Shown piece by piece: positions 1 to 64,000 of a DNA stretch of 64,000 nt. Every line of letters starts with the position of its first letter. Position 1 is the first letter of the stretch. Source of the DNA: Roseomonas sp. (GTDB taxonomy: Bacteria > Pseudomonadota > Alphaproteobacteria > Acetobacterales > Acetobacteraceae); the NCBI GenBank assembly GCA_020249925.1, contig JADCER010000001.1, forward strand, positions 1 to 64,000. Direction: 5' to 3'. The notes beneath the pieces are model-generated. The model was not told the origin of the DNA, did not search any database, and saw only the letters and a program-made list of their open reading frames with translations. A program made the position numbers and the translations under genes.

Positions 1-374
1 AGCCAAGCGGAACGCTTGGCGGCTCGGAAAATGCGACCAGACGGAAGGAGATATTTTCAAGCCAAGCGGAACGCTTGGCGGCTCGGAAAATGCGACCAGA
101 CGGAAGGAGATATTTTCAAGCCAAGCGGAACGCTTGGCGGCTCGGAAAATGCGACCAGGCGGAAGCAGATATTTTCAAGCCAAGCGGAACGCTTGGCGGC
201 TCGGAAAATGCGACCAGGCGGAAGCAGATATTTTCAAGCCAAGCGGAACGCTTGGCGGCTTGGAAAATGCGACCAGACGGAAGGAGATATTTTCAAGCCA
301 AGCGGAACGCTTGGCGGCTCGGAAAATGCGACCAGGCGGAAGGAGACATTTTCATGCCAAGCGGAACGCTTGGC
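1..374. repeat. Tandem array of a 59-bp unit with a nested palindrome
   Basis: Six full copies start at 1, 60, 119, 178, 237 and 296, and a partial seventh starts at 355. Each carries an 8-bp perfect inverted repeat (GCCAAGCG, 3-nt loop, CGCTTGGC). An outer pair (ATTTTC upstream, GAAAAT downstream) allows a longer interrupted hairpin. Units differ by only a few bases, mainly in the spacer (AGACGGAAGG versus AGGCGGAAGC). The array begins at the window edge, so its full length is unknown. It ends abruptly against an IS3 remnant. A diverged single copy lies at 17973-18016. The period is not a multiple of three and no convincing gene runs through it. Function is unknown; it could be an amplified REP-like element. 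Confidence 0.95.
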
Positions 375-625
375 TTGAACCGACGGTCGAGCTCCGTGTC
401 GCTGACATGCGCTACGGGCAGGCAAAACAATCCAAGCCCTTGCGCAAGATCTCATTGGCCTGGCGCAGCGCGCGGTTCCTGCGTTCCAGCGCTTTCAGCA
501 TCTCAGCCTTATCTCTCAGCACGCCAGCCCGCTTGCCGCTATCAACTTCCGCCCTCGTGATCCAGCACCATCCATACCGCCCGGGCACGGACTTCAGGGG
601 AGAATTTGTTCGTCGTCTTGCTTAT
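375..625 (-). pseudogene. Decayed IS3-family transposase OrfA fragment
   Basis: Conceptual translation on the minus strand gives, from about 620 down, SKTTNKFSPEVRARAV and then VLDHEGGS. After a frame jump it gives KALERRNRALRQANEILRKG. After another jump it gives TELDRRFKP near 375-400. These are the N-terminus, the leucine-zipper-like region and the C-terminus of IS3-family OrfA in the correct order. The start codon position reads ATA, there are in-frame stops, and much of the middle is missing. The fragment runs straight into the tandem array at 374. It is non-functional. The family call rests on recognised motifs, not on a search. Confidence 0.75.
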
Positions 626-662
626 AAGGGCTCCATCCTAGTTGGAAGTTGGCGCCGATGGC

Positions 663-803
663 TTAGCCGCGGCGGTTCAGTTCGATCAGGGCAGAGGGTG
701 CAGTCCAGGAAACCACAATCTCCATCTCAGCCAGGAAGCGCTCTCGCCGCGTTTACTTGTGGTGGCGGTCAAGGCCGAGGCTGGAGAAGCGTGGCTGCCG
801 CAT
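663..803 (-). pseudogene. Decayed IS5-like transposase N-terminal fragment
   Basis: Minus-strand translation from an ATG at 803 reads MRQPRFSSLGLDRHHK, a stop, then TRRERFLAEMEIVV and PSALIELNRRG before a second stop at 663-665. The second part matches the N-terminal pattern of IS5-group transposases (TRRE-FL-EM-VVPW---LIEP). There is no trace of the DDE domain, so this is a short relic. Nothing recognisable was seen between it and the transporter gene stop at 924. Confidence 0.6.
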
Positions 804-923
804 GGCGGTCACGCTTAAGGGTTGCATGGCCAAGGCGAAACAGAATCAGGAAATCAGCGACGGGCCAAGGGGGTGGGATCAAGTCAGAGGTTTCCTGGAA
901 AGCCTTTGCCTGGCTCCAATCCC

Positions 924-2618
924 TCAACCCACCAACCAAACAATCACTGTCCCGCCCGAAGTCAGCAATATATGACCAAAGGGCACCGCAGCCGTATAGC
1001 CCAGCACCGCAACCGGGCTGCCGGATTTTTCCTGCAATGCGGCCAGCGCCGCCGTCATGGTCTGCGCGCCGGAAAGTGCGCCCAGCAGCAAAAGCGGGTT
1101 CATGCGCAGCACGTAGCGCCCGACGAATAGCCCAACGAATTGCGGCACCAGTGTCACGAAGGCGCCGGCAATCAGCAGGCCGATGCCCACTTCCCGCACC
1201 GCCTCCACAAATACAGGGCCAGCATGCAGGCCGATCATGCCGACAAATCCAGCCAGGCCAAGTGATGTCATCAGCGAAATTGCCGCATCCGGAATGCGCG
1301 CGATTTGCGGCCGATGGGAACGCAGCCAGCCGATGAAAAGCCCTGCCATCAGCGTGCCCACGCTGGTTGAAAGCGTGATATGCGCCCCGCCAATATCAAA
1401 GCCCGCAACGGCACCAATCAGCCCGCCCACGAAAATCGCGAGCCCCAGCGTGACATAATCTGTCGCATCACCCTGGCGGATCGCGGCCCCCACAAGCGCC
1501 GCCGCGGCCTCAACATGCTTTTCGGTACCGATCAGCGTAATGATGTCGCCCCGTTCCAGCCGCGTATCCGGGGCGATTGGCACCTCCAACCCGCTGCGCA
1601 GAATGCGGCGCAGGAAAACGCCGCGCGCCACCGGCATTTCGCCAAGCTCACCAATGCTCCGCCCCGCGACGCTGCGTGAGGAGACGTACACATCAAGCGA
1701 AAGCGCAGGGATATCCAGCAATTCCTTATCCTCAACCTCCTGCACCTCGCTGCCGAAAAGTGTAATCAGCACCTCACGCCGCGCTTCAATGGCGATCACA
1801 TCGCCCTCCTGCAGCAGCGTATCGGGCTTGGGGTCCAGCAAAGTATCGCCGCGGCGGATGCGTTGGATGAAAACACGCTGCCCCGCGGAATGTGCCTCAG
1901 CCTCCGCGACCGTTTTCCCCGCCAGCGCTGTGTCGGCTTCAAGCGCATAGGCGCGGATTTCCACGGGCCGCCAGGCGGAAGCAATGCCGGCGCGCTTATG
2001 CGTCATGCCGTATTTTTCTTCGAGCTTGCGCGCCTCGGCCGCCACATCAACGCGCAGCAACATGGGTCCGAAGACAGTGGTCATCAAAATCACGCCAAGC
2101 GCACCGAACAAATAGCAAAGCGCATCGGCCACCGCGATATGCGTGATCAGCAGGTCGCGCTGTTCCTTGGGTAGCGGCAAGGCGCGGATCGCCTCGGCCG
2201 CCGTGCCGATGGCGGGCGATTCCGTCATGCCGCCGGAAAACAGCCCCGCCGCGAAACCGACATCCAGCCCCAGAATGCGCGCTGCAATCACGGCCGTGGC
2301 AATGCCGGTCAGCGGGACAATGATGCCAATGGCAATGCCGGGCAGCCCATCCCCCTTCACCGCCACCAGGAATTTCGGACCGACCGAATAGCCAATGCCA
2401 AACAGGAACAGCAAAAACAGGATGGAACGCGCAGTTTCCGACACCGGCACATGGGCGAATTGGCCAATCAGGATGCCGGCGAAAAGCGCGCCCGTCACAG
2501 GCCCCAAGCCGAAACCGCGGAAGGTGACCTTGCCGAACAGATAGCCAAGCCCAAGCACCAGATAGACCGTAAGGTCGGGGTGCGTTTCCAGAAAACTGGC
2601 AAATTCCCCTTGGCCCAT
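924..2618 (-). CDS. AspT/YidE/YbjL-family transporter
   Basis: A 564-residue inner-membrane protein. An N-terminal block of hydrophobic helices (about 15-190) is followed by a soluble region of two TrkA-C (RCK_C) modules (about 205-370) and a C-terminal block of helices. The duplicated family motifs are visible: LFSGGMTESPAIGTA in the first membrane half and GALSGAQTMTAAL in the second. This is the layout of the aspartate:alanine exchanger family and of uncharacterised YidE/YbjL proteins. The substrate cannot be told from sequence; AspT itself exchanges aspartate for alanine. The gene lies 84 bp downstream of rsmI on the same strand, and may be read with it. It ends next to the IS relics. Confidence 0.85.
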   Translation of the reverse strand: MGQGEFASFLETHPDLTVYLVLGLGYLFGKVTFRGFGLGPVTGALFAGILIGQFAHVPVSETARSILFLLFLFGIGYSVGPKFLVAVKGDGLPGIAIGIIVPLTGIATAVIAARILGLDVGFAAGLFSGGMTESPAIGTAAEAIRALPLPKEQRDLLITHIAVADALCYLFGALGVILMTTVFGPMLLRVDVAAEARKLEEKYGMTHKRAGIASAWRPVEIRAYALEADTALAGKTVAEAEAHSAGQRVFIQRIRRGDTLLDPKPDTLLQEGDVIAIEARREVLITLFGSEVQEVEDKELLDIPALSLDVYVSSRSVAGRSIGELGEMPVARGVFLRRILRSGLEVPIAPDTRLERGDIITLIGTEKHVEAAAALVGAAIRQGDATDYVTLGLAIFVGGLIGAVAGFDIGGAHITLSTSVGTLMAGLFIGWLRSHRPQIARIPDAAISLMTSLGLAGFVGMIGLHAGPVFVEAVREVGIGLLIAGAFVTLVPQFVGLFVGRYVLRMNPLLLLGALSGAQTMTAALAALQEKSGSPVAVLGYTAAVPFGHILLTSGGTVIVWLVG

Positions 2619-2702
2619 GCTGCTTCCCCCTGTTTCTCATGAAACGGATTTGCGAGCCTTGCCCATTGCCAGTGCCCTGCCAAGCCATTGCGCGCAGGCG
2701 GT

Positions 2703-3617
2703 TCAGTCTTCCCCCTTCAACAGGGCCAAAGCCTCACGATAAATATCCCGGCGCTTGCGCCCGCTGGCCTTCGCCACGGCCTCCGCCGCATCCTTGACCG
2801 AGAGCCCGCTGTCCAGCGCGGCGCGAAGCTGCGCGGTCACCTCAGCGTCACCCACTACTGCCTCGGCTGCGGCGGGGCCGACAACAATGCAGATCTCGCC
2901 GCGCGCTTCGGTGCTGGCGTAATGCGTGGCCAGCGTGCCAAGGCTGCCGCGCCGCACTTCCTCAAACCGCTTGGTCATTTCGCGCGCGACAGCGGCGGGG
3001 CGCTCAGCGCCGAAGGCCGCGGCCATGTCAGCCAGGCTTTCGGCTAGCCGGTGCGGCGCCTCATAGAAAATCAGGCTGGCGGCAAGCCCTGCCTGTTCCA
3101 GCGCCTTCAGCCGGGCAAGGGCTGCCTGACGCGCGGCGGCGCGTGGCGGCAGAAAGCCCTGAAACAAAAAGGGTTCGGGCGGCAGGCCCGAGAGCACGAG
3201 CGCCAAAACCGCCGCATTCGGGCCGGGAATGGCCGAAAGCGGCAGCCCCGCGGCAATGGTTGCGCGCGCCAGCCGAAAGCCCGGATCGCTCACCAAAGGC
3301 GTTCCGGCATCCGATACCAGCGCCAATTTTTGCCCCTGGTCCAGCATTTGCAGTATTCGCGGAAGCTCTGACGCTTCATTATGGTCATGCAGAGGAATCA
3401 GGCGCGCGGCGACCCCCAGCCGGGCGAGCATTGCGCCGGTTGTTCTGCTATCTTCACACAGCACCGCATCGGCGGCCTTCAGGGCGGCCAGGGCGCGGGG
3501 CGAAAGATCCCCCATATTGCCTATGGGGGTCGCAACCAATGTCAGGCCGGGCCCAATGGCGGGCGCAGCCGAAGGATGGACCGACCGTGCCTCGTTTTCT
3601 GAATCGGCTGTCGTCAC
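2703..3617 (-). CDS. rsmI: 16S rRNA (cytidine1402-2'-O)-methyltransferase RsmI
   Basis: A 304-residue tetrapyrrole-methylase-fold enzyme that 2'-O-methylates C1402 of 16S rRNA using SAM. Diagnostic stretches are LTLVATPIGNMGDLSPRAL near residue 25, the CEDSRTTG segment, and SDAGTPLVSDPGFRL, all typical of RsmI (formerly YraL). The start used is a GTG at 3617. The conserved core begins about 24 residues later, so a shorter start is possible. The gene is divergent from the LpoA-like gene, as rsmI and lpoA are in Escherichia coli, which supports both calls. With the chosen starts the two 5' ends overlap by 31 bp. Confidence 0.95.
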   Translation of the reverse strand: MTTADSENEARSVHPSAAPAIGPGLTLVATPIGNMGDLSPRALAALKAADAVLCEDSRTTGAMLARLGVAARLIPLHDHNEASELPRILQMLDQGQKLALVSDAGTPLVSDPGFRLARATIAAGLPLSAIPGPNAAVLALVLSGLPPEPFLFQGFLPPRAAARQAALARLKALEQAGLAASLIFYEAPHRLAESLADMAAAFGAERPAAVAREMTKRFEEVRRGSLGTLATHYASTEARGEICIVVGPAAAEAVVGDAEVTAQLRAALDSGLSVKDAAEAVAKASGRKRRDIYREALALLKGED

Positions 3618-4738
3618 GCCTGATTGCCCTTGTTCCGCTTGGGTTGCTTGTCGCGCTTGCGGCCTGTGCCCCGCAAGCCCCCATCATGGTGGGCGCCCCA
3701 ACAGTTGCAGCGCCGCCGGATATGGCGCGCACCCGTGTTGCGCTGCTGCTGCCGCTTTCGGGCCAGCAGGAAGCGCTTGGCCGCGCCTTGCAACAGGCGG
3801 CGGAATTGGCGCTGTTTGAACAGAATGACCGCCGGGTGGAATTCGTCCCCCTCGATACGGCGGGCACGGCCATGGGCGCGGGGGATGCGGCGCGGCGCGC
3901 CGTCAGCCTTGGTGCGGTCAGCATGGTCGGGCCACTGACCGGGGCCGAGACCGCGGGCGCTGCGCCAGTTGCGCAAGCCGCGCGCCTTCCGGTGCTGGCC
4001 TTCACCAATGATTCCTCTCAGGCGCGGCCAGGGGTTTGGGCGCTTGGCGTCACGCCCGAACAGCAGATGCGCCGCGTGATGGGCTCGGCCATGTCATCCG
4101 GGGCGCGGCAATTCGGCATGGTGGCACCCGATGATGCCTTTGGGCGCGCCTTGGCGGCGGCGCTGCGGCAGGCAGCGGCGGATTTCAACCTGCCAAGCCC
4201 GGCCATTGCGCTGTTCAATGAACGCGCAGGCGCGGCCGGCCCGGTGGCAGAAATGGCACGGCGCGCGACCAACCCAATTGATGCGGTGGTGATTGGCGCC
4301 ACCGGCTTCCGCGCACGGGAATTGGCTGCGGCGGTCAGGGCAGGGGCGCAGGATAATCCTCGGCCTCTGCTGCTGGGCCATGCGCTTTGGATTGCCGATG
4401 CCGGGCTTGCCAATGAACCCGCCTTGCATGGCGCGCTTTTCCCCGCGCCGGATGAACGGGCGCGCGGTGTTTTTGATGCGCGCTTCCAGCAGGCTTTCGG
4501 CCAGCGCGCGCCGCGCATTGCGGGGGTTGCGCATGATGCGGCGCTGATGGCTGCAGGCCTTGCGCTGGCGCCTGCCGGCACAACGCCTGATGCCATGCCG
4601 CGCTTTGATGGCGTGGATGGCCCGGTGCAGCTGCGCGCCAATGGGGCGGTGGATCGCAGCCTTGCGCTGTTTCGCGTTTCGCCAAATGGCGATGCCGTGC
4701 TGGTGGAACCGCCCATGCCGCTGGGTGTCGGCTTCTGA
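3587..4738 (+). CDS. Penicillin-binding protein activator LpoA-like lipoprotein
   Basis: A 383-residue lipoprotein with a type I periplasmic-binding-protein fold (LppC/YraM family, COG3107). The GTG start at 3587 follows GAAGGATGGA, a good ribosome site. It gives a signal peptide with lipobox LAAC and modified Cys27. The body has the Leu/Ile/Val-receptor pattern, for example RVALLLPLSGQQEALGRAL and GPLTGAETAGAAPVAQAA. In enterobacteria LpoA is an outer-membrane lipoprotein that activates PBP1a. Alphaproteobacterial members lack direct proof of that role and have no N-terminal TPR domain, as here. It is divergent from rsmI, and the yraN gene that often follows is absent. Confidence 0.8.
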   Translation: MPRFLNRLSSRLIALVPLGLLVALAACAPQAPIMVGAPTVAAPPDMARTRVALLLPLSGQQEALGRALQQAAELALFEQNDRRVEFVPLDTAGTAMGAGDAARRAVSLGAVSMVGPLTGAETAGAAPVAQAARLPVLAFTNDSSQARPGVWALGVTPEQQMRRVMGSAMSSGARQFGMVAPDDAFGRALAAALRQAAADFNLPSPAIALFNERAGAAGPVAEMARRATNPIDAVVIGATGFRARELAAAVRAGAQDNPRPLLLGHALWIADAGLANEPALHGALFPAPDERARGVFDARFQQAFGQRAPRIAGVAHDAALMAAGLALAPAGTTPDAMPRFDGVDGPVQLRANGAVDRSLALFRVSPNGDAVLVEPPMPLGVGF

Positions 4739-4764
4739 AGCATGCGGCGCGGCTGGGTTTTGGC

Positions 4765-6132
4765 ATGAAGCCTTTGCTACGGCTTGCCTTTGCCATTGGC
4801 GCCGTGCCGCTGCTGGTGCTCGGGCTTTTGATGCTGACGCGCGAATTGCGGCCTTTGCCGGGCATGGCGGCGCTACTGGCCGTTATGCTGGCAAGCCTTG
4901 CAATCGCCTGGGGCTGGCGCGCAAGGCTTGCGCTTCTGGCGGTCAGCCTTGGCGATGCGCTGGCGCAAATCAGGGCGGCGCCTGCACGGGCTGAAGCGGC
5001 CGCGCTGCCTTCAACCGAAGACCTGGCCGATGGCATTCGCCGCCTGGCGCGGGGCCTCGCAGAACAGGGCGCGCTTCTGGAGAGACTGCGCCGGGCGGAT
5101 GCCGCCATTCTGGAAAACCTGCCCGAACCCGTGCTGCTGCTTTCGGCCGAACGCGCCGTGCTGCGCGCCAACCCCGCCGCGCGGCAAATGCTGGGTCCGG
5201 AAGCGGCGGGGCAGGGGCCGGATGCGGCGGCGCTGCTCCGCCATCCCGTGCTGGCCGTCGCCATGGATGACGCCCTGGCCGAGGGCCATTCCACCACGGT
5301 GGAGCTCCATCTGCCCGTGCCTTTGCCGCGAGAGGTCTCGGCCCGCGTCGTGCCGCTTGACCCGCCGCTTGCCGATGGCGGGCGGCTTCTGATCCTGCTG
5401 ATTGATCGCAGCCGAGAGGCAGCAATTGAACGCACGCGCGCCGATTTCGTCGCCAATGCCAGCCACGAATTGCGCACCCCACTCGCGAGTTTGTTGGGCT
5501 TCATTGAAACGCTGCGCGGCCCCGCCGCCGATGATCCGGCGGCGCAGCAGCGCTTCCTTGGCATCATGGCCGAGCAGGGGGAGCGGATGCGCCGGCTGAT
5601 TGATGACTTGCTGAACCTTTCGCGCATTGAAATGGAGGAACATCAGCCCCCGACCGGTGAAGCGCCACTCGCCATGATCACGCGGGCGGAAGCGGAGGCT
5701 TTGGCGCCGCTCCTGAATCGGCGCGACATGCGCCTCACGCTTGATGTGGCCGAAGGTCTGGTGGCGCGGCCGGCGAATGCGGATCAGATTGCGCAGGTGA
5801 TCCGCAATGTCCTGGAAAATGCCATCAATCATGGCCGTGAAGGCGGCTTGATCACCATCGCGCTCATGCCGGCTGCGGCAGAGGATGGGACCGCGCGCCC
5901 CGGCGCCTTGCTGAGCGTGGCCGATGATGGTCCGGGCATCGCCAAGCACCATCTGCCGCGTCTGACCGAACGCTTTTACCGCGTGGATGGCGCCAGATCG
6001 CGCCATAAGGGCGGCACCGGGCTTGGGCTTGCCATCACGCGCCATATCATCATGCGCCATCGCGGAAGGCTTTCCATTGAAAGCACGGAGGGGGTTGGCA
6101 CGAGGGTGCGTGTCTGGCTGCCGACAGGGTAG
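4765..6132 (+). CDS. PhoR-like sensor histidine kinase
   Basis: A 455-residue membrane sensor kinase. Two hydrophobic helices (about 5-25 and 33-53) are followed by a PAS-like region (about 110-210). Then comes a HisKA box with NASHELRTPLASLLGF, whose phospho-acceptor is His234. The HATPase domain carries an N box (NVLENAINHG), a G1 box (VADDGPGIAKHH) and a G2 box (GTGLGLAI). PAS-HisKA-HATPase with this H-box context is the PhoR group, which senses phosphate with PhoU/Pst and phosphorylates PhoB. No response regulator, pst or phoU gene is adjacent, so the pathway is inferred. The gene starts 26 bp after the LpoA-like gene. Its last 172 bp of coding sequence are duplicated 915 bp downstream. 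Confidence 0.85.
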   Translation: MKPLLRLAFAIGAVPLLVLGLLMLTRELRPLPGMAALLAVMLASLAIAWGWRARLALLAVSLGDALAQIRAAPARAEAAALPSTEDLADGIRRLARGLAEQGALLERLRRADAAILENLPEPVLLLSAERAVLRANPAARQMLGPEAAGQGPDAAALLRHPVLAVAMDDALAEGHSTTVELHLPVPLPREVSARVVPLDPPLADGGRLLILLIDRSREAAIERTRADFVANASHELRTPLASLLGFIETLRGPAADDPAAQQRFLGIMAEQGERMRRLIDDLLNLSRIEMEEHQPPTGEAPLAMITRAEAEALAPLLNRRDMRLTLDVAEGLVARPANADQIAQVIRNVLENAINHGREGGLITIALMPAAAEDGTARPGALLSVADDGPGIAKHHLPRLTERFYRVDGARSRHKGGTGLGLAITRHIIMRHRGRLSIESTEGVGTRVRVWLPTG

Positions 6133-6442
6133 CGCTGCGGCGCGGTCTCGGTCATGGTTGGCGGGAGGTTCGGCTGGGTGGATAGGCTTCGTGCCCCGAC
6201 CTGCTATACGCTTGCTGTACGTAAGGAAAAAAGACGTGTGGCACGATGGTGCAAAAGCGCAGAGTTACCGATTGCGGCCCGAAGCGGTCGCCGCGTGTCC
6301 GCTGGACCCGAATGGGCTCTACAGAAGGGACAGTAACGAAAATGCGGTTGGCATGATATTGACCTCGGCATAATCATTGTGTCACCCTGATATTTGTTAA
6401 AGCGTACCGTCTATTTGGCCTGATGTTTTTGGGGGACCGCTC
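6133..6442. other. Intergenic segment with no supported gene
   Basis: The first 24 bp still belong to the sequence duplicated at 7048-7071. The rest, about 6157-6442, is less GC-rich. It has no reading frame I can tie to a family and no clear terminator. It looks like the left part of inserted DNA that carries the lipoprotein gene at 6443. Confidence 0.5.
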
Positions 6443-6838
6443 ATGCGTCGATCTGCGTTGGTGATATGCTCTACTCTGCTTATTAGCGGCTGCGCTGCCC
6501 CGGAGAGCGCAAATCTTGTGCCGTTGGAAGTTGACTTCTCTTGGCAAGGTACCTCCCCGTGCACGACCACGCCCCCGGCTTTTGAGATCAGAGGAATACC
6601 AGCCGAGACCAGAAATTTGTCCATCTCCCTGGTGGACCTCAACGTTCCCTCCTTCAATCACGGAGGCGGACGGGTATCCTATAGCGGCGGCAGTAGCGTA
6701 CCAGCTGGCGCATTCACCTATCGAGGACCGTGCCCCCCAATGGGCTCCACGCACCGGTATGAGTTTACGGTTAGTGCGCTTGATGGAAATGGTCGGGTCA
6801 TCGGTCGGGGACGGGCTGTGAGACCTTTTCCGCCGTAA
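6443..6838 (+). CDS. Small YbhB/YbcL-like (PEBP-fold) lipoprotein
   Basis: A 131-residue predicted lipoprotein. The signal peptide is MRRSALVICSTLLISGC, with lipid-modified Cys17. The mature part has patches of the phosphatidylethanolamine-binding-protein fold: NLSISLVDLNVPSFNHGGG, then YRGPCPPMGSTHRYEFTVSALD, which corresponds to the PEBP PPxGxHRY segment. It is shorter than full YbhB/YbcL proteins (about 150-180), so it is a compact or divergent member. Its function is unknown. It sits inside the interval bounded by the two copies of the histidine-kinase 3' end and has a more AT-rich, less biased codon use than its neighbours. Both points suggest acquisition by transfer. Confidence 0.6.
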   Translation: MRRSALVICSTLLISGCAAPESANLVPLEVDFSWQGTSPCTTTPPAFEIRGIPAETRNLSISLVDLNVPSFNHGGGRVSYSGGSSVPAGAFTYRGPCPPMGSTHRYEFTVSALDGNGRVIGRGRAVRPFPP

Positions 6839-6875
6839 TTGGGACCTGAAGACATTTGTCGGTCGCGCCGCTCGG

Positions 6876-7047
6876 TCTGACCGAACGGCTTTACGGCGTG
6901 GACCCTGCACGATCCTGCCACAAGGGCGGCACCGGGCTTGGGCTTGCCATCACGCGCCATATCATCATGCGCCATCGCGGAAGGCTTGCCATTGAAAGCA
7001 CGGAGGGGGTTGGCATCAGGGTGCATGTCTGGCTGCCCATAGGGTAG
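6876..7047 (+). pseudogene. Duplicate of the histidine-kinase 3' end
   Basis: Bases 6876-7071 align without gaps to 5961-6156 at an offset of 915 bp, with roughly nine in ten bases identical. The coding part restores LTERLYGVD, then KGGTGLGLAITRHIIMRHR and the final HVWLPIG, stopping at 7047. Only the G2 box and the last strand of the ATPase domain are present, so it cannot work alone. It may be the original gene end displaced when the intervening DNA arrived, or a copy made by that event. Confidence 0.9.
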
Positions 7048-7148
7048 CGCTGGCGCGCGCTCTCGGTCATGATCGGGTTGGAATGCCGGTTTTGGGCAGG
7101 GCTTCACCATCCATAAGCTTCGGATGGAAAGAAAAGGGGGAGGATGTC

Positions 7149-8105
7149 ATGAAAATCCAACGTCGCGGTCTTTTGGCCTCAGCAGGCGCGCTGCTGGCGG
7201 CACCTGCCCTGGCGCAGCCGCGCTGGCCGGATCGGCCGATTGAAATCATTGTTGGCTTTACGGCCGGCGGTGCGACCGATCTTGATGCGCGCGGCTATGC
7301 GGCGGCCCTTGAAAAGCGCATTGGCGGTTCGGTTGTGGTGGTGAATCGCCCCGGCGCGGGTGGTGAGGTTGCCCTGGCCGCGGTGGCGCGCGCGCGCCCT
7401 GATGGGCATACCATCGGCACCACCAATATGCCGGGCCTGCTCACCATTCCGATCGAAAGGACGGCACAATTCAAGCTGGATGATTTCGTGGGCATCGGGA
7501 ATCTGGTGACCGATCCTTCCGCCATCACGGTGCATGAGGACAGCCCCTATCGGACGCTGGCTGACCTGCTGGCGGCGGCGCGGGCACGGCCGGATACTAT
7601 CACCTATGCCTCACCTGGTGTCGGTACCGATGATCATCTGCAATTGGTGCTGCTGCAGGCCGCGACGGGCACGCGCTTTGTGCATGTGGTCTTTCAGGGC
7701 GATCCGCAACTCCGTACCGCGGTCCTTGGCAAGCAGGTGGATAGCATGGGGCTCAATCTGGGGCCGGTCACCGCAAATACCGATAAGCTCCGTGTGCTTT
7801 CCCAGGGTGGGGCCACGCGCAGCCGCTTCCGCCAGGATGTGCCAACCCTGATGGAACTGGGTTTTCCGGTGCAAATGGCATCAGAACGCGGCCTGGTGAT
7901 GCCGGCGGCCACGCCGCCCGCGATTGTCCAGCGCCTACGCGAAGCCACCGCCGATATCGCGCGCGATCCCGAATTCGTGAAAATCCTGGAAGGTCGCTTC
8001 ACAGAGCCCGCCTATGAAGCCGGCGATGCCTGGTTTCAGCGCCTGCGCCAGCAGGAAGCAGAATACCGCCGACTTTGGCAGGTAACGCCCTGGTCTCAGC
8101 GGTAA
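7149..8105 (+). CDS. Bug/TctC-family periplasmic solute-binding protein
   Basis: A 318-residue extracytoplasmic receptor of the tripartite tricarboxylate transporter (Bug) family. The ATG at 7149 lies after GGGGGAGGA and gives a short signal peptide (RRGLLASAGALLAAPALAQ), probably cut after AQ. Family signatures are PIEIIVGFTAGGATDLDAR at the mature N-terminus, NRPGAGGEVALAAVARA, and the C-terminal EAGDAWFQRLRQQE. Bug proteins bind small carboxylates or amides. No tctA/tctB membrane genes are nearby, so this is one of the many orphan Bug receptors typical of such genomes. The ligand is not predictable. Confidence 0.9.
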   Translation: MKIQRRGLLASAGALLAAPALAQPRWPDRPIEIIVGFTAGGATDLDARGYAAALEKRIGGSVVVVNRPGAGGEVALAAVARARPDGHTIGTTNMPGLLTIPIERTAQFKLDDFVGIGNLVTDPSAITVHEDSPYRTLADLLAAARARPDTITYASPGVGTDDHLQLVLLQAATGTRFVHVVFQGDPQLRTAVLGKQVDSMGLNLGPVTANTDKLRVLSQGGATRSRFRQDVPTLMELGFPVQMASERGLVMPAATPPAIVQRLREATADIARDPEFVKILEGRFTEPAYEAGDAWFQRLRQQEAEYRRLWQVTPWSQR

Positions 8106-8135
8106 GGCTTGGGCGCATCGGCAGGTGAGGGGGGC

Positions 8136-9293
8136 TTGAGCAGACCGGCAAGCGGCCATGAAGTGCGCCTGAGGCCCCGCCGCGTTCTTTTTGCGGTTAG
8201 CGCCATGGGCTTTGGTCATGTCCAACGCTCCCTGCCCTTGATCCGACGCCTGCTTGCGGATGGGGCAAGGATGACCCTTGTCAGTGATGGCGATGCTCTT
8301 GCCGCGCTGCGCCGCGAACTTGTGGGCCATGAAGCGGTTGAGTTCAGATCCTTCCCCGATTACCCGCCTTTACAGCGTGGGGAGGGCGCCGCGCATTACG
8401 GGTATTTCCTGGCGGATTTGCTTCGGCTGACACGAAGGCTGCGGCTTGAAAGGGCATTCACCAACAGCCTGGTTGCCGAAATCCGACCCGACATGATTGT
8501 CACCGATGGACGCTTTGGCTTTCATGCGCCGGGTGTTCCGTCCTTTTTAATATGCCACCAGATCAGGTTCATCATGCCGCGCCTGTTGCGGCCATTTCAG
8601 CTTGTGGCCGATTTGGTGCAGCTCAATCTGCTGCGGCGGTTTGACCGGGTGCTGGTGCCGGATTTTGCCTCAGCGGAGGCCTGTCTGGCGGGGCGGCTTT
8701 CGCATAATTGGATCGCGGCGCTCCTCAAGCCCGCTTATGTCGGGCATCTTTCCTCGGCGCACTTCAAGCCTGCCGAGAAGAGTATAGACCTACTCTTCAT
8801 CACGGGCGGCTTCCTCAAAGGGCCGAAGGCCGCGTGGGAGGCCTGGATTGCCCGGCTTGCGCATGAGCATGAGGCGCGGGAGATCATGTCAATTGCGGGA
8901 AGCATGGGGCATGAGGCTGCCTGGCCGGATAGGGTCAAGCGTCAGGATTTTGTGCTGGGTACCGAGCGGGATGATTACATGAATCGCGCGCGCGCCATTA
9001 TTGCGCGGGCGGGCTATACCACGATCATGGATCTCGTGGTTCTGCGTCAGGACGCGATCCTGATCCCGACACCCGGCATGACCGAACAATTGTATTTGGC
9101 CAAGCGTCATCCAAGGGTGGAGATTGGCGGGCAGACCGGCTACGCCTTCCGCTATGCCGCCTTGCCGGAGGCCATTCGTGCCTGGAACGTGGAAGACACG
9201 CTGAAAACGATCCTGGGCGTGATCGGTTGGCATCGTCATGTTGATTGCGCGATACTGAAATGCGATGAGAGCAAGTGTGAAACGCCTCAATGA
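8136..9293 (+). CDS. GT-B glycosyltransferase (MurG-like, COG4671 type)
   Basis: About 385 residues. The N-terminus, VLFAVSAMGFGHVQRSLPL, is the first Rossmann strand and glycine loop of MurG-like GT-B transferases. The C-terminal half has ARAIIARAGYTTIMDLVVL and ILIPTPGMTEQLYLAKR, equivalent to the nucleotide-sugar site where MurG has a GGxxS/E pattern. The start is uncertain: I chose TTG at 8136 behind GGTGAGGG, but TTG at 8109 or GTG at 8163 are possible. It overlaps the KpsS-like gene by 29 bp and leads the capsule cluster, so it probably builds the exported polysaccharide or its lipid anchor. Donor and acceptor are unknown. Confidence 0.75.
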   Translation: MSRPASGHEVRLRPRRVLFAVSAMGFGHVQRSLPLIRRLLADGARMTLVSDGDALAALRRELVGHEAVEFRSFPDYPPLQRGEGAAHYGYFLADLLRLTRRLRLERAFTNSLVAEIRPDMIVTDGRFGFHAPGVPSFLICHQIRFIMPRLLRPFQLVADLVQLNLLRRFDRVLVPDFASAEACLAGRLSHNWIAALLKPAYVGHLSSAHFKPAEKSIDLLFITGGFLKGPKAAWEAWIARLAHEHEAREIMSIAGSMGHEAAWPDRVKRQDFVLGTERDDYMNRARAIIARAGYTTIMDLVVLRQDAILIPTPGMTEQLYLAKRHPRVEIGGQTGYAFRYAALPEAIRAWNVEDTLKTILGVIGWHRHVDCAILKCDESKCETPQ

Positions 9294-10542
9294 AGCACCG
9301 CCGGGCAAGCGCCGTTTCTTGTTTCTGCAAGGACCCATATCACCCTTTTTTGCCGAGGTTGCAGCCGGCTTGCGCCGGCACGGCCATGAGGTGTTTCGGA
9401 TCAACCTGAATCTGGGGGATAGGCTGTTCTGGCGCGGCCCTGGCAGTGTTGACTTCACCGACAAGCCAGAGGCGTGGCGGCGCTGGATAGGGGCATTTCT
9501 TGATCAGCAGGCGATCAGTGATCTGGTGCTGCTTGGTGAACAGCGGTTTTATCACCAGGAGGCGATAGCCGCAGCCAAGGCCCGCGGCCTGGCCGTAACC
9601 GTCACGGAATGGGGATATCTGCGTCCCGATTGGATCATTCTGGAACGCGATGGCACAGGTCGGGAGAGCCTTTTTCCGCGCGATCCTGCCACAATCCTGC
9701 GGGAGGCAAAGGGCCTTCCCCTTCCCGATCTTAGGCAATGTTTCGCGGATCATTTTCCAAGTCAGGCATTTTGGGACATCGCCTATCACGCTGGCCTGCT
9801 ATTCCCTTTTCGGTTCCGCCATTTCAGGAATCACGAGCTGATACATCCGCTGGTGACCTATGCGGGGATTGGGCTTCGCCTGCTTCTCCGCCCCAGTGAA
9901 AACAGGCGTTCGGCAAGAATTCTGGCTGACCTGATGGCGCGTCGCGTTGCCTTTTGGGTGTTTGCGATGCAGATTCAAAATGATTTTTCCCTGCGCGCCT
10001 ATTCTTCCTTCCCAAGCATGGGCGCTGCGCTACAGGAAGCCATGGCATCCTTTGCGGCCCATGCGCCGGTGGATGCGGCGTTGCTGGTCAAGCTGCATCC
10101 GCTTGATCCTTACGCGCAGAATTGGCCCATGCGCATTTCGGCCATGGCACGCAAGCTTGGGGTGGAACGGCGTGTCCATGTGGCGCCGCGCGGCGATTTG
10201 GACGCGATGCTTTCGGCGGCGCAAGGGATGATCACCGTAAACAGCACCGCTGCTTCCCGAGCGCTTGCCCTTGATAGGCCGGTGAAGCTTTTGGGCCAGT
10301 CCGTTTTCAACGTGCCGGGTTTGGCCTTCCAGGGAGCGCTTGACGATTTCTGGACCAAAGCCGAGGCGCCTGACGCTGCTTTGCGCGATGCGGCTTTCGC
10401 CCTGCTCTCTGCCGCCTATATGGTGCGCGGCGTCTATTTCGGGCGTGAAGGCCGTCGGGCCGCGGTTCAGGCCACTGTGGATAGGCTGGATCGCGGGCTG
10501 ATAAACCTTCCCCTTCCGGCGCCTGAACCCGGAAAGGCGTAG
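9265..10542 (+). CDS. kpsS: KpsS-like capsular polysaccharide glycosyltransferase
   Basis: A 425-residue protein of the capsule polysaccharide synthesis (KpsS/LipB, Caps_synth) family. Matching features are GKRRFLFLQGPISPFFAEVA at the N-terminus, RINLNLGDRLFW, the WGYLRPDW stretch, LVKLHPLDPYAQNW and TVNSTAASRALALDRPVKLLG near the C-terminus. KpsS adds the first Kdo to phosphatidylglycerol when the conserved lipid anchor of ABC-exported capsules is made. The usual partner KpsC was not found in this window. The gene overlaps the upstream glycosyltransferase by 29 bp, which suggests translational coupling. Confidence 0.8.
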   Translation: MRASVKRLNEAPPGKRRFLFLQGPISPFFAEVAAGLRRHGHEVFRINLNLGDRLFWRGPGSVDFTDKPEAWRRWIGAFLDQQAISDLVLLGEQRFYHQEAIAAAKARGLAVTVTEWGYLRPDWIILERDGTGRESLFPRDPATILREAKGLPLPDLRQCFADHFPSQAFWDIAYHAGLLFPFRFRHFRNHELIHPLVTYAGIGLRLLLRPSENRRSARILADLMARRVAFWVFAMQIQNDFSLRAYSSFPSMGAALQEAMASFAAHAPVDAALLVKLHPLDPYAQNWPMRISAMARKLGVERRVHVAPRGDLDAMLSAAQGMITVNSTAASRALALDRPVKLLGQSVFNVPGLAFQGALDDFWTKAEAPDAALRDAAFALLSAAYMVRGVYFGREGRRAAVQATVDRLDRGLINLPLPAPEPGKA

Positions 10543-10826
10543 GCCTGACTGCGCGTGCGGGGAGCCTCGCCGGTAGCGGCAGGTGAATTGAAGGGCCAAT
10601 GAGGCTCTTATGCCGCATGGACGGGCAATGACCCTTTGCCGGAGCCGCCGGACCGGGCGCTGAGACGTTGTGCATGTCCCCGCAGCCAAGCCCGTGCTTG
10701 GCCCGTTGGACGAGATGAATTGCTGAGGCAAAAATTATGTTTGCATTAGGGCATTAGGTACTAGTATTAAACCGTAGAATGAAGACGCTATGCCTATTTG
10801 AGAATCGGATACTGGGAGATCATCGC
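10543..10826. promoter_or_regulatory. Intergenic region with candidate promoter for the kps export genes
   Basis: This gap holds an inverted repeat at 10685-10702 (GCCAAGC, 4-nt loop, GCTTGGC), related to the stem of the 59-bp array. A locally AT-rich stretch follows. A sigma70-like pair is TTGCAT at 10741-10746 and TATTAA at 10765-10770, spacing 18. The hairpin could end transcription of the glycosyltransferase pair, although no T-run follows it. The promoter assignment is by eye only. Confidence 0.35.
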
Positions 10827-11204
10827 ATGTTTAGGGGTGCCTTTCCGGGAAGCCAGTTGAGCCGGTTGGTCATCATGTCGCTTGCCGTGCTGCCGATGGC
10901 CGGCTGCGGTGGCGGGGCCGGTGTGGGTGGCGATGCCGCGATGGCGCCGGCACGGCCCATTCTGGATCCCATCGCTGCCTTTGCGGCCGATCCGCCAGCT
11001 CAGGCTCAGGCCCAGATATTCCTTGCGGATAGCAATGAAACAGCCACGCTGCGACTGGTGCGCCAATATGCGGCGGCAAGCGGGCGTGAATGCCGTGAGG
11101 TAAGGGTAACCCAGCGCAGCGGTGATAGCCTGCGGCTCTTTTGTCGTGCCGGGGCAGGCTGGATCGAAGCGCGGCCCCTGATTGCGCAAACGGCGGGTCG
11201 GTGA
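10827..11204 (+). CDS. Small capsule-cluster lipoprotein
   Basis: A 125-residue predicted lipoprotein. The signal helix LVIMSLAVLPMAGCGGG has its lipobox cysteine near residue 29. The remainder is a proline/alanine linker, then LADSNETATLRLVRQYAAASGRECREVRV, ending in a beta-rich segment. I do not recognise a named family; similar small lipoproteins occur in capsule and exopolysaccharide loci. I prefer ATG 10827 (after GGGAGATCATCGC) to ATG 10779. Its stop overlaps the kpsM start (TGATG), so it is translated with the exporter and may act at the outer-membrane side of that complex. Confidence 0.6.
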   Translation: MFRGAFPGSQLSRLVIMSLAVLPMAGCGGGAGVGGDAAMAPARPILDPIAAFAADPPAQAQAQIFLADSNETATLRLVRQYAAASGRECREVRVTQRSGDSLRLFCRAGAGWIEARPLIAQTAGR

Positions 11205-11995
11205 TGGGCTTCCGGGATGAAGCGGCCCTTGTTCTGCGCGGGGCGCGCATGCAGCGCCGCGTCATCGGGGCGCTGATCATTCGGGAATTGCACTCGCGCT
11301 TCGGGCGCCATTACTATGGCTATATCTGGTTGTTCTTTGAACCATTGCTTCTCGGCAGCGCCATCGGATTGGTGCATTTGCTGAAGGATCATCCGGCCCA
11401 GTTCGGTCCTTTTGAGTTTTTTGCAATCGGCTACATCATGTATTTCATTTTTCGTGGTGTGGTTAACCGAGCGACAGTTGCCGTTCCGTCCAACATGAAT
11501 TTGCTTTATCACCGAACGGTAACATTGCCCGATATTTTCTTCGCCCGCCACATTATCGAAACCATTTCCTGTAGCGGTGTCATGCTGGTTTTTCTGCTGG
11601 CGCTTTTCGCGGTGAATGGTGAGATGGTTGAGGATCCGACCAAAATCATTCTCGCCCTCATTGGCATGACACTACTCAGCCAAGGTTTGGCCTTTATATT
11701 CGCGGCGGCAACCGAATTCATGGAAGGCATGGAGCGCGGTGTCCATGCCTTTACCTATTTGGTCCTGCCTGCTTCCGGGATGTTTTTCCTGGTCGAGTGG
11801 CTGCCTGATTGGCTCCAGGAGCTTGCCTTATACGTTCCGACGGTGCACCTTTTTGAACTGATGCGCGATGGCCAATTCGGTTCACGCTTTTATGCCCATT
11901 ATGACTTGTTCTATGTGGCTGTCTGGATCCTTGTGACCCATTTGCTTGGCCTTGCCGCGCTGCGCATCACGCGTCGGCGCCTTGGGTTGGAATAG
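11204..11995 (+). CDS. kpsM: Capsule polysaccharide ABC transporter permease KpsM
   Basis: A 263-residue ABC-2 type permease with six predicted membrane helices. It has the typical N-terminal amphipathic stretch ALIIRELHSRFGRHYYGYIW and a C-terminal helix before ITRRRLGLE. It forms the inner-membrane channel of ABC-dependent (group 2) capsule export with the ATPase encoded next. The start ATG at 11204 overlaps the stop of the lipoprotein gene. The base composition is less GC-rich than the housekeeping genes, consistent with a mobile surface-polysaccharide locus. Confidence 0.9.
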   Translation: MGFRDEAALVLRGARMQRRVIGALIIRELHSRFGRHYYGYIWLFFEPLLLGSAIGLVHLLKDHPAQFGPFEFFAIGYIMYFIFRGVVNRATVAVPSNMNLLYHRTVTLPDIFFARHIIETISCSGVMLVFLLALFAVNGEMVEDPTKIILALIGMTLLSQGLAFIFAAATEFMEGMERGVHAFTYLVLPASGMFFLVEWLPDWLQELALYVPTVHLFELMRDGQFGSRFYAHYDLFYVAVWILVTHLLGLAALRITRRRLGLE

Positions 11996-12003
11996 ACAGC
12001 GCC

Positions 12004-12642
12004 ATGGGTATCGAGCTCATCGATGTGCACAAATATTACCCAACCAGGGAAGGCCGCAGGATCGTGCTGAAGGGTGCTTACGGCAAGATAGCGCGCGGCG
12101 AGAAGATTGGTATTTTGGGGAGAAATGGCTCCGGCAAATCCACGATTGTGCGCATGCTGGGCGGTGTTGAAGCCCCAAACAGTGGCCAGATCACGCGGTC
12201 AATGGGCATTTCCTGGCCGATTGGTATGGCCGCTGGCTTTGACGGTCGGCTTTCCGGGGCAGACAATGCGCGTTTCATTGCCCGCCTTTACGGGCGAGAC
12301 GTTCGGAAGATAACCGAATTTGTCGCTGATTTTTCCGAACTTGGCGAATACCTCCGCATGCCCATGATGACCTATTCCTCAGGCATGCGCACAAGGCTCG
12401 CACTCGCGGTTTCGCTGGCCGTGGATTTTGACTGCTATCTGGTGGATGAGGCCTTGGCAGTTGGCGACACACGTTTTGGTCGTGCTTTTGCAGAAAAAAT
12501 TGAGAATTCGGGGCTTATACTGGTTTCCCACTCCCCGGCCCTGGTGAGACGGCTATGCACCCGCGCCGCCGTGCTTGATCAGGGAATCCTAACCTTCTAT
12601 GACGATATCGATGAAGCTCTCGCCACTTATAACGCTCTCTGA
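12004..12642 (+). CDS. kpsT: Capsule polysaccharide ABC transporter ATPase KpsT
   Basis: A 212-residue ABC ATPase. The Walker A motif GRNGSGKST is at residues 39-47. The signature is the KpsT-type YSSGMRTRL (about residue 124), and Walker B is CYLVDEAL. The C-terminal switch is LVSHSPALVRRLC. It powers export of the lipid-linked capsule chain through KpsM. It starts 8 bp after kpsM, and its 3' end overlaps the next gene by 44 bp. Confidence 0.9.
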   Translation: MGIELIDVHKYYPTREGRRIVLKGAYGKIARGEKIGILGRNGSGKSTIVRMLGGVEAPNSGQITRSMGISWPIGMAAGFDGRLSGADNARFIARLYGRDVRKITEFVADFSELGEYLRMPMMTYSSGMRTRLALAVSLAVDFDCYLVDEALAVGDTRFGRAFAEKIENSGLILVSHSPALVRRLCTRAAVLDQGILTFYDDIDEALATYNAL

Positions 12643-13816
12643 GCCTGGTGCCAGTCGCGGCGGTGAGGCTCTTGAGCCGATACCGCCGCCGAAACCATGG
12701 CTGGTGCGCCTGTTGCGAAAGCCTTTTTTTCTGCTTGTCATTCTGCCAAGCCTGATCGCGGCTTTCTATTTCTACGGGATCGCCGCACCGCAATATGTGT
12801 CTGAGGCAAGGTTTGTTGTTCATTCCAGGGGGAATGACGGTGGTGGACCGGCCGCTGCCTTGCGTGCCGCCGCAGGGGGTGGGCTTGGCGGGCTTGGCGG
12901 CGTCATGTCCTCAGGCGAAGCGAATAGCATCCGCAATTTTCTCTCCTCGCTGGATGCGGTCGTGCAGGCCAATGAAAAACTTGACCTGATCGAATTGTGG
13001 CGCCGACCGGAAGCCGATTTTCTGGCGCGTCTTTGGTTCACCGAACCGGAACGCATCGCGCGCTTCTATAATCACATGGTGAACGTCACGCTCGACCCCA
13101 TGACAGGCGTCACAACCTTGCGGGTGCGCAGCTTTCGCCCCGAGGATTCGAGGGAATTGGCAGAAACCCTGCTTATCTCGGCGGAGGATTTGGTCAATCG
13201 GCTTTCGCAACGCGCCCGCGGCGACACCTTGCGATTGGCGCAAAATGAGGTCGAAATCGCAGAGCGGCGGGTTCAGGAGAGCCGCGCGGCCTTGATACGC
13301 TTTCGTGAACAGGAACAAGAGCTGGATAGTGCCGGCGCGGTACAGGCTGCCCTTGTCCTTCGTGGTCAACTTGAAGCGGCTCTCGCCCAGGCAAGGGCGG
13401 AATTGACCGAAAGGCTGCAATTCATGCGGCCGGACAATCCGGCATTGCAGGCAACCCGCAATCGGATTGAGGCATTGGAACGCCAAATAGCGGCTGACCG
13501 CGCGCGCCATACCGATACGAATTCCAGCCTTGGAGGCGCGGTCCTTGCGCGCCAATTGGCATCCTATGAAAGGCTCATGCTGGAGCGGGAATTCGCGGAT
13601 AGGCAACTCGCCTCCGCCACCGCAAGCCTGGAGATGGCGCGCGTTGAAGCGCAACGCCAGCAGCTCTATCTCTCGCGTATCGTCCAGCCCAATTTGGCTG
13701 TTTATCCGCTCTACCCCCGGAGCTTCACGAATACGGCGAGCATTTTTCTTGGCTTGGCCATAGCCTATGGCATTGGTTGGCTCCTGATTGTGGGGATGCG
13801 TGAACATGCGGCTTAA
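12599..13816 (+). CDS. kpsE: Capsule export inner-membrane protein KpsE
   Basis: A 405-residue polysaccharide co-polymerase/periplasmic adaptor (KpsE/CtrB/BexC family). One N-terminal membrane helix (about 38-58, FFLLVILPSLIAAFYFY) is followed by the family segment PQYVSEARFVVHSRG. A long coiled-coil periplasmic region covers about 190-350. A second membrane helix near the C-terminus (IFLGLAIAYGIGWLLIVGM) completes it. It links the KpsMT transporter to the outer-membrane channel. ATG 12599 overlaps kpsT by 44 bp; an in-frame ATG at 12611 is an alternative. It overlaps kpsD by 11 bp. Confidence 0.9.
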   Translation: MTISMKLSPLITLSEPGASRGGEALEPIPPPKPWLVRLLRKPFFLLVILPSLIAAFYFYGIAAPQYVSEARFVVHSRGNDGGGPAAALRAAAGGGLGGLGGVMSSGEANSIRNFLSSLDAVVQANEKLDLIELWRRPEADFLARLWFTEPERIARFYNHMVNVTLDPMTGVTTLRVRSFRPEDSRELAETLLISAEDLVNRLSQRARGDTLRLAQNEVEIAERRVQESRAALIRFREQEQELDSAGAVQAALVLRGQLEAALAQARAELTERLQFMRPDNPALQATRNRIEALERQIAADRARHTDTNSSLGGAVLARQLASYERLMLEREFADRQLASATASLEMARVEAQRQQLYLSRIVQPNLAVYPLYPRSFTNTASIFLGLAIAYGIGWLLIVGMREHAA

Positions 13817-15635
13817 GCGCATAGGGTTACTGGTACAGGTCCTTGTGTTTTTCTTTGGGTTTTTCCTGATCGGTGCGGGATTGCCTGCCCTGGCCCAGAC
13901 CCAACCACAGGCGCCGGGCTTCAACATCATCCCGGGCATGCCAAGCTTTCCCCGCAACCTGATTCCAGTCCTGCCTGGTGTTCCCTCGGAAGGTGTCAGG
14001 CTGGACCCGCCGCCCGTTTTCGATCAACGCAGCCTTGCTGATTTGCCTGGCCAGTCCCGCGCGACAGAGCGTGCCGGCAGTCCGACCCAGGCCGAAGGCG
14101 GCCCAACGCTGGTCACGCCGCTCGGCGATTTGCAGCGTGCCCCCGGTGCGCCTACGGCGGTATTCGGCGCCGCGCTTTTCACGGGCCAACCACAATCATC
14201 CTCTGATGCGCCGAACCCGAATTATGTCTTGGCCCCTGGTGACCGTATCAGCGTGCGCGCCTGGGGCGCAGTTGATGCTGAACAGATCGCGCAAATTGAC
14301 CCGGCGGGTAATCTTTTCCTGCCCAATATCGGGCCGATCCGGGTGGCCGGTACGCGTGTTGGTGACCTGCAGCGCGTGGTGGAAGGCGAAATACGGCGTG
14401 TTTATACGCAACAGGTCCAGGTCTATGCCACGGTGCTTTCCACCCAGCGCATCGGTGTGTTCGTGGCTGGTTTCGTCAGGGCACCGGGCCGCTATGCGGG
14501 CGCAGCTTCGGACAGTATCCTTGATTTCCTGCTGCGCGCTGGCGGGGTTGATCCCGCGCGCGGGTCCTTCCGCGAAATCACCATCCAGCGCGGCGGCACC
14601 ACCGTCACCAGCCTTGATCTCTATCGTTTCCTGATTGATGGCCAAATTCCGCAAGTGCGCTTGCAGGAAGGCGATACCATTGTTGTTGGCCGCCAGCGCC
14701 CGTTGATTGGTGCGGATGGCGCGGTGCGCAATAATTACCTGTTTGAAAGCTCACAGCGTGGACCCATGCGGGGCCAGGATCTGATCAACTACGCGCGGCC
14801 GCTTCCTGCCGCTACCAATGCCGTGGTGCGCGGTGTGCGTAATGCGCAGCCCTTTTCGCGCTATGTCACGCTGGCGGAGTTGGCGCGCCAGAACTTGAAT
14901 GATCAGGATACGGTGACCTTTGTTGCCGATGTCGCCCTGCGTACTGTCCGCGTCACTATTGAAGGTAGCCGGCTTTATCCATCTGTCCTTGTGGCGGATA
15001 GGGATTTCTCGCTCTGCCAGATACTTGATCATGTCGCGGTGGACCCGATGCTCGCCAATACATCGGCCGTGTTCCTCTTGCGTCCGCGCATCGCCCTGCA
15101 ACAAAAACGCGCCATTGATGATGCTCTTGATCGGCTGGAGAGACAGCTATTTCTTTCGCCGGCCATGACCCCGGGTGTCGCTGCGGCGCGCACTGCCGAG
15201 GCTAATCTTGTCCTGTCCTATATCAGCCGCGCGCGTCGCAGCCTTCCAGAGGGCCGGCTTGTCGTTGTGAATGAGGATGGGACCTGTGCCCCGGTGCGCC
15301 TTGAAGATGGTGATGTCATCGTCATTCCTGAACGATCACAGACCGTGATGGTGCAGGGTGAGGTCAGCATGCCGCGTGCTGTCTTGTGGCGCGAAGGCAT
15401 GACGATTGAGCAATATCTCGATCAGGCCGGCGGGCTAACGGCGCGCGGCGCACGTTCAACCCTCATGCTGCGCAGGCCAAGCGGGCAGGTTATTCTCGAT
15501 CCCCGCCAAGCGCCCGGCCCTGGAGATGAGCTGATCGCGCTGCCCTATCTTGATCCGAAATTCTTTGTCATGGGCCAGGAATTCATCACGGCGTTGTTCC
15601 AGGTGGCCTTGGCCTCGCGCGCCTTCCGGGATTGA
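13806..15635 (+). CDS. kpsD: Capsule export outer-membrane protein KpsD (Wza-type)
   Basis: A 609-residue periplasmic/outer-membrane polysaccharide export protein. The ATG at 13806 gives a signal peptide (VLVFFFGFFLIGAGLPALAQ) cut after LAQ. The Poly_export domain starts near YVLAPGDRISVRAWG and continues through GNLFLPNIGPIRVAGTRVG. Repeated SLBB-like modules follow, for example GVFVAGFVRAPGRYAG and MVQGEVSMPRAVLWREGMT. This is the KpsD layout; it forms the outer-membrane exit with KpsE. It closes the export cluster and overlaps the kpsE stop. Confidence 0.9.
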   Translation: MRLKRIGLLVQVLVFFFGFFLIGAGLPALAQTQPQAPGFNIIPGMPSFPRNLIPVLPGVPSEGVRLDPPPVFDQRSLADLPGQSRATERAGSPTQAEGGPTLVTPLGDLQRAPGAPTAVFGAALFTGQPQSSSDAPNPNYVLAPGDRISVRAWGAVDAEQIAQIDPAGNLFLPNIGPIRVAGTRVGDLQRVVEGEIRRVYTQQVQVYATVLSTQRIGVFVAGFVRAPGRYAGAASDSILDFLLRAGGVDPARGSFREITIQRGGTTVTSLDLYRFLIDGQIPQVRLQEGDTIVVGRQRPLIGADGAVRNNYLFESSQRGPMRGQDLINYARPLPAATNAVVRGVRNAQPFSRYVTLAELARQNLNDQDTVTFVADVALRTVRVTIEGSRLYPSVLVADRDFSLCQILDHVAVDPMLANTSAVFLLRPRIALQQKRAIDDALDRLERQLFLSPAMTPGVAAARTAEANLVLSYISRARRSLPEGRLVVVNEDGTCAPVRLEDGDVIVIPERSQTVMVQGEVSMPRAVLWREGMTIEQYLDQAGGLTARGARSTLMLRRPSGQVILDPRQAPGPGDELIALPYLDPKFFVMGQEFITALFQVALASRAFRD

Positions 15636-15709
15636 TTTTTCGCAGTCGCGGAGATTTGGGCGCAAGCAAGGGGATTGATCCAAGCTGCGTGACGGGTTCC
15701 TCTGCGGAT

Positions 15710-16264
15710 ATGGATGATTCTCCCGCCCGCGTGCCAAGCCGCACCGATCTGTTCCTGACCTATGGCAAGATCGGCCTGATCGGCTTTGGTGGCATCAATG
15801 CCTGGGCGCGGCGCGTGCTGGTGGAAGAAAAGCGCTGGCTGACAGAACAGGAATATGCCGAAACGCTCGGCCTTGGGCAGGTGCTGCCGGGGCCCAATGC
15901 GCTCAATGCCGCGATCATGGTGGGGGATCGGTTTCATGGTGCGGCAGGGGCATTCCTGGCGCCGGTTGCCATGTTTGGCGGACCGCTCATTATCCTCATG
16001 GGGCTTGCGGTGCTGTATGATTCATATGGCGAAGTGCCGCTGGTGAAGGCGGTGCTGGCCGGCGTGGCGGCGGCGGCAGCGGGCATGGTGCTCGGTACTG
16101 CGGTCAAGATGGCGCAGAAGCTGAAGCCGACCATAGGCCTTTTGGCCGTTGGCTTATGTGCTCTGGCGGCAGCGGGCTTCTTCCGCGTACCGCTGCCCAT
16201 GGTGGTGCTGGGCCTTGCCCCCTTTGGCATCCTCGCCGCCTGGCATGGGGCGCGCGGCAAATGA
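15710..16264 (+). CDS. Chromate transporter family protein, N-terminal half (ChrA-like)
   Basis: A 184-residue membrane protein with one Chromate_transp domain. Markers are LFLTYGKIGLIGFGGINAW at the N-terminus and ETLGLGQVLPGPNALNAAI, the conserved glutamine/proline/glycine loop. It is a short-chain CHR protein, which works as a pair with the next gene instead of as one fused ChrA. Chromate or sulfate-like anion transport is the family expectation; the true substrate is unknown. ATG 15710 (MDDSPARVP) is chosen because the conserved region begins about 14 residues later; the ribosome site is weak. It overlaps the next gene by ATGA. Confidence 0.85.
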   Translation: MDDSPARVPSRTDLFLTYGKIGLIGFGGINAWARRVLVEEKRWLTEQEYAETLGLGQVLPGPNALNAAIMVGDRFHGAAGAFLAPVAMFGGPLIILMGLAVLYDSYGEVPLVKAVLAGVAAAAAGMVLGTAVKMAQKLKPTIGLLAVGLCALAAAGFFRVPLPMVVLGLAPFGILAAWHGARGK

Positions 16265-16781
16265 CCGAAACCATCTTCTGGCAATTGTTGCTTGGTTTTG
16301 GCGCCATTTCGCTGGTCTCGGTCGGTGGCGGCATTGCCGTATTGCCGGAGATGCATCGCCTGGTCGTGGATGTGCATGGCTGGATGAGTGATGCGGATTT
16401 CGCGCGCCGCTTCGCACTTGCCCAGGCCGCGCCGGGGCCGAATGTGTTGGTGGTCGGCTTATTCGGTTGGCATGTTGGCGGCATTCTTGGGATGCTGACG
16501 GCAACGGCGGCCATGACAGTGCCGACCAGCCTGATGGCCTTTGGCTTCTCACGCCTGCGGGCAAGGCTCTTGGGCCAGCCGTGGCTGCGTATTGTGGAAC
16601 GCGGGCTGGTGCCGATTGCCGTCGGGCTGATTGCGGCTTCGGGCCTGATCCTGGCGCAGGGTTCCGCCGAAAGCTGGGCGACGATTGCGCTCACCATGAC
16701 CTCCGCCATTTTCGTCTGGCGGACGGATTTCAGTCCGCTTTGGGTGCTGGGGGCGGGTGCCATTATCGGGGCTTTGGTCCT

Positions 16782-16785
<4 letters not shown>
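16261..16785 (+). CDS. Chromate transporter family protein, C-terminal half (ChrA-like)
   Basis: A 174-residue partner of the preceding protein, with the second Chromate_transp domain: LGFGAISLVSVGGGIAVLP and FALAQAAPGPNVLVVGLFGW. Five or six membrane helices are expected. The start ATG at 16261 overlaps the upstream stop, and its own stop overlaps the GTG of the next gene (GTGA). The three genes are therefore probably one transcript. Confidence 0.85.
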
Positions 16786-20304
<3,519 letters not shown>

Positions 20305-20313
20305 GGCGAAGGC

Positions 20314-21378
20314 TTATCGGCGCCGCGGCGGGCTGCGCCGCGCCGCTTCACGGTCCGCACGCATCATCCGAAGCAACATGCCTTCCCGCAGGCCGCGATC
20401 CGCGACGCGCAGGCTCCGCGTTGGCCAAATGCGCCGGATCGCGGCGTAAATGGCGCAGCCCGGCAGCACGTAATCCACTCGTTCCGGCCCCACGCAGGGA
20501 TGGGCGGCCAATTCGGCGCGGCCCATGGCGAAAAGATCGCCCAAAGCGGCATCGGCGGCCTCACAATCCAGGGTCGAGCCATCCACCAGCGGGCGGCGAT
20601 AGCGCGGCAGGGCCATGACCACGCCGGCCAGGGTGGTGACCGTGCCGGAAGTGCCCATTAGCCGCACGCCACCCGCATGGATTTCCTGGCCGATGCAATG
20701 CAGCCGATCAAAGCCTTCCAATTGCGCGGCGACCTCATCCACCACGGCAAAGAAGCCCTTTTCCGTGAAACAGGCGGCGCCGCAGCGTTCGGCCAGGGTC
20801 ACGACACCAATCGGAAGCGAGATATAGCCGATCAGCTCCGGCACATCGCCCGGCTTGGCAGCGGCGCGGATCCAGGCAATTTCCGTGCTGCCGCCGCCGA
20901 TATCGAACAAGAGCGCCCGCCGATCGCCGGGTTCCAGCAGCGCCGCGCAGGATTCCATGGCGAGTTCCGCTTCTTCCCGCCCCGTAATGATGCGAAGCCG
21001 GATGCCGGTTTCCGCCTCCACCCGCGCAATGAAGGCCGCGCCATTGCTCGCCTGGCGGCAGGCCTCGGTCGCGACCGCTTCAAAACCGCGCAAGGGCCGG
21101 CGGGAGAGTTTGTCGGCGCAGGCACCAAGCGCGGCCAGGGCCCGTTCCATGGAGGCTGCGGAAAGCTGCCCGCTGCTGCTGAGGCCCTCACCCAACCGCA
21201 CCACGCGGCTGAAGGAATCCAGCACGCGAAAGCCCGTTGCATTGGGGGCCGCGATCAGCAGCCGGCAATTATTGGTGCCGAGATCAAGCGCCGCATAGGC
21301 CGCGCCGAGGGCTTCCGCCCGCGCATAGGGCGGGGCGGTTTCGGCGTCGCGGGCAAGATGGGGCGCGGTTTCGGTCAT
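20314..21378 (-). CDS. ppx: Ppx/GppA-family exopolyphosphatase / ppGpp phosphatase
   Basis: A 354-residue ASKHA-fold phosphatase. Motifs are YAALDLGTNNCRLLIA (phosphate 1 loop), ATEACRQASNGAAFIARV, and the phosphate 2 loop LLFDIGGGSTEIAW. Family members remove terminal phosphate from polyphosphate or convert pppGpp to ppGpp; sequence alone does not separate these. The length matches the short Ppx1/GppA type with no extra C-terminal domain. ATG 21378 (MTETAPHLA) is chosen over ATG 21444. Confidence 0.88.
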   Translation of the reverse strand: MTETAPHLARDAETAPPYARAEALGAAYAALDLGTNNCRLLIAAPNATGFRVLDSFSRVVRLGEGLSSSGQLSAASMERALAALGACADKLSRRPLRGFEAVATEACRQASNGAAFIARVEAETGIRLRIITGREEAELAMESCAALLEPGDRRALLFDIGGGSTEIAWIRAAAKPGDVPELIGYISLPIGVVTLAERCGAACFTEKGFFAVVDEVAAQLEGFDRLHCIGQEIHAGGVRLMGTSGTVTTLAGVVMALPRYRRPLVDGSTLDCEAADAALGDLFAMGRAELAAHPCVGPERVDYVLPGCAIYAAIRRIWPTRSLRVADRGLREGMLLRMMRADREAARRSPPRRR

Positions 21379-21503
21379 TATTCCTGTTGTGCCGTCCCTT
21401 TGGGACGGACAGTCCATGATCGGGATATCTGGCCCCAAGGGCAAGCAGTTTTGAGGGGGTGAGTTGAAGCGCTGGGGGTGCAGTGCTATGACCCGCGTCC
21501 CGT

Positions 21504-21577
21504 TGGGGGATAGTTTAGCGGTAGAACTCCCGGCTCTGACCCGGGCAGCCTTGGTTCGAATCCAGGTCCCCCAGCCA
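21504..21577 (+). tRNA. tRNA-Gln (anticodon CTG)
   Basis: A full cloverleaf. The acceptor arm pairs TGGGGGA (21504-21510) with TCCCCCA (21567-21573), with discriminator G at 21574 and an encoded CCA at 21575-21577. The anticodon stem CCCGG/CCGGG closes loop CTCTGAC, giving anticodon CTG. The T arm contains GGTTCGAATCC. The short tight D arm suits tRNA-Gln. It borders the three-gene subtilase/MBL/patatin unit. Confidence 0.97.
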
Positions 21578-21634
21578 GGGGCGCAAGGCCGCGCCCGTTC
21601 CGCTTCCTTTCGCGATAAGTGACCTTTGCGACAC

Positions 21635-22768
21635 TCAATGCCGCTGCGGGCAGCCCTGCGCAGGGGCGGCGGTATAGTTGTTCGTGCTCGCCGGATAGAA
21701 TTTAGTCAGCCGGTCATCCGCCCCAAGCCAGCCCGCCTTCAGCAGCAGGTTCTGTACCGCAAGGTCGAAGCGGCGAAGGCGGGTATCAATCGTCGAGACA
21801 ATCTTCACCTCCGCCAAGGTCAGGCCAGGCGGCGGCGGGGCGCCATCATCCACGCCATCATCAAGCGCCCACATGGCGCCAAGCCTTTCGCGGGACTGAT
21901 AGCTATGAAACAGCATGCGTTTGCGCAGCGCATCGCATTGGCCTGTCGCCACACCCACAACGCTTCCCATTTGCGCAACACCGTCCGGGGGCGAAGGGTT
22001 CGGCGCCCAAGGCTTGCCGCCATCACTCAGGAAGATGGTGCGGCAGCGCTTCCACACGGTCTCAAGCCCCAGATTGTCGTAAACGCCGCCATCGGTCAGC
22101 AGCGCCTTTTGTGTATAGGGCGGCCCCGCGCAAACGGTGGTGGCGCCTGAGCTATTCGGCACAATGCTGCTGAGATCAATTTCAATGGGCGAGAGAAAGG
22201 GTGGGAAGGCCGCTGATGCCGCAACCGCCAGGGCGAGCGGCATATCAAAACCGCGAAACACGCCGATGCGCCGATCAGCAACGTAATCGCGCCGCATGCG
22301 GAACAACCCACCGGTCGTGAGATTGGTGGCATTGAAGACAAAAACCGGATCGTCAGGACCTGCGGGAAGATCGGCGATCCTGGCATTGCCCGTAATGTTT
22401 TGCGTATAGCTGGCCAGCAGGCGCTGGAGTGGTGATTGGAATGGCAAGAGCCAGTTGATCACGCCCGCAACATCCACCGTGTCATCTGCCTGGGCGTAGA
22501 TCTTGGGCAGGAACAGCGCATCCAGATTGGTCGCCACACCTGCCGCATTCCATTGCAATCCCGGCCAGCTGACGGCAAGGGCCGCTGCGGCCATGGAACC
22601 GCCCGAGACGCTGGAGACCCGCCGCAGCCGGCGCAAGAGCCCAAGCCGGTTCATCCGGCAAATGGCCCCCGCGTGATAGAGCATGGCGCGATAGCCGCCG
22701 CCAGACAGGCAAAGCCCTGCAATATCCTCGAACTTCTCGCCATCCAGCAGGTTGATGCTTTGGGACAT
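21635..22768 (-). CDS. Cytoplasmic patatin-like phospholipase
   Basis: A 377-residue patatin-fold acyl hydrolase. The oxyanion glycine run is LCLSGGGYRAMLYHAG (residues 20-34). The nucleophile elbow is VSSVSGGSM, with Ser55. The catalytic Asp lies in LLTDGGVYDNLGLE. It has no signal peptide or membrane helix, so it should act on the inner leaflet. It is the last gene of a minus-strand set, starting 9 bp after the MBL-fold gene stop. Patatins are frequent membrane-damaging effectors of phage-defence systems (for example CapV in CBASS). That role here is inferred only from domain type and context. It is not related closely to the lipoprotein patatin at 27059. Confidence 0.85.
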   Translation of the reverse strand: MSQSINLLDGEKFEDIAGLCLSGGGYRAMLYHAGAICRMNRLGLLRRLRRVSSVSGGSMAAAALAVSWPGLQWNAAGVATNLDALFLPKIYAQADDTVDVAGVINWLLPFQSPLQRLLASYTQNITGNARIADLPAGPDDPVFVFNATNLTTGGLFRMRRDYVADRRIGVFRGFDMPLALAVAASAAFPPFLSPIEIDLSSIVPNSSGATTVCAGPPYTQKALLTDGGVYDNLGLETVWKRCRTIFLSDGGKPWAPNPSPPDGVAQMGSVVGVATGQCDALRKRMLFHSYQSRERLGAMWALDDGVDDGAPPPPGLTLAEVKIVSTIDTRLRRFDLAVQNLLLKAGWLGADDRLTKFYPASTNNYTAAPAQGCPQRH

Positions 22769-22777
22769 TGGACCCTG

Positions 22778-23956
22778 CTACAGCGTGATGATCAGTGATG
22801 GATCGGCGGGTTTCCGAAAACTGAAGGTGACATTGGCCTTCACCTTCGGGTCGCGCTTCAGCAACTTGATCGCATCCTTGAGCGTCGCGCAGGGCTTGCC
22901 GCCAAGGGTGGGCAAGCTGCCATCCCTGCGGGGGTCATAGGCCATGTCGCCATTGGTGAAATGCATGGTGAATTTCCGGCCCGAAGCCGCCTGGGCGGCG
23001 ATGAGTTCAAGCACTGGCGGGTCAGGGTTCTGGTCCTTGCCATTGGCTGAAAAGACATAATGATCCGCGGTCACGGCTTCGATGAAGGCGGCCGGATTAT
23101 TGCCTTCGGCGCCATGATGCGGGACCTTGAGCACATCCACATGCAGCTTGCCCTTTTTGAGACTGCGCGTCGTCTTGAGGCCCGCCAACACATGATCACC
23201 GCGCGCATCACCAGTCAGCAAAACCGTCTTGCCCGCTGATGTGACCAGCATGGCGATGGAAGACAGGTTGGGGATGGCCGTATCCAGCTTTGCCGCCGGC
23301 ACCGCCGCAGTAATGGCAGCTGCACCAGGGCGAAGCTTTTCCTTTTTTTTCTTGAGGTCCGCGAGCCAGGCTTTTCGCAGGGCTTCAAGCGCCGTCTTGT
23401 CCGGCGCCACCACCTTGATCTTTGCCTTGCCGAAGCCCTTCGGCGCATGGCCGGCAAGGATCAGGCCATTATCGGCATTAGGATTGATGTCTGTATTAAC
23501 CCGAATGGCAGCGCCGGTCAGGGATTCACCCTGGCTCACGCTCGCGGCAATGGCACTCGGCGTATTGTTCAAAAGCGCCGCCGCCGCCGCCTGCACAGGT
23601 TCAACCAGCTTGGAAAATGAATTGAACCACAGGACGGGCGCCGAAATCCCCGGTGCTCCCTTGGGGAAGTGCCGGTCACCGCCAAGGCATTTGTAAAGCC
23701 ATTCAATGCCAACAATATGATCGTCATCTATATGGGTGCAGACGACCAGATTGAGTTTTACCGCCCCCTTGGACCCGCTCGCGATCTGTGAGAGGCGGCG
23801 GATCAGCTCATCGCTTGGGCGAAATGTCGTGCCGTCAGGCCGTGCTGCGCTACCCGGACCACCATCCACCAGGATCAGGCTTTGGGCGCCATTCACGCCC
23901 GGCAAACGCAATAGCAGGCAATCCCCATGCCCGGCGTTCAAGGCTTCAAAGATCAT
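22778..23956 (-). CDS. ComEC-like metallo-beta-lactamase-fold hydrolase
   Basis: A 392-residue soluble MBL-fold protein. The metal motif is LVVCTHIDDDHIVGI (His75, Asp77, Asp79, His80 region). Later ligands are in VLLTGDARGDHVLAGL and VLKVPHHGAEGNN, the TGD and HHG patterns of ComEC/Rec2-type MBL domains. There is no membrane part, so it is a stand-alone enzyme, possibly a nuclease or phosphodiesterase. ATG 23956 (MIFEALNAGHGD) is chosen because the domain starts there. It lies between a cytoplasmic subtilase and a patatin. MBL proteins paired with proteases also occur in AVAST type I defence, which is an analogy only. Confidence 0.8.
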   Translation of the reverse strand: MIFEALNAGHGDCLLLRLPGVNGAQSLILVDGGPGSAARPDGTTFRPSDELIRRLSQIASGSKGAVKLNLVVCTHIDDDHIVGIEWLYKCLGGDRHFPKGAPGISAPVLWFNSFSKLVEPVQAAAAALLNNTPSAIAASVSQGESLTGAAIRVNTDINPNADNGLILAGHAPKGFGKAKIKVVAPDKTALEALRKAWLADLKKKKEKLRPGAAAITAAVPAAKLDTAIPNLSSIAMLVTSAGKTVLLTGDARGDHVLAGLKTTRSLKKGKLHVDVLKVPHHGAEGNNPAAFIEAVTADHYVFSANGKDQNPDPPVLELIAAQAASGRKFTMHFTNGDMAYDPRRDGSLPTLGGKPCATLKDAIKLLKRDPKVKANVTFSFRKPADPSLIITL

Positions 23957-24102
23957 TCGCTCTCTCCTCCTGGTCGGGTCGCTGCTGTCGGTACCCGACG
24001 GCAGCCTGCATCGGCCCACCAATTATGGAACTAGTGGTGCGCGGGGGCCGTTTTGGATTGTGAAAGCTTGGCATGAATCGCACCACCAGTATCTTTGCCG
24101 TG

Positions 24103-26106
24103 TCAGACCGATTGCAAGGCGCGCAAGGCATCCACCAGCCCCGCGCCCTGGAAGTCGCGTTCCCGGCCAAGATCGGTTGCCGTTGCCATCAGGATTTCCT
24201 TGATCCGTCGCGGCTGGCCGATGAGTTCCGGGTAGCGGGCCATCAGCAGGGCGGCCACGCCCGAGACATGCGGTGCGGCCATTGAAGTGCCATCCTGAAG
24301 CTCCACCCCGCCGCCCGGCGCGGCTGAGAGGATTTTCTCGCCGGGCGCAACAAGATCGGGCTTGCGCCGTCCATCACCGGTGGGTCCGCGGCTCGAAAAA
24401 TAGCTGACGCCATAGGTATGTGGTTCGCTGCGATGCGTGGCACCAACGGTGATCACTGCCTCGGCATTGCCGGGATCGGTGATGGAAACATCCTGATAGC
24501 CATTGCCAAGGCTTGTATTCGAAATCCCCGCTTCGAAGCCGGCATTACCCGCCGCGGCAACCACAACCGTCCCGTTATTCACCAGCCGCTCCGCTGCCTG
24601 ACAAACAGGTGTACGGCCGCAGGCATGCGCATCCACACGATGCGGCACCGAAACCGAAAGATTGACCCCATGGACAATCGGCTTGCTGCGATCACGGTTC
24701 AGCCAATCCAGATACTCAAGCGCGGCAATGATGGCGAAGCCATCACCCGGATCGGCATCTTCCTCATTCGGTTCAGGAAAAACCTTGAGGTCGAGCAAAT
24801 TGATGTCTGGGCAAATACCCATAAGCCCGTCTTCCGGTTCGCCAGGTGTCGGACCATCGGGCATGTTCCCGGCCAGAATCCCTGCCACATGCGTGCCATG
24901 AAGGCTTTTCGGTGGGTCGGGTTTTGGCTCGCGGATCAGCGGTTCGATCAATGCCCAATCAAGCGGGCGCCCATTTTCGTTGCGACGGCGAATGGAAAGC
25001 AGACTCTCCCTTTCTGCGGCTGAAAGTGATTTGGGGGAAACTTCCTCGGAAAGCAGGCGGCGCAGTTTGGTGAAATCAATGCGATCAAGAACGCGATGCG
25101 CCGGTGGCGTGGCTCTGGTCTTGCCTCGCCTGCCAGCCGTTTTTTGATCAGGGTCCTTCATGAAGGCCGGATGGCTATGGTCAATGCCGCTATCAACAAT
25201 GGCCCAGGTGAGATGCGCTGTCTTGATATTGAACAGAAGCCGCGCTGCATCCGCCTTGACTGTTTTTTGGCCCTGAAATCCGGGCCCAAGCGAAACTGGG
25301 GCGGCGCGGGGATTACGCGCGATGGACCAAATGCGCGGCACCGCTGGTGTCTGTTCCGCCGGTCCCAAGCGCATGCGCAAGGTAGCGGAACTTGCCCAAA
25401 AATCTTCAGGCAGGGCTATTGGGGGAAGGGTAGGGACAGTCTGACGTTGCCTTATGCCCCGCCGCCTTGGTGTTGCGCCAAATTCTGGAAACTCTTCCTG
25501 TTGGGATGGCTCAAGCAACTGAAACAACTGCTCGAGCTCGTCTTGCGCCGCAGGCTCCTTCGACAGCAGCCGTTCAGCCAGGGTGGCAAGCACCAGGAAG
25601 CGTTTGGCAGAAGGCTGTTCGGGCCATTGACCAGGCCGCTTTACGCAATCGCGCAATTCCCTGTTTTCCGTCCGCCACCACCAATCCGTCAGCGGCACCA
25701 GAAGATCAATCAGTTCACGGAACGTTAGGTCTACGGCAACATACTGCTCAGTGGCGGCAATGCGCATCGCCGCAAGTGCCTGGTTGTCGGCCTCTGAGGT
25801 CGTCTGGAGACGTGGTACGCCGGGGGCTAGCCCCAAGACGCGCCGACGCAAAGCTTCCGCGACGAAAGCAGCGCTGCCCGGCGCTTCATTATCCCGCCCG
25901 CGTGTGAGTTTTGGCGTGAGAAGAAGGGAAACGCGCGGTTGCGGAACCGAAGCCTTGGGGCGTTCCGCCAAGCGCCGCTGGCGCTCTTGCCCAAGCAGCA
26001 GAAAGCGTTCCCAGACATCCGCTTGAATGGGGTTATCCAGGGTGAAGCGACGCTGGTGATCGGTCTCGTAAAGCAGCCGGTGGATCTTTTCGCGATCAAG
26101 CTTCAT
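24103..26106 (-). CDS. Cytoplasmic S8 (subtilisin-like) serine peptidase with novel N-terminal region
   Basis: A 667-residue protein. The subtilase domain fills about 295-667 with a complete triad: Asp305 (AIVDSGIDHSHPAF), His403 (LHGTHVAGILAGN) and Ser608 (DGTSMAAPHVSGVAALL). Asn of the oxyanion hole is in VVAAAGNAGFEAG. No signal peptide is present. Residues 1-290 are helical and charged, unlike a subtilisin propeptide, and I do not recognise them; they may be a sensor or inhibitory domain. It is the first gene of the three-gene set, with 146 bp before the MBL gene. A cytoplasmic subtilase beside MBL and patatin genes suggests a regulated proteolytic switch; this is inference. Confidence 0.88.
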   Translation of the reverse strand: MKLDREKIHRLLYETDHQRRFTLDNPIQADVWERFLLLGQERQRRLAERPKASVPQPRVSLLLTPKLTRGRDNEAPGSAAFVAEALRRRVLGLAPGVPRLQTTSEADNQALAAMRIAATEQYVAVDLTFRELIDLLVPLTDWWWRTENRELRDCVKRPGQWPEQPSAKRFLVLATLAERLLSKEPAAQDELEQLFQLLEPSQQEEFPEFGATPRRRGIRQRQTVPTLPPIALPEDFWASSATLRMRLGPAEQTPAVPRIWSIARNPRAAPVSLGPGFQGQKTVKADAARLLFNIKTAHLTWAIVDSGIDHSHPAFMKDPDQKTAGRRGKTRATPPAHRVLDRIDFTKLRRLLSEEVSPKSLSAAERESLLSIRRRNENGRPLDWALIEPLIREPKPDPPKSLHGTHVAGILAGNMPDGPTPGEPEDGLMGICPDINLLDLKVFPEPNEEDADPGDGFAIIAALEYLDWLNRDRSKPIVHGVNLSVSVPHRVDAHACGRTPVCQAAERLVNNGTVVVAAAGNAGFEAGISNTSLGNGYQDVSITDPGNAEAVITVGATHRSEPHTYGVSYFSSRGPTGDGRRKPDLVAPGEKILSAAPGGGVELQDGTSMAAPHVSGVAALLMARYPELIGQPRRIKEILMATATDLGRERDFQGAGLVDALRALQSV

Positions 26107-26353
26107 GGCGCCCCTGCCCAACCCTCACCCTGTTCCTTTGGGTAAACGGAAGCTTGCCGCTAAGCCTGACCCAAGGCAACCACAATCTTGGCCATTGGCT
26201 TTCCTGCCGTCTTGGTGGGTGATTATGGCGCCGCCGCATGAAGGTGGCGAAACGCCTGACGCCTGGGTCGCGGGGCATGATGCCATTCTTGACCTGCCGC
26301 AAGAATAGGCGCCGGCTTGTCATCTAAACACGCCTTCAAGGAGGACCCAGCCC

Positions 26354-27046
26354 ATGCGCGCCCGCGACCTGATGACCACCAGCCTAGTCACCATCCCCCC
26401 CGAAGCCCCGCTGGAGGCGGTGGCGCGTGTCCTATCGGATCGCGGCATCTCGGGTGCTCCCGTGGTGGATGGCGCCGGCACCTTTCTCGGCATGGTGACG
26501 GAAGGCGATCTGATCCGCCGGCTGGCCGCCAAGGAAGATGCGCCGAAATCCTGGGTGCTCGGGCTTTTTGCCTCGGCGGCTGAACAGGCGGCGCGGTTCG
26601 CACGTACGCATGGCCAGCGCGCGCGCGATGTCATGACCACCGATATTGCCTCGGTCAAAGAAGACACCTCGATTGAGCATGTCGCCAAGATCATTGAGGA
26701 GAAAAAGATCCGCCGCGTCCCCGTGCTGCGCGATGGCAAGTTGGTGGGCGTTGTTTCCCGTTCAGACCTGATCCGCGCGCTGCTTGCCGCGCCGGGCAGC
26801 GTGGTGGCCGATGCGCCGGATGAACGCATCCGCCGGGATCTGGCGCTGGCGATGCGCAATGAACCCTGGGTGGATACCTATTTCATCTTCCCCGATGTGA
26901 AGGATGGCCAGGTGACTTTCCATGGCTTTTGCCGTTCGGACGCCGTGAAGCAGGGCCTCAGGGTGCTTGCCGAAAAACTGCCCGGCGTGAAGGGCGTTGC
27001 TTTCGAAACCCAAGTGCCGCCCGCCTATGTGATGGGGGTCAGCTGA
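26354..27046 (+). CDS. CBS-pair plus BON domain protein
   Basis: A 230-residue soluble protein. Two CBS domains (about 5-60 and 93-150) contain DLMTTSLVTIPPEAPLEAVA, the GMVTEGDLIRR loop and VGVVSRSDLIRALL. A BON domain follows (about 158-225; RNEPWVDTYFIFPDVKDGQV). CBS pairs bind adenosyl nucleotides such as AMP or ATP, and BON domains often contact membranes or phospholipids. The arrangement is common in alphaproteobacteria and its role is not settled. The 247 bp upstream, shared with the divergent subtilase gene, hold no gene I can support. Confidence 0.85.
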   Translation: MRARDLMTTSLVTIPPEAPLEAVARVLSDRGISGAPVVDGAGTFLGMVTEGDLIRRLAAKEDAPKSWVLGLFASAAEQAARFARTHGQRARDVMTTDIASVKEDTSIEHVAKIIEEKKIRRVPVLRDGKLVGVVSRSDLIRALLAAPGSVVADAPDERIRRDLALAMRNEPWVDTYFIFPDVKDGQVTFHGFCRSDAVKQGLRVLAEKLPGVKGVAFETQVPPAYVMGVS

Positions 27047-27058
27047 CCGCGCGCCGGA

Positions 27059-28273
27059 TCAATATGGGATATCCCGCATCCAGGGAAAGCCAACCCGCGC
27101 CATCTCGAAGGCATGGGCGTAGAGCTTGCGCATATAGGCCTGGTCGAAGGGCTCCCGCGGTTCATCCTGGAAATCGGGGCCGATCACGGCCAGGTTGAAA
27201 TCCACCTTGTCTTCCCGCGTCAGGTTGCGGATGCGCGCCACGTCATTGAAACCAGCTGAAGCGATCATGCTGGCGATGGCGCGTTCCACGATCTTGAAGG
27301 TGCGCCGTTCGGTCTTGGTGGGGTTTGGGGTGATGCGCCCATTGCGAATGACAAAGGCGCGTGCCGAGCGAACGGCGTCGCCCCCGCGGATATTGGCGCG
27401 CCTTTCGCTGGTTACGCTGCGCGGATAGAGGAATAGCTGCGTAAAGGCGCCGCCATCCACATGCATTTCCTGATAGGTTTTGCCGTCCAGTGTCACTTCC
27501 ACCATCACTGGTGGGAAGGCGCCGGGAATGGCGGCCGAGGCCAGTAGCAGCCGGCGCACCAGATCAAGTGCGCGTGGATGGCCGCTGGCCGCGATGGCGC
27601 CGATATTCCAGGCCACCGGCAGCTGGGCATCCATATCGGAAGTACCGATCAGCAATAGCCGGCCCTGCTCATAGGCCTCACCGATTTCGGCCAACATCGT
27701 GTCGTTCAAATAGCGGGAAATGGTGCGAAACAGCGGTGCGTTATCGGCCAGCGCATCGTCAAACAGCGCGGCATTCAGCAAATAGCGCGGTTCCAGCACA
27801 TCCCTGGGCGTAATATCCGTGTAAACAGACTTAAGCGCGGGATCGTAATGGGACCCGAGAAAGGCGAAGGGGGCGGTCAACGCGCCGGTGGAAACCCCGG
27901 TCACCAGGCCGAAGCTTGGCCGATCTCCGGCCTCGGTCCAGCCATTCAGCAAGCCGGCACCGAAGGCGCCATTCTCGCCCCCGCCGGAAATCGCCAGCAT
28001 TTCAATGCGCGGTTCGGCCCTGCGGGGCGTGGGGCCACGATGGCGCCGGGCACGCTCCAGCGCCGAAAAGGCCTCGGCCCGGAAAGCATCGCCATCCCAG
28101 GGGAAGAAGAAACGCTCATTCGGCAGGCCCAGCACCTTGGCGTCCCGCGTGCGCGCGAAAGGCACGGCCGGGCCGCGAACCGGGGTGGCGCAGGCGGCAA
28201 GCCCAAGCCCGGCTGCCCCGAATAGGCCAGCCCGCCGGGTGAATTTCTGACCGCTTTCGGGTGCCCACCCCAT
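27059..28273 (-). CDS. Patatin-like phospholipase lipoprotein
   Basis: A 404-residue patatin-fold protein with an exported N-terminus: FTRRAGLFGAAGLGLAAC combines a twin arginine and a lipobox (Cys28). The glycine loop is MLAISGGGENGAFGAGLLNG, the nucleophile Ser is in GLVTGVSTGALTAPFA (GxSxG), and the catalytic Asp is in MHVDGGAFTQLF. It should work in the periplasm on phospholipid. It stands alone, divergent from ffh, and convergent with the CBS-BON gene (12-bp gap). Its export signal sets it apart from the cytoplasmic patatin at 21635. Confidence 0.85.
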   Translation of the reverse strand: MGWAPESGQKFTRRAGLFGAAGLGLAACATPVRGPAVPFARTRDAKVLGLPNERFFFPWDGDAFRAEAFSALERARRHRGPTPRRAEPRIEMLAISGGGENGAFGAGLLNGWTEAGDRPSFGLVTGVSTGALTAPFAFLGSHYDPALKSVYTDITPRDVLEPRYLLNAALFDDALADNAPLFRTISRYLNDTMLAEIGEAYEQGRLLLIGTSDMDAQLPVAWNIGAIAASGHPRALDLVRRLLLASAAIPGAFPPVMVEVTLDGKTYQEMHVDGGAFTQLFLYPRSVTSERRANIRGGDAVRSARAFVIRNGRITPNPTKTERRTFKIVERAIASMIASAGFNDVARIRNLTREDKVDFNLAVIGPDFQDEPREPFDQAYMRKLYAHAFEMARVGFPWMRDIPY

Positions 28274-28534
28274 ATCTTCGCCCTTACAAATAATGGTTTG
28301 CCTTCCAAGAGGTGCCTAACAAATCAGGTGCCCCACGTCGAGGCAGCGCACCGCAAGCCCCTTTTCGCTTGACCCTCAGGCGCTTGGGGGATAAAGGCCC
28401 CCCCATTCTTGGTTCGCCCTGAACCTTGGTCCGCCCGCCTGATGCGGGTTGGCTCCGTCGCTCCGCGAAGGCTCGCGCAGCGGCGCGTTTTGCTTTGGGG
28501 CGGCCGCAACGCGAAAGGACTAGTGGGCGCTGCC

Positions 28535-29905
28535 ATGTTTGAGGCTCTGTCCAGCAAGCTCAACGGTGTTTTTGATCGGCTGCGCCGCCGCGGCGCGCTG
28601 AGCGAAGCCGATGTGACCGAAGCGCTGCGCGAAGTGCGCGTGGCGCTGCTGGAAGCCGATGTGGCGCTGCCGGTGGTCCGCGATCTTGTCGCGCGCGTGA
28701 AGGAACGCGCCGTGGGGCAGGAGGTGATTCGCTCCGTCTCCCCCGCGCAGCAGGTCATCAAGATCGTCAATGACGCTTTGGTGGAAGCGCTGGGTGGCAC
28801 TGAAGGGGCGCGCGGGCTTGATTTGAATGCGCCCGCACCGCTCGCCATTCTGATGGTGGGTTTGCAGGGTTCGGGCAAGACCACGACCTCGGGCAAGATC
28901 GCGCTACGCCTGAAGGGGCGCGAGAAGAAAAAGGTGCTGCTGGCGTCGCTCGACGTGCATCGCCCTGCGGCGCAGTTGCAATTGCAGCAATTGGCCGAGC
29001 GTGCGGAAGTGACCAGCCTGCCGATCATCGCCGGCCAGCGCCCGCTTGAAATTGCCGCCCGCGCCATGGATGTCGCGCGGCGTGAGCTTTACGATGTTGT
29101 CGTGCTGGACACCGCCGGCCGGCTTGCGATTGATGAAGCGCTGATGGCCGAAGTGGCCGAGGTAAAGGCCGCCACCAAGCCGCATGAGACGCTGCTGGTT
29201 GTGGATGCCATGACCGGGCAGGATGCGGTGAATACCGCCAAGGCCTTCCAGGAAAAAGTGGGTGTCACCGGCATTGTCATGACGCGCGTGGATGGCGATG
29301 CGCGTGGCGGTGCGGCGCTTTCCATGCGGGCCGTGACCGGCGCGCCGATCAAGCTTTTGGGTGCTGGCGAAAAGCTGGATGCGCTTGAAGACTTCCATCC
29401 CGATCGCATCGCAAACCGCATTCTTGGCATGGGCGATATTGTCTCCTTGGTGGAAAAAGCCGCCGAGACAATGGATCAGGCGGAGGCTGAAAAGCTCGCC
29501 GCGCGCATGCAAAAGGGCCAGTTCACGCTGGATGATTATGCGGCGCAGTTGAAGCAGATCGGCAAGATGGGCAGCCTGCAAGGTATTCTGGGCATGTTGC
29601 CTGGCGTGCAAAAGGTGAAGGCGCAGTTGGAAGGTGCCAATCTGGATACCGCCATTCTGAAGCGCCAGGCCGCGATCATTTCCAGCATGACGCCCAAGGA
29701 ACGCCGCGCGCCTGATCTGCTGAAGGCATCGCGCAAGCGGCGCATTGCCGCCGGGTCCGGCACCACGGTGCAGGATGTCAATCGCTTGTTGAAGCAATTC
29801 GACGATATGTCCGCCATGATGAAGCGGATGAACAAGATCGGCCAGAAGGGGCTGATGCGTGGCGGGCTTGCCGCGCTGCTCCCCCAAGGCCGGAGGCCGT
29901 TCTGA
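28535..29905 (+). CDS. ffh: Signal recognition particle protein Ffh
   Basis: A 456-residue SRP54 GTPase that binds signal sequences of nascent membrane proteins and 4.5S RNA. The N domain starts MFEALSSKLNGVFDRLRR. The G domain has GLQGSGKTTTSGKIA (G1), VVLDTAGRLAID (G3) and VMTRVDGDARGGAAL. The methionine-rich M domain runs from about 325 to the end. ATG 28535 is the family start; the open frame extends upstream but is not conserved. It leads a run of translation genes (rpsP, rimM, trmD, rplS). I saw no SRP RNA gene in the 261 bp before it. Confidence 0.97.
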   Translation: MFEALSSKLNGVFDRLRRRGALSEADVTEALREVRVALLEADVALPVVRDLVARVKERAVGQEVIRSVSPAQQVIKIVNDALVEALGGTEGARGLDLNAPAPLAILMVGLQGSGKTTTSGKIALRLKGREKKKVLLASLDVHRPAAQLQLQQLAERAEVTSLPIIAGQRPLEIAARAMDVARRELYDVVVLDTAGRLAIDEALMAEVAEVKAATKPHETLLVVDAMTGQDAVNTAKAFQEKVGVTGIVMTRVDGDARGGAALSMRAVTGAPIKLLGAGEKLDALEDFHPDRIANRILGMGDIVSLVEKAAETMDQAEAEKLAARMQKGQFTLDDYAAQLKQIGKMGSLQGILGMLPGVQKVKAQLEGANLDTAILKRQAAIISSMTPKERRAPDLLKASRKRRIAAGSGTTVQDVNRLLKQFDDMSAMMKRMNKIGQKGLMRGGLAALLPQGRRPF

Positions 29906-29959
29906 TGACGGCCACCACCAACCTCAAGTCTTTAGTTCTGTAAAGAAAGGAATACCCGG

Positions 29960-30292
29960 ATGGGTCTCAAGATTCGCCTTGCACGCGCTGGTGCCAAGAA
30001 GCGCCCCTATTATCACATCGTGATTGCCGATAGCCGCAGCCCGCGCGATGGCCGCTTTATCGAAAAGGTGGGTTCCTATAACCCCATGCTGCCGTCTGAG
30101 CATGCGGATCGCATTCGCCTGCAGGAAGATCGGCTGAAGCATTGGATCGGTAATGGCGCGGTTGCCACCGAACGCGTGGCGCGCTTTCTGGGTCGCGCTG
30201 GCCTGATCGCCATGCCGGCGATCCCGGCGCAAACGAAGCAGGCGCAGCCGAAGAAGAAGGCGCAGGAACGCGCCGCTGCGGCAGCCGGCTGA
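29960..30292 (+). CDS. rpsP: 30S ribosomal protein S16
   Basis: A 110-residue S16, recognised by [40 protein letters not shown] and [20 protein letters not shown] lysine/alanine-rich tail ([13 protein letters not shown]) extends past the core, as in many alphaproteobacteria. AAAGGAA precedes the ATG. It lies 54 bp after ffh in the conserved rpsP-rimM-trmD-rplS order. Confidence 0.98.
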
Positions 30293-30322
30293 AGCAGGCT
30301 TTAGCGGCAGGCAGCACGGCAG

Positions 30323-30838
30323 ATGGGCGGCAAGCGCATTATGGTGGGGGAGTTCGGCAGGCCGCATGGCGTGCGCGGGCTTTTGCGCCTGCGTGCCTTC
30401 ACCGCCGATCCGGCTGCCATCACCGCCTATGGCCCGCTCTCCGATGAGGCTGGCACACGGCAATTCCGCCTGACGCTGAAAGGCCCTGATCTTGTGGCCG
30501 TTGAAGGCATCACGGATCGGGATGCCGCGCAGCGCCTGACTGGCACACGCCTTTTCGTCGCGCGGGAGGCTTTGCCCCCCACCGAGGAAGAGGAATTCTA
30601 CCTCGCGGACCTGATCGGCCTACGGGCGGTGACGGAGGCGGGTGAGCTGCTCGGCACCGTGCGCGCGGTGGAAGATCATGGCGGTGGCGCTTTCCTGGTG
30701 GTGGAAGGGGCGAGCGAAATGCTGCTGCCCTTCACGCGCCAGGTGGTGCCCAGCGTGGATATCGCCGCCGGGCAGCTTGTTGTTGTGCCGCCCGCTGAAG
30801 TGCTGGTGACGCCTGAAGGGAAGGAGGCCGCGGCATGA
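30323..30838 (+). CDS. rimM: Ribosome maturation factor RimM
   Basis: A 171-residue 30S assembly factor that binds S19 and helps mature the 16S rRNA head domain. The RimM N domain has [20 protein letters not shown], and the PRC-barrel C domain starts with [22 protein letters not shown] 30323 is used; an ATG at 30341 closer to the conserved start is possible. It overlaps trmD by ATGA. Confidence 0.96.
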
Positions 30839-31575
30839 CTTGGCGCGCCGATATCCTGACGCTGTTCCCGGAAATGTTCCCAGGGCCGCTTGGGCTTTCC
30901 TTGGCTGGGCGTGGCTTGCGCGAGGGGCTTTGGTCCTTGGCCGCGCATGACATTCGCGACCATGCCAAGGACCGCCATCGCAGCGTGGATGACACGCCTT
31001 TCGGGGGCGGTGCCGGCATGGTGCTGCGCCCGGATGTGGTGGATGCGGCGGTGGGCGCGGCCTTGACCGAAATGCCAGCACGGCCGGTGATTTACCTGAC
31101 GCCGCGCGGGCGGTTGCTGGATCAGGCCCTGGTCCGGGAATTGGCGGCGGGGCCGGGGGCGGTACTGCTTTGCGGGCGTTATGAAGGCGTGGATCAGCGC
31201 GTGATTGAAGCGCGCGGCATGCTGGAAATCTCGATTGGCGATTATGTGCTGAGCGGGGGGGAATTGGCCGCACTCACGCTGCTTGATGCCTGTGTGCGCC
31301 TGCTGCCGGGCGTCATGGGGGCGGCGGAAAGCGCTGCCGAGGAAAGCCATGGCGCCGAGGGGCTTTTGGAATATCCGCATTACACGCGCCCAGCCGAATG
31401 GGCCGGGCGCGCGGTGCCGGAGGTACTGCTTTCGGGCCATCACGCCGCCATCGCGGCCTGGCGCCGGGCCGAAAGCGAGACAATCACAAAGGAACGCCGC
31501 CCCGATCTTTGGGCGCGGCATGAAACACAGCGCGGAGGCGCGGGGGCCATTGCCGGCCATCCCGCCGCCGCCTAA
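30835..31575 (+). CDS. trmD: tRNA (guanine37-N1)-methyltransferase TrmD
   Basis: A 246-residue SPOUT methyltransferase making m1G37, which prevents frameshifting. Markers are [15 protein letters not shown], the [20 protein letters not shown] loop, [13 protein letters not shown] and the knot segment [20 protein letters not shown]. The ATG overlaps the rimM stop. Its length and order are standard. Confidence 0.98.
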
Positions 31576-31599
31576 AGAAACCGCAGAAAGGGTACCAAC

Positions 31600-31995
31600 A
31601 TGAATATCTTGCAGCAATTCGAAGCTGATCAGCAGGCCAAGCTTGCCGCTGCCCGCGCCACGCCGGAATTCGGCCCGGGCGATACGGTGCGCGTCATGGT
31701 GAAGGTGGTGGAAGGCGAACGCGTCCGCACCCAGGCTTATGAAGGCGTCGTGATCGCGCGTTCCAACAAGGGCGTGCAGAGCAATTTCACCGTGCGCAAG
31801 CTTTCCTATGGGGAAGGGGTGGAGCGCGTGTTTCCGCTCTACAGCCCGAATGTCGCGGAAATTCAGGTGGTGCGCCGCGGCAAGGTGCGTCGCGCGAAGC
31901 TCTATTATTTGCGTGGCCGTACCGGCAAATCCGCGCGCATTGCGGAAAAGCTTGGCATGAAGGCCGATGGCGCCGCCAAGGCTGCCGAAGGCTGA
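31600..31995 (+). CDS. rplS: 50S ribosomal protein L19
   Basis: A 131-residue L19, located at the 30S-50S interface. Recognised by [34 protein letters not shown] and [17 protein letters not shown], with the final [15 protein letters not shown]. It lies 24 bp after trmD behind AGAAAGG. A strong hairpin follows the stop. Confidence 0.98.
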
Positions 31996-32002
31996 ATGTT
32001 GC

Positions 32003-32026
32003 GGGCGCCGTAACGGCGGCGCCCTT
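32003..32026 (+). terminator. Hairpin after rplS
   Basis: GGGCGCCG at 32003-32010 pairs with CGGCGCCC at 32017-32024 around a 6-nt loop, starting 8 bp after the rplS stop. Only two T residues follow, so it is a weak intrinsic terminator or an mRNA 3'-end stabiliser that separates the ribosomal operon from leuC. Confidence 0.55.
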
Positions 32027-32047
32027 CGTATATAGGGGGAAGATGAA

Positions 32048-33478
32048 ATGTCAGCGCAAAAACCGCGTACGCTGTTCGACAAGATTTGGGACGCGCATGT
32101 TGTTGAAACCCTGCCGGATGGCACGGCGCTGCTCTATATTGATTTGCATCTGACCCATGAAGTGACCACGCCGCAGGCCTTTGATGGCCTGCGCGCCGCG
32201 GGACGCAAGGTGCGCCGCCCGGATGCGACACTCGCCGTGGTGGACCATAATATCGCGACCGATGACAGCCGCCGCACCGGCATTGTGGACCCCGAAAGCC
32301 GCTTGCAGGTTGAAACGCTGGAAAAGAACGTCGTTGAATTCGGCGTGCCCTACATCCCGCTGCTCGATGACCGTCAGGGCATTGTGCATGTGATCGGGCC
32401 TGAATTGGGCCGTTCGCTGCCGGGCATGACGATTGTCTGTGGTGACAGCCATACCTCGACCCATGGCGCCATGGGCGCGCTGGCGTTTGGTATCGGCACA
32501 TCGGAAGTGGAGCATGTGCTGGCGACGCAGACGCTGCTGCAAAAGCCCGCCAAGAACATGCGCGTTTCGGTGGATGGCAATCTGGCTTTTGGCTGTTCCG
32601 GCAAGGATATTGTGCTGGCCATTATCGGCAAGATCGGCACCGCCGGCGGCACGGGCCATGTGATTGAATATGCCGGGGATGCGATCCGGGCTCTCGACAT
32701 GGCAGGCCGCATGACGGTCTGCAACATGACCATTGAAGGTGGTGCGCGCGCCGGCATGGTCGCGCCTGACCAAACCACGTTTGATTACATCGCCAAAACG
32801 CCGAATGGCCCGAAGGGCGAGGCCTTCAAGCGCGCGCTGGAATGGTGGAAGACGCTGCCTTCCGATGCGGGTGCCCATTTCGACAAGGAATTGCGCCTTG
32901 CCGCGCATGAGATTGCGCCGCAGGTGACCTGGGGCACCAACCCGGAAGCGGTGCTGCCGATCACCGGCGTGGTGCCGAACCCAGCCGATGAGGCGAATGA
33001 GGCACGGCGCGCGCAGTTGCAGCGCATGGTGGAATATATGGGCCTGACGCCCGGCCAGCGCCTGACCGATTTGAAGGTGGATGTTGTCTTCATCGGTTCC
33101 TGCACCAATAGCCGGATTGAGGATATCCGCGCTGCCGCCGCCATCGCCAAGGGCCGGCGCGTGGCGGATCATGTGCGCGCGCTGGTGGTGCCAGGTTCGG
33201 GCCTGGTGAAGAAGCAGGCCGAAGCCGAAGGGCTGGATCGCATCCTGCGCGAAGCCGGCTTTGAATGGCGCGAAGCGGGTTGTTCCATGTGCCTAGGCAT
33301 GAACCCCGATAAGCTCACGCCGGGTCAGCGCAGCGCCAGTACGTCGAACCGCAATTTCGAAGGCCGGCAGGGCCCCGGCGGGCGGACCCATTTGCTGAGC
33401 CCCGCCATGGCGGCCGCTGCGGCACTCGCGGGCCATTTGGCCGATGTGCGTGATTATCAGCCGAAGGGAGCGATCTGA
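32048..33478 (+). CDS. leuC: 3-isopropylmalate dehydratase large subunit
   Basis: A 476-residue aconitase-family subunit that isomerises 2-isopropylmalate to 3-isopropylmalate with LeuD. The [4Fe-4S] ligands are in [17 protein letters not shown] and [14 protein letters not shown]. Active-site stretches include [19 protein letters not shown] and [18 protein letters not shown]. It starts leuC-leuD-leuB; leuA is not in the window. No leader peptide or riboswitch was seen in the 52 bp upstream. Confidence 0.98.
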
Positions 33479-33479
33479 C

Positions 33480-34091
33480 ATGCAAGCCTTCACCAAGCTT
33501 ACCGGTATCGCAGCCCCCTTGCCCAAGGCGAATGTGGATACCGACCAGATCATCCCGGCGCGGTTTTTGAAATCCATCAGCCGGCTTGGTTTCGGCAAGA
33601 ACCTGTTCGCCAATTTCCGTTTCAAGGAAGATGGCTCGGAGAACCCGGATTTCGTGCTGAACCAGGAACCTTATCGCAAGGCCGAGATCCTGATTGCCTT
33701 TGAAAACTTCGGCTGCGGATCTTCGCGTGAACACGCGCCCTGGGCCTTGTTGGATTTCGGCATTCGCTGCGTGATCGCGCCCGATTTCGCCGATATCTTC
33801 CACAATAACTGCTTCAAGAATGGCGTGCTGCCGGTGCGCCTGCCGCGCGAGATTTGCGAAAAGCTGATGGAAGACGCGAAGATGGGCGGCAATGCGCGCA
33901 TCAGCGTTGATCTGGAACGCCAGGTGGTGGTGCGCCCGAATGGGGAGGAGATTCCCTTCCAGATAGACCCGCTGCGGCGGCATCTGATGCTGAATGGGCT
34001 GGATGATATCGGCCAGACCATGCAGCACGCGCCAGCGATTGATGGCTTTGAAGCCCGTCAGCGCGCTGCCCAGCCCTGGCTCTATGCCTGA
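33480..34091 (+). CDS. leuD: 3-isopropylmalate dehydratase small subunit
   Basis: A 203-residue partner of LeuC. Markers are [36 protein letters not shown] and [17 protein letters not shown] 33480 (MQAFTKLTG) starts one base after the leuC stop and follows GAAGGGAG. Its length is typical. Confidence 0.98.
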
Positions 34092-34136
34092 TTGACACGC
34101 GCCCTGGCGCGATGCCGGGGCGAGAAGGAAACAACC

Positions 34137-35249
34137 ATGTCATCGAACAAGAAGCTTCTCATCCTGCCCGGCGACGGAATTGGTCCCGAAGTGATGCGCG
34201 AAGTGCGCCGCGTGGTGGATTGGATGGATCGCCGCCGCCATGTCTCCTTCAATATTGAAGAAGGGCTGGTGGGCGGTGCGGCTTTGGATACGGAAGGCAC
34301 GCCCTGTTCTGATGAAACCGTGGCGCGTGCGAAGGTAGCGGATGCGGTGCTGTTCGGGTCTGTCGGTGGGCCGAAATGGGATTCCATGCCCTTCGACAAG
34401 CGCCCGGAATTGGGCGTGCTGCGGCTGCGCAAGGACCTTGGCCTTTTCGCTAATCTCCGCCCCGCCGTGGTGCTTGATCCGCTGGTGGAAGCTTCCAGCC
34501 TGAAGCCTGATCTGGTGCGCGGGCTTGATGTGATGATCGTGCGCGAATCAACCGGCGGCATTTACTTCGGCGAACCGCGCGGCATCCACACGGATGCCAA
34601 TGGCAAGCGCACCGGCATTGATACGGAAGTCTATACCGAAGACGAAATCGCCCGCGTGGCCCGCATTGCCTTTGATCTCGCGCGCAAGCGCCGCAACAAG
34701 GTCACCAGTGTTGAGAAGGCGAATGTCATGCAATCCGGGCGCCTGTGGCGCGCGGTGGTGGGCGAAATCGGCAAGGCCGAATTCCCCGATGTCGAGCTTG
34801 AGCATATGTATGCCGATAATTGCGCCATGCAGCTTTGCTCTCGCCCGAAGCAGTTTGATGTGATCCTGGGGTCCAACCTTTTCGGTGATGTGCTGTCTGA
34901 TCTGGCCGCCGCGCTGACCGGTTCGCTCGGCATGCTGCCATCGGCCACGCTGGGCGCGGTAGATGCCTCAGGCCGGCGCCATGCCTTGTATGAGCCCGTG
35001 CATGGCTCGGCGCCCGATATCGCCGGCAAGGGCATCGCCAATCCTTGTGCGCAGATCCTGTCCTTCGCCATGCTGCTCCGCTGGTCCTTCGGGATGGAGG
35101 AAGATGCGCGGCTGGTGGAAGCGGCTGTAGAGAAGGTGCTGGCCGGTGGGCTGCGCACCGCTGACATCATGCAGGCCGGCATGGCACGGGTTGGCACCAG
35201 CGTGATGGGTGAGGCCGTAGTGCGCGAATTGGATAAGCTCGCCGCGTGA
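34137..35249 (+). CDS. leuB: 3-isopropylmalate dehydrogenase
   Basis: A 370-residue NAD+-dependent beta-decarboxylating dehydrogenase giving 2-oxoisocaproate for leucine synthesis. Conserved parts are [32 protein letters not shown], the [15 protein letters not shown] loop, ADNCAMQL and the cofactor segment [22 protein letters not shown] 34137 follows GAGAAGGAA. Confidence 0.98.
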
Positions 35250-35314
35250 TCAATTAGCGGGGCTTGCGGGGTTGCGCCTTTGGCGCGGCTCCGCTATCCG
35301 TCGCCTCATCAAGG

Positions 35315-35391
35315 GCGCCCGTAGCTCAGCTGGATAGAGCACCAGACTACGAATCTGGGGGTCAGAGGTTCGAATCCTTTCGGGCGCGCCA
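35315..35391 (+). tRNA. tRNA-Arg (anticodon ACG)
   Basis: The acceptor stem pairs GCGCCCG (35315-35321) with CGGGCGC (35381-35387), with G discriminator and encoded CCA at 35389-35391. The anticodon stem CCAGA/TCTGG closes loop CTACGAA, giving ACG (read as inosine-CG). The T arm has GGTTCGAATCC. Its last 14 bases recur as a direct repeat at 46999-47012, marking it as a likely integration site. Confidence 0.98.
35378..35391 (+). repeat. Candidate att repeat, left (tRNA-Arg 3' end)
   Basis: TTTCGGGCGCGCCA is the 3' end of tRNA-Arg and is repeated exactly at 46999-47012 in the same orientation. Including one mismatch the match extends to 17 bp. This is the pattern left by tyrosine-recombinase insertion into a tRNA 3' end. 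Confidence 0.6.
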
Positions 35392-36046
35392 AATCACTTT
35401 CTAAACTACTGATATTCTTGATTAAATTATCTGATTGGTTGATGCCGCAGGCATAATCTTGGTTTTGAAATCATGGTCGGCGGCCCCACGTCATCGCCTG
35501 GGGAAGCAAGATGACGCTTTGTGCTTCGAAGACCTTGTGGCTCATTTTAACGCTAGTTGATACAAAATGCGATTAGTACACGTGGCAGCCGCCATGTCTT
35601 TGATCTGCGCCCTTTCTTTCCCATCCCGGTCGCGTCTGGCGCCGGATCCCCAATCCAGTGCAAGCGCGCATCATTGATCCTCCGTTGCGAAACGCCGCAC
35701 CAAGACCACGGCGCCCGAGTTTGGGAGCAAGATCTCATCCGCATCAGCGTCGTCGGCTGGGGGCGGTTTTGTCTATCTGCTTGTGCTGGCTAGGAAATTA
35801 CGGCCGGCCAAGCGCGCTTGATGCCGCGATGGAGGCCTTTACCTGCAACTTTCCTGATGCTCTGCGTGGGGGATCTCAGCACCGACCCTTCAACGAAATC
35901 CCAAAGGGAAGAGTTTAATGGAATATCCTATTGTTGCGAGTCTCGCCAATTTCCCCTCGCCCTCATAGGCATGTACGTGTAGTAAAACGTGCGTGGTGCA
36001 AATTTTCGATCATCACTCACAAAAACGACACGAGGCATGCAGCGTG
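35392..36046. other. AT-richer intergenic stretch with no supported gene
   Basis: About 650 bp between tRNA-Arg and the FadL-like gene, with lower GC than the surroundings. Short open frames exist on both strands (for example 35658-35918 on plus) but show no family features, codon bias or good ribosome sites. No integrase or transposase fragment could be recognised. It probably holds the promoter of the downstream operon and decayed island DNA. Confidence 0.5.
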
Positions 36047-37423
36047 ATGGGTCGGTCCAGAATGGGTTACCGAGAATACGCAAAGGCAAGCGCTTGGGCG
36101 GCTTCCGCGGTACTGTCGGCTGCGCCGGTCCTCCAGAACGGTGTTGCGCAGGCGGCCGGCTATCAGACCATCACGCAAAGCACCTCCGTGTTGGGATCGG
36201 CGCAAGCTGGCATGTCAGCCGGTCCCTATGATCTCAGCCGGCTTTCGCTCAATCCGGCGGCACTCGGCCTTGGCTCCGGATTTGATATCTCGGTGAATCT
36301 CACGGGCATTGCGACCAGTCAGACCATGCGGGATAGCGCCGGCACCACCTCTCTCGGAACTCCTCTGGGCGGTGGGAACGGAGGCGATTCGGGCGGCGTT
36401 TTCGGACTGCCTAGTTTTTATGCAGGCTATTCGCTGGACGATCGGACGCGGCTTGGCATCGGTGTGACCTCCTATTTCGGTCTTGGATCAAAATGGGATG
36501 CGGGGTGGCAGGGGCGCTACTATGCCGGTTCAGCCTCCCTGGCGGTGATCGACATTACGCCGGTCATTTCCTTTCAGCCTGTACCATCCCTCATCATCGC
36601 GGGCGGGCCGGTCTTCGAATATGCGCGCACCAAAACCAATACGGCGATTGATTTTGGTTCCATTGATGTGTTGCAGACCGGCGGCGCCTTCGGGGGTGTG
36701 CCAGGGGGCAGCGACGGTTCGCTTGCCACACGCGCCACAAGCTGGGCGGCGGGGTTCATCCTTGGCGCAACTTATGACCTGTTCGAAGGCACGCGCCTTG
36801 GCGTTTCCTACCGTTCCGAATTGCGGCACGGGCAGCGCGGCACAGCGGATTTCAGCTTGGGTGGCCCCACAGGCCAGGGGCTTGCCGCAGCCACCGGCGC
36901 CTTCGCGGACAGCAAGATCAGAAGCGGTCTTGACAATCCTGCGACGCTGATCTTCGGCCTGTCACAGCAGATCACGCCATCCTTTACGCTTTTCGCCGAT
37001 GCACGGCGCACGTTCTGGAGCAGCGTGAAGCACCTCACCATTTCATTCGACAACCCCGCCAATCCAGCGGCGGTGACGGTTTTGGACTTGCGCGATTCAT
37101 GGTTTGTTGCCCAGGGTGGCCGCTATCAGATCAATGAACGCCTCGCGGTGCGCGCCGGCGCCGCCTATGACGAGGCGGCAACGCGCACCCCGACACGCAG
37201 CCCCATCCTGGCGGAGAATACGAGCTACTGGGTCGCTGGAGGTCTTGAAGCGCAGTTGAACGAGAACCTACGGCTTGATTTCGCCCTGGGGCATCGCTTC
37301 ATGGCAGATGCGCCTGTTGCATTGTCTTCAACGCAAACAGGCAATGCCGTGCGTGGGAATTACCGTGGCACAGCCAGCAGCAGCGCCAATTTCGCGGCCA
37401 TCCAGATAACGTGGCGCTTTTGA
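36047..37423 (+). CDS. FadL/OMPP1-type outer-membrane channel
   Basis: A 458-residue beta-barrel protein of the OMPP1/FadL/TodX family, which imports long-chain fatty acids and other hydrophobic compounds. A signal peptide ending at GVAQA precedes GYQTITQSTSVLGSAQAGMS. The family hallmark LSRLSLNPAALGLG corresponds to the NPA hatch motif. Alternating amphipathic strands fill the rest, ending in the C-terminal aromatic FAAIQITWRF expected for BAM-dependent insertion. ATG 36047 is used; ATG 36062 is possible. The cyclase gene starts 13 bp before its stop. With two flavin enzymes and a decarboxylase nearby, uptake of a lipid-like or terpenoid substrate is a reasonable guess. Confidence 0.85.
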   Translation: MGRSRMGYREYAKASAWAASAVLSAAPVLQNGVAQAAGYQTITQSTSVLGSAQAGMSAGPYDLSRLSLNPAALGLGSGFDISVNLTGIATSQTMRDSAGTTSLGTPLGGGNGGDSGGVFGLPSFYAGYSLDDRTRLGIGVTSYFGLGSKWDAGWQGRYYAGSASLAVIDITPVISFQPVPSLIIAGGPVFEYARTKTNTAIDFGSIDVLQTGGAFGGVPGGSDGSLATRATSWAAGFILGATYDLFEGTRLGVSYRSELRHGQRGTADFSLGGPTGQGLAAATGAFADSKIRSGLDNPATLIFGLSQQITPSFTLFADARRTFWSSVKHLTISFDNPANPAAVTVLDLRDSWFVAQGGRYQINERLAVRAGAAYDEAATRTPTRSPILAENTSYWVAGGLEAQLNENLRLDFALGHRFMADAPVALSSTQTGNAVRGNYRGTASSSANFAAIQITWRF

Positions 37424-40400
37424 CGGACGCCCTGCCTATTGCCGCTTCGCTTACGCCTTACGTGTCGGCGCTGCTGCGCGCCAATGTCACACGCGGTGCC
37501 GCGGTGGAAAGCTTGCACGGCGCAGTACTGCTGCTTGATATCGTCGATTCAACCGGTCTTGCCAATCGTTACGCGGCTGAAGGGCCCGAAGGCGCCGAAC
37601 GCCTGGGCGAGGCGCTTGCGACGCATCTGCGCCCGGTCTTTGATCTGGTGGCGGCGCGCGGCGGGGACATTGTCGCGATGGAAGGTGATTCCATCACCGC
37701 GGTTTGGCGCGACACGCCCGAATTGCCGCCTGCTGCCGGGCGTGCTGCTGCAACCGCACTGGCACTCCGCGACCTGCTGGAAGGCAAGGCCATCCGCCAG
37801 CGTATTGTTGTGGCTGCGGGCGCGCTGCATGCCCTGCCGCTTTCCCTCGGCAATGGCAGGAACCTTTTTCTCCTTGCCGGCCCGCCGCTGCGCGCCTTGG
37901 GGGCGCTGGCGGCTGATTGTCCGCCCAATCAGGTGCTGCTTGCAGCCGGCATAGAACCAAGCCCCGAAATCATTGGGCCGCCAGCAGAAATCCAATGCCC
38001 GGATGCCATGCTTGCGCCCTATCTGCCCGCCGGCATCTCTGCACGGGCAGTGCTTGCTGGTTCAGGCTGGTCTACCGAATTCCGCATTGTCACCGCCATC
38101 CTGCTGCGCCTGGACGGGTTTTTGCCTGAAACCGATGACGGTGCGCCGCTCGGCCGAGTGCTTCAACTCATTCAAGGCACGATTGCGGGACTGGGCCTTG
38201 GCATTTTCGAAGTGATTGAAGGCGACAAGGGCACCATCATCGGCATCTTCGCAGGCTTGCCGCCCTTCGTGCTGGATCAAAACGCTGCCGGCGCGCTTGA
38301 AGCCGCACGGCGCATCGCTGTTTTGCTTGAAGCGGAGTCAATCCCGTTTGGTATCGGCATCGCGACAGGGCGTGCCTTTACGAGCGATGTGGGCTCGGAT
38401 CGTCGCAGACTTCAGATCGTGCTGGGGCCTGTCATGTCACTTGCCGCAAGACTTATGCAGGTCTCGCGTTCTGATGTGCTGGCGGATCCTGATACAGTCG
38501 TCACTGCCGGTGCCCAGTTCAGCTTTGGTGAACCCTTTCTCCTGTCAACCAAGGGGCGCGCCGATCCTGTGCCCGTGCGGCGCCTGCTGGGCAGGAGTGC
38601 CGCCAGGCCAGCCGCTGCATCGCCTGAGCGCGGTAGCCTTATTGGCCGCGGCGACGAGGAAGCACATCTTGCTGCCTTCTTGGATCATGCGCCCGGCGGC
38701 TTGGCCGTGATTGTGGGAGAGGCGGGCGTCGGCAAATCAAGGCTATTGGCCCAAGCCCTACGCCTCGCGCAGGAACGTGGACGCCTTATTGTACCGGCGG
38801 CAGCACAAGCCATTGAACAGGATACGGCTTATTTCGCCCTTCGATCGATCCTGACGCATATGCTCGGCCTGACGGACCAGGCGACACCTGCCGATATCGC
38901 CTTGCGTTTGCGGGAATGTCTTCCCGATCAATCACTGCTTGGTCGCGCTGAGGCGCTGACAGATATTCTGCCAATAGACGTTGAAGCGCTTGGTCCGCAG
39001 CAGCCTTTATCAGGCGCCGCCCGGCCTGCGGCAGTCACTGAAATCATGCTGCGCCTCATCACGGTGCAGGACCAACCTAAGCTATTGCTGCTTGATGATA
39101 TCCAATGGCTTGATGGGTCTTCAGCACAAACCATTTCTGCGTTGTTGCGCCGGGCGCCGGGCCTTTTGGCCATAGCCGGTAGTCGGCCACTTGAAGCCGA
39201 GGCAAGGCCCGAAATACGGAGCCTTGTCGCCATGGCCGGGCGGAGCTTCTTGCTTTCGCGGTTGGATCGTGCCGCGACGGCGGAATTGGTGCGCGGCTTC
39301 CTTGGCGTCAGCGCCGTTCCAGCGCGTCTTGCGGAGTTCATTTATGACCGCAGCGAAGGGCTGCCGCTGCATGCCGAACAGCTGCTGCTCGTGATGCGCG
39401 AACGCGGAATGCTGCATTTCTCGCCGGATGGGCGGCAGGTTGAGGCCGTTCTGAGCAGTGATACCGGCATCGAAACATTGCGGGATGTCATTCTTCGTCG
39501 TGTTGACAGGCTTCCAGCAGAGCAGCAATTGGTGCTGAAAGTGGCAAGCGTACTTGGCCGCACGCTGGATCCGGCATTGCTTGCCGCCCTCCATCCTGAA
39601 GGCTCGCCACCGCAGGGGGCAGTTCAGGTGCTTGAGGATTCCGGGCTGCTGCAACGCGAAGGAAAACTGCTCGCCTTTCATCATATCCGGATCCAGGAAG
39701 CGGTCTATGATCTTTTGCCCTTCGCGCAGCGCCGCAACCTGCATCGCGCCGCCGCCGAAGCCACTGAAGCCATTCATCGTCAGGATATTGACCAACACTG
39801 CGCTTTGCTCGCGGCGCATTGGGAAAGGGCCGGCGAACCCGCGCGTGGGGCAACCTGGCGGCTGCGTGCCGCGGCGCGCGCCTTGGCGAGCGCCGCGCCC
39901 CTCGATGCGCTTGCCCATCTGCGCGCTGTTGCCTTGCAAGGCGGGTATGAGAAGCTTTTTCCTGATCTGGAACAGCGCAGAGCCTATGCACAAGTTTTCG
40001 GTCTTGCGGCGGATGAAGCGTCTGATTTCGAAACAGCTCATGCGTGGCTGATGGATTATGCGCGGCTATGTGGCGTGCGTGTGCCTAAAGGTGGAGGCAC
40101 CACCATCGGGCGCATCATGATGGCAGTTTTCAAGCAGGCGCTGCTCCGCGCCCGGCTTCTGCGGCCCCAGCGCAACCCGGAATCTGTTGCACGGGCAGCG
40201 GCGAATTCATCGCTGCATTGGCGCCTGGCCGAACACGCCTATTTTAAGGGGGATACGATGGGGGTCCTCCATGGCCAGCTTGTTGCCCTCAATGAAGCCG
40301 AATTTGGGCTTGCGTCGCGTGATATGGCGATTGCTTCCGGTGGTCTGTCTATTGCCCTTTCCCTCGGCGGCATGCGGAACCTTGCCCATTACTATCAAAG

Positions 40401-41277
40401 CCGTGCCATTACCCTTGGCGAAACCACCGATACCTGGACGCAGGGCATGGCGTATCTGCTTGCAGCGGTTCAGGCGACAACCATCGGCGATTGGCCGCGC
40501 ACCATTCGGCAATCCGAAATCGCCGCCGATATCTTCACTTCCATTGGCGAACATTATCGTTTTGTGACTAGCACAGTGATGCTGACCTATGGTCGGCTTG
40601 CGGTTGGGGAACTTACCGCCGCGCGGGACCTGCTTTTGCCCTTCGGCGAGTTCGCCGAAGCCTTGGACAATCCACCTGCAAGGGGCTGGACATTGATAGC
40701 CCGCGCCCTGATGGACCTTATGTCTGGTGCTTCGCCGGCCATCGCTCTGGAACGTCTTGACTTGGTTCAGGAGAAATGGCTCTCGGCCGGGGAACGCGTG
40801 ATGTGGCATTGCCTGTTTGGCGCTGCCGCATTTGCGGCGGGTGATCATGCGCGCGCCACGCATGAATGCGATATCGCCATTGGCCTGATGCGCAATATCC
40901 TTGGCGTTGGCCATGCCTATCATGCGGTTTCTGCCATGGTTGCAGCCTGTCAGGCCATGGCGCAGGATGGCAAGCCTCAATCGAAGGCGCGTGCCGCTGA
41001 GGCGCTTTTCCAAGCGCGCCGTTTCGCCCAGCGAATCTCTGCTGGGCGCCCCTATATCTTCTGGCTTGAAGGCCGAGCCGCGCGAATGAATGCGGCACCA
41101 AACAAGGCGGCACGGCGTTTTCGACGTGGCCTTGCATTGGCTGAGCGGCTCGGCATGCCATATGAGGCTGCGCTCTGCCTACGCGCGCTTGATGAGCCCA
41201 AACGGGCCGAAGCAAGGCTTGCATCAACCGGCATGATCCCTTGGATCGAGTTCGACATGAGGATAAGGACGCCATGA
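37411..41277 (+). CDS. Soluble-adenylyl-cyclase-like protein: two CHD domains, AAA/STAND ATPase, TPR tail
   Basis: A 1288-residue cytoplasmic protein. CHD1 (about 35-180) has both metal Asp residues, Asp43 (LLLDIVDSTGL) and Asp93 (MEGDSITAVW), but no Asn/Arg pair in GPPLRALGALA. CHD2 (about 222-365) has lost the metal Asp (LLRLDGF) but keeps Arg347 in GPVMSLAARLM, where the usual Asn is Ser343. The two halves complement each other as in mammalian ADCY10 C1/C2. Next come Walker A GEAGVGKS (436-443), Walker B KLLLLDDIQWLD (557-568), and a helical TPR-like region (about 780-1280). The GTG start overlaps the FadL-like gene by 13 bp and the stop overlaps the next ATG. It may make cAMP or act as a STAND regulator. 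Confidence 0.85.
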   Translation: MALLTDALPIAASLTPYVSALLRANVTRGAAVESLHGAVLLLDIVDSTGLANRYAAEGPEGAERLGEALATHLRPVFDLVAARGGDIVAMEGDSITAVWRDTPELPPAAGRAAATALALRDLLEGKAIRQRIVVAAGALHALPLSLGNGRNLFLLAGPPLRALGALAADCPPNQVLLAAGIEPSPEIIGPPAEIQCPDAMLAPYLPAGISARAVLAGSGWSTEFRIVTAILLRLDGFLPETDDGAPLGRVLQLIQGTIAGLGLGIFEVIEGDKGTIIGIFAGLPPFVLDQNAAGALEAARRIAVLLEAESIPFGIGIATGRAFTSDVGSDRRRLQIVLGPVMSLAARLMQVSRSDVLADPDTVVTAGAQFSFGEPFLLSTKGRADPVPVRRLLGRSAARPAAASPERGSLIGRGDEEAHLAAFLDHAPGGLAVIVGEAGVGKSRLLAQALRLAQERGRLIVPAAAQAIEQDTAYFALRSILTHMLGLTDQATPADIALRLRECLPDQSLLGRAEALTDILPIDVEALGPQQPLSGAARPAAVTEIMLRLITVQDQPKLLLLDDIQWLDGSSAQTISALLRRAPGLLAIAGSRPLEAEARPEIRSLVAMAGRSFLLSRLDRAATAELVRGFLGVSAVPARLAEFIYDRSEGLPLHAEQLLLVMRERGMLHFSPDGRQVEAVLSSDTGIETLRDVILRRVDRLPAEQQLVLKVASVLGRTLDPALLAALHPEGSPPQGAVQVLEDSGLLQREGKLLAFHHIRIQEAVYDLLPFAQRRNLHRAAAEATEAIHRQDIDQHCALLAAHWERAGEPARGATWRLRAAARALASAAPLDALAHLRAVALQGGYEKLFPDLEQRRAYAQVFGLAADEASDFETAHAWLMDYARLCGVRVPKGGGTTIGRIMMAVFKQALLRARLLRPQRNPESVARAAANSSLHWRLAEHAYFKGDTMGVLHGQLVALNEAEFGLASRDMAIASGGLSIALSLGGMRNLAHYYQSRAITLGETTDTWTQGMAYLLAAVQATTIGDWPRTIRQSEIAADIFTSIGEHYRFVTSTVMLTYGRLAVGELTAARDLLLPFGEFAEALDNPPARGWTLIARALMDLMSGASPAIALERLDLVQEKWLSAGERVMWHCLFGAAAFAAGDHARATHECDIAIGLMRNILGVGHAYHAVSAMVAACQAMAQDGKPQSKARAAEALFQARRFAQRISAGRPYIFWLEGRAARMNAAPNKAARRFRRGLALAERLGMPYEAALCLRALDEPKRAEARLASTGMIPWIEFDMRIRTP

Positions 41278-43463
41278 CCAAGCGACGCATCATCATCCTT
41301 GGGGGCGGTATTGGCGGGCTGACCACCGCCTATTACCTTTCGCGCACACCTGAATTGCGCGATCGTTTTGATGTGACCGTGCATCAAATGGGCTGGAAGC
41401 TTGGTGGCAAAATCTCCTCTGGGCGGGACGAACTGGGCCGCAATCTGGAGCATGGCCTGCATATCTGGTTCGGCTGTTACGACAACGCCTTTCGCATGCT
41501 GCAGGAAATCTACGCCCGTCATGAGCCACCACCAGGATCACCTTTCCGCACTTGGCGCGATGTCGTCTCAGCGCAGGATTTCACTCCCATTGGTGTACGT
41601 ATTGGTGAAAAATGGGGCTTCGCATCCATCGAATGGCCACGCAATGACGCCACCCCAGGCGAAGCGCGCCTATTCCCGACCCTGTCGGAAATGTTCACCC
41701 AGATTATCAACGCAGCCTTGATCCTGATTGAGCGGAGTTGGCTCGGTAATCCGCCGACCACCCTGCCGCAACAGAACGATCTGCTCGCTCGCCTATTGCA
41801 GCTTGTTGAGACAGGAAAGGAACCCGCAGACAAGGCCACTGCAAAAGACCTTCTCGGGTCGCTCAAGGCGGGCAGCCTTTCCGGCAATGCGCTTGCGCGC
41901 CTGCTGCATGGGTCGATGAAAACGCTCGGTGCCGGCGCCGTAAACCCTGATCGTCAGATACTTCACGATCTTGCAGAAATAACTAGGCATTTGCGCGACG
42001 GCATCCTGACGAGCGAGGCAGGCAAGCTGACGGATGAGGCGACTGCAACGATTTTCCGGGAAGCCTTTCATATCGGGCTTACCCTTATCGCTGGCGCGCT
42101 TCTGGATGTCATCCTTGAAGACAAACCGCTCGAAGCGCTGGACGATATCGAATTCCGTGCCTGGTTGCTCAAGCACCACGCCGATCCGACGATTGTCGCA
42201 CAATCCAGCGTCGTGCGCGCCCTTTATGACACAGCCTTTTTCTATGAGGATGGTGATCCTGCCAAACCCACGGTCGGTGCCGGATGCGCCATCGGCGTCA
42301 TCCTGCGCCTGGTCGCGACCTACAAGGGTTCGATGGCGTGGGAGTTGCAAGGCGGTATGGGCGATGTGTTCATTGCGCCGCTATACCAGCGGCTTCTTGA
42401 ACAGGGTGTGCATTTCGAATTCTTCAGTAAGGTCACGGAAATCACGCCGGCAGCGGATCGCAACGCCATCGCCTCAGTCAATGTCATCAAGCAGGCCGAA
42501 ATGCTGCCTGGCTATGCCCTGCTGAAGCGCTTTGATGGCATTGATTGCTGGCTGGCAGAACCCGATTGGGCGCATTTGAAGGATGGGGAGCGGCTGAAGG
42601 CAGCAGGTGTGGATTTCGAAAGCCATTGGTGCGCCGAGCCACCTGTGGCGACGCGGACCCTGCACCGTGGTGTTGATTTTGATGATGTCGTGCTTGCCAT
42701 GCCTGTTGGCACCTGGAAGAAATTGAATGACGAAGCGGGGCCATGCGATGCTTTGCTGGCGCGCGGCGGTCCCTTTGCGGACTTCACCACAGCGCTTGGC
42801 ATTGTGCCCACAATTGCCGTGCAGCTTTGGACCTCCGTTGACGCCAAGACCATGGGCTGGGTTGGCAGGCGCCCTGCCGTGGTGGCTGGGCCGGAGCCGA
42901 TCTGCGTCTGGGCCGATATGTCGCAGGTGCTGCGTACTGAAACCCCCATGGTACCGCCGGCGCTTGGGCTGCATTACCTTTGCGGCACCTATCCAACACA
43001 GCTTTATGCGCGACCGTCACGGGAAACCGATACGCCCGCCATCGCCGAGGCCGAGGTTCAAGCCATGGCGGTGAAATTTCTCCAGCGCGATGCCGGCAGC
43101 TACTGGCCGCTTTCAGCAGACGCAGAAGACTTCCATTGGTCATTCCTGGCGGACCCCAGCGGAGGTGAGGGCAAGGCGCGGCTCGCGGCGCAGTATATTC
43201 GCGCCAATATTGATCCCAGCGAATGCTGCGTAAGGTCGGATGTTGGCACCACCAAATTCCGGCTGCACCCTGATGAAACCGGCTTCGAAGGGTTGTGGTT
43301 GGCTGGTGAGAGTACACGCAACGGCTTCAATGCCACCTGCGTTGAGGCTACCGTCATGTCCGGCATGGCGGCTGCAAACAGGATTGGTGGGCTTGGACTT
43401 GAGATCGTCGGTTATGACTTTCCCCGCTGGAAACCTTCATTTTTCGCAAGGAGAACGCCATGA
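41274..43463 (+). CDS. FAD-dependent amine-oxidase/desaturase-like oxidoreductase (paralogue A)
   Basis: A 729-residue flavoprotein. The N-terminal dinucleotide fold is RRIIILGGGIGGLTTAYYLS (GxGxxG), followed by QMGWKLGGKISSGRD and LEHGLHIWFGCYDNAF. The C-terminal FAD contact is LWLAGESTRNGFNATCVEA. These fit the amine oxidase/phytoene-desaturase/HpnE superfamily, but the protein is longer than those (450-550), with a large insert from about 100 to 300. The substrate is unknown. Its ATG overlaps the cyclase stop (ATGA) and its stop overlaps the decarboxylase start. A paralogue of similar architecture is at 44447. Confidence 0.8.
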   Translation: MTKRRIIILGGGIGGLTTAYYLSRTPELRDRFDVTVHQMGWKLGGKISSGRDELGRNLEHGLHIWFGCYDNAFRMLQEIYARHEPPPGSPFRTWRDVVSAQDFTPIGVRIGEKWGFASIEWPRNDATPGEARLFPTLSEMFTQIINAALILIERSWLGNPPTTLPQQNDLLARLLQLVETGKEPADKATAKDLLGSLKAGSLSGNALARLLHGSMKTLGAGAVNPDRQILHDLAEITRHLRDGILTSEAGKLTDEATATIFREAFHIGLTLIAGALLDVILEDKPLEALDDIEFRAWLLKHHADPTIVAQSSVVRALYDTAFFYEDGDPAKPTVGAGCAIGVILRLVATYKGSMAWELQGGMGDVFIAPLYQRLLEQGVHFEFFSKVTEITPAADRNAIASVNVIKQAEMLPGYALLKRFDGIDCWLAEPDWAHLKDGERLKAAGVDFESHWCAEPPVATRTLHRGVDFDDVVLAMPVGTWKKLNDEAGPCDALLARGGPFADFTTALGIVPTIAVQLWTSVDAKTMGWVGRRPAVVAGPEPICVWADMSQVLRTETPMVPPALGLHYLCGTYPTQLYARPSRETDTPAIAEAEVQAMAVKFLQRDAGSYWPLSADAEDFHWSFLADPSGGEGKARLAAQYIRANIDPSECCVRSDVGTTKFRLHPDETGFEGLWLAGESTRNGFNATCVEATVMSGMAAANRIGGLGLEIVGYDFPRWKPSFFARRTP

Positions 43464-44380
43464 CACAGCCGCCCTTCATTTCCTGGTTAGGGCATGGTGC
43501 CGTCAATTTCGCGCCCCCCGGGTTGTTTCATGATGTCACGGGCTATGCGTTCGTTCTGGATGCATCGCGACGCGCGATGCAGGCCTTGGTGGACAAGCTC
43601 CTCACGCCCGCAACACAGGGCAGGGTTTCCTATCAAGTGCCTTGGAATTCCGCCTTGCTGAGCGTGACTGACATCGCCCAATGCAGTTCAGGGCCAGAAC
43701 AGATTGGCTGGCTACCGGGAAAGGAATTCGCCATTTGGGTGCCATTGCTTGAGAGGCGGCCGCATCGCCTGCTGCCGCGCGCCGTGCTCTGGGCGCCCTA
43801 TATCTTCATCAATTACGACATTGGCTTGGTCACGGGGCGTGAAGTTTGGGGATGGAACAAGGCGATCGGCCACATCACCGTGGAACCGCAGGCGCAGCCC
43901 GCACGTTTTGCCTGTAGCACAACCATCTTCAGCAACTTCGGACCACAAACCCAAGGCAGCTTTGAAGAGCTGCTGGCTATCACCGGCACAAGGCCGATCA
44001 CGACCGGCCCGGCAGACTTTATTGAATTCCTATCAGCCCTATTCGGTGAAGCCGGGGCGGAAATGGCAAATGCGTTGAAAATTGAACCGGTGATTCCCGC
44101 GATCGCCCTGCGGCAAATGCGGGATACGGCGGAACCAACGCGCGCCATCTATCAAGCAATCGTCAATTCACCCTGCCGCATCACGAAGATGAAGGGCGCG
44201 GAGCTGCTTGATGATCGCTTCACACTTTCAATACGAAGCTGTGACAGCCATCGCATCATGCAAGACATCTTTGGCGTAGAGCCGACCGAGCCTTTCAGCC
44301 AACGCCCCATCAGATTGGCTGCGCGGGTGAAGTTTGATTTTCAGGCCGAACCGGGCGAGACCATCGTCGCCTGGCCATGA
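43460..44380 (+). CDS. Acetoacetate decarboxylase family enzyme
   Basis: A 306-residue ADC-fold protein. The catalytic region GREVWGWNKAIGHITVE matches the ADC GREEYGFPKK segment, with Lys134 in the Schiff-base position; the adjacent second lysine of classical ADC is Ala here. PYIFINYDIGLVTGREV supports the fold. Family members decarboxylate beta-keto acids, but many relatives act as aldolases, dehydratases or lactonases. Coupled by ATGA to the flavoenzyme, it probably processes that enzyme's product. Confidence 0.8.
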   Translation: MTQPPFISWLGHGAVNFAPPGLFHDVTGYAFVLDASRRAMQALVDKLLTPATQGRVSYQVPWNSALLSVTDIAQCSSGPEQIGWLPGKEFAIWVPLLERRPHRLLPRAVLWAPYIFINYDIGLVTGREVWGWNKAIGHITVEPQAQPARFACSTTIFSNFGPQTQGSFEELLAITGTRPITTGPADFIEFLSALFGEAGAEMANALKIEPVIPAIALRQMRDTAEPTRAIYQAIVNSPCRITKMKGAELLDDRFTLSIRSCDSHRIMQDIFGVEPTEPFSQRPIRLAARVKFDFQAEPGETIVAWP

Positions 44381-44414
44381 ACCCGCTGATGCAGCCCTTA
44401 TCCTGATATGCTTG

Positions 44415-44435
44415 CGCCAAGCGATGGCGATTTTC
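44415..44435 (+). terminator. Weak hairpin between convergent genes
   Basis: CGCCA (44415-44419) and TGGCG (44425-44429) form a 5-bp stem followed by ATTTTCC. It lies between the convergent decarboxylase and FAD oxidoreductase genes. It is short and may be chance. Confidence 0.3.
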
Positions 44436-44446
44436 CTACGTCAGAA

Positions 44447-46531
44447 TCAACTGTCGTGATGGTCTATGGGAAAGCTGGTCTCCGGCAATTCAGTACGCGC
44501 CAAAGCCTGCGCGGCGACCATGCCGGAACCTATCGCCATTTCGACAGACCCGCCGGAAAAGGGCAGTAGCGTCCAATCGCCGGCAAGGTAGAGATTGTCA
44601 AAAACCATCGAATCCGGCGCAAGCCGTGCCGCCAGAGACCCAGGCGGCGCCTGCACATAAAGTTCCGATGGGTCGAGATTGGTGCGGAAAAACCCAGAAA
44701 CGGGCGTCGGTCCTGATGGCCCCATGCCGCGCGTGGCTGGCCAGATCGTCGGTACCGCAAGTGGCAGCCAGCGATTGGCATCCGCTTCGGCCCAGGCCTC
44801 TTCATTGGGTGGCGGGTTCTTGTTGGAAGGTAAGGGTACCGGTCCACAGAAGTAATGGATGGATTGCGGGCTTGTCGGCCCGGCCGGCCAATCTTCCGCC
44901 GGGAGCAAATGCGACATATCGGCCCAGGTGGCGAAAGGTTCGATGAAGGCCGTGGTTGGCGGCGGGTGGTCGGGATCAACCGGAAAGCCGAGCGACTTGC
45001 TCGGCACATCAAGCCAAAGCTGGAAAGCCTGTGTTGCCACCGAAACGCTGCCATCCAGCATGCACGACCAGCGCGCATTCATGCGCAGGCCAGATGTAAC
45101 GGGCTTCAGCGCCTCAGGCGGCATGGCCAGAATGACGGCATCGAAATCCTGCCCAAGTGTCAGGTGGAAACGTCGCGCGCAGGTAGTATCGTCCGTACGC
45201 TCAAAATGAGCGGTCTTCTTCAATATGTCGCCATTATGCAACTGCCCCCAATCGGGCTCACTCGGCCAGCAGCGCAAGCCCTTGACCAGGACAAAGGGAT
45301 CATAGGGCTTATCGTCAATCGTCGTTGCCTGCTTGCGCAACCGCACCTGCGCAATGCTTTTGCCATCGCTGCTTGGCGTAACTTCTTCCATTGCGTGAAA
45401 CAGCTTCACATCAACCCCTTGGGCCTGTAGCGCGTCCCATAGAGGCGTGAAAATAGTATCCCCCATGCCGGCGTTCATCATCCACAAGGGGGCACCATGA
45501 TAACCCAGTACCAGCTCCTCACACAGGCGTAGCGTCACTCCGGCAGCAAGAGCGCCTGACATCGGATCCTGGGTTTCACCATTCGGATAAGCGAAAGCTA
45601 GATCATAGAGCGCCTGGAGCGGCGCACAATGCAGCACTTCATCCGATGCATAGTTCTGCTTCAGCCAGGCACGAAATTCCAGGGCGTTCAGCGCATCATA
45701 GGCCTTCTGCTTATCGCGCACGAAAGCGATATCACGGAGATAGCCGATAATGATCGCAATACCCCAACTCAGAACAATGGAAAGGCGGCGAAGGTCGTCC
45801 GGAAAAGACCATTTCATGATCCCCGCTTCGGCGTGCTTGCCGTGTTCAGCAAGCTTAACCTGAAAATGCTGGAGTTCAGACTGGGCATCCGCAGCGGCCA
45901 CCGGAACTTGATCCAGGGTCTGTGCATTCTTTGGAGAAACGTGGATCGGCTTGAACAATGGTTCGAGCATTGCTGTTAATCTGGCAAATTCCTCTGCCAG
46001 CGGAAAAGCCGCGCCGTGGCTCTCCACATGATTTGTCAGCGCCCTTACCAGCTTGCGCAATGCCTGATGCGGACCGTGTTCTTCGGCTGTGTTAGCCCTG
46101 ATCTGTCCCGGTTGCAGACCATTGTCGGGAAAAGGTACGGCCCAAGGCAAATAGGTTGAGCCATCCTTGTTTGATGCGCGCTTTTCCATGAAGACAACAC
46201 TTCGTTCGGGCGAAAAGGCATCGGCGATATTCGTGAAGGTGTCGGTAGTACCAGGCGGCAGGGCAGCGAATGCAGCCTGCATCGTCCGAAAGGCATTGTT
46301 GTAGAAGCCAAGCCAAATATGCAGTCCATGCTCTTCGATCCGCTGGCCTGCATCCGCCTTGCGCCCGCTGGCGCCTTTGCCCCCAAGCCGCCAGCCACGC
46401 GAATAAAGTGTCACGTGGAAGCGTTCCCTAAGTTCGGGGGTTGAGGAGAGCCAGAATGCCGCTGCAACGCCCCCACACCCTCCGCCCAGAATAACCACGC
46501 GTTTGCGTGTCGGCGGCTTTTTCCCAGACAT
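44447..46531 (-). CDS. FAD-dependent amine-oxidase/desaturase-like oxidoreductase (paralogue B)
   Basis: A 694-residue flavoprotein. The start ATG 46531 is fixed by an AGGAGG ribosome site 6 bp upstream, so the longer open frame to 46705 is not used. The N-terminus KRVVILGGGCGGVAAAFWLS and the following SRGWRLGGKGASGRK and EEHGLHIWLGFYNNAF parallel paralogue A. The C-terminal FAD contact is LYLAGDWTLLPFSGGSVEMA. It converges on the operon that carries paralogue A and the decarboxylase. The pair may catalyse successive steps on related substrates, or act as a heteromer. Confidence 0.8.
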   Translation of the reverse strand: MSGKKPPTRKRVVILGGGCGGVAAAFWLSSTPELRERFHVTLYSRGWRLGGKGASGRKADAGQRIEEHGLHIWLGFYNNAFRTMQAAFAALPPGTTDTFTNIADAFSPERSVVFMEKRASNKDGSTYLPWAVPFPDNGLQPGQIRANTAEEHGPHQALRKLVRALTNHVESHGAAFPLAEEFARLTAMLEPLFKPIHVSPKNAQTLDQVPVAAADAQSELQHFQVKLAEHGKHAEAGIMKWSFPDDLRRLSIVLSWGIAIIIGYLRDIAFVRDKQKAYDALNALEFRAWLKQNYASDEVLHCAPLQALYDLAFAYPNGETQDPMSGALAAGVTLRLCEELVLGYHGAPLWMMNAGMGDTIFTPLWDALQAQGVDVKLFHAMEEVTPSSDGKSIAQVRLRKQATTIDDKPYDPFVLVKGLRCWPSEPDWGQLHNGDILKKTAHFERTDDTTCARRFHLTLGQDFDAVILAMPPEALKPVTSGLRMNARWSCMLDGSVSVATQAFQLWLDVPSKSLGFPVDPDHPPPTTAFIEPFATWADMSHLLPAEDWPAGPTSPQSIHYFCGPVPLPSNKNPPPNEEAWAEADANRWLPLAVPTIWPATRGMGPSGPTPVSGFFRTNLDPSELYVQAPPGSLAARLAPDSMVFDNLYLAGDWTLLPFSGGSVEMAIGSGMVAAQALARTELPETSFPIDHHDS

Positions 46532-46760
46532 TAGCGGCCTCCTTGCCGGTTTCTTGAATGGTCTTGGAGCATCCTCTGCCGATTGCAGAAAGTCATCAGA
46601 AAGAAACTGAGCGCATAAGCGCCGACCTTTCACCGTTTTGAGAGACTTTACGAAATCATAACACTGTAACTTCCGCGCCGCAAAGAAAACCGCATGTGCC
46701 TTCATGCCTGATTGAAAGCACCAGAGACGAAGCGCAGTAGGTTCACTGTCGGCCCGGACT

Positions 46761-46800
46761 AGAGCATGTTGCGTTCACGTGGGTTCACGCAACACACTCT
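46761..46800. repeat. Imperfect palindrome, first of a pair
   Basis: TGTTGCGT (46767-46774) pairs with ACGCAACA (46787-46794), flanked by AGAG (46761-46764) and CTCT (46797-46800) across a symmetric CA/CA mismatch. It resembles dispersed intergenic palindromes of alphaproteobacteria. Confidence 0.75.
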
Positions 46801-46826
46801 ACGTCGTTGTTTTTCCAGCGTCTTCA

Positions 46827-46854
46827 CACGTTCAGATGATTCCATCTGAACGTG
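46827..46854. repeat. Perfect 12-bp inverted repeat, second of a pair
   Basis: CACGTTCAGATG (46827-46838) and CATCTGAACGTG (46843-46854) are separated by ATTC. It lies 26 bp from the first palindrome and is likely part of the same element. Confidence 0.85.
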
Positions 46855-46998
46855 ATCTGCTTTAAGCTATGGGAGACACAGGCGCAAAACTGGATTTCCA
46901 AAATTTGTAGAATACGCCCGTAATCCCTTGATCTCTGGTGGCGCATTCCGCGGGTTTGTAGGTCTCAAGCCATTGAAAAAAAGAAAGAGATTTACTCT

Positions 46999-47012
46999 TT
47001 TCGGGCGCGCCA
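46999..47012 (+). repeat. Candidate att repeat, right
   Basis: An exact 14-bp copy of the tRNA-Arg 3' end (TTTCGGGCGCGCCA), 11.6 kb from the tRNA and in direct orientation. It has no tRNA body upstream. It is the expected distal att scar of an integrated island. Confidence 0.6.
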
Positions 47013-47073
47013 TTTCCCAATATTTTCAGAATATTCTGGTTTCAGGATCGCGCCACCGCCGCGATGCCAGCGC

Positions 47074-48044
47074 CTAATCCCGATAATGGCACGCCACCGA
47101 ATGCCCGGGCCGCACTTCGCGCAAGGCCGGCACTTCATTCCGGCAGCGCGCGCCATCCGCGATCGGGCAGCGCGTATGGAAATGGCAGCCCGATGGCGGG
47201 TTGAGCGGGCTTGGCACATCCCCTTGCAGCCTGATCCTTTCCCGCTTCACGGTGGGGTCAGGGATCGGCACGGCTGAAAGCAGCGCCTCGGTATAGGGGT
47301 GCAGCGGTGTGGTGTAGAGTTCCCGCGCAGAGGCAATTTCCACAATCCGGCCCAGATACATCACCGCGACACGGTCGGAGATATGTTCCACCACCGAAAG
47401 ATCATGCGCGATGAACAGGAAGGTCAGTCCGAATTTTTCCTGCAAATCCTCAAGCAGGTTCACCACCTGCGCCTGGATGGAGACATCAAGCGCCGAGACA
47501 GGTTCATCGCAAATGACCAGCTTTGGTGAAACCGCCAAGGCGCGGGCAATGCCGATGCGCTGCCTTTGCCCGCCCGAGAATTCATGCGGAAAGCGCCGCA
47601 TGTGATCCGCATTGAGCCCGACCGTTTCCAGCAATTCCACCACGCGGTCTTCGCGTTCACGCGGGGTCTTGGCAAGCTTATGAATGATCAGCGCCTCACC
47701 AATAATGGCAGCGACTGTCATGCGCGGATTGAGTGAGGCAAAGGGATCCTGGAAAATGATCTGCATATCCCGCCGCAAGGCGACCATCTGCTGATGATCA
47801 AGCGCGGTCACGTCGCGGCCTTCGAACCAGACCTTGCCGGCGGTGGGTTCAATCAGGCGCAGGATCAGCCGGCCCGTGGTGGATTTGCCGCAGCCTGATT
47901 CGCCCACCAGGCCCAGCGTCTCACCCTTGTTGATGTCAAAGGAAACGCCGGACACCGCATGCACTTCATTGACTGTACGCTGCAGGATGCCGCCCTTCAC
48001 CGGAAAGCGCTTCACCAAACCCTTCACGCTAAGCAGCGGTTCCG

Positions 48045-48048
<4 letters not shown>
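47074..48048 (-). CDS. dppF: Dipeptide/oligopeptide ABC transporter ATPase (DppF/OppF)
   Basis: A 324-residue ABC ATPase with Walker [19 protein letters not shown], the DppF-type [17 protein letters not shown] signature, Walker [15 protein letters not shown], and the oligopeptide C-terminal extension ending with [15 protein letters not shown]. That cysteine cluster can bind Fe-S in related proteins. Last gene of the five-gene operon; it overlaps dppD by ATGA. Confidence 0.93.
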
Positions 48049-49028
<980 letters not shown>

Positions 49029-49036
49029 CGCCGCGC

Positions 49037-49963
49037 TCAGACCACGCGCCGTGGATCAAGCGCATCCCTGAGACCATCACCCACGAAATTGATCGTGAGC
49101 ACGGTCAGGAAAATCGCAAGGCCAGGGAAAAGCGCCCAATGCGGCGCGAAATCCAAATGGTCACGCGCATCATACAATAGCCGCCCCCAGGTTGGGATAT
49201 CGGGCGGGAAACCAAGCCCAAGGAAGGACAGCGTGCTTTCCGCAATGATCGCCGCCGCGACGTCAATGGTCGCCGCGACAATGACGGGCCCAAGCGAATT
49301 CGGCAGGATATGGCGTACGGCGAGCCTGAAGCGCGATGCACCGAGCGCGCGCGCGGCTTCGACAAATTCCTTCTCTCGCAAGGAGAAGAATTGCGCACGC
49401 ACCAGGCGCGCCACCTGCATCCAATTGAACAGGCCGATGATGATGACAATCAGAATGAAGACCCCAAGCTCCGGCCCCACAATCGCCTTCAGACTGTCGC
49501 GAAACAGGAAGATGATCAGCAGCAGCAGCGGCAATTGCGGCAGGGACAGGAACAGATCCGTGAGCCACATGAGCGCCGCATCGGTCTTGCCCCCCGCAAG
49601 CCCTGCAATGGCGCCAATCAGAATGCCGACACTCACCGCAACCAGCATGGCGGTAAAGCCGACCGCGAGTGAAATCCGCCCGCCATAAAGCATGCGCGCC
49701 AGCAGATCCTGCCCAAGATCATCCGTGCCCAAGGGATGCGCCAGGGAAGGCCCCTGCAGGATCACGGAAAAATCAATCTCATTGATCGGCACGCGCCAGA
49801 CCAAAGGGCCAAACAGCACCGCCAAAATCAGGAAACCCAGCAGAACAGCACTCACCACCGCAAGCTTGTGCTTGCGAAAGCGCCGCCAGGCTTCAGACCA
49901 GGGGCTGGTCAGAGGCCGTGGGCTGGCGCTAGCGGAAGCTGATGCGGGGGTCGAGCCAGCCAT
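49037..49963 (-). CDS. dppC: Peptide ABC transporter permease (DppC/OppC)
   Basis: A 308-residue permease with an N-terminal Ser/Ala tail, the OppC N domain (WRRFRKHKLAVVSAVLLGF), then HPLGTDDLGQDLLARMLYG, and the EAA loop ARALGASRFRLAVRHILPN. Six membrane helices are expected. Its 5' end overlaps dppB by 35 bp with the chosen ATG at 49963. Confidence 0.93.
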   Translation of the reverse strand: MAGSTPASASASASPRPLTSPWSEAWRRFRKHKLAVVSAVLLGFLILAVLFGPLVWRVPINEIDFSVILQGPSLAHPLGTDDLGQDLLARMLYGGRISLAVGFTAMLVAVSVGILIGAIAGLAGGKTDAALMWLTDLFLSLPQLPLLLLIIFLFRDSLKAIVGPELGVFILIVIIIGLFNWMQVARLVRAQFFSLREKEFVEAARALGASRFRLAVRHILPNSLGPVIVAATIDVAAAIIAESTLSFLGLGFPPDIPTWGRLLYDARDHLDFAPHWALFPGLAIFLTVLTINFVGDGLRDALDPRRVV

Positions 49964-50888
49964 AAAGGATATCCGCCAAAAGATTGAAGAAGATCACCAG
50001 GCACGCGAAGACAAAGGTCACCGCCATGATCACCGGCGTGTCATTGGCCAGGATGGCGCTGATCAACAGGCTGCCAATGCCGGGGACGCGGAAAATCTGT
50101 TCGGTCACAATCGCACCACCGAAAACCGCAGGCATTTGCAGCGCCACCAGCGTGACAACCGGGATCATGGCATTGCGCACGACATGGCGCATGGTGATCT
50201 TGCCCTCTGGCAGGCCCTTGGAACGCGCCGTGGTCACATGATCCAACCGGATCACATCCAGCACGGCTGAGCGTACAAAGCGGGTCCAGGCCGCGCCCTG
50301 AAACAGGCCAAGCACCATGATCGGCATGATGGATTGGCGGAATTGTTCCCACCACCAGCGCCAGCCGGTCGCTTCAATATTGGTGCGATACACAAAGGGC
50401 AGCCAATCCAGATAGATCGAAAACAGCAGGATCAGCAGCAGCCCGGTGAAGAAGGTAGGCAGCGAAAAGCCGATAAAGGCAAGCGTATTCGCGATCTGAT
50501 CGAAAATGGAATAGGGCCTTGTTGCGGCATAAACGCCAATCGGCAGCGCAATCGCCAGCGCCACAAGCTGCGACAGGCCAATGACGTAAAGGGTGGTTGG
50601 AATGCGCTGGACAATAAGCTGATCAACCGGAATGCGGCTGACAAAGGAATAGCCCCAATCGCCGCGCAGCATGGAAGTAAGCCAGGCGATATAGCGCACA
50701 TGCACCGGATCATCGAGGCCGAGGCTCTGGCGCAGCGCCGCGCGCACATCGGGCGGCACGGCAGGGTTGGTTGCCAGCTCCTCAAACGGATCGCCGGGTG
50801 CCAAGGCAAGCACGGTGAAAAGCACAATGCTGATCCCGAAAATACTCGGGATCGCAATGAGCAACCGGCGGATCAGATATTGGGTCAT
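49929..50888 (-). CDS. dppB: Peptide ABC transporter permease (DppB/OppB)
   Basis: A 319-residue permease: MTQYLIRRLLIAIPSIFGIS at the start, the PGDPFEELATNPAVPPDV loop, the EAA-like segment ARSKGLPEGKITMRHVVRN, and six helices. It pairs with DppC. It lies 45 bp after the binding-protein gene. Confidence 0.93.
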   Translation of the reverse strand: MTQYLIRRLLIAIPSIFGISIVLFTVLALAPGDPFEELATNPAVPPDVRAALRQSLGLDDPVHVRYIAWLTSMLRGDWGYSFVSRIPVDQLIVQRIPTTLYVIGLSQLVALAIALPIGVYAATRPYSIFDQIANTLAFIGFSLPTFFTGLLLILLFSIYLDWLPFVYRTNIEATGWRWWWEQFRQSIMPIMVLGLFQGAAWTRFVRSAVLDVIRLDHVTTARSKGLPEGKITMRHVVRNAMIPVVTLVALQMPAVFGGAIVTEQIFRVPGIGSLLISAILANDTPVIMAVTFVFACLVIFFNLLADILYGWLDPRISFR

Positions 50889-50933
50889 GGGGCGGTCATG
50901 CTGGTGTGCTGACCGCCCATCGTGCTGGCCCCA

Positions 50934-52736
50934 TCAGGTTTGGCGCCACCAATCCTGGATCATCCACATGGTTTGGTCCCAACCAGACAGCACATGCCGA
51001 AGATTGTTCACCGAACCGGAAACGGTCGGGCGCATCACCAGCGGGATGACATGGTTCGATCCCACAATCAGATCATTCATGCGAATGAACAGGGCGGCAC
51101 GCTTGACCGGGTCAAGCTCGCCTTCCGCGGCACGGAAGGCAGCATCATATTCATCATCCCGCCAGCGTACGATGTTCCGGCCCTGCCAGGAATTGGAACG
51201 CTGCGCCATTTCCCAGGACACATACTGGTTCATGAAGCGCTGCGGGTCCGCCTGCGGCATGGTTGTCGTATACATCTGCATATCGGCCCAGAACTTGATG
51301 TAGGTATCCGGGTTGGCGACATCAGATGAAAAGAACACCGAAGCAACAACTGATTTCAGCTCAAGGTCAATCCCGGCGCGCTGGGCGGCCTGCTTATAGA
51401 TGGCCTGGGTGCGCTGACGCGGCGCATTGACCGAGGTCTGATAGACAAAGCGCAGCCGCACCCCATCCTTCGCGCGAATGCCATCAGAACCGCGCACCCA
51501 GCCCGCCTGATCCAGGATTTGATTGGCGCGCTCTACGCTGAATTCCATGCGCATATTGGGCGAACGGAAACGCGGCGGGTTGTTCAGGAAATTCGCCGTG
51601 GCCGGGCCGCCGCGGCCATAAATATGCTGCTGCAGCGCCTGGCGATCAATCAGCAGCGCCATGGCCTGCCGCACGGCAGGGTCCTGGAAGGCGGGATGGC
51701 GTGAATTGGGATGGGCGCGTTCGCCTTCCACTTCGCGGTTTGGATCGGCAGCATTGAGCTGCACGAATTCGATATTCCCACCTTCAATGATGTTCACCCG
51801 GCCACGGCCGGCGGCTTCCAGGCGTTGCAGGATGGCGTCTTCCACCTGCAGATTCCAAGCGTAATCGAAATCGGCGGTTTGCAGCACGGCGCGCGCCGCC
51901 GATGCCGCATCGCCACCACCCTTGATTTCCATCGAATCAAAGAAGGGGCGATTGTTCATGTGGTAATTGGGGTTGAGTTCGGCCCGCAGCAGATCACCCG
52001 GGGCGAAGCTTTGCAGCCGATAGGCGCCCGTGCCCACGGGGCGAATATTGGTCGGCGCATCGCGTGAATTGGCGCCGGCGAAATCGCGGAACAGATGCCG
52101 CGGGATGATCATCCCGATCGAGCCCACGAAAGCATCGGCCCAGAAGGGCGTCGGCGCCTGGAATTCAACGCGTACCGTGAAATCATCCACCTTCACGACA
52201 TTGACATCGCGATATGAACCGGCGGTGACAGTGGCCACCTGCGGGCTGCGCGCATATTCCCAATTGAACACCACGTCATCGGCCGAGAAATCCTGGCCGT
52301 CATGCCATTTCACGCCGCGCTTCAGCTTCCAGGTGACGGAACGCCCATCCCGCGCCAGACCGCCATTTTCGATTGAGGGGATTTCGGCGGCCAGGATCGG
52401 CTGCAAGGTGCCATCGGCGGCCCAGCCGGCAAGTGGTTCGTAGAAGACGCGGCTGGCATCCTGATTGGTGGTGCCGGCGGCAAAATGCGGATTGAGCAGC
52501 GTGGAGGCCTGCCAATACAGAATCTTCAAATGCCCGCCACCGCCGCGGCGCGTGCCGCCAAAGGCCGGGACGCTTGCCGCCGTGGATTGCGCATTGGCAG
52601 CCCCGGTCATGGCAAGAAGCTGCGTCGCCATGGGGGCGGAAAAACCAACCGCCACCATGCGCCGGATAAAGCCGCGGCGCGACATGGATCCATTCCGGAC
52701 GCGACCAATCAGGCCGCGCAGATCGTCTTCGTTCAT
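50934..52736 (-). CDS. dppA: ABC transporter peptide-binding protein, family 5 (DppA/OppA-like)
   Basis: A 600-residue periplasmic solute-binding protein. The N-terminus has a twin-arginine signal (MSRRGFIRRMVAVGFSAPM) ending near GAANAQS, so Tat export is likely. The SBP_bac_5 domain starts at HLKILYWQASTLLNPHFA and includes VTWKLKRGVKWHDGQDFSAD and YARSPQVATV. It captures oligopeptides or other ligands for DppBCDF. Many family 5 proteins bind non-peptide ligands, so the substrate stays open. It is first in the operon. Confidence 0.92.
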   Translation of the reverse strand: MNEDDLRGLIGRVRNGSMSRRGFIRRMVAVGFSAPMATQLLAMTGAANAQSTAASVPAFGGTRRGGGGHLKILYWQASTLLNPHFAAGTTNQDASRVFYEPLAGWAADGTLQPILAAEIPSIENGGLARDGRSVTWKLKRGVKWHDGQDFSADDVVFNWEYARSPQVATVTAGSYRDVNVVKVDDFTVRVEFQAPTPFWADAFVGSIGMIIPRHLFRDFAGANSRDAPTNIRPVGTGAYRLQSFAPGDLLRAELNPNYHMNNRPFFDSMEIKGGGDAASAARAVLQTADFDYAWNLQVEDAILQRLEAAGRGRVNIIEGGNIEFVQLNAADPNREVEGERAHPNSRHPAFQDPAVRQAMALLIDRQALQQHIYGRGGPATANFLNNPPRFRSPNMRMEFSVERANQILDQAGWVRGSDGIRAKDGVRLRFVYQTSVNAPRQRTQAIYKQAAQRAGIDLELKSVVASVFFSSDVANPDTYIKFWADMQMYTTTMPQADPQRFMNQYVSWEMAQRSNSWQGRNIVRWRDDEYDAAFRAAEGELDPVKRAALFIRMNDLIVGSNHVIPLVMRPTVSGSVNNLRHVLSGWDQTMWMIQDWWRQT

Positions 52737-53344
52737 GTTGAAGCCTCCCGAGCGAAATTATGAACCAGACCCTTATTCTGGCCTTGGATGCCACGTATTT
52801 TAAGGGTGTCCCCAGATGTTTGGAGAATACTCTCTGCTCTGGCCGTCTGTAAACGCCTGCGCTTGGCCCGCCTTATGAGCAAGGCTCGGCTTGTGGTAGT
52901 GCTCAATCTGGTCAGTGCACCATGGCGTTTCCGATATGACATGCGGTGCGTTTATTGCCGGTCACGCCTCATCTCGCCGTTAACTTTTTTGATTTCACGA
53001 GGCTGCCCCTGTGGCTTCTTTGCCAATTCTGCCAGAAAAACTCCGCGACCAGCCCTTTTGCGGTTGGTTGGTGGTGACGGGTCCCAGCGTCGCAACTGCG
53101 CTGCTTCGTATCGGTTCGGGCCTATACTCTCGCGCAATGATTGTGCGGGCTGCCTGAATTCAACATCAGGCTCCAAGCCTGCTCGTGCATGCTCACCATA
53201 AAGAGAACTGGGCGCTCAGGCTTCCATCATGTCTGGCTCAACTTTTCCGCAAATGCCTGGGGTCAACCGTAAATTTGTCGCCCTCTGCTCAAATTATAGG
53301 AAGAACCCCTTGGACTTGTGCAAAAGTCAATGGTGAACAGGGGC
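52737..53344. other. Long divergent intergenic region, no supported gene
   Basis: About 600 bp between the peptide-transporter operon and the XRE regulator. Open frames such as 52788-53201 have unnatural composition (Arg/Cys/Leu rich) and no family signal. It must contain both outward promoters; I could not fix a convincing -35/-10 pair. Confidence 0.5.
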
Positions 53345-53842
53345 ATGGCTTTGCGAATTCCCGATTCGGAAGTCCCGGAATGGTCGCGTCGTTTGCGTAG
53401 GGCGCGGCGCGCCAAGGGGCTCTCTCAAGTGGCGCTGGGCGACCTCATTGGCGCTTCCCAGGCGACTGTTGCCGACTGGGAAACGGGAAAAACACGCCCG
53501 CGTCATGAGACCTTGAAGCGCCTGCTGCTCGCGCTGGATCTCTCCTTGCTTGAATTGATGCCGGATATGCCGCGGAGCGCTTCCGAAACAGTCCTGCAAG
53601 CCCCGCTTTCCGCTGGTGAAGTTGCCGATCAGTTTGGCGCCTTGCTGGAAATCGTCTCTCGCGAATTGGACGGCATCGGCCATTCCTCCGGCCTGACCAG
53701 CAAGGGGCGCTTTGCCTTTCAGATCTGGCGGAGCGCCGGCGGTAGCATGACCGAGGCCGCCGACCCGGAAGCAGCGCGGGAACAATTGGCCGCCATACGC
53801 GCCCTGCTGGCCGATATGCGTAAACTGACCCCGGAAAGCTGA
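53345..53842 (+). CDS. XRE-family transcriptional regulator
   Basis: A 165-residue DNA-binding protein. The Cro/C1 helix-turn-helix spans about residues 11-66, with RRARRAKGLSQVALGDLIGA and recognition helix ASQATVADWETGKTRPRHE. The C-terminal part (about 85-165) is helical and unlike a known ligand domain. ATG 53345 is chosen; in-frame ATGs at 53318 and 53330 would extend it. It lies 66 bp before a small membrane-protein gene whose promoter region holds a perfect palindrome, a plausible target. Confidence 0.8.
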   Translation: MALRIPDSEVPEWSRRLRRARRAKGLSQVALGDLIGASQATVADWETGKTRPRHETLKRLLLALDLSLLELMPDMPRSASETVLQAPLSAGEVADQFGALLEIVSRELDGIGHSSGLTSKGRFAFQIWRSAGGSMTEAADPEAAREQLAAIRALLADMRKLTPES

Positions 53843-53859
53843 ACGACCGAAATCAGGGC

Positions 53860-53901
53860 TTGACTTGATAACGGAAAATCCGATAGATTGACTATCGGAG
53901 G
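53860..53901 (+). promoter_or_regulatory. Candidate promoter with operator palindrome
   Basis: A -35-like TTGACT (53860-53865) stands 17-18 bp before a GATAGA/ATAGAT -10-like stretch. A perfect inverted repeat CCGATAG-ATTGA-CTATCGG (53880-53898) covers that -10 region. GGAGG at 53897-53901 then serves the ATG at 53909. A repressor bound here would block the promoter; the neighbouring XRE protein is the obvious candidate. Confidence 0.5.
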
Positions 53902-53908
53902 TTGGGTC

Positions 53909-54142
53909 ATGTCTTTCGCGTTCAATCCACCCGCTAGATTCTCTCTTTTTCGTGGCAATGGCCGCGCAGCCAAGGCCTGTGCGACAAAGCCACATCTGGA
54001 AGGATTGTCCATTTCGCCGGAAAGCGCCGGATCACGCCGCGCTGATTCGCTGGCCGGGTTGGTCCTTTTTCTGCTTGGACTTGGCTTTTTTGCAGCGACT
54101 ACGTTTTTCATCACCGCGCTTATCACCATCACTCTTGGCTAA
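53909..54142 (+). CDS. Small single-pass membrane protein
   Basis: A 77-residue protein with a polar, basic N-terminal half (SFAFNPPARFSLFRGNGR) and one C-terminal hydrophobic helix (AGLVLFLLGLGFFAATTFF). A GGAGG ribosome site sits 7 bp before the ATG. No family is recognised. Its position behind the operator-like palindrome and the XRE gene suggests a regulated small membrane effector. Confidence 0.5.
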   Translation: MSFAFNPPARFSLFRGNGRAAKACATKPHLEGLSISPESAGSRRADSLAGLVLFLLGLGFFAATTFFITALITITLG

Positions 54143-54212
54143 CCCTGCGGCTTGCCGCGCCCGGCGCGCGGTTGCACAATCCCCGCGATAAGGGGAAGGG
54201 AATGCCGCCATC

Positions 54213-55076
54213 ATGAATACGCCCGCGCGCCGCGCGCGGTTTCGCGCCATTTTGGCCGGGGAAGCCTGTGTGCATCCGGCCTCAGTCCATGACCCGATCG
54301 CGGCGCGAATCGCAACCGATCTTGGCTTTGAAACCGCGATGTTTGCAGGTTCCATCGCCTCCATAGCGGTCCTTGGCGCGCCTGACCTTATTCTGGTGAC
54401 GCTCACGGAATTCGCTGAACAGGCGCGGCGCATCTGTCGTGCCGGGGCGCCGCCGCTGATGGTGGATGCCGATCACGGCTATGGGAATGCGCTGAATGTC
54501 ATGCGCACGGTGCAGGAATTGGAAACCGCCGGCGTTTCCGCGCTCACCATTGAAGATACCGACCTGCCCCGCGCTCATGGGGGTGGGGAGCCAGGCTTGC
54601 TCAGCCTTGATGCCGGGCTTGGCAAGATCCATGCGGCGCTTGCCGCGCGGGAAGACCCATCGCTTGTCATTGTGGCGCGCACCAGCGCGGTCAATCTGGT
54701 CAGCCTGGACGAAGCCGTGGCGCGCACCCGCGCCTATGCCAAAACCGGCGCCGATGCCCTATTCTACACCGGCGTGACCGATTGGGCGCAGCTCGCCGCG
54801 CTGCAAGCCGCCGCCAATGATGTGCCTTTGATGCTGGGCGGCACGCCGCCGGCCTTGGCCGATAAGGCAAGGCTTGCGGCGCATGGTGTGCGCATCGCGC
54901 TGCAAGGACATGCGCCAAGTTTCGCCGCCATGGCGGCCGTGCATGCGACACTCAAGGCCTTGCGTGATGGCACGCCGCCCGGAAAACTGCCCGGGCTTGC
55001 CGATGCGGCGCTGATGAAGGCCGCCATGCGTGAAGATGATTATGCGCGTTGGACGCGCGATTTTTTGGCCGGTTGA
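54213..55076 (+). CDS. Isocitrate lyase/PEP mutase family: oxaloacetate decarboxylase-like
   Basis: A 287-residue TIM-barrel enzyme. It closely follows the Pseudomonas PA4872-type oxaloacetate decarboxylase: ASVHDPIAARIATDLGFE, FAGSIASIAVLGAPD, the metal motif LMVDADHGYGNALNVMRTV, and ALTIEDTDLPRAHG. It lacks the KKCGH catalytic loop of isocitrate lyase, so cleavage of isocitrate is unlikely. Decarboxylation of oxaloacetate or a related 2-keto acid to pyruvate is the best guess. It begins an operon with a hydroxy-acid oxidase (18-bp gap) and an MFS transporter. Confidence 0.85.
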   Translation: MNTPARRARFRAILAGEACVHPASVHDPIAARIATDLGFETAMFAGSIASIAVLGAPDLILVTLTEFAEQARRICRAGAPPLMVDADHGYGNALNVMRTVQELETAGVSALTIEDTDLPRAHGGGEPGLLSLDAGLGKIHAALAAREDPSLVIVARTSAVNLVSLDEAVARTRAYAKTGADALFYTGVTDWAQLAALQAAANDVPLMLGGTPPALADKARLAAHGVRIALQGHAPSFAAMAAVHATLKALRDGTPPGKLPGLADAALMKAAMREDDYARWTRDFLAG

Positions 55077-55094
55077 TCATTAAGGAAGACAGAG

Positions 55095-56189
55095 ATGTTG
55101 AGTGAAACTGAAGGCAAATTCCTGACGATGCACGAATTCGCCAAGGCGGCGAAAAACCGGCTCGATGCCAATATCTGGGATTACCTGACCGGGGCGACGG
55201 AAACCGAAACCACCATGCGCCGCAATCGCCTGGCGCTGGATACACTCGCTTTTCGCCCGCGCGTGCTGCGTGATGTCTCCACCATTGACACAACTTCCGA
55301 GATGTTCGGCCAGAAGCTCCGCCTGCCGGTTGCCTTGGCGCCGGTGGGGGGCCTGGAAAGCTTCGGCGCCAATGGGGCGGCCACAGCGGGGCAGGGGGCT
55401 TCGGCCTTTGGCGTGCCGCTGATTGTCTCCTCCGTCACCAAGCCAGGGCTTGAGGAAACCGCGGCCAATACGCCTGGCCCAAAGATCTTCCAGCTTTATG
55501 TGCGTGGCGATGACAGCTTCATTGATGATTACGCGGATCGTTCGGTCGCTGCCGGCTATGATGCCTTCTGCTTTACCGTGGATACTGCGGTCTATAGCCG
55601 GCGTGAACGCGATATCGCGCGCCGTTTCGCCAAGCCCTGGCGCGCGCGGGTGCAGGGCATTGAATTTCAGGCCGCACTTTCCTGGAAGCAGATTGATCGC
55701 TTCAAGGCCAGGTACAAAATGCCCGTGATCCTGAAGGGCATTGCTACTGCGGAGGACGCCGCGCTTGCCTGCGAACACGGCGTTGATGTGGTGTATGTGT
55801 CGAACCATGGCGGGCGGCAATTGGATCATGGCCGGGGGGCCATGGATGTGCTGCCTGAAGTGGTGCAGGCCGTCGGTGGCCGCGCGAAGGTGTGGATTGA
55901 TGGCGGGTTTTCGCGCGGCACGGATGTGGTGAAGGCGCTTTGCCTGGGCGCCGATCTTGTCGGGCTTGGGCGGCTTTACTGCTATGCGCTGGCGGCCGAT
56001 GGCGCGGCTGGCGTGCAGCGCATGCTCGAAATCATGGAAACCGAGATCTACACCACCATGGGGCTGCTTGGTGCCACTTCCTATGCGGAACTCAACCCAA
56101 GCTTCATCCATTCGGGGGCATTGGCGACAAATGCGCCGCATGTCTTCAGCGCCTTCCCGCTGCTGCATCTGGGTGACTCAGGCTATTGA
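55095..56189 (+). CDS. FMN-dependent alpha-hydroxy-acid dehydrogenase/oxidase (LldD family)
   Basis: A 364-residue TIM-barrel flavoprotein oxidising 2-hydroxy acids to 2-keto acids. Signatures are DANIWDYLTGATETETTMRRN, FQLYVRGDDSFIDDYADR, and the active-site SNHGGRQLDHGRGAMDVLPE with His and Arg in HGGRQLDH. The phosphate site is VWIDGGFSRGTDVVKAL. Lactate, glycolate, mandelate and longer substrates are all possible. It could feed a 2-keto acid to the enzyme encoded upstream. Confidence 0.9.
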   Translation: MLSETEGKFLTMHEFAKAAKNRLDANIWDYLTGATETETTMRRNRLALDTLAFRPRVLRDVSTIDTTSEMFGQKLRLPVALAPVGGLESFGANGAATAGQGASAFGVPLIVSSVTKPGLEETAANTPGPKIFQLYVRGDDSFIDDYADRSVAAGYDAFCFTVDTAVYSRRERDIARRFAKPWRARVQGIEFQAALSWKQIDRFKARYKMPVILKGIATAEDAALACEHGVDVVYVSNHGGRQLDHGRGAMDVLPEVVQAVGGRAKVWIDGGFSRGTDVVKALCLGADLVGLGRLYCYALAADGAAGVQRMLEIMETEIYTTMGLLGATSYAELNPSFIHSGALATNAPHVFSAFPLLHLGDSGY

Positions 56190-56211
56190 GGCAAAAGGGT
56201 AGCGCGGCGTC

Positions 56212-57435
56212 ATGCCTGATCCCGCGCCACCCACCAAGGCTGAGCCCGCGCCGCTGCGCGTTCTTCTCACGGACCGCGCCTTTCTGAAACTTTGGGGCGC
56301 GGGCGGGCTGACCAATTCCATGCGTTGGGTGGAAATGCTGGTCAGTGGGCTTTACGCCTATGAACTGACGCGCTCCGCCTTCGCGGTTTCGCTGGTGCTG
56401 ATGGCGCGCGCCTTGCCCATGCTGCTGATGGGGGCACTTTCGGGCGCAGTGGCGGAAAGCCTCAATCGGAAATATCTGCTCATGGCCGGTCAGGCGCTCA
56501 CCGCGCTTGGTGCCATCGCCATTGCGATTCTGGCTGCCTTGGGCTGGCTGTCGCTTTGGCATTTATGGCTCAATGGCCTGATTGGCGGCCTGGTTTGGAC
56601 CAATGAACTCGCCACGCGCCGGCGCATGGTGGCCGAAACCGCGGGGCCGGAGCGCATTGTGCCCGCCATCGCCTTTGACACGACCACGGGCAGCACAACC
56701 CGCATGATCGGCCCCATGTTGGGGGGCCTGTTCTATGAGACCATTGGCGTCACGGCAGCCTATGTCATTGCCTCCGCGCTCTATGTGATTGCGCTGCTGC
56801 TGGTCTCCACGGTGGAGTATTCCCAGCCGCGCCGCGCCTTGGTGCCGCGCCGCCTATTTGCCGAGGTGGCTGAGGCTTTGCGCATCGCGCTTGCCCATCC
56901 CGCACTCCGCGCGGTGCTTGGCGTGACGCTGGTGATGAATATCTTCGGCTTTTCCTACAACTCCATCCTGCCGGCCTTTGGCGACCGCGCCTTTGGGGCG
57001 AGTGCCATTGAAATCGGCCTGCTGGCGGCGGCCGAGCCCTTGGGTGCGCTGATCTCAGGCCTGGCGCTGGCGCTTCGGCGCGGGCCTCAGGCGGGGCGAC
57101 GCGTTTTCCTGCTCGGCTCCGCCGCCTTTCTGGCCGTGCTGGCGTTGGCGGCATTGGCGCCCTCACTCTGGCTCGCGGCCTTGCTGCTGATGTTGGGCGG
57201 CTTTGGCACGGCGGCCTTTGCCAGCCTGCAAACCGGCATTGTGATGATGGAAGCCCCGGTGGAGGCACGTTCGCGCATCCTTGGCCTTACCACTACCTGT
57301 ATCGGCACTGGCCCGCTTGGCGTCTTGGTGCTGGGGGCGCTCGCGGATGGTATCGGCCCGCCCTTCGCCATCGCCGGCTTTGCGCTTTTGGGGCTGTTTT
57401 TTCTGGCCCTGGTCGCTTTTGCGACGAAGCGTTAG
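56212..57435 (+). CDS. MFS transporter (EntS-like, MFS_3 type)
   Basis: A 407-residue protein with 12 hydrophobic segments. The cytoplasmic loop 2-3 signature appears as GALSGAVAESLNRKYLLMAGQ, and RMIGPMLGGLFYETIGVTAAYV follows in helix 5. It resembles EntS-type exporters. It lies 22 bp after the hydroxy-acid oxidase gene, so it may move the substrate or product of that pathway. Confidence 0.85.
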   Translation: MPDPAPPTKAEPAPLRVLLTDRAFLKLWGAGGLTNSMRWVEMLVSGLYAYELTRSAFAVSLVLMARALPMLLMGALSGAVAESLNRKYLLMAGQALTALGAIAIAILAALGWLSLWHLWLNGLIGGLVWTNELATRRRMVAETAGPERIVPAIAFDTTTGSTTRMIGPMLGGLFYETIGVTAAYVIASALYVIALLLVSTVEYSQPRRALVPRRLFAEVAEALRIALAHPALRAVLGVTLVMNIFGFSYNSILPAFGDRAFGASAIEIGLLAAAEPLGALISGLALALRRGPQAGRRVFLLGSAAFLAVLALAALAPSLWLAALLLMLGGFGTAAFASLQTGIVMMEAPVEARSRILGLTTTCIGTGPLGVLVLGALADGIGPPFAIAGFALLGLFFLALVAFATKR

Positions 57436-57543
57436 GCCCCTGCCGCAATCCTGCCTTCTCACGCGCCGATAACCCTCTTGCGGGGATGCGCCGCAAGGTC
57501 GAAGCTTCGCGCAAGGCTCACGTTTGTACTGATCGGATTCGCG

Positions 57544-58458
57544 ATGCAGGTCTACCTGCCCATCGCTGAAATGAGTGTGGATGCCCTGCTGCTGCTTGGC
57601 ATCGGTTTTGGCGTGGGCTGGCTTTCGGGATTGTTCGGCGTGGGTGGCGGTTTTCTGCTGACGCCCTTGCTCATGCTGATCGGCATTCCACCGGCCGTGG
57701 CGGTCGCCTCAGGCGCCAATCAAACCCTCGGCGCTTCGATTTCTGGCCTTATTGCCCAATGGCGCCGCGGCAATGTGGATTGGCGCATGGGGCTTACGCT
57801 TTTCGCGGGCGGGCTTTTGGGTTCGGCGCTTGGCGTGCAGATCTTCGCGCTGCTCAAGCGCTGGGGCCAAGTGGATGTGGCCGTCTCACTCTTTTATGTT
57901 GTGATCCTTGGCGTTGTCGGCGCGCTGATGGTGCGCGAAAGTATCACGGCACTGCTCAGGCGCCGGCGTGGTGCGGCACCGCGGCGCAAGCTCCATGAAC
58001 ATACCTGGCTGCATGGGCTGCCCTTCAAGCTGCGCTTTCGCGATTCCAGGCTTTACATCTCGGTGATCCCGCCGCTGGCGATTGGCTTTGGCATTGGCAT
58101 GCTCTCCGCCATTATGGGAGTGGGCGGCGGCTTCATGCTGGTGCCGGCGATGATCTATATTCTCGGCATGCCGACTTCGATTGTGATCGGCACATCGCTG
58201 TTTCAGGTGGTGTTCGTCTCCGCCAATGTCACGCTGCTGCAAGCCTGGCAGGTGGGCAGCGTGGATATCGTGCTCACCATGTTGCTGCTGGCCGGCGGTG
58301 TCGCGGGCGCGCAATTCGGCGCTGCCATGGGCACAAAGCTGCGCGGTGAGGAAACCCGCGCCTTGCTTGGGCTTTTGGTTCTCTCGGTTGCTTTTGCGCT
58401 GGCCTGGAACCTGCTGCAAACGCCAAGCCGCGCTTTCAGCCTTGGCCCGCTGCTATGA
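57544..58458 (+). CDS. TSUP (TauE/SafE) family sulfite/organosulfonate exporter
   Basis: A 304-residue membrane protein with the duplicated TauE/SafE domain: LFGVGGGFLLTPLLMLIGIP in the first half and MLSAIMGVGGGFMLVPAMIY in the second. It probably exports sulfite or a sulfonate. ATG 57544 is chosen because upstream residues are not conserved. It overlaps the TIGR02186 gene by ATGA; this pairing is recurrent in alphaproteobacteria. Confidence 0.88.
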   Translation: MQVYLPIAEMSVDALLLLGIGFGVGWLSGLFGVGGGFLLTPLLMLIGIPPAVAVASGANQTLGASISGLIAQWRRGNVDWRMGLTLFAGGLLGSALGVQIFALLKRWGQVDVAVSLFYVVILGVVGALMVRESITALLRRRRGAAPRRKLHEHTWLHGLPFKLRFRDSRLYISVIPPLAIGFGIGMLSAIMGVGGGFMLVPAMIYILGMPTSIVIGTSLFQVVFVSANVTLLQAWQVGSVDIVLTMLLLAGGVAGAQFGAAMGTKLRGEETRALLGLLVLSVAFALAWNLLQTPSRAFSLGPLL

Positions 58459-59201
58459 AGCTGATTGCCTGCGCGCTGTTGTGGCTTGGCTGGCTGATGG
58501 CGCCAGCCTTGGCGTCCGGGCCGCCCATCACGGCCGAGCTTTCCACTGACCGGGTTGAGATCAGCACCGGCTTCACCGGCGCTTCCGTGCTGGTTTTTGG
58601 CGCGACACAGAACCCTTTGGGCGGCGATCCGCCCGAGGATTTGATCGTGGTCGCCACCGGCCCAACCCAGGGCGTGGTGGTGCGGCGCAAGATCAATGTG
58701 CTCGGCATTTGGCTGAATGGCCCATCAACGCGCTTTCCGGATGTGCCTGGCTTCTACGCCTTGGCCGCCACGCGCCGGGTTTGGGAAATCCTGCCCGAGG
58801 ATGAGCGGCGACAATATCGCCTGGGCTTCGACAATCTTCGCCTGCGCAGTGAAGGCAATCGCAGCCCGGCCTTTCGCGCCGCGCTGCTCGAATTGAAGCA
58901 GGCGGATGCGCGCTGGCAGGAATATGCCGCCCCGGTTTCCCGCGCCGGGGAGAGGCTTTTCAGCGCGCGCATCGCCTTTCCCGCGACCGTGCAGACCGGC
59001 GATTATCAGATTGAGGTGTTGCTCGCGCGTGAAAACCGGGTGATCGCGCGGCAGGAATTGTCCTTGCGTGTGGAACGTGTCGGCACGGCGGCTGATATCG
59101 CTTCCCTCGCGCGTGGGCAGCCGCTGCTTTATGGCGTGCTATGTATTGTCTTGGCGGTGCTGGCCGGCTGGCTTGGCAGCGTGCTGTTCAGGAGAAATTG
59201 A
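58455..59201 (+). CDS. TIGR02186 family membrane-anchored protein
   Basis: A 248-residue protein with a signal peptide (LIACALLWLGWLMAPALASG), a beta-rich periplasmic domain (PPITAELSTDRVEISTGFTG and later GVVVRRKINVLGIWLN) and one C-terminal membrane helix (LLYGVLCIVLAVLAGWLGSV). TIGR02186 proteins have no proven function but sit next to TauE/SafE exporters. It may be a periplasmic partner of that exporter. It overlaps both neighbours. Confidence 0.85.
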   Translation: MKLIACALLWLGWLMAPALASGPPITAELSTDRVEISTGFTGASVLVFGATQNPLGGDPPEDLIVVATGPTQGVVVRRKINVLGIWLNGPSTRFPDVPGFYALAATRRVWEILPEDERRQYRLGFDNLRLRSEGNRSPAFRAALLELKQADARWQEYAAPVSRAGERLFSARIAFPATVQTGDYQIEVLLARENRVIARQELSLRVERVGTAADIASLARGQPLLYGVLCIVLAVLAGWLGSVLFRRN

Positions 59202-59707
59202 TGCCCGATACTGAAGAAGCCGCCGCTGCCGCAACCAAGGCCAAACGCGATCGCGTTTTTCTGGTGGTGGTGGATGACAGCGCCGAACAGGCGGTGGCGC
59301 TGCGCTATGCCTGCTTGCGCGCCCGCAAGGGTGGTGGGCGTGTGGCTTTGCTGCGTGTGCTGGAACCGGTGGAGCTGGTGGAATGGGCCGGCGTTGGCGT
59401 GATGATGCAGGAAGAGCGCCGTGCGGAGGCTGAGCGCCTGCTGGCTGGCCTTGCTTCTCATGTCAGTGAAATTACCGGCGGCATGCCCATGCTGATTATC
59501 CGCGAAGGCGAAGCGCGTGAGGAATTGCTTTCCTTGATTGAAGAAGACCCGCGCATTTCCATCCTGGTGCTGGCCATGGCGACCGGCAGCGGCGGGCCGG
59601 GGCCGTTGATTTCGGCACTGACAGGCCGTCATGCCTCGCGCCTTAAAATCCCAATGGCGCTGGTGCCGGGCGGCATGACGGAACAGGAATTGGACCGGGT
59701 GACGTAA
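59201..59707 (+). CDS. Universal stress protein (UspA-like)
   Basis: A 168-residue UspA-fold protein. Recognised by DRVFLVVVDDSAEQAVALRYA and the final ALTGRHASRLKIPMALVPGG; the ATP-binding GxxGx9GS/T pattern is replaced by ATGSGGPGPLISALTGR. The ATG overlaps the TIGR02186 stop (TGATG), so the three genes form one coupled unit. Confidence 0.88.
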   Translation: MPDTEEAAAAATKAKRDRVFLVVVDDSAEQAVALRYACLRARKGGGRVALLRVLEPVELVEWAGVGVMMQEERRAEAERLLAGLASHVSEITGGMPMLIIREGEAREELLSLIEEDPRISILVLAMATGSGGPGPLISALTGRHASRLKIPMALVPGGMTEQELDRVT

Positions 59708-59726
59708 CGCGGATTTTTACGCTATT

Positions 59727-59771
59727 GGCGAAATTCAACTTGCCTTACTTTTCGCCATCAGCGAAACTATA
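59727..59771 (+). promoter_or_regulatory. Candidate toxin-antitoxin promoter/operator
   Basis: Half-sites GGCGAAA (59727-59733), TTTCGCC (59750-59756) and GCGAAA (59761-59766) make overlapping inverted repeats; the last two form TTTCGC-CATCA-GCGAAA. A TTGCCT (59740-59745) and an ACTATA (59766-59771) could be the -35 and -10, though spacing is long. The antitoxin's HTH domain is the likely binder. Confidence 0.45.
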
Positions 59772-59774
59772 GCC

Positions 59775-60032
59775 ATGGTGCTTTTGCTCTCCCCCGCTGC
59801 GGTGAAGGACCTGATTGGCATGCCTAAACGGGAGAGGGCCCAACTGAAGGCAAGGCTCGACAAGATCGCCGCTGCGCCAACCGAACTCCACGCGAGTGTC
59901 ACCGCGCTGCAAGGGGAACCGCGGGGGCGCTTCAGGCTTCGCCAGGGCGATTATCGCGCTGTGTTTCGTCTTGATGGCCAGGATGTGGTTGTGGACCGCA
60001 TCGGCCATCGCCGGGAGGTTTATGAGCGATGA
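59775..60032 (+). CDS. RelE/ParE-family toxin
   Basis: An 85-residue RelE-fold protein: [40 protein letters not shown] and VVVDRIGHRREVYER, the standard strand order and basic C-terminus of RelE/HigB-type mRNA interferases. It comes before the antitoxin and overlaps it by ATGA, which is the less common order. Confidence 0.85.
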   Translation: MVLLLSPAAVKDLIGMPKRERAQLKARLDKIAAAPTELHASVTALQGEPRGRFRLRQGDYRAVFRLDGQDVVVDRIGHRREVYER

Positions 60033-60412
60033 AGCATTTCAAACCTGTGGCCCAAACGGCAGAAACAGTGACGCTAACGCGTCGCGATTATGAGGCGCTG
60101 GTCGCCGCCGCCGAGGATCGCATTGATCATCAGGCGATCAATGAACAGGAAGCGCGAGAAGCCGCCCTTGGCAAAGCCGCGGCGCGTGCTGATTACTTGC
60201 CCGGCGCGCTCGTGGATCGGCTGCTTGCAGGTGAAAACGCTATTCGAATCTGGCGCGAGCATCGCGGCCATACGCTAAGCGCCTTGGCGGCCATGGCGGG
60301 CGTTTCCGTGAGCTACCTTTCCGAGATTGAGTTGGGCCGCAAGCCCGGCAGCGCCGCAGCCAGGCGCGCAATTGCCGGCGCCTTGCGCGTAACGATGGAG
60401 GATCTTGCCTGA
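60029..60412 (+). CDS. XRE-type antitoxin
   Basis: A 127-residue protein. The N-terminal half (about 1-70) probably wraps the toxin (VTLTRRDYEALVAAAEDRI). The C-terminal HTH (about 75-127) reads WREHRGHTLSALAAMAGVSV and SYLSEIELGRKPGS. It should neutralise the RelE-like protein and repress the operon through the half-sites upstream. Confidence 0.85.
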   Translation: MKHFKPVAQTAETVTLTRRDYEALVAAAEDRIDHQAINEQEAREAALGKAAARADYLPGALVDRLLAGENAIRIWREHRGHTLSALAAMAGVSVSYLSEIELGRKPGSAAARRAIAGALRVTMEDLA

Positions 60413-60440
60413 CGCGCCTGGGCACCAACGGTGCCTATGA

Positions 60441-61334
60441 TCAAGGCCCCGGTATTTCCGCCGCCAGCACCTGCCCCGATTGGCTTTCCGTAATCAGCAG
60501 CGTCACGCCATCGGGCGCGAAGCAGCAATTGGTCGGCATGCGCCCGAAAGGCCGGCAATCCAGCGCAAACAGCGGCACACCATGCGCATCCACGCCCCAG
60601 ACCATGCCATGGCCGGGATTGGCGATGAACAGCCGATCATGCACATCAACCGCCATGCCATCTGGCCCGGATGTCCCGGCCGGTGTGCGGAAAAACAGAT
60701 TGGCCTTGCCGACAATGGCATCGGGGCGGAGCGCGAAGCGCCAGACCTCACAGGAACGGGTCATCGCCACATAGCAATGCGTGCCCGCCTTGTTCAGCGC
60801 AATGCCATTTGGGCTTGGGCCATTCGCAATCAGCCGATCAAGCCGCCCATCGGCGCCCAGCCGATAGACCCGCCCGCGCGGGTCCTGCAGCCCGGTTTGG
60901 CCTTGATCGGTGAAGAAAATCGCGCATTGCGGGCCAAGGGTCACATCATTGAGGCCGAGGAAGCCCTCACTGCCTACGGTTTCCAGCAGGGGTGCGATGG
61001 AACCGCGCGCGGGGTCCAAAGTCAGCAGGCCATGGCGGTAATCGGCGATCAGCAGCGCATCATCTGCGCCAAGTGCCAGGCCATTCGGCCAGCCCTCATA
61101 TTCCGCCAGCACGTCCCAACCATCACCCGGCCCCACCAGCAGGATGCGACCATTGGGGATATCGGTTACCAGAAAGCGCCCGGCGCGATCGAAGCAGGGG
61201 CCTTCCAGGAAACTGTCAATCGGCGCGCCGGCGCGATTGGCATCGGCCCAGGCGGTACGGCGCAGATTCCGCAAGCGATCCGGCAGGCGGGCAAAGGGGC
61301 GGAGCGGAAGCTCCTTGGGGGCGGGAAACCACAT
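60441..61334 (-). CDS. SMP-30/gluconolactonase family protein
   Basis: A 297-residue six-bladed beta-propeller hydrolase. Matching segments are IDSFLEGPCFDRAGRFLVTD (metal Glu), GWPNGLALGADDALLIADY, the GPSPNGIALNKAGTHCYVAM blade with its metal Asn, and TSGPDGMAVDVHDRLFIAN with the metal Asp. It probably opens a sugar or other lactone with a divalent metal. It appears cytosolic and is transcribed alone. Confidence 0.88.
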   Translation of the reverse strand: MWFPAPKELPLRPFARLPDRLRNLRRTAWADANRAGAPIDSFLEGPCFDRAGRFLVTDIPNGRILLVGPGDGWDVLAEYEGWPNGLALGADDALLIADYRHGLLTLDPARGSIAPLLETVGSEGFLGLNDVTLGPQCAIFFTDQGQTGLQDPRGRVYRLGADGRLDRLIANGPSPNGIALNKAGTHCYVAMTRSCEVWRFALRPDAIVGKANLFFRTPAGTSGPDGMAVDVHDRLFIANPGHGMVWGVDAHGVPLFALDCRPFGRMPTNCCFAPDGVTLLITESQSGQVLAAEIPGP

Positions 61335-61366
61335 CGGCTGAGCCTACGGGTTTCCCCCACGCCTGA

Positions 61367-61993
61367 TCAAATCCGGGTCTGCCCGGCATCCTGATGCGGG
61401 TTCTGGTGGATATGCTTCAGCCGCCAGCCAAGGCTGATCATGATGGCGCCCATGATGATCGCCTCCAGCGCCACCATCCAGATCACCGCGAGCAAGCCCG
61501 GCCCCGGGCGCAGCAGCATCCAGGCGCCGATCACGATATTCACCGCCCCAAGCAAGCCCAGCAGCACGGAGGAAAGCCGGAAGGCCAGCATCAGCCGCGC
61601 CCCGCCCGAAAGCAGGAACCAGGCGGCGGTCACAATCAGCAGGCCAATGGCCGAAACCCCCGGCGCGAACAGGATCACCGCCGCAGCCACCAGGGAGATG
61701 ATGCCATCAATCCAAAGCCAGGTCCGGCTGCGTTCCCCGGTTGGGTGGCCGCCCTTCACCGCCTGATAGATGGACCCCATGCCATCAAACAGCATCCAGG
61801 CACCGAGAAAGGCCAGGATGAACACCAGACCAAGCCCAGGAAACAGGAAGACCAATAGCCCGAAAATGATCGCCGCCACACCACGGAGCATGAAAACCCA
61901 CCAGCTTCCGGCCGTCTGGCGCACCAGCTGCATGCCAAGACGCCCGGTCAGGAGCATGGATTCGGGCGGCGGCGGCGTTGAATTGCCTGACAT
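61367..61993 (-). CDS. HdeD/DUF308-family membrane protein
   Basis: A 208-residue protein with six hydrophobic helices in three pairs and the family pattern GVAAIIFGLLVFLFPGLGLV, and later LLSGGARLMLAFRLSS. HdeD in E. coli supports acid resistance; most homologues are unstudied. It is divergent from the molybdenum hydroxylase gene. Confidence 0.85.
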   Translation of the reverse strand: MSGNSTPPPPESMLLTGRLGMQLVRQTAGSWWVFMLRGVAAIIFGLLVFLFPGLGLVFILAFLGAWMLFDGMGSIYQAVKGGHPTGERSRTWLWIDGIISLVAAAVILFAPGVSAIGLLIVTAAWFLLSGGARLMLAFRLSSVLLGLLGAVNIVIGAWMLLRPGPGLLAVIWMVALEAIIMGAIMISLGWRLKHIHQNPHQDAGQTRI

Positions 61994-62300
61994 GGAGTTG
62001 GGTCCTTCCTCGAAGAATGTTGATCTGGCGCGATCATGCCAGGCACCGCGGCCCGGATCGCAAGCGCGATCAGGCCGAATTCAGCAACCGGGCATGCCGA
62101 CAAGCAATAGTTCGAAAAGGCTAGCCCCCCGGCGCCGGTTCGTCGATGCCAGCCCGTTCCAACTCTTGGCTGAGCGGCCCGCGCCGGCCGCTGACCCCAC
62201 CTTCCGGTGACAATTCCTGCCCGGCGCGGCCTTTCCCCCTTTCCATCCCACCCCTACCTGTTGGATGATAGCTGCAACGCAAAACCAGGAGTGCTCCGCC
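61994..62300. other. Divergent intergenic region
   Basis: 307 bp between the HdeD-like and CoxL-like genes. It carries both outward promoters, and CCAGGAG serves the CoxL-like ATG at 62301. No small gene or RNA is recognised. Confidence 0.5.
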
Positions 62301-64000
62301 ATGGCAAAATTCGGCCTCAGCCAATCCATTCGTCGTGTGGAAGACCCAAGGCTCTTGAAAGGCGATGGGCAATATACCGCCGATATCAGCCTGCCCGGAG
62401 AGGCGCATGGCGTGGTGCTGCGCAGCCCCCATGCCCATGCCGCGATCAAGGGCATCTCCACGAGCGCGGCCAAAGCCATGCCCGGCGTGCTGGGTGTTTA
62501 TACCGCAGCCGATCTGGCCGCCGAGGGGCTTGGCCCGCTGCCTTGCCTGATCCCTCTCAAGAACAGTGATGGCTCGCCGCTGTCATCCACGCCGCGCCCG
62601 GTGCTGGCGGAAGGCGTGGTGCGCCATGTGGGGGACCCGGTCGCTTTCGTGGTGGCGGAAAGCGCCAAGGCCGCGCGCGATGCCGCTGAGGCGATTGAGG
62701 TGGATTATGAGATCCTGCCCTCCGCCACCGATCTGGCGAGCGCGACCAAGCCAGGCCAGCCGCAAATCTGGCCGAGTGCGCCGAACAATACCTGCTTCGA
62801 TTGGCATGTCGGCGACAAGGACAAGACCGATGCGCTGTTTGCCAAGGCCGCGCATGTCACGCGCCTGACGGTGGTGAATAACCGCGTGGTGGTGGCCAGC
62901 ATGGAAGCCCGCGCGGCGGTCGCGGATTATGATGCCGGCAGCAACAAATGGACACTGCACACCAACACCCAGGGCTCTTGGCTGGTGCGGAAGCTTCTCG
63001 CCGGCAGCGTCTTCAACCTGCCGGAAGATCATTTCCGCGTCGTCACCCCCGATGTTGGCGGTGGCTTTGGCATGAAGCTGTTCTTGTATGCCGAACATGT
63101 GCTGACCTGCTTCGCTGCGCGCAAGCTGAAGCGCCCGGTGAAATGGACGTCCGAGCGGACGGAAGCCTTCCAGTCAGATACGCATGGCCGCGACAATATC
63201 ACCGCCGGTGAATTGGCCCTTGATAAGGATGGCAAGTTCCTTGCGCTGCGCACGAAGAATTGGGCGAATATGGGCGCCTATCTGAATACCTTCGCGCCCT
63301 TCATCCCGACCGGTGCGGGCACCAAGGTGCTGGCGAGCGTTTATGATTTCGGCGCCATCTACGCCAATGTTGTTGGCGTCATCACCAATACCGTGCCGGT
63401 GGATGCCTATCGCGGCGCCGGCCGGCCGGAAAGCAATTATCTGGTGGAACGCCTGATTGATACGGCGGCGCAGGAAATGGGCCTTGATCGTGTTGCGATC
63501 CGCAAGCGCAACATGGTGCCGTCATCCGCCATGCCCTACGTCTCGGCCATGGGGCAGCGCTATGATTCCGGTGAGTTTGCAAAACTCATGGACACCGCAC
63601 TTGAACGGTTGAATTGGTCCGGCTTCGCGGCGCGGCGCGCTGACGCCCAGCGGCGTGGCAAAAGGCGCGGCATTGGCTTTGCCTATTACTTGGAAGCGAC
63701 GGGCGGCGATGCCACAGAAAACGCTGCGGTGCGTTTTGCCGATGATGGATATGTTGATGTCTATGTTGGCACGCAAAGCACCGGGCAGGGGCATGAAACC
63801 GCCTATGCCATGCTGACCAGCCACGAACTCGGCATTCCGATTGAGAAAATCCGCGTGCGCCAGGGCGATTCCGAAAGCCTGCCCTCAGGCGGTGGCACCG
63901 GCGGTGCGCGCAGCCTTTATTCCGAAGGTCAGGCCATTCTGGTGACCGCGGCCTCGGTTGTTGACAAGGGCAAGAAGGCCGCTTCCGAGCATCTGGAAGC
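62301..64000 (+). CDS. CoxL-type molybdenum hydroxylase large subunit (partial, cut by window end)
   Basis: 566 residues are visible; the family length is about 760-800, so the C-terminus is missing. The N-terminal Ald_Xan_dh domain has SQSIRRVEDPRLLKGDGQYT and VRHVGDPVAFVVAESAKAAR. The molybdopterin domain has TPDVGGGFGMKLFLYAEHVL and VDAYRGAGRPESNYLVERL. AYRGAGR is the form II (CoxL-like) loop, not the AYRCSFR of true CO dehydrogenase, so a different purine, aldehyde or aromatic substrate is likely. GTQSTGQGHETAYAML is also typical. The medium and small subunit genes are not upstream and may follow the window. Confidence 0.92.
   Translation, partial: MAKFGLSQSIRRVEDPRLLKGDGQYTADISLPGEAHGVVLRSPHAHAAIKGISTSAAKAMPGVLGVYTAADLAAEGLGPLPCLIPLKNSDGSPLSSTPRPVLAEGVVRHVGDPVAFVVAESAKAARDAAEAIEVDYEILPSATDLASATKPGQPQIWPSAPNNTCFDWHVGDKDKTDALFAKAAHVTRLTVVNNRVVVASMEARAAVADYDAGSNKWTLHTNTQGSWLVRKLLAGSVFNLPEDHFRVVTPDVGGGFGMKLFLYAEHVLTCFAARKLKRPVKWTSERTEAFQSDTHGRDNITAGELALDKDGKFLALRTKNWANMGAYLNTFAPFIPTGAGTKVLASVYDFGAIYANVVGVITNTVPVDAYRGAGRPESNYLVERLIDTAAQEMGLDRVAIRKRNMVPSSAMPYVSAMGQRYDSGEFAKLMDTALERLNWSGFAARRADAQRRGKRRGIGFAYYLEATGGDATENAAVRFADDGYVDVYVGTQSTGQGHETAYAMLTSHELGIPIEKIRVRQGDSESLPSGGGTGGARSLYSEGQAILVTAASVVDKGKKAASEHLE

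Follow-up and report, generated by a model that had tools for sequence, protein, structure and literature searches.

A patchily distributed subtilase, MBL and patatin gene trio beside tRNA-Gln in Roseomonas sp. as a candidate proteolytically triggered defence unit

The window (the whole stretch of DNA analysed, 64,000 nucleotides from Roseomonas sp., contig JADCER010000001.1) carries three genes that encode a subtilase, an MBL protein and a patatin-like phospholipase. All three are on the same strand, next to a tRNA-Gln gene, as had been described in an earlier note made from the sequence. The features are as follows.

21504-21577, plus strand: tRNA-Gln(ctg), left edge of the inserted stretch
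21578-26281, no strand: inserted stretch holding the trio, with 47 bp instead in the sister genome G033 (blastn)
21635-22768, minus strand: patatin-like phospholipase gene, 377 aa; Pfam Patatin (PF01734)
22778-23956, minus strand: MBL gene, 392 aa, start ATG at 23956, end at 22778; candidate gated pro-nuclease
23270-23716, minus strand: enlarged stretch of the MBL from HxDxDH to NLSS, 149 residues; candidate gating insertions
23519-23542, minus strand: conserved SxxQGxxL motif of the MBL, inside the enlarged stretch
24103-26106, minus strand: subtilase gene, 667 aa; Pfam Peptidase_S8 (PF00082)
25207-26106, minus strand: subtilase residues 1-300 (N-terminal region), with no Pfam match; candidate sensor or regulatory part

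The spacing is 146 bp between the subtilase and MBL genes and 9 bp between the MBL and patatin genes. The three genes follow each other without an intervening gene, both here and in 11 loci of one family.

The subtilase has a Peptidase_S8 domain at residues 302-655 (Pfam, E 1.6e-41), and its triad (D305/H403/S608) is invariant in all six rows of alignment A5. None of the three window proteins has a hydrophobic segment (Kyte-Doolittle), and the subtilase is predicted to be cytoplasmic. This agrees with the earlier note, which had reported a full triad, no signal peptide and an unknown N-terminal region of 290 residues. The latter (about 300 residues by the present analysis) was compared as its own sequence with 385 genomes of the class, which returned only itself and one marginal match with an internal stop. 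A profile of this region, applied to the fetched loci, is so far confined to this subtilase subfamily (L148 and L149 are marginal, E 0.005-0.01).

The MBL protein has the motifs THIDDDH and PHHG (Pfam Lactamase_B, E 3.4e-5), the first and the HHG of the second having been noticed before. It is matched by the PADLOC profiles LmuA (E 3.7e-49), RTasMBL (1.1e-29) and Avs1a (1.5e-26). HxDxDH, GDA and HHG are all kept in 17 of 17 subtilase-type MBLs. In the MBL tree, 18 subtilase-linked MBLs form one group (92/90, not starred), which is joined (92/87) by a pair consisting of an Avs1 MBL and a caspase-linked MBL (96/80). The stretch between HxDxDH and NLSS comprises 148-185 residues across 15 subtilase-type rows, 146 in the caspase-linked MBL and 190 in an AVAST type I locus verified via its Avs1b, compared with 54 in E. 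coli YcaI (ComEC family), which is the sole ungated yardstick. The motif SxxQGxxL occurs in 17 of 17 subtilase-type MBLs, but also in the trypsin-linked L118; neither the other two subtilase types nor the caspase-linked MBL have it. The AlphaFold model of the MBL, built from a three-row alignment, is poor (mean pLDDT 48.9; residues 106-234 are all below 50), and a fold search with this model found nothing down to the threshold of E 0.001. PDB sequence searches with the MBL, the patatin and the metalloprotease gave weak matches at best.

The patatin is matched by Pfam Patatin (E 6.5e-18). Its S55 and the D226 of the DGG motif, both pointed out previously, do not vary across the patatin alignment (31 of 31 rows). 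The earlier suggestion of the patatin as a likely effector is supported. Its AlphaFold model is useless (mean pLDDT 31.4).

The stretch with the trio is 4,704 bp long in the window versus 47 bp at the same place in the sister genome G033. The blastn match between them stops at 21577 and restarts at 26282, with a flank identity of 97.4% on the left (last 265 bp; ppx gene 93.7%) and 97.3% on the right (819 bp). Unlike G033, the sister genome G034 carries the trio. In a table of this tRNA-Gln site, which covers 30 of 34 matching genomes, G025 has a serine recombinase there. The whole set is present in just two of 35 genomes of the window's genus. In another family (248 genomes), the patatin occurs in 15, the MBL in 15 and both in 10, which is beyond chance (hypergeometric P about 4e-11, with the 248 genomes treated as unrelated). 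The two genes are neighbours in all 10, one patatin being frame-shifted. The full-length subtilase is found in 11 of the 248, with the MBL adjoining it in every one; the subtilase was matched in 14 genomes of the family, and the neighbourhood of G887 was left out. A scan of genome contigs with the subtilase turned up a single near-identical copy, besides two matches to the S8 domain. The trio is a real and recurrent gene set, carried by both chromosomes and plasmids of Alphaproteobacteria, and its genes are arranged in two different orders. A housekeeping locus is rejected because the trio is patchy both in the genus and in the family. Both the co-occurrence and the patchiness anticipated in the earlier note are thus borne out, as is its pairing of an MBL with a protease as in AVAST type I.

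According to Tuck et al. 2025 (PMC12799240), gated MBL pro-nucleases are cut open by proteases, as shown for trypsin-type and caspase partners; homologues are also found with proteases from other diverse families, and protease-MBL loci confer phage defence. The main text of that paper does not mention a phospholipase with protease-MBL pairs. What the earlier note proposed for the subtilase, the freeing of an MBL by a protease, is already published for these two partner types. In the gated MBLs, two insertions block the active site and include a conserved residue at which the protease cuts; in the window MBL, the 149-residue stretch and the SxxQGxxL motif may correspond to these. As in the gated pairs described there (Hachiman (HamMAB), AVAST type I, Lamassu and DRT), an MBL accompanies a serine protease, a long extra stretch lies between the metal motifs, and related loci are found near defence genes. 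In contrast to them, the protease is a stand-alone subtilase rather than a trypsin domain carried as a fusion by HamA, Avs1b or LmuA, the MBL gene is downstream rather than upstream of the protease gene, and there is a patatin in addition. The trio unit was found to contain neither a helicase nor a STAND ATPase or SMC gene. Canu (PMC12799240) also has a stand-alone protease upstream of the MBL, and a caspase-linked MBL is among those nearest outside the subtilase group; however, the window has a subtilase in place of the caspase, and no CanB-like gene lies between protease and MBL.

Several other systems share single components. 6A-MBL (NCBIfam NF058524) shares the MBL, as well as this patatin subfamily in the loci L190 and L194, but has an E2/E1/JAB fusion where the window has a protease. 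L194 is assigned to 6A-MBL from its E2/ThiF/JAB gene, not from NF058524. CBASS uses patatins as effectors, named CapV/CapE, but the window unit lacks a CD-NTase. The relative L140 weakly matches a PADLOC phospholipase effector (E 0.0028), and the window patatin has no PADLOC match at E 0.1. IetAS also uses a subtilase in anti-phage defence, but its AAA ATPase partner is not seen with the window subtilase. In fungi, the subtilisin HET-Q2 is paired with the gasdermin HET-Q1; the likeness is in the protease fold and in the idea of a subtilisin-type protease that fires a membrane-damaging effector. On the trio and nine scanned window genes, we reject AVAST type I (Avs1a 115 bits versus a cut-off of 420; no STAND protein), Lamassu (an LmuA-like MBL is present, an SMC gene is absent), 6A-MBL (30.2 bits versus 220; no E1/E2/JAB), CBASS (no cyclase) and IetAS (IetS 15.7 bits versus 900, PADLOC profile 20 bits; no AAA partner). 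Canu is rejected because the window protease is a Peptidase_S8 and not of the caspase family. In accordance with the earlier note, we found no paper in one open-access library that names the trio, the search covering terms other than those for the metalloprotease variant.

The window shares two features of a gated pair: an MBL related to Avs1a and LmuA with intact metal motifs, and an adjacent, co-evolving protease. The distance matrices of subtilase and MBL correlate at 0.93 (n=16, P 0.0001, shared species history included). The window MBL is a candidate member of the gated pro-nucleases opened by partner proteases. On balance, we favour the interpretation that the trio is an accessory immune-type unit, a proteolytically triggered abortive defence that would kill or stall the infected cell. 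The cytoplasmic subtilase would be idle at first and be switched on when its N-terminal region encounters a trigger, most likely a sign of infection. It would then cleave the adjacent MBL within the long extra stretch close to its active site, and the pro-nuclease would become a DNase that breaks down DNA in the infected cell. The patatin may act as a second arm against membrane lipids, in which case chromosome and membrane would come under attack together. What we infer here is that the subtilase senses a trigger, cuts this MBL and also licenses the patatin, and that the trigger comes from phages. The earlier view of a conserved and patchy unit is retained, but it needs to be modified with respect to the patatin. 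The subtilase-MBL pair is the more constant core and the patatin is exchangeable; no fewer than three further sets with an MBL have the same patatin subfamily, which makes the trio one part of a wider class.

Members of this patatin subfamily are found near MBLs that are paired with a subtilase, an HExxH metalloprotease, a caspase or E1/E2/JAB (6A-MBL). In two near-identical related plasmids, an operon of a caspase (C14, 1.6e-11), a gene of unknown function and an MBL lies divergently beside such a patatin. In the window's genus, G011 codes for a subtilase-metalloprotease fusion clustered with patatin and MBL. The patatin tree requires six changes of partner class, and trees with one clade for either protease label are rejected; the MBL tree needs no more than the minimum number of changes in the protease label. 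By these trees, the MBLs stay with their own protease class, while the patatins switch between classes. This conflict between trees is what one would expect if the subtilase-MBL pair were the defence unit and the patatin a fellow-traveller effector with its own trigger, which adds membrane damage and is not licensed by the protease. Decay by parts also fits such an arrangement, as the patatin is broken in G594 and G895 with subtilase and MBL intact, and G956 has kept an intact patatin without protease or MBL. So do the 6A-MBL loci with a patatin, in which no protease of the subtilase, metalloprotease or caspase classes was recognised. We nonetheless consider a separate patatin unlikely, given how closely it is tied to the other genes. 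In 12 of 13 intact trios, whichever the gene order, the patatin is at most 164 bp from the subtilase or the MBL; the exception is L031, where they are separated by a membrane-protein gene. In one family, an MBL is clustered with the patatin in 13 of 15 patatin genomes, and in G952, which has a weak patatin, one is 2.3 kb off. Among plasmids, where 27 patatin records were matched, an MBL is within 7 kb of the patatin in 15 of the 20 loci examined and was not found in the other five. Seven records were left out (H42, with the length and position of H41, and H62-H67, partial like H61), and L199/L213 and L202/L210 are near copies. In L200, the MBL is split and 5.5 kb off, and L211 is broken throughout. 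G715 has a full-length subtilase with no MBL in 20 kb.

The expectation of nearby defence genes holds for some relatives but not for the window locus, where the trio is flanked by housekeeping genes outside any defence island. L198 has HamA and a CBASS cyclase as neighbours, L194 has BrxA/BrxB and L029 has a Pycsar cyclase and TIR. In some plasmid relatives, genes for a membrane protein and for peptidoglycan-binding proteins or lysozyme are near the set, and most records are predicted to be conjugative (57 of 69 for the MBL, 20 of 27 for the patatin). Such surroundings would suit a cassette for programmed lysis or plasmid competition, or a bacteriocin-like one, in which the cell is taken apart by the protease, the lipase and the nuclease, in some loci with the aid of the membrane protein and cell-wall enzymes. 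We find this improbable in view of the known anti-phage genes beside several relatives, the compact trio without an additional gene, the lack of hydrophobic segments, and the 11 loci of one family in which the membrane protein was not found. In IMG/VR, matches to the subtilase profile are confined to the S8 domain (best 80 of at least 325); in these 80 stretches, no MBL, patatin or metalloprotease of this kind was found; the ORF caller used, being tuned to GC-rich genomes, recovered an S8 frame in only 30 of the 80. Virus searches gave two loci for the MBL profile, one being AVAST type I, two for the patatin profile and none for a single MBL query.

An ordinary cellular role in lipid or protein turnover, with the neighbourhood due to chance, is very improbable: most trios in the family of G594 share one chromosomal site in several genera, so that gain there may be old, and dN/dS of 0.05-0.21 between two near-identical copies is compatible with any working protein, but 33 of 35 genus genomes lack the whole set, 237 of 248 genomes of another family lack the full-length subtilase, the subtilase-MBL pair recurs in alphaproteobacterial and actinobacterial replicons, and the locus decays by parts.

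Beyond the trio itself, the defence interpretation can be extended, tentatively, to a general death module of protease, MBL pro-nuclease and phospholipase. The protease would be interchangeable (subtilase, thermolysin-like HExxH metalloprotease, caspase or ubiquitin-type E1/E2/JAB machinery), one patatin subfamily would be passed around, and a single activation would hit both DNA and membrane. Within such a module, the fusion in G011 would be a natural bridge between the subtilase and metalloprotease variants. Trypsin and caspase partners of gated MBLs have already been tested (PMC12799240); the trio would add a subtilase to them, and its relatives would add a metalloprotease. The new element with respect to the main text of that paper would be a recurring second effector, a phospholipase, beside protease-MBL pairs. 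If confirmed, this compact unit of three genes would represent a bacterial switch in which proteolysis, by interchangeable proteases, sets off two killing enzymes simultaneously.

The set consists of three minus-strand genes, which lie at 21635..26106 as the earlier note had placed them, and their classes are confirmed by Pfam (below, L-numbers are fetched loci and G-numbers compared genomes).

24103-26106, minus strand: subtilase (Pfam Peptidase_S8, 1.6e-41)
start 23956, end 22778, minus strand: MBL-fold protein (Pfam Lactamase_B, 3.4e-5)
21635-22768, minus strand: patatin (Pfam Patatin, 6.5e-18)
21504-21577: tRNA-Gln

The motifs are intact. The catalytic triad of the subtilase (D305/H403/S608), the metal motifs of the MBL (THIDDDH and PHHG) and Ser55 and DGG of the patatin are all present, as claimed, and patatin S55 and D226 do not vary across the 31 relatives aligned. 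No segment in any of the three proteins is hydrophobic enough to pass the threshold commonly used for membrane segments. A second patatin-like gene, in another context, is found 1 kb past the subtilase (window 27059-28273); it also occurs in G033 and in other members of the genus without the trio.

The trio is inserted at tRNA-Gln, and the patchiness between close strains that the earlier note had raised is evident. Among 35 genus genomes (the window's genome and 34 relatives), subtilase and MBL occur in two and the patatin in four, namely the window's genome, G034, G011 (40% identical) and G026 (a remnant). The sister genome G033 has an empty site, with 47 bp in place of 4,704 bp of the window. 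To the left, it aligns up to the final base of tRNA-Gln (97.4% over 265 bp), with its ppx gene further left at 93.7%; to the right, the alignment restarts at 26282 (97.3% over 819 bp). The CBS-domain gene also lies within ~135 bp after tRNA-Gln in G007, G009 and G029. This site accepts other inserts, because in G025 a large serine recombinase, followed by further genes, adjoins the same tRNA-Gln (L252 254-1873), and G031 has a 298-aa frame between tRNA-Gln and the CBS gene. Many further genus members have yet other genes after tRNA-Gln. The trio proteins of G034 are 97-100% identical to those of the window, and dN/dS for the three genes (0.21, 0.16 and 0.05, at small dS) appears in keeping with working proteins. 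A 5,047-base contig of G026 (L137) carries the 3' end of a patatin and rearranged pieces of flanking genes at the contig end, reflecting decay or an assembly fault.

The set recurs elsewhere. In the phylum, 4 genomes out of 398, including the window's, match the subtilase profile; in one alphaproteobacterial family, 14 out of 248 do. The subtilase is full-length in 11 of these 14, with an adjacent MBL in all 11; their patatin is intact and directly upstream in nine and damaged in two. The remaining three match in the S8 domain only, and in both inspected (L148 and L149) an alpha/beta-hydrolase-like gene adjoins the subtilase. These two subtilases (L148 5278-6621, L149 5039-6352) have a different N-terminus and are followed by proteins with a GHSFG motif, with no MBL; L149 also carries an FRG-type gene. 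No MBL was found within 20 kb of the full-length subtilase of G715. Co-occurrence, which the earlier note had proposed to search for, exceeds chance: among the 248 family genomes, 15 have the patatin, 15 the MBL and 10 both (P ~4e-11 assuming independent genomes, which these are not). Two orders occur: subtilase-MBL-patatin, as in the window, is seen again in G725, and the patatin precedes the subtilase in the nine family loci. Within subtilase sets, distances of the three genes correlate (0.92-0.95, which includes shared species history).

Plasmid searches gave 69 MBL, 27 patatin and 170 subtilase records, only 3 of the last covering 80% of the query. Adjacent subtilase and MBL genes occur in Rhizobium, Sinorhizobium, Methylorubrum, Paroceanicella and the actinobacterium Miltoncostaea. 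The gene beside them varies: it is a patatin in L031 and L032, a DUF2235 gene in L028 and an FRG-domain gene in L027 and L030. The FRG product of L030 matches a PADLOC candidate-defence profile (6e-66). MBL proteins also accompany two more, distinct types of subtilase (L183 6696-10158, L186 4973-8327), and GAF/PAS and CHAT-domain genes adjoin L183.

Most family trios occupy one common chromosomal position, next to a gene for a TonB-dependent receptor or to DUF1214/DUF1254 genes (BLAST, or status as the reference, places 9 of 11 there; L143 is placed by gene sizes only, and L138 lies elsewhere). Leftovers at this site are a truncated MBL only (G937), a broken MBL only (G966) and an intact patatin only (G956). 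Patatins are damaged by a large internal deletion in G594 and by a frameshift in G895. From these remnants, the patatin can be lost without the pair and has once been kept without it. Such piecemeal decay is consistent with a function that is costly and dispensable.

The best PADLOC profiles for the window MBL are LmuA, RTasMBL and Avs1a, and it scores far under the NCBIfam cut-offs for Avs1a and 6A-MBL (an anti-phage system with an E1/E2/JAB partner, NF058524). In a tree of 32 MBLs, with ComEC as a very long-branched outgroup, the 18 subtilase-linked proteins group together, among them the partners of two further types of subtilase (92/90, not starred). This group joins a caspase-linked MBL and that of AVAST-1, a locus verified via its Avs1b partner. 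The stretch from HxDxDH to NLSS has 149 residues in the window MBL and 148-185 in 15 rows of its type, 155 and 208 with other subtilase types, 187-251 in three measurable metalloprotease-linked rows, 190 in Avs1, 146 in the caspase-linked MBL and 54 in the ungated E. coli YcaI (nine rows, in which the NLSS motif was not found, are outside this measurement). According to Tuck et al. (PMC12799240), MBL nucleases are activated by proteolysis in relatives. The words subtilase, subtilisin, patatin, lipase and phospholipase do not occur in the main text of that paper; its tree may already mark MBLs that are linked to subtilases.

The patatin changes partners. In 15 of 20 plasmid records examined (from 27), an MBL lies within 7 kb; none was found in L196, L197, L208, L209 and L212. 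Partners in the 15 are a subtilase (2), a metalloprotease-type protein (9), a caspase-family protein (2, near copies), an E2/E1/JAB fusion (1) and none recognised (1; L203, with a transposase in between). The arrangement is loose in L200 (split MBL 5.5 kb off) and broken in L211. HETTH and a downstream HEA[FI]AD occur in 12 of 13 metalloprotease-type proteins inspected, L200 having HEFTH; those scanned have no confident Pfam family (L200 matches thermolysin weakly, PF01447, 0.0019). This HExxH family was seen beside MBLs and patatins in L189, L034, L187, L195, L198, L199, L200, L201, L207, L211 and L213, and in L030 it adjoins an MBL and an LCAT-type lipase. A membrane protein without Pfam match (L031 copy scanned) lies near such sets (L031 8236-9162, L034 9188-10027, L030, L187, L211, L027 and the L192 region), at times with peptidoglycan-binding or lysozyme genes.

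The metalloprotease form is also chromosomal (G822, G971), and in G1002 the patatin follows 6A-MBL (NF058524, 5.9e-128) and an E2/ThiF/JAB fusion. Patatins of the window subfamily are downstream in 6A-MBL-kind loci with an E2/E1/JAB fusion and MBL (L190 6504-7763, L194 6938-8158); another, on a viral-collection contig (L204 796-2631), follows an N-terminal region that is amidase-like by eye. In G011, from the window's genus, one protease of 1,177 residues (L192 10267-13800) combines a subtilase domain (159-433, 4.2e-18) with HETTH near 751; the patatin precedes it and the MBL directly follows.

Mapped onto a phylogeny of 31 patatins, the label for the partner (subtilase, metalloprotease, caspase, 6A) switches six times, the minimum being three, and the sister of the window patatin is metalloprotease-partnered (100/99). 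Constraint to one clade was rejected for subtilase-partnered (with L188; p-AU 6e-37) and metalloprotease-partnered patatins (1e-45), both groups being picked after tree inspection. In the MBL tree, labels switch 7 times across 8 groups, the minimum possible. By these label changes, MBLs keep their protease class while patatins move between classes.

The proximity to defence genes that the earlier note had considered holds for some relatives but not for the window, where none is among nine genes scanned. HamA (7.5e-146) and a CBASS cyclase (3.1e-148) are beside the set in L198; by annotation, L199 and L213, which are near copies, both have genes for DUF1837 and a DEAD/DEAH helicase, and a CBASS cyclase is near L195. 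BrxA and BrxB are near L194, and the genes upstream in L029 encode a Pycsar cyclase, a protein with an E2 domain and a TIR protein. Not every relative has such neighbours. The window trio has ordinary surroundings (IMPDH, FtsJ-type methyltransferase, Ppx/GppA, CBS, SRP54, RimM) and no defence island.

By the simplest reading, the subtilase would be the sensor-protease of the unit, the MBL a pro-nuclease on which it acts and the patatin a second arm, directed at the membrane. Among the fetched loci, the N-terminal region matched only this subtilase subfamily and would be the natural candidate for sensing. We infer that the subtilase cuts the window MBL, and likewise a trigger and any licensing of the patatin. 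The earlier note knew of no described system with exactly this trio, and no paper naming it turned up in one open-access library (no bioRxiv preprints, few subscription papers) searched without terms for the metalloprotease variant. It is possible, if somewhat doubtful, that the set is one form of a general module of protease, nuclease and phospholipase in which the proteases are interchangeable.
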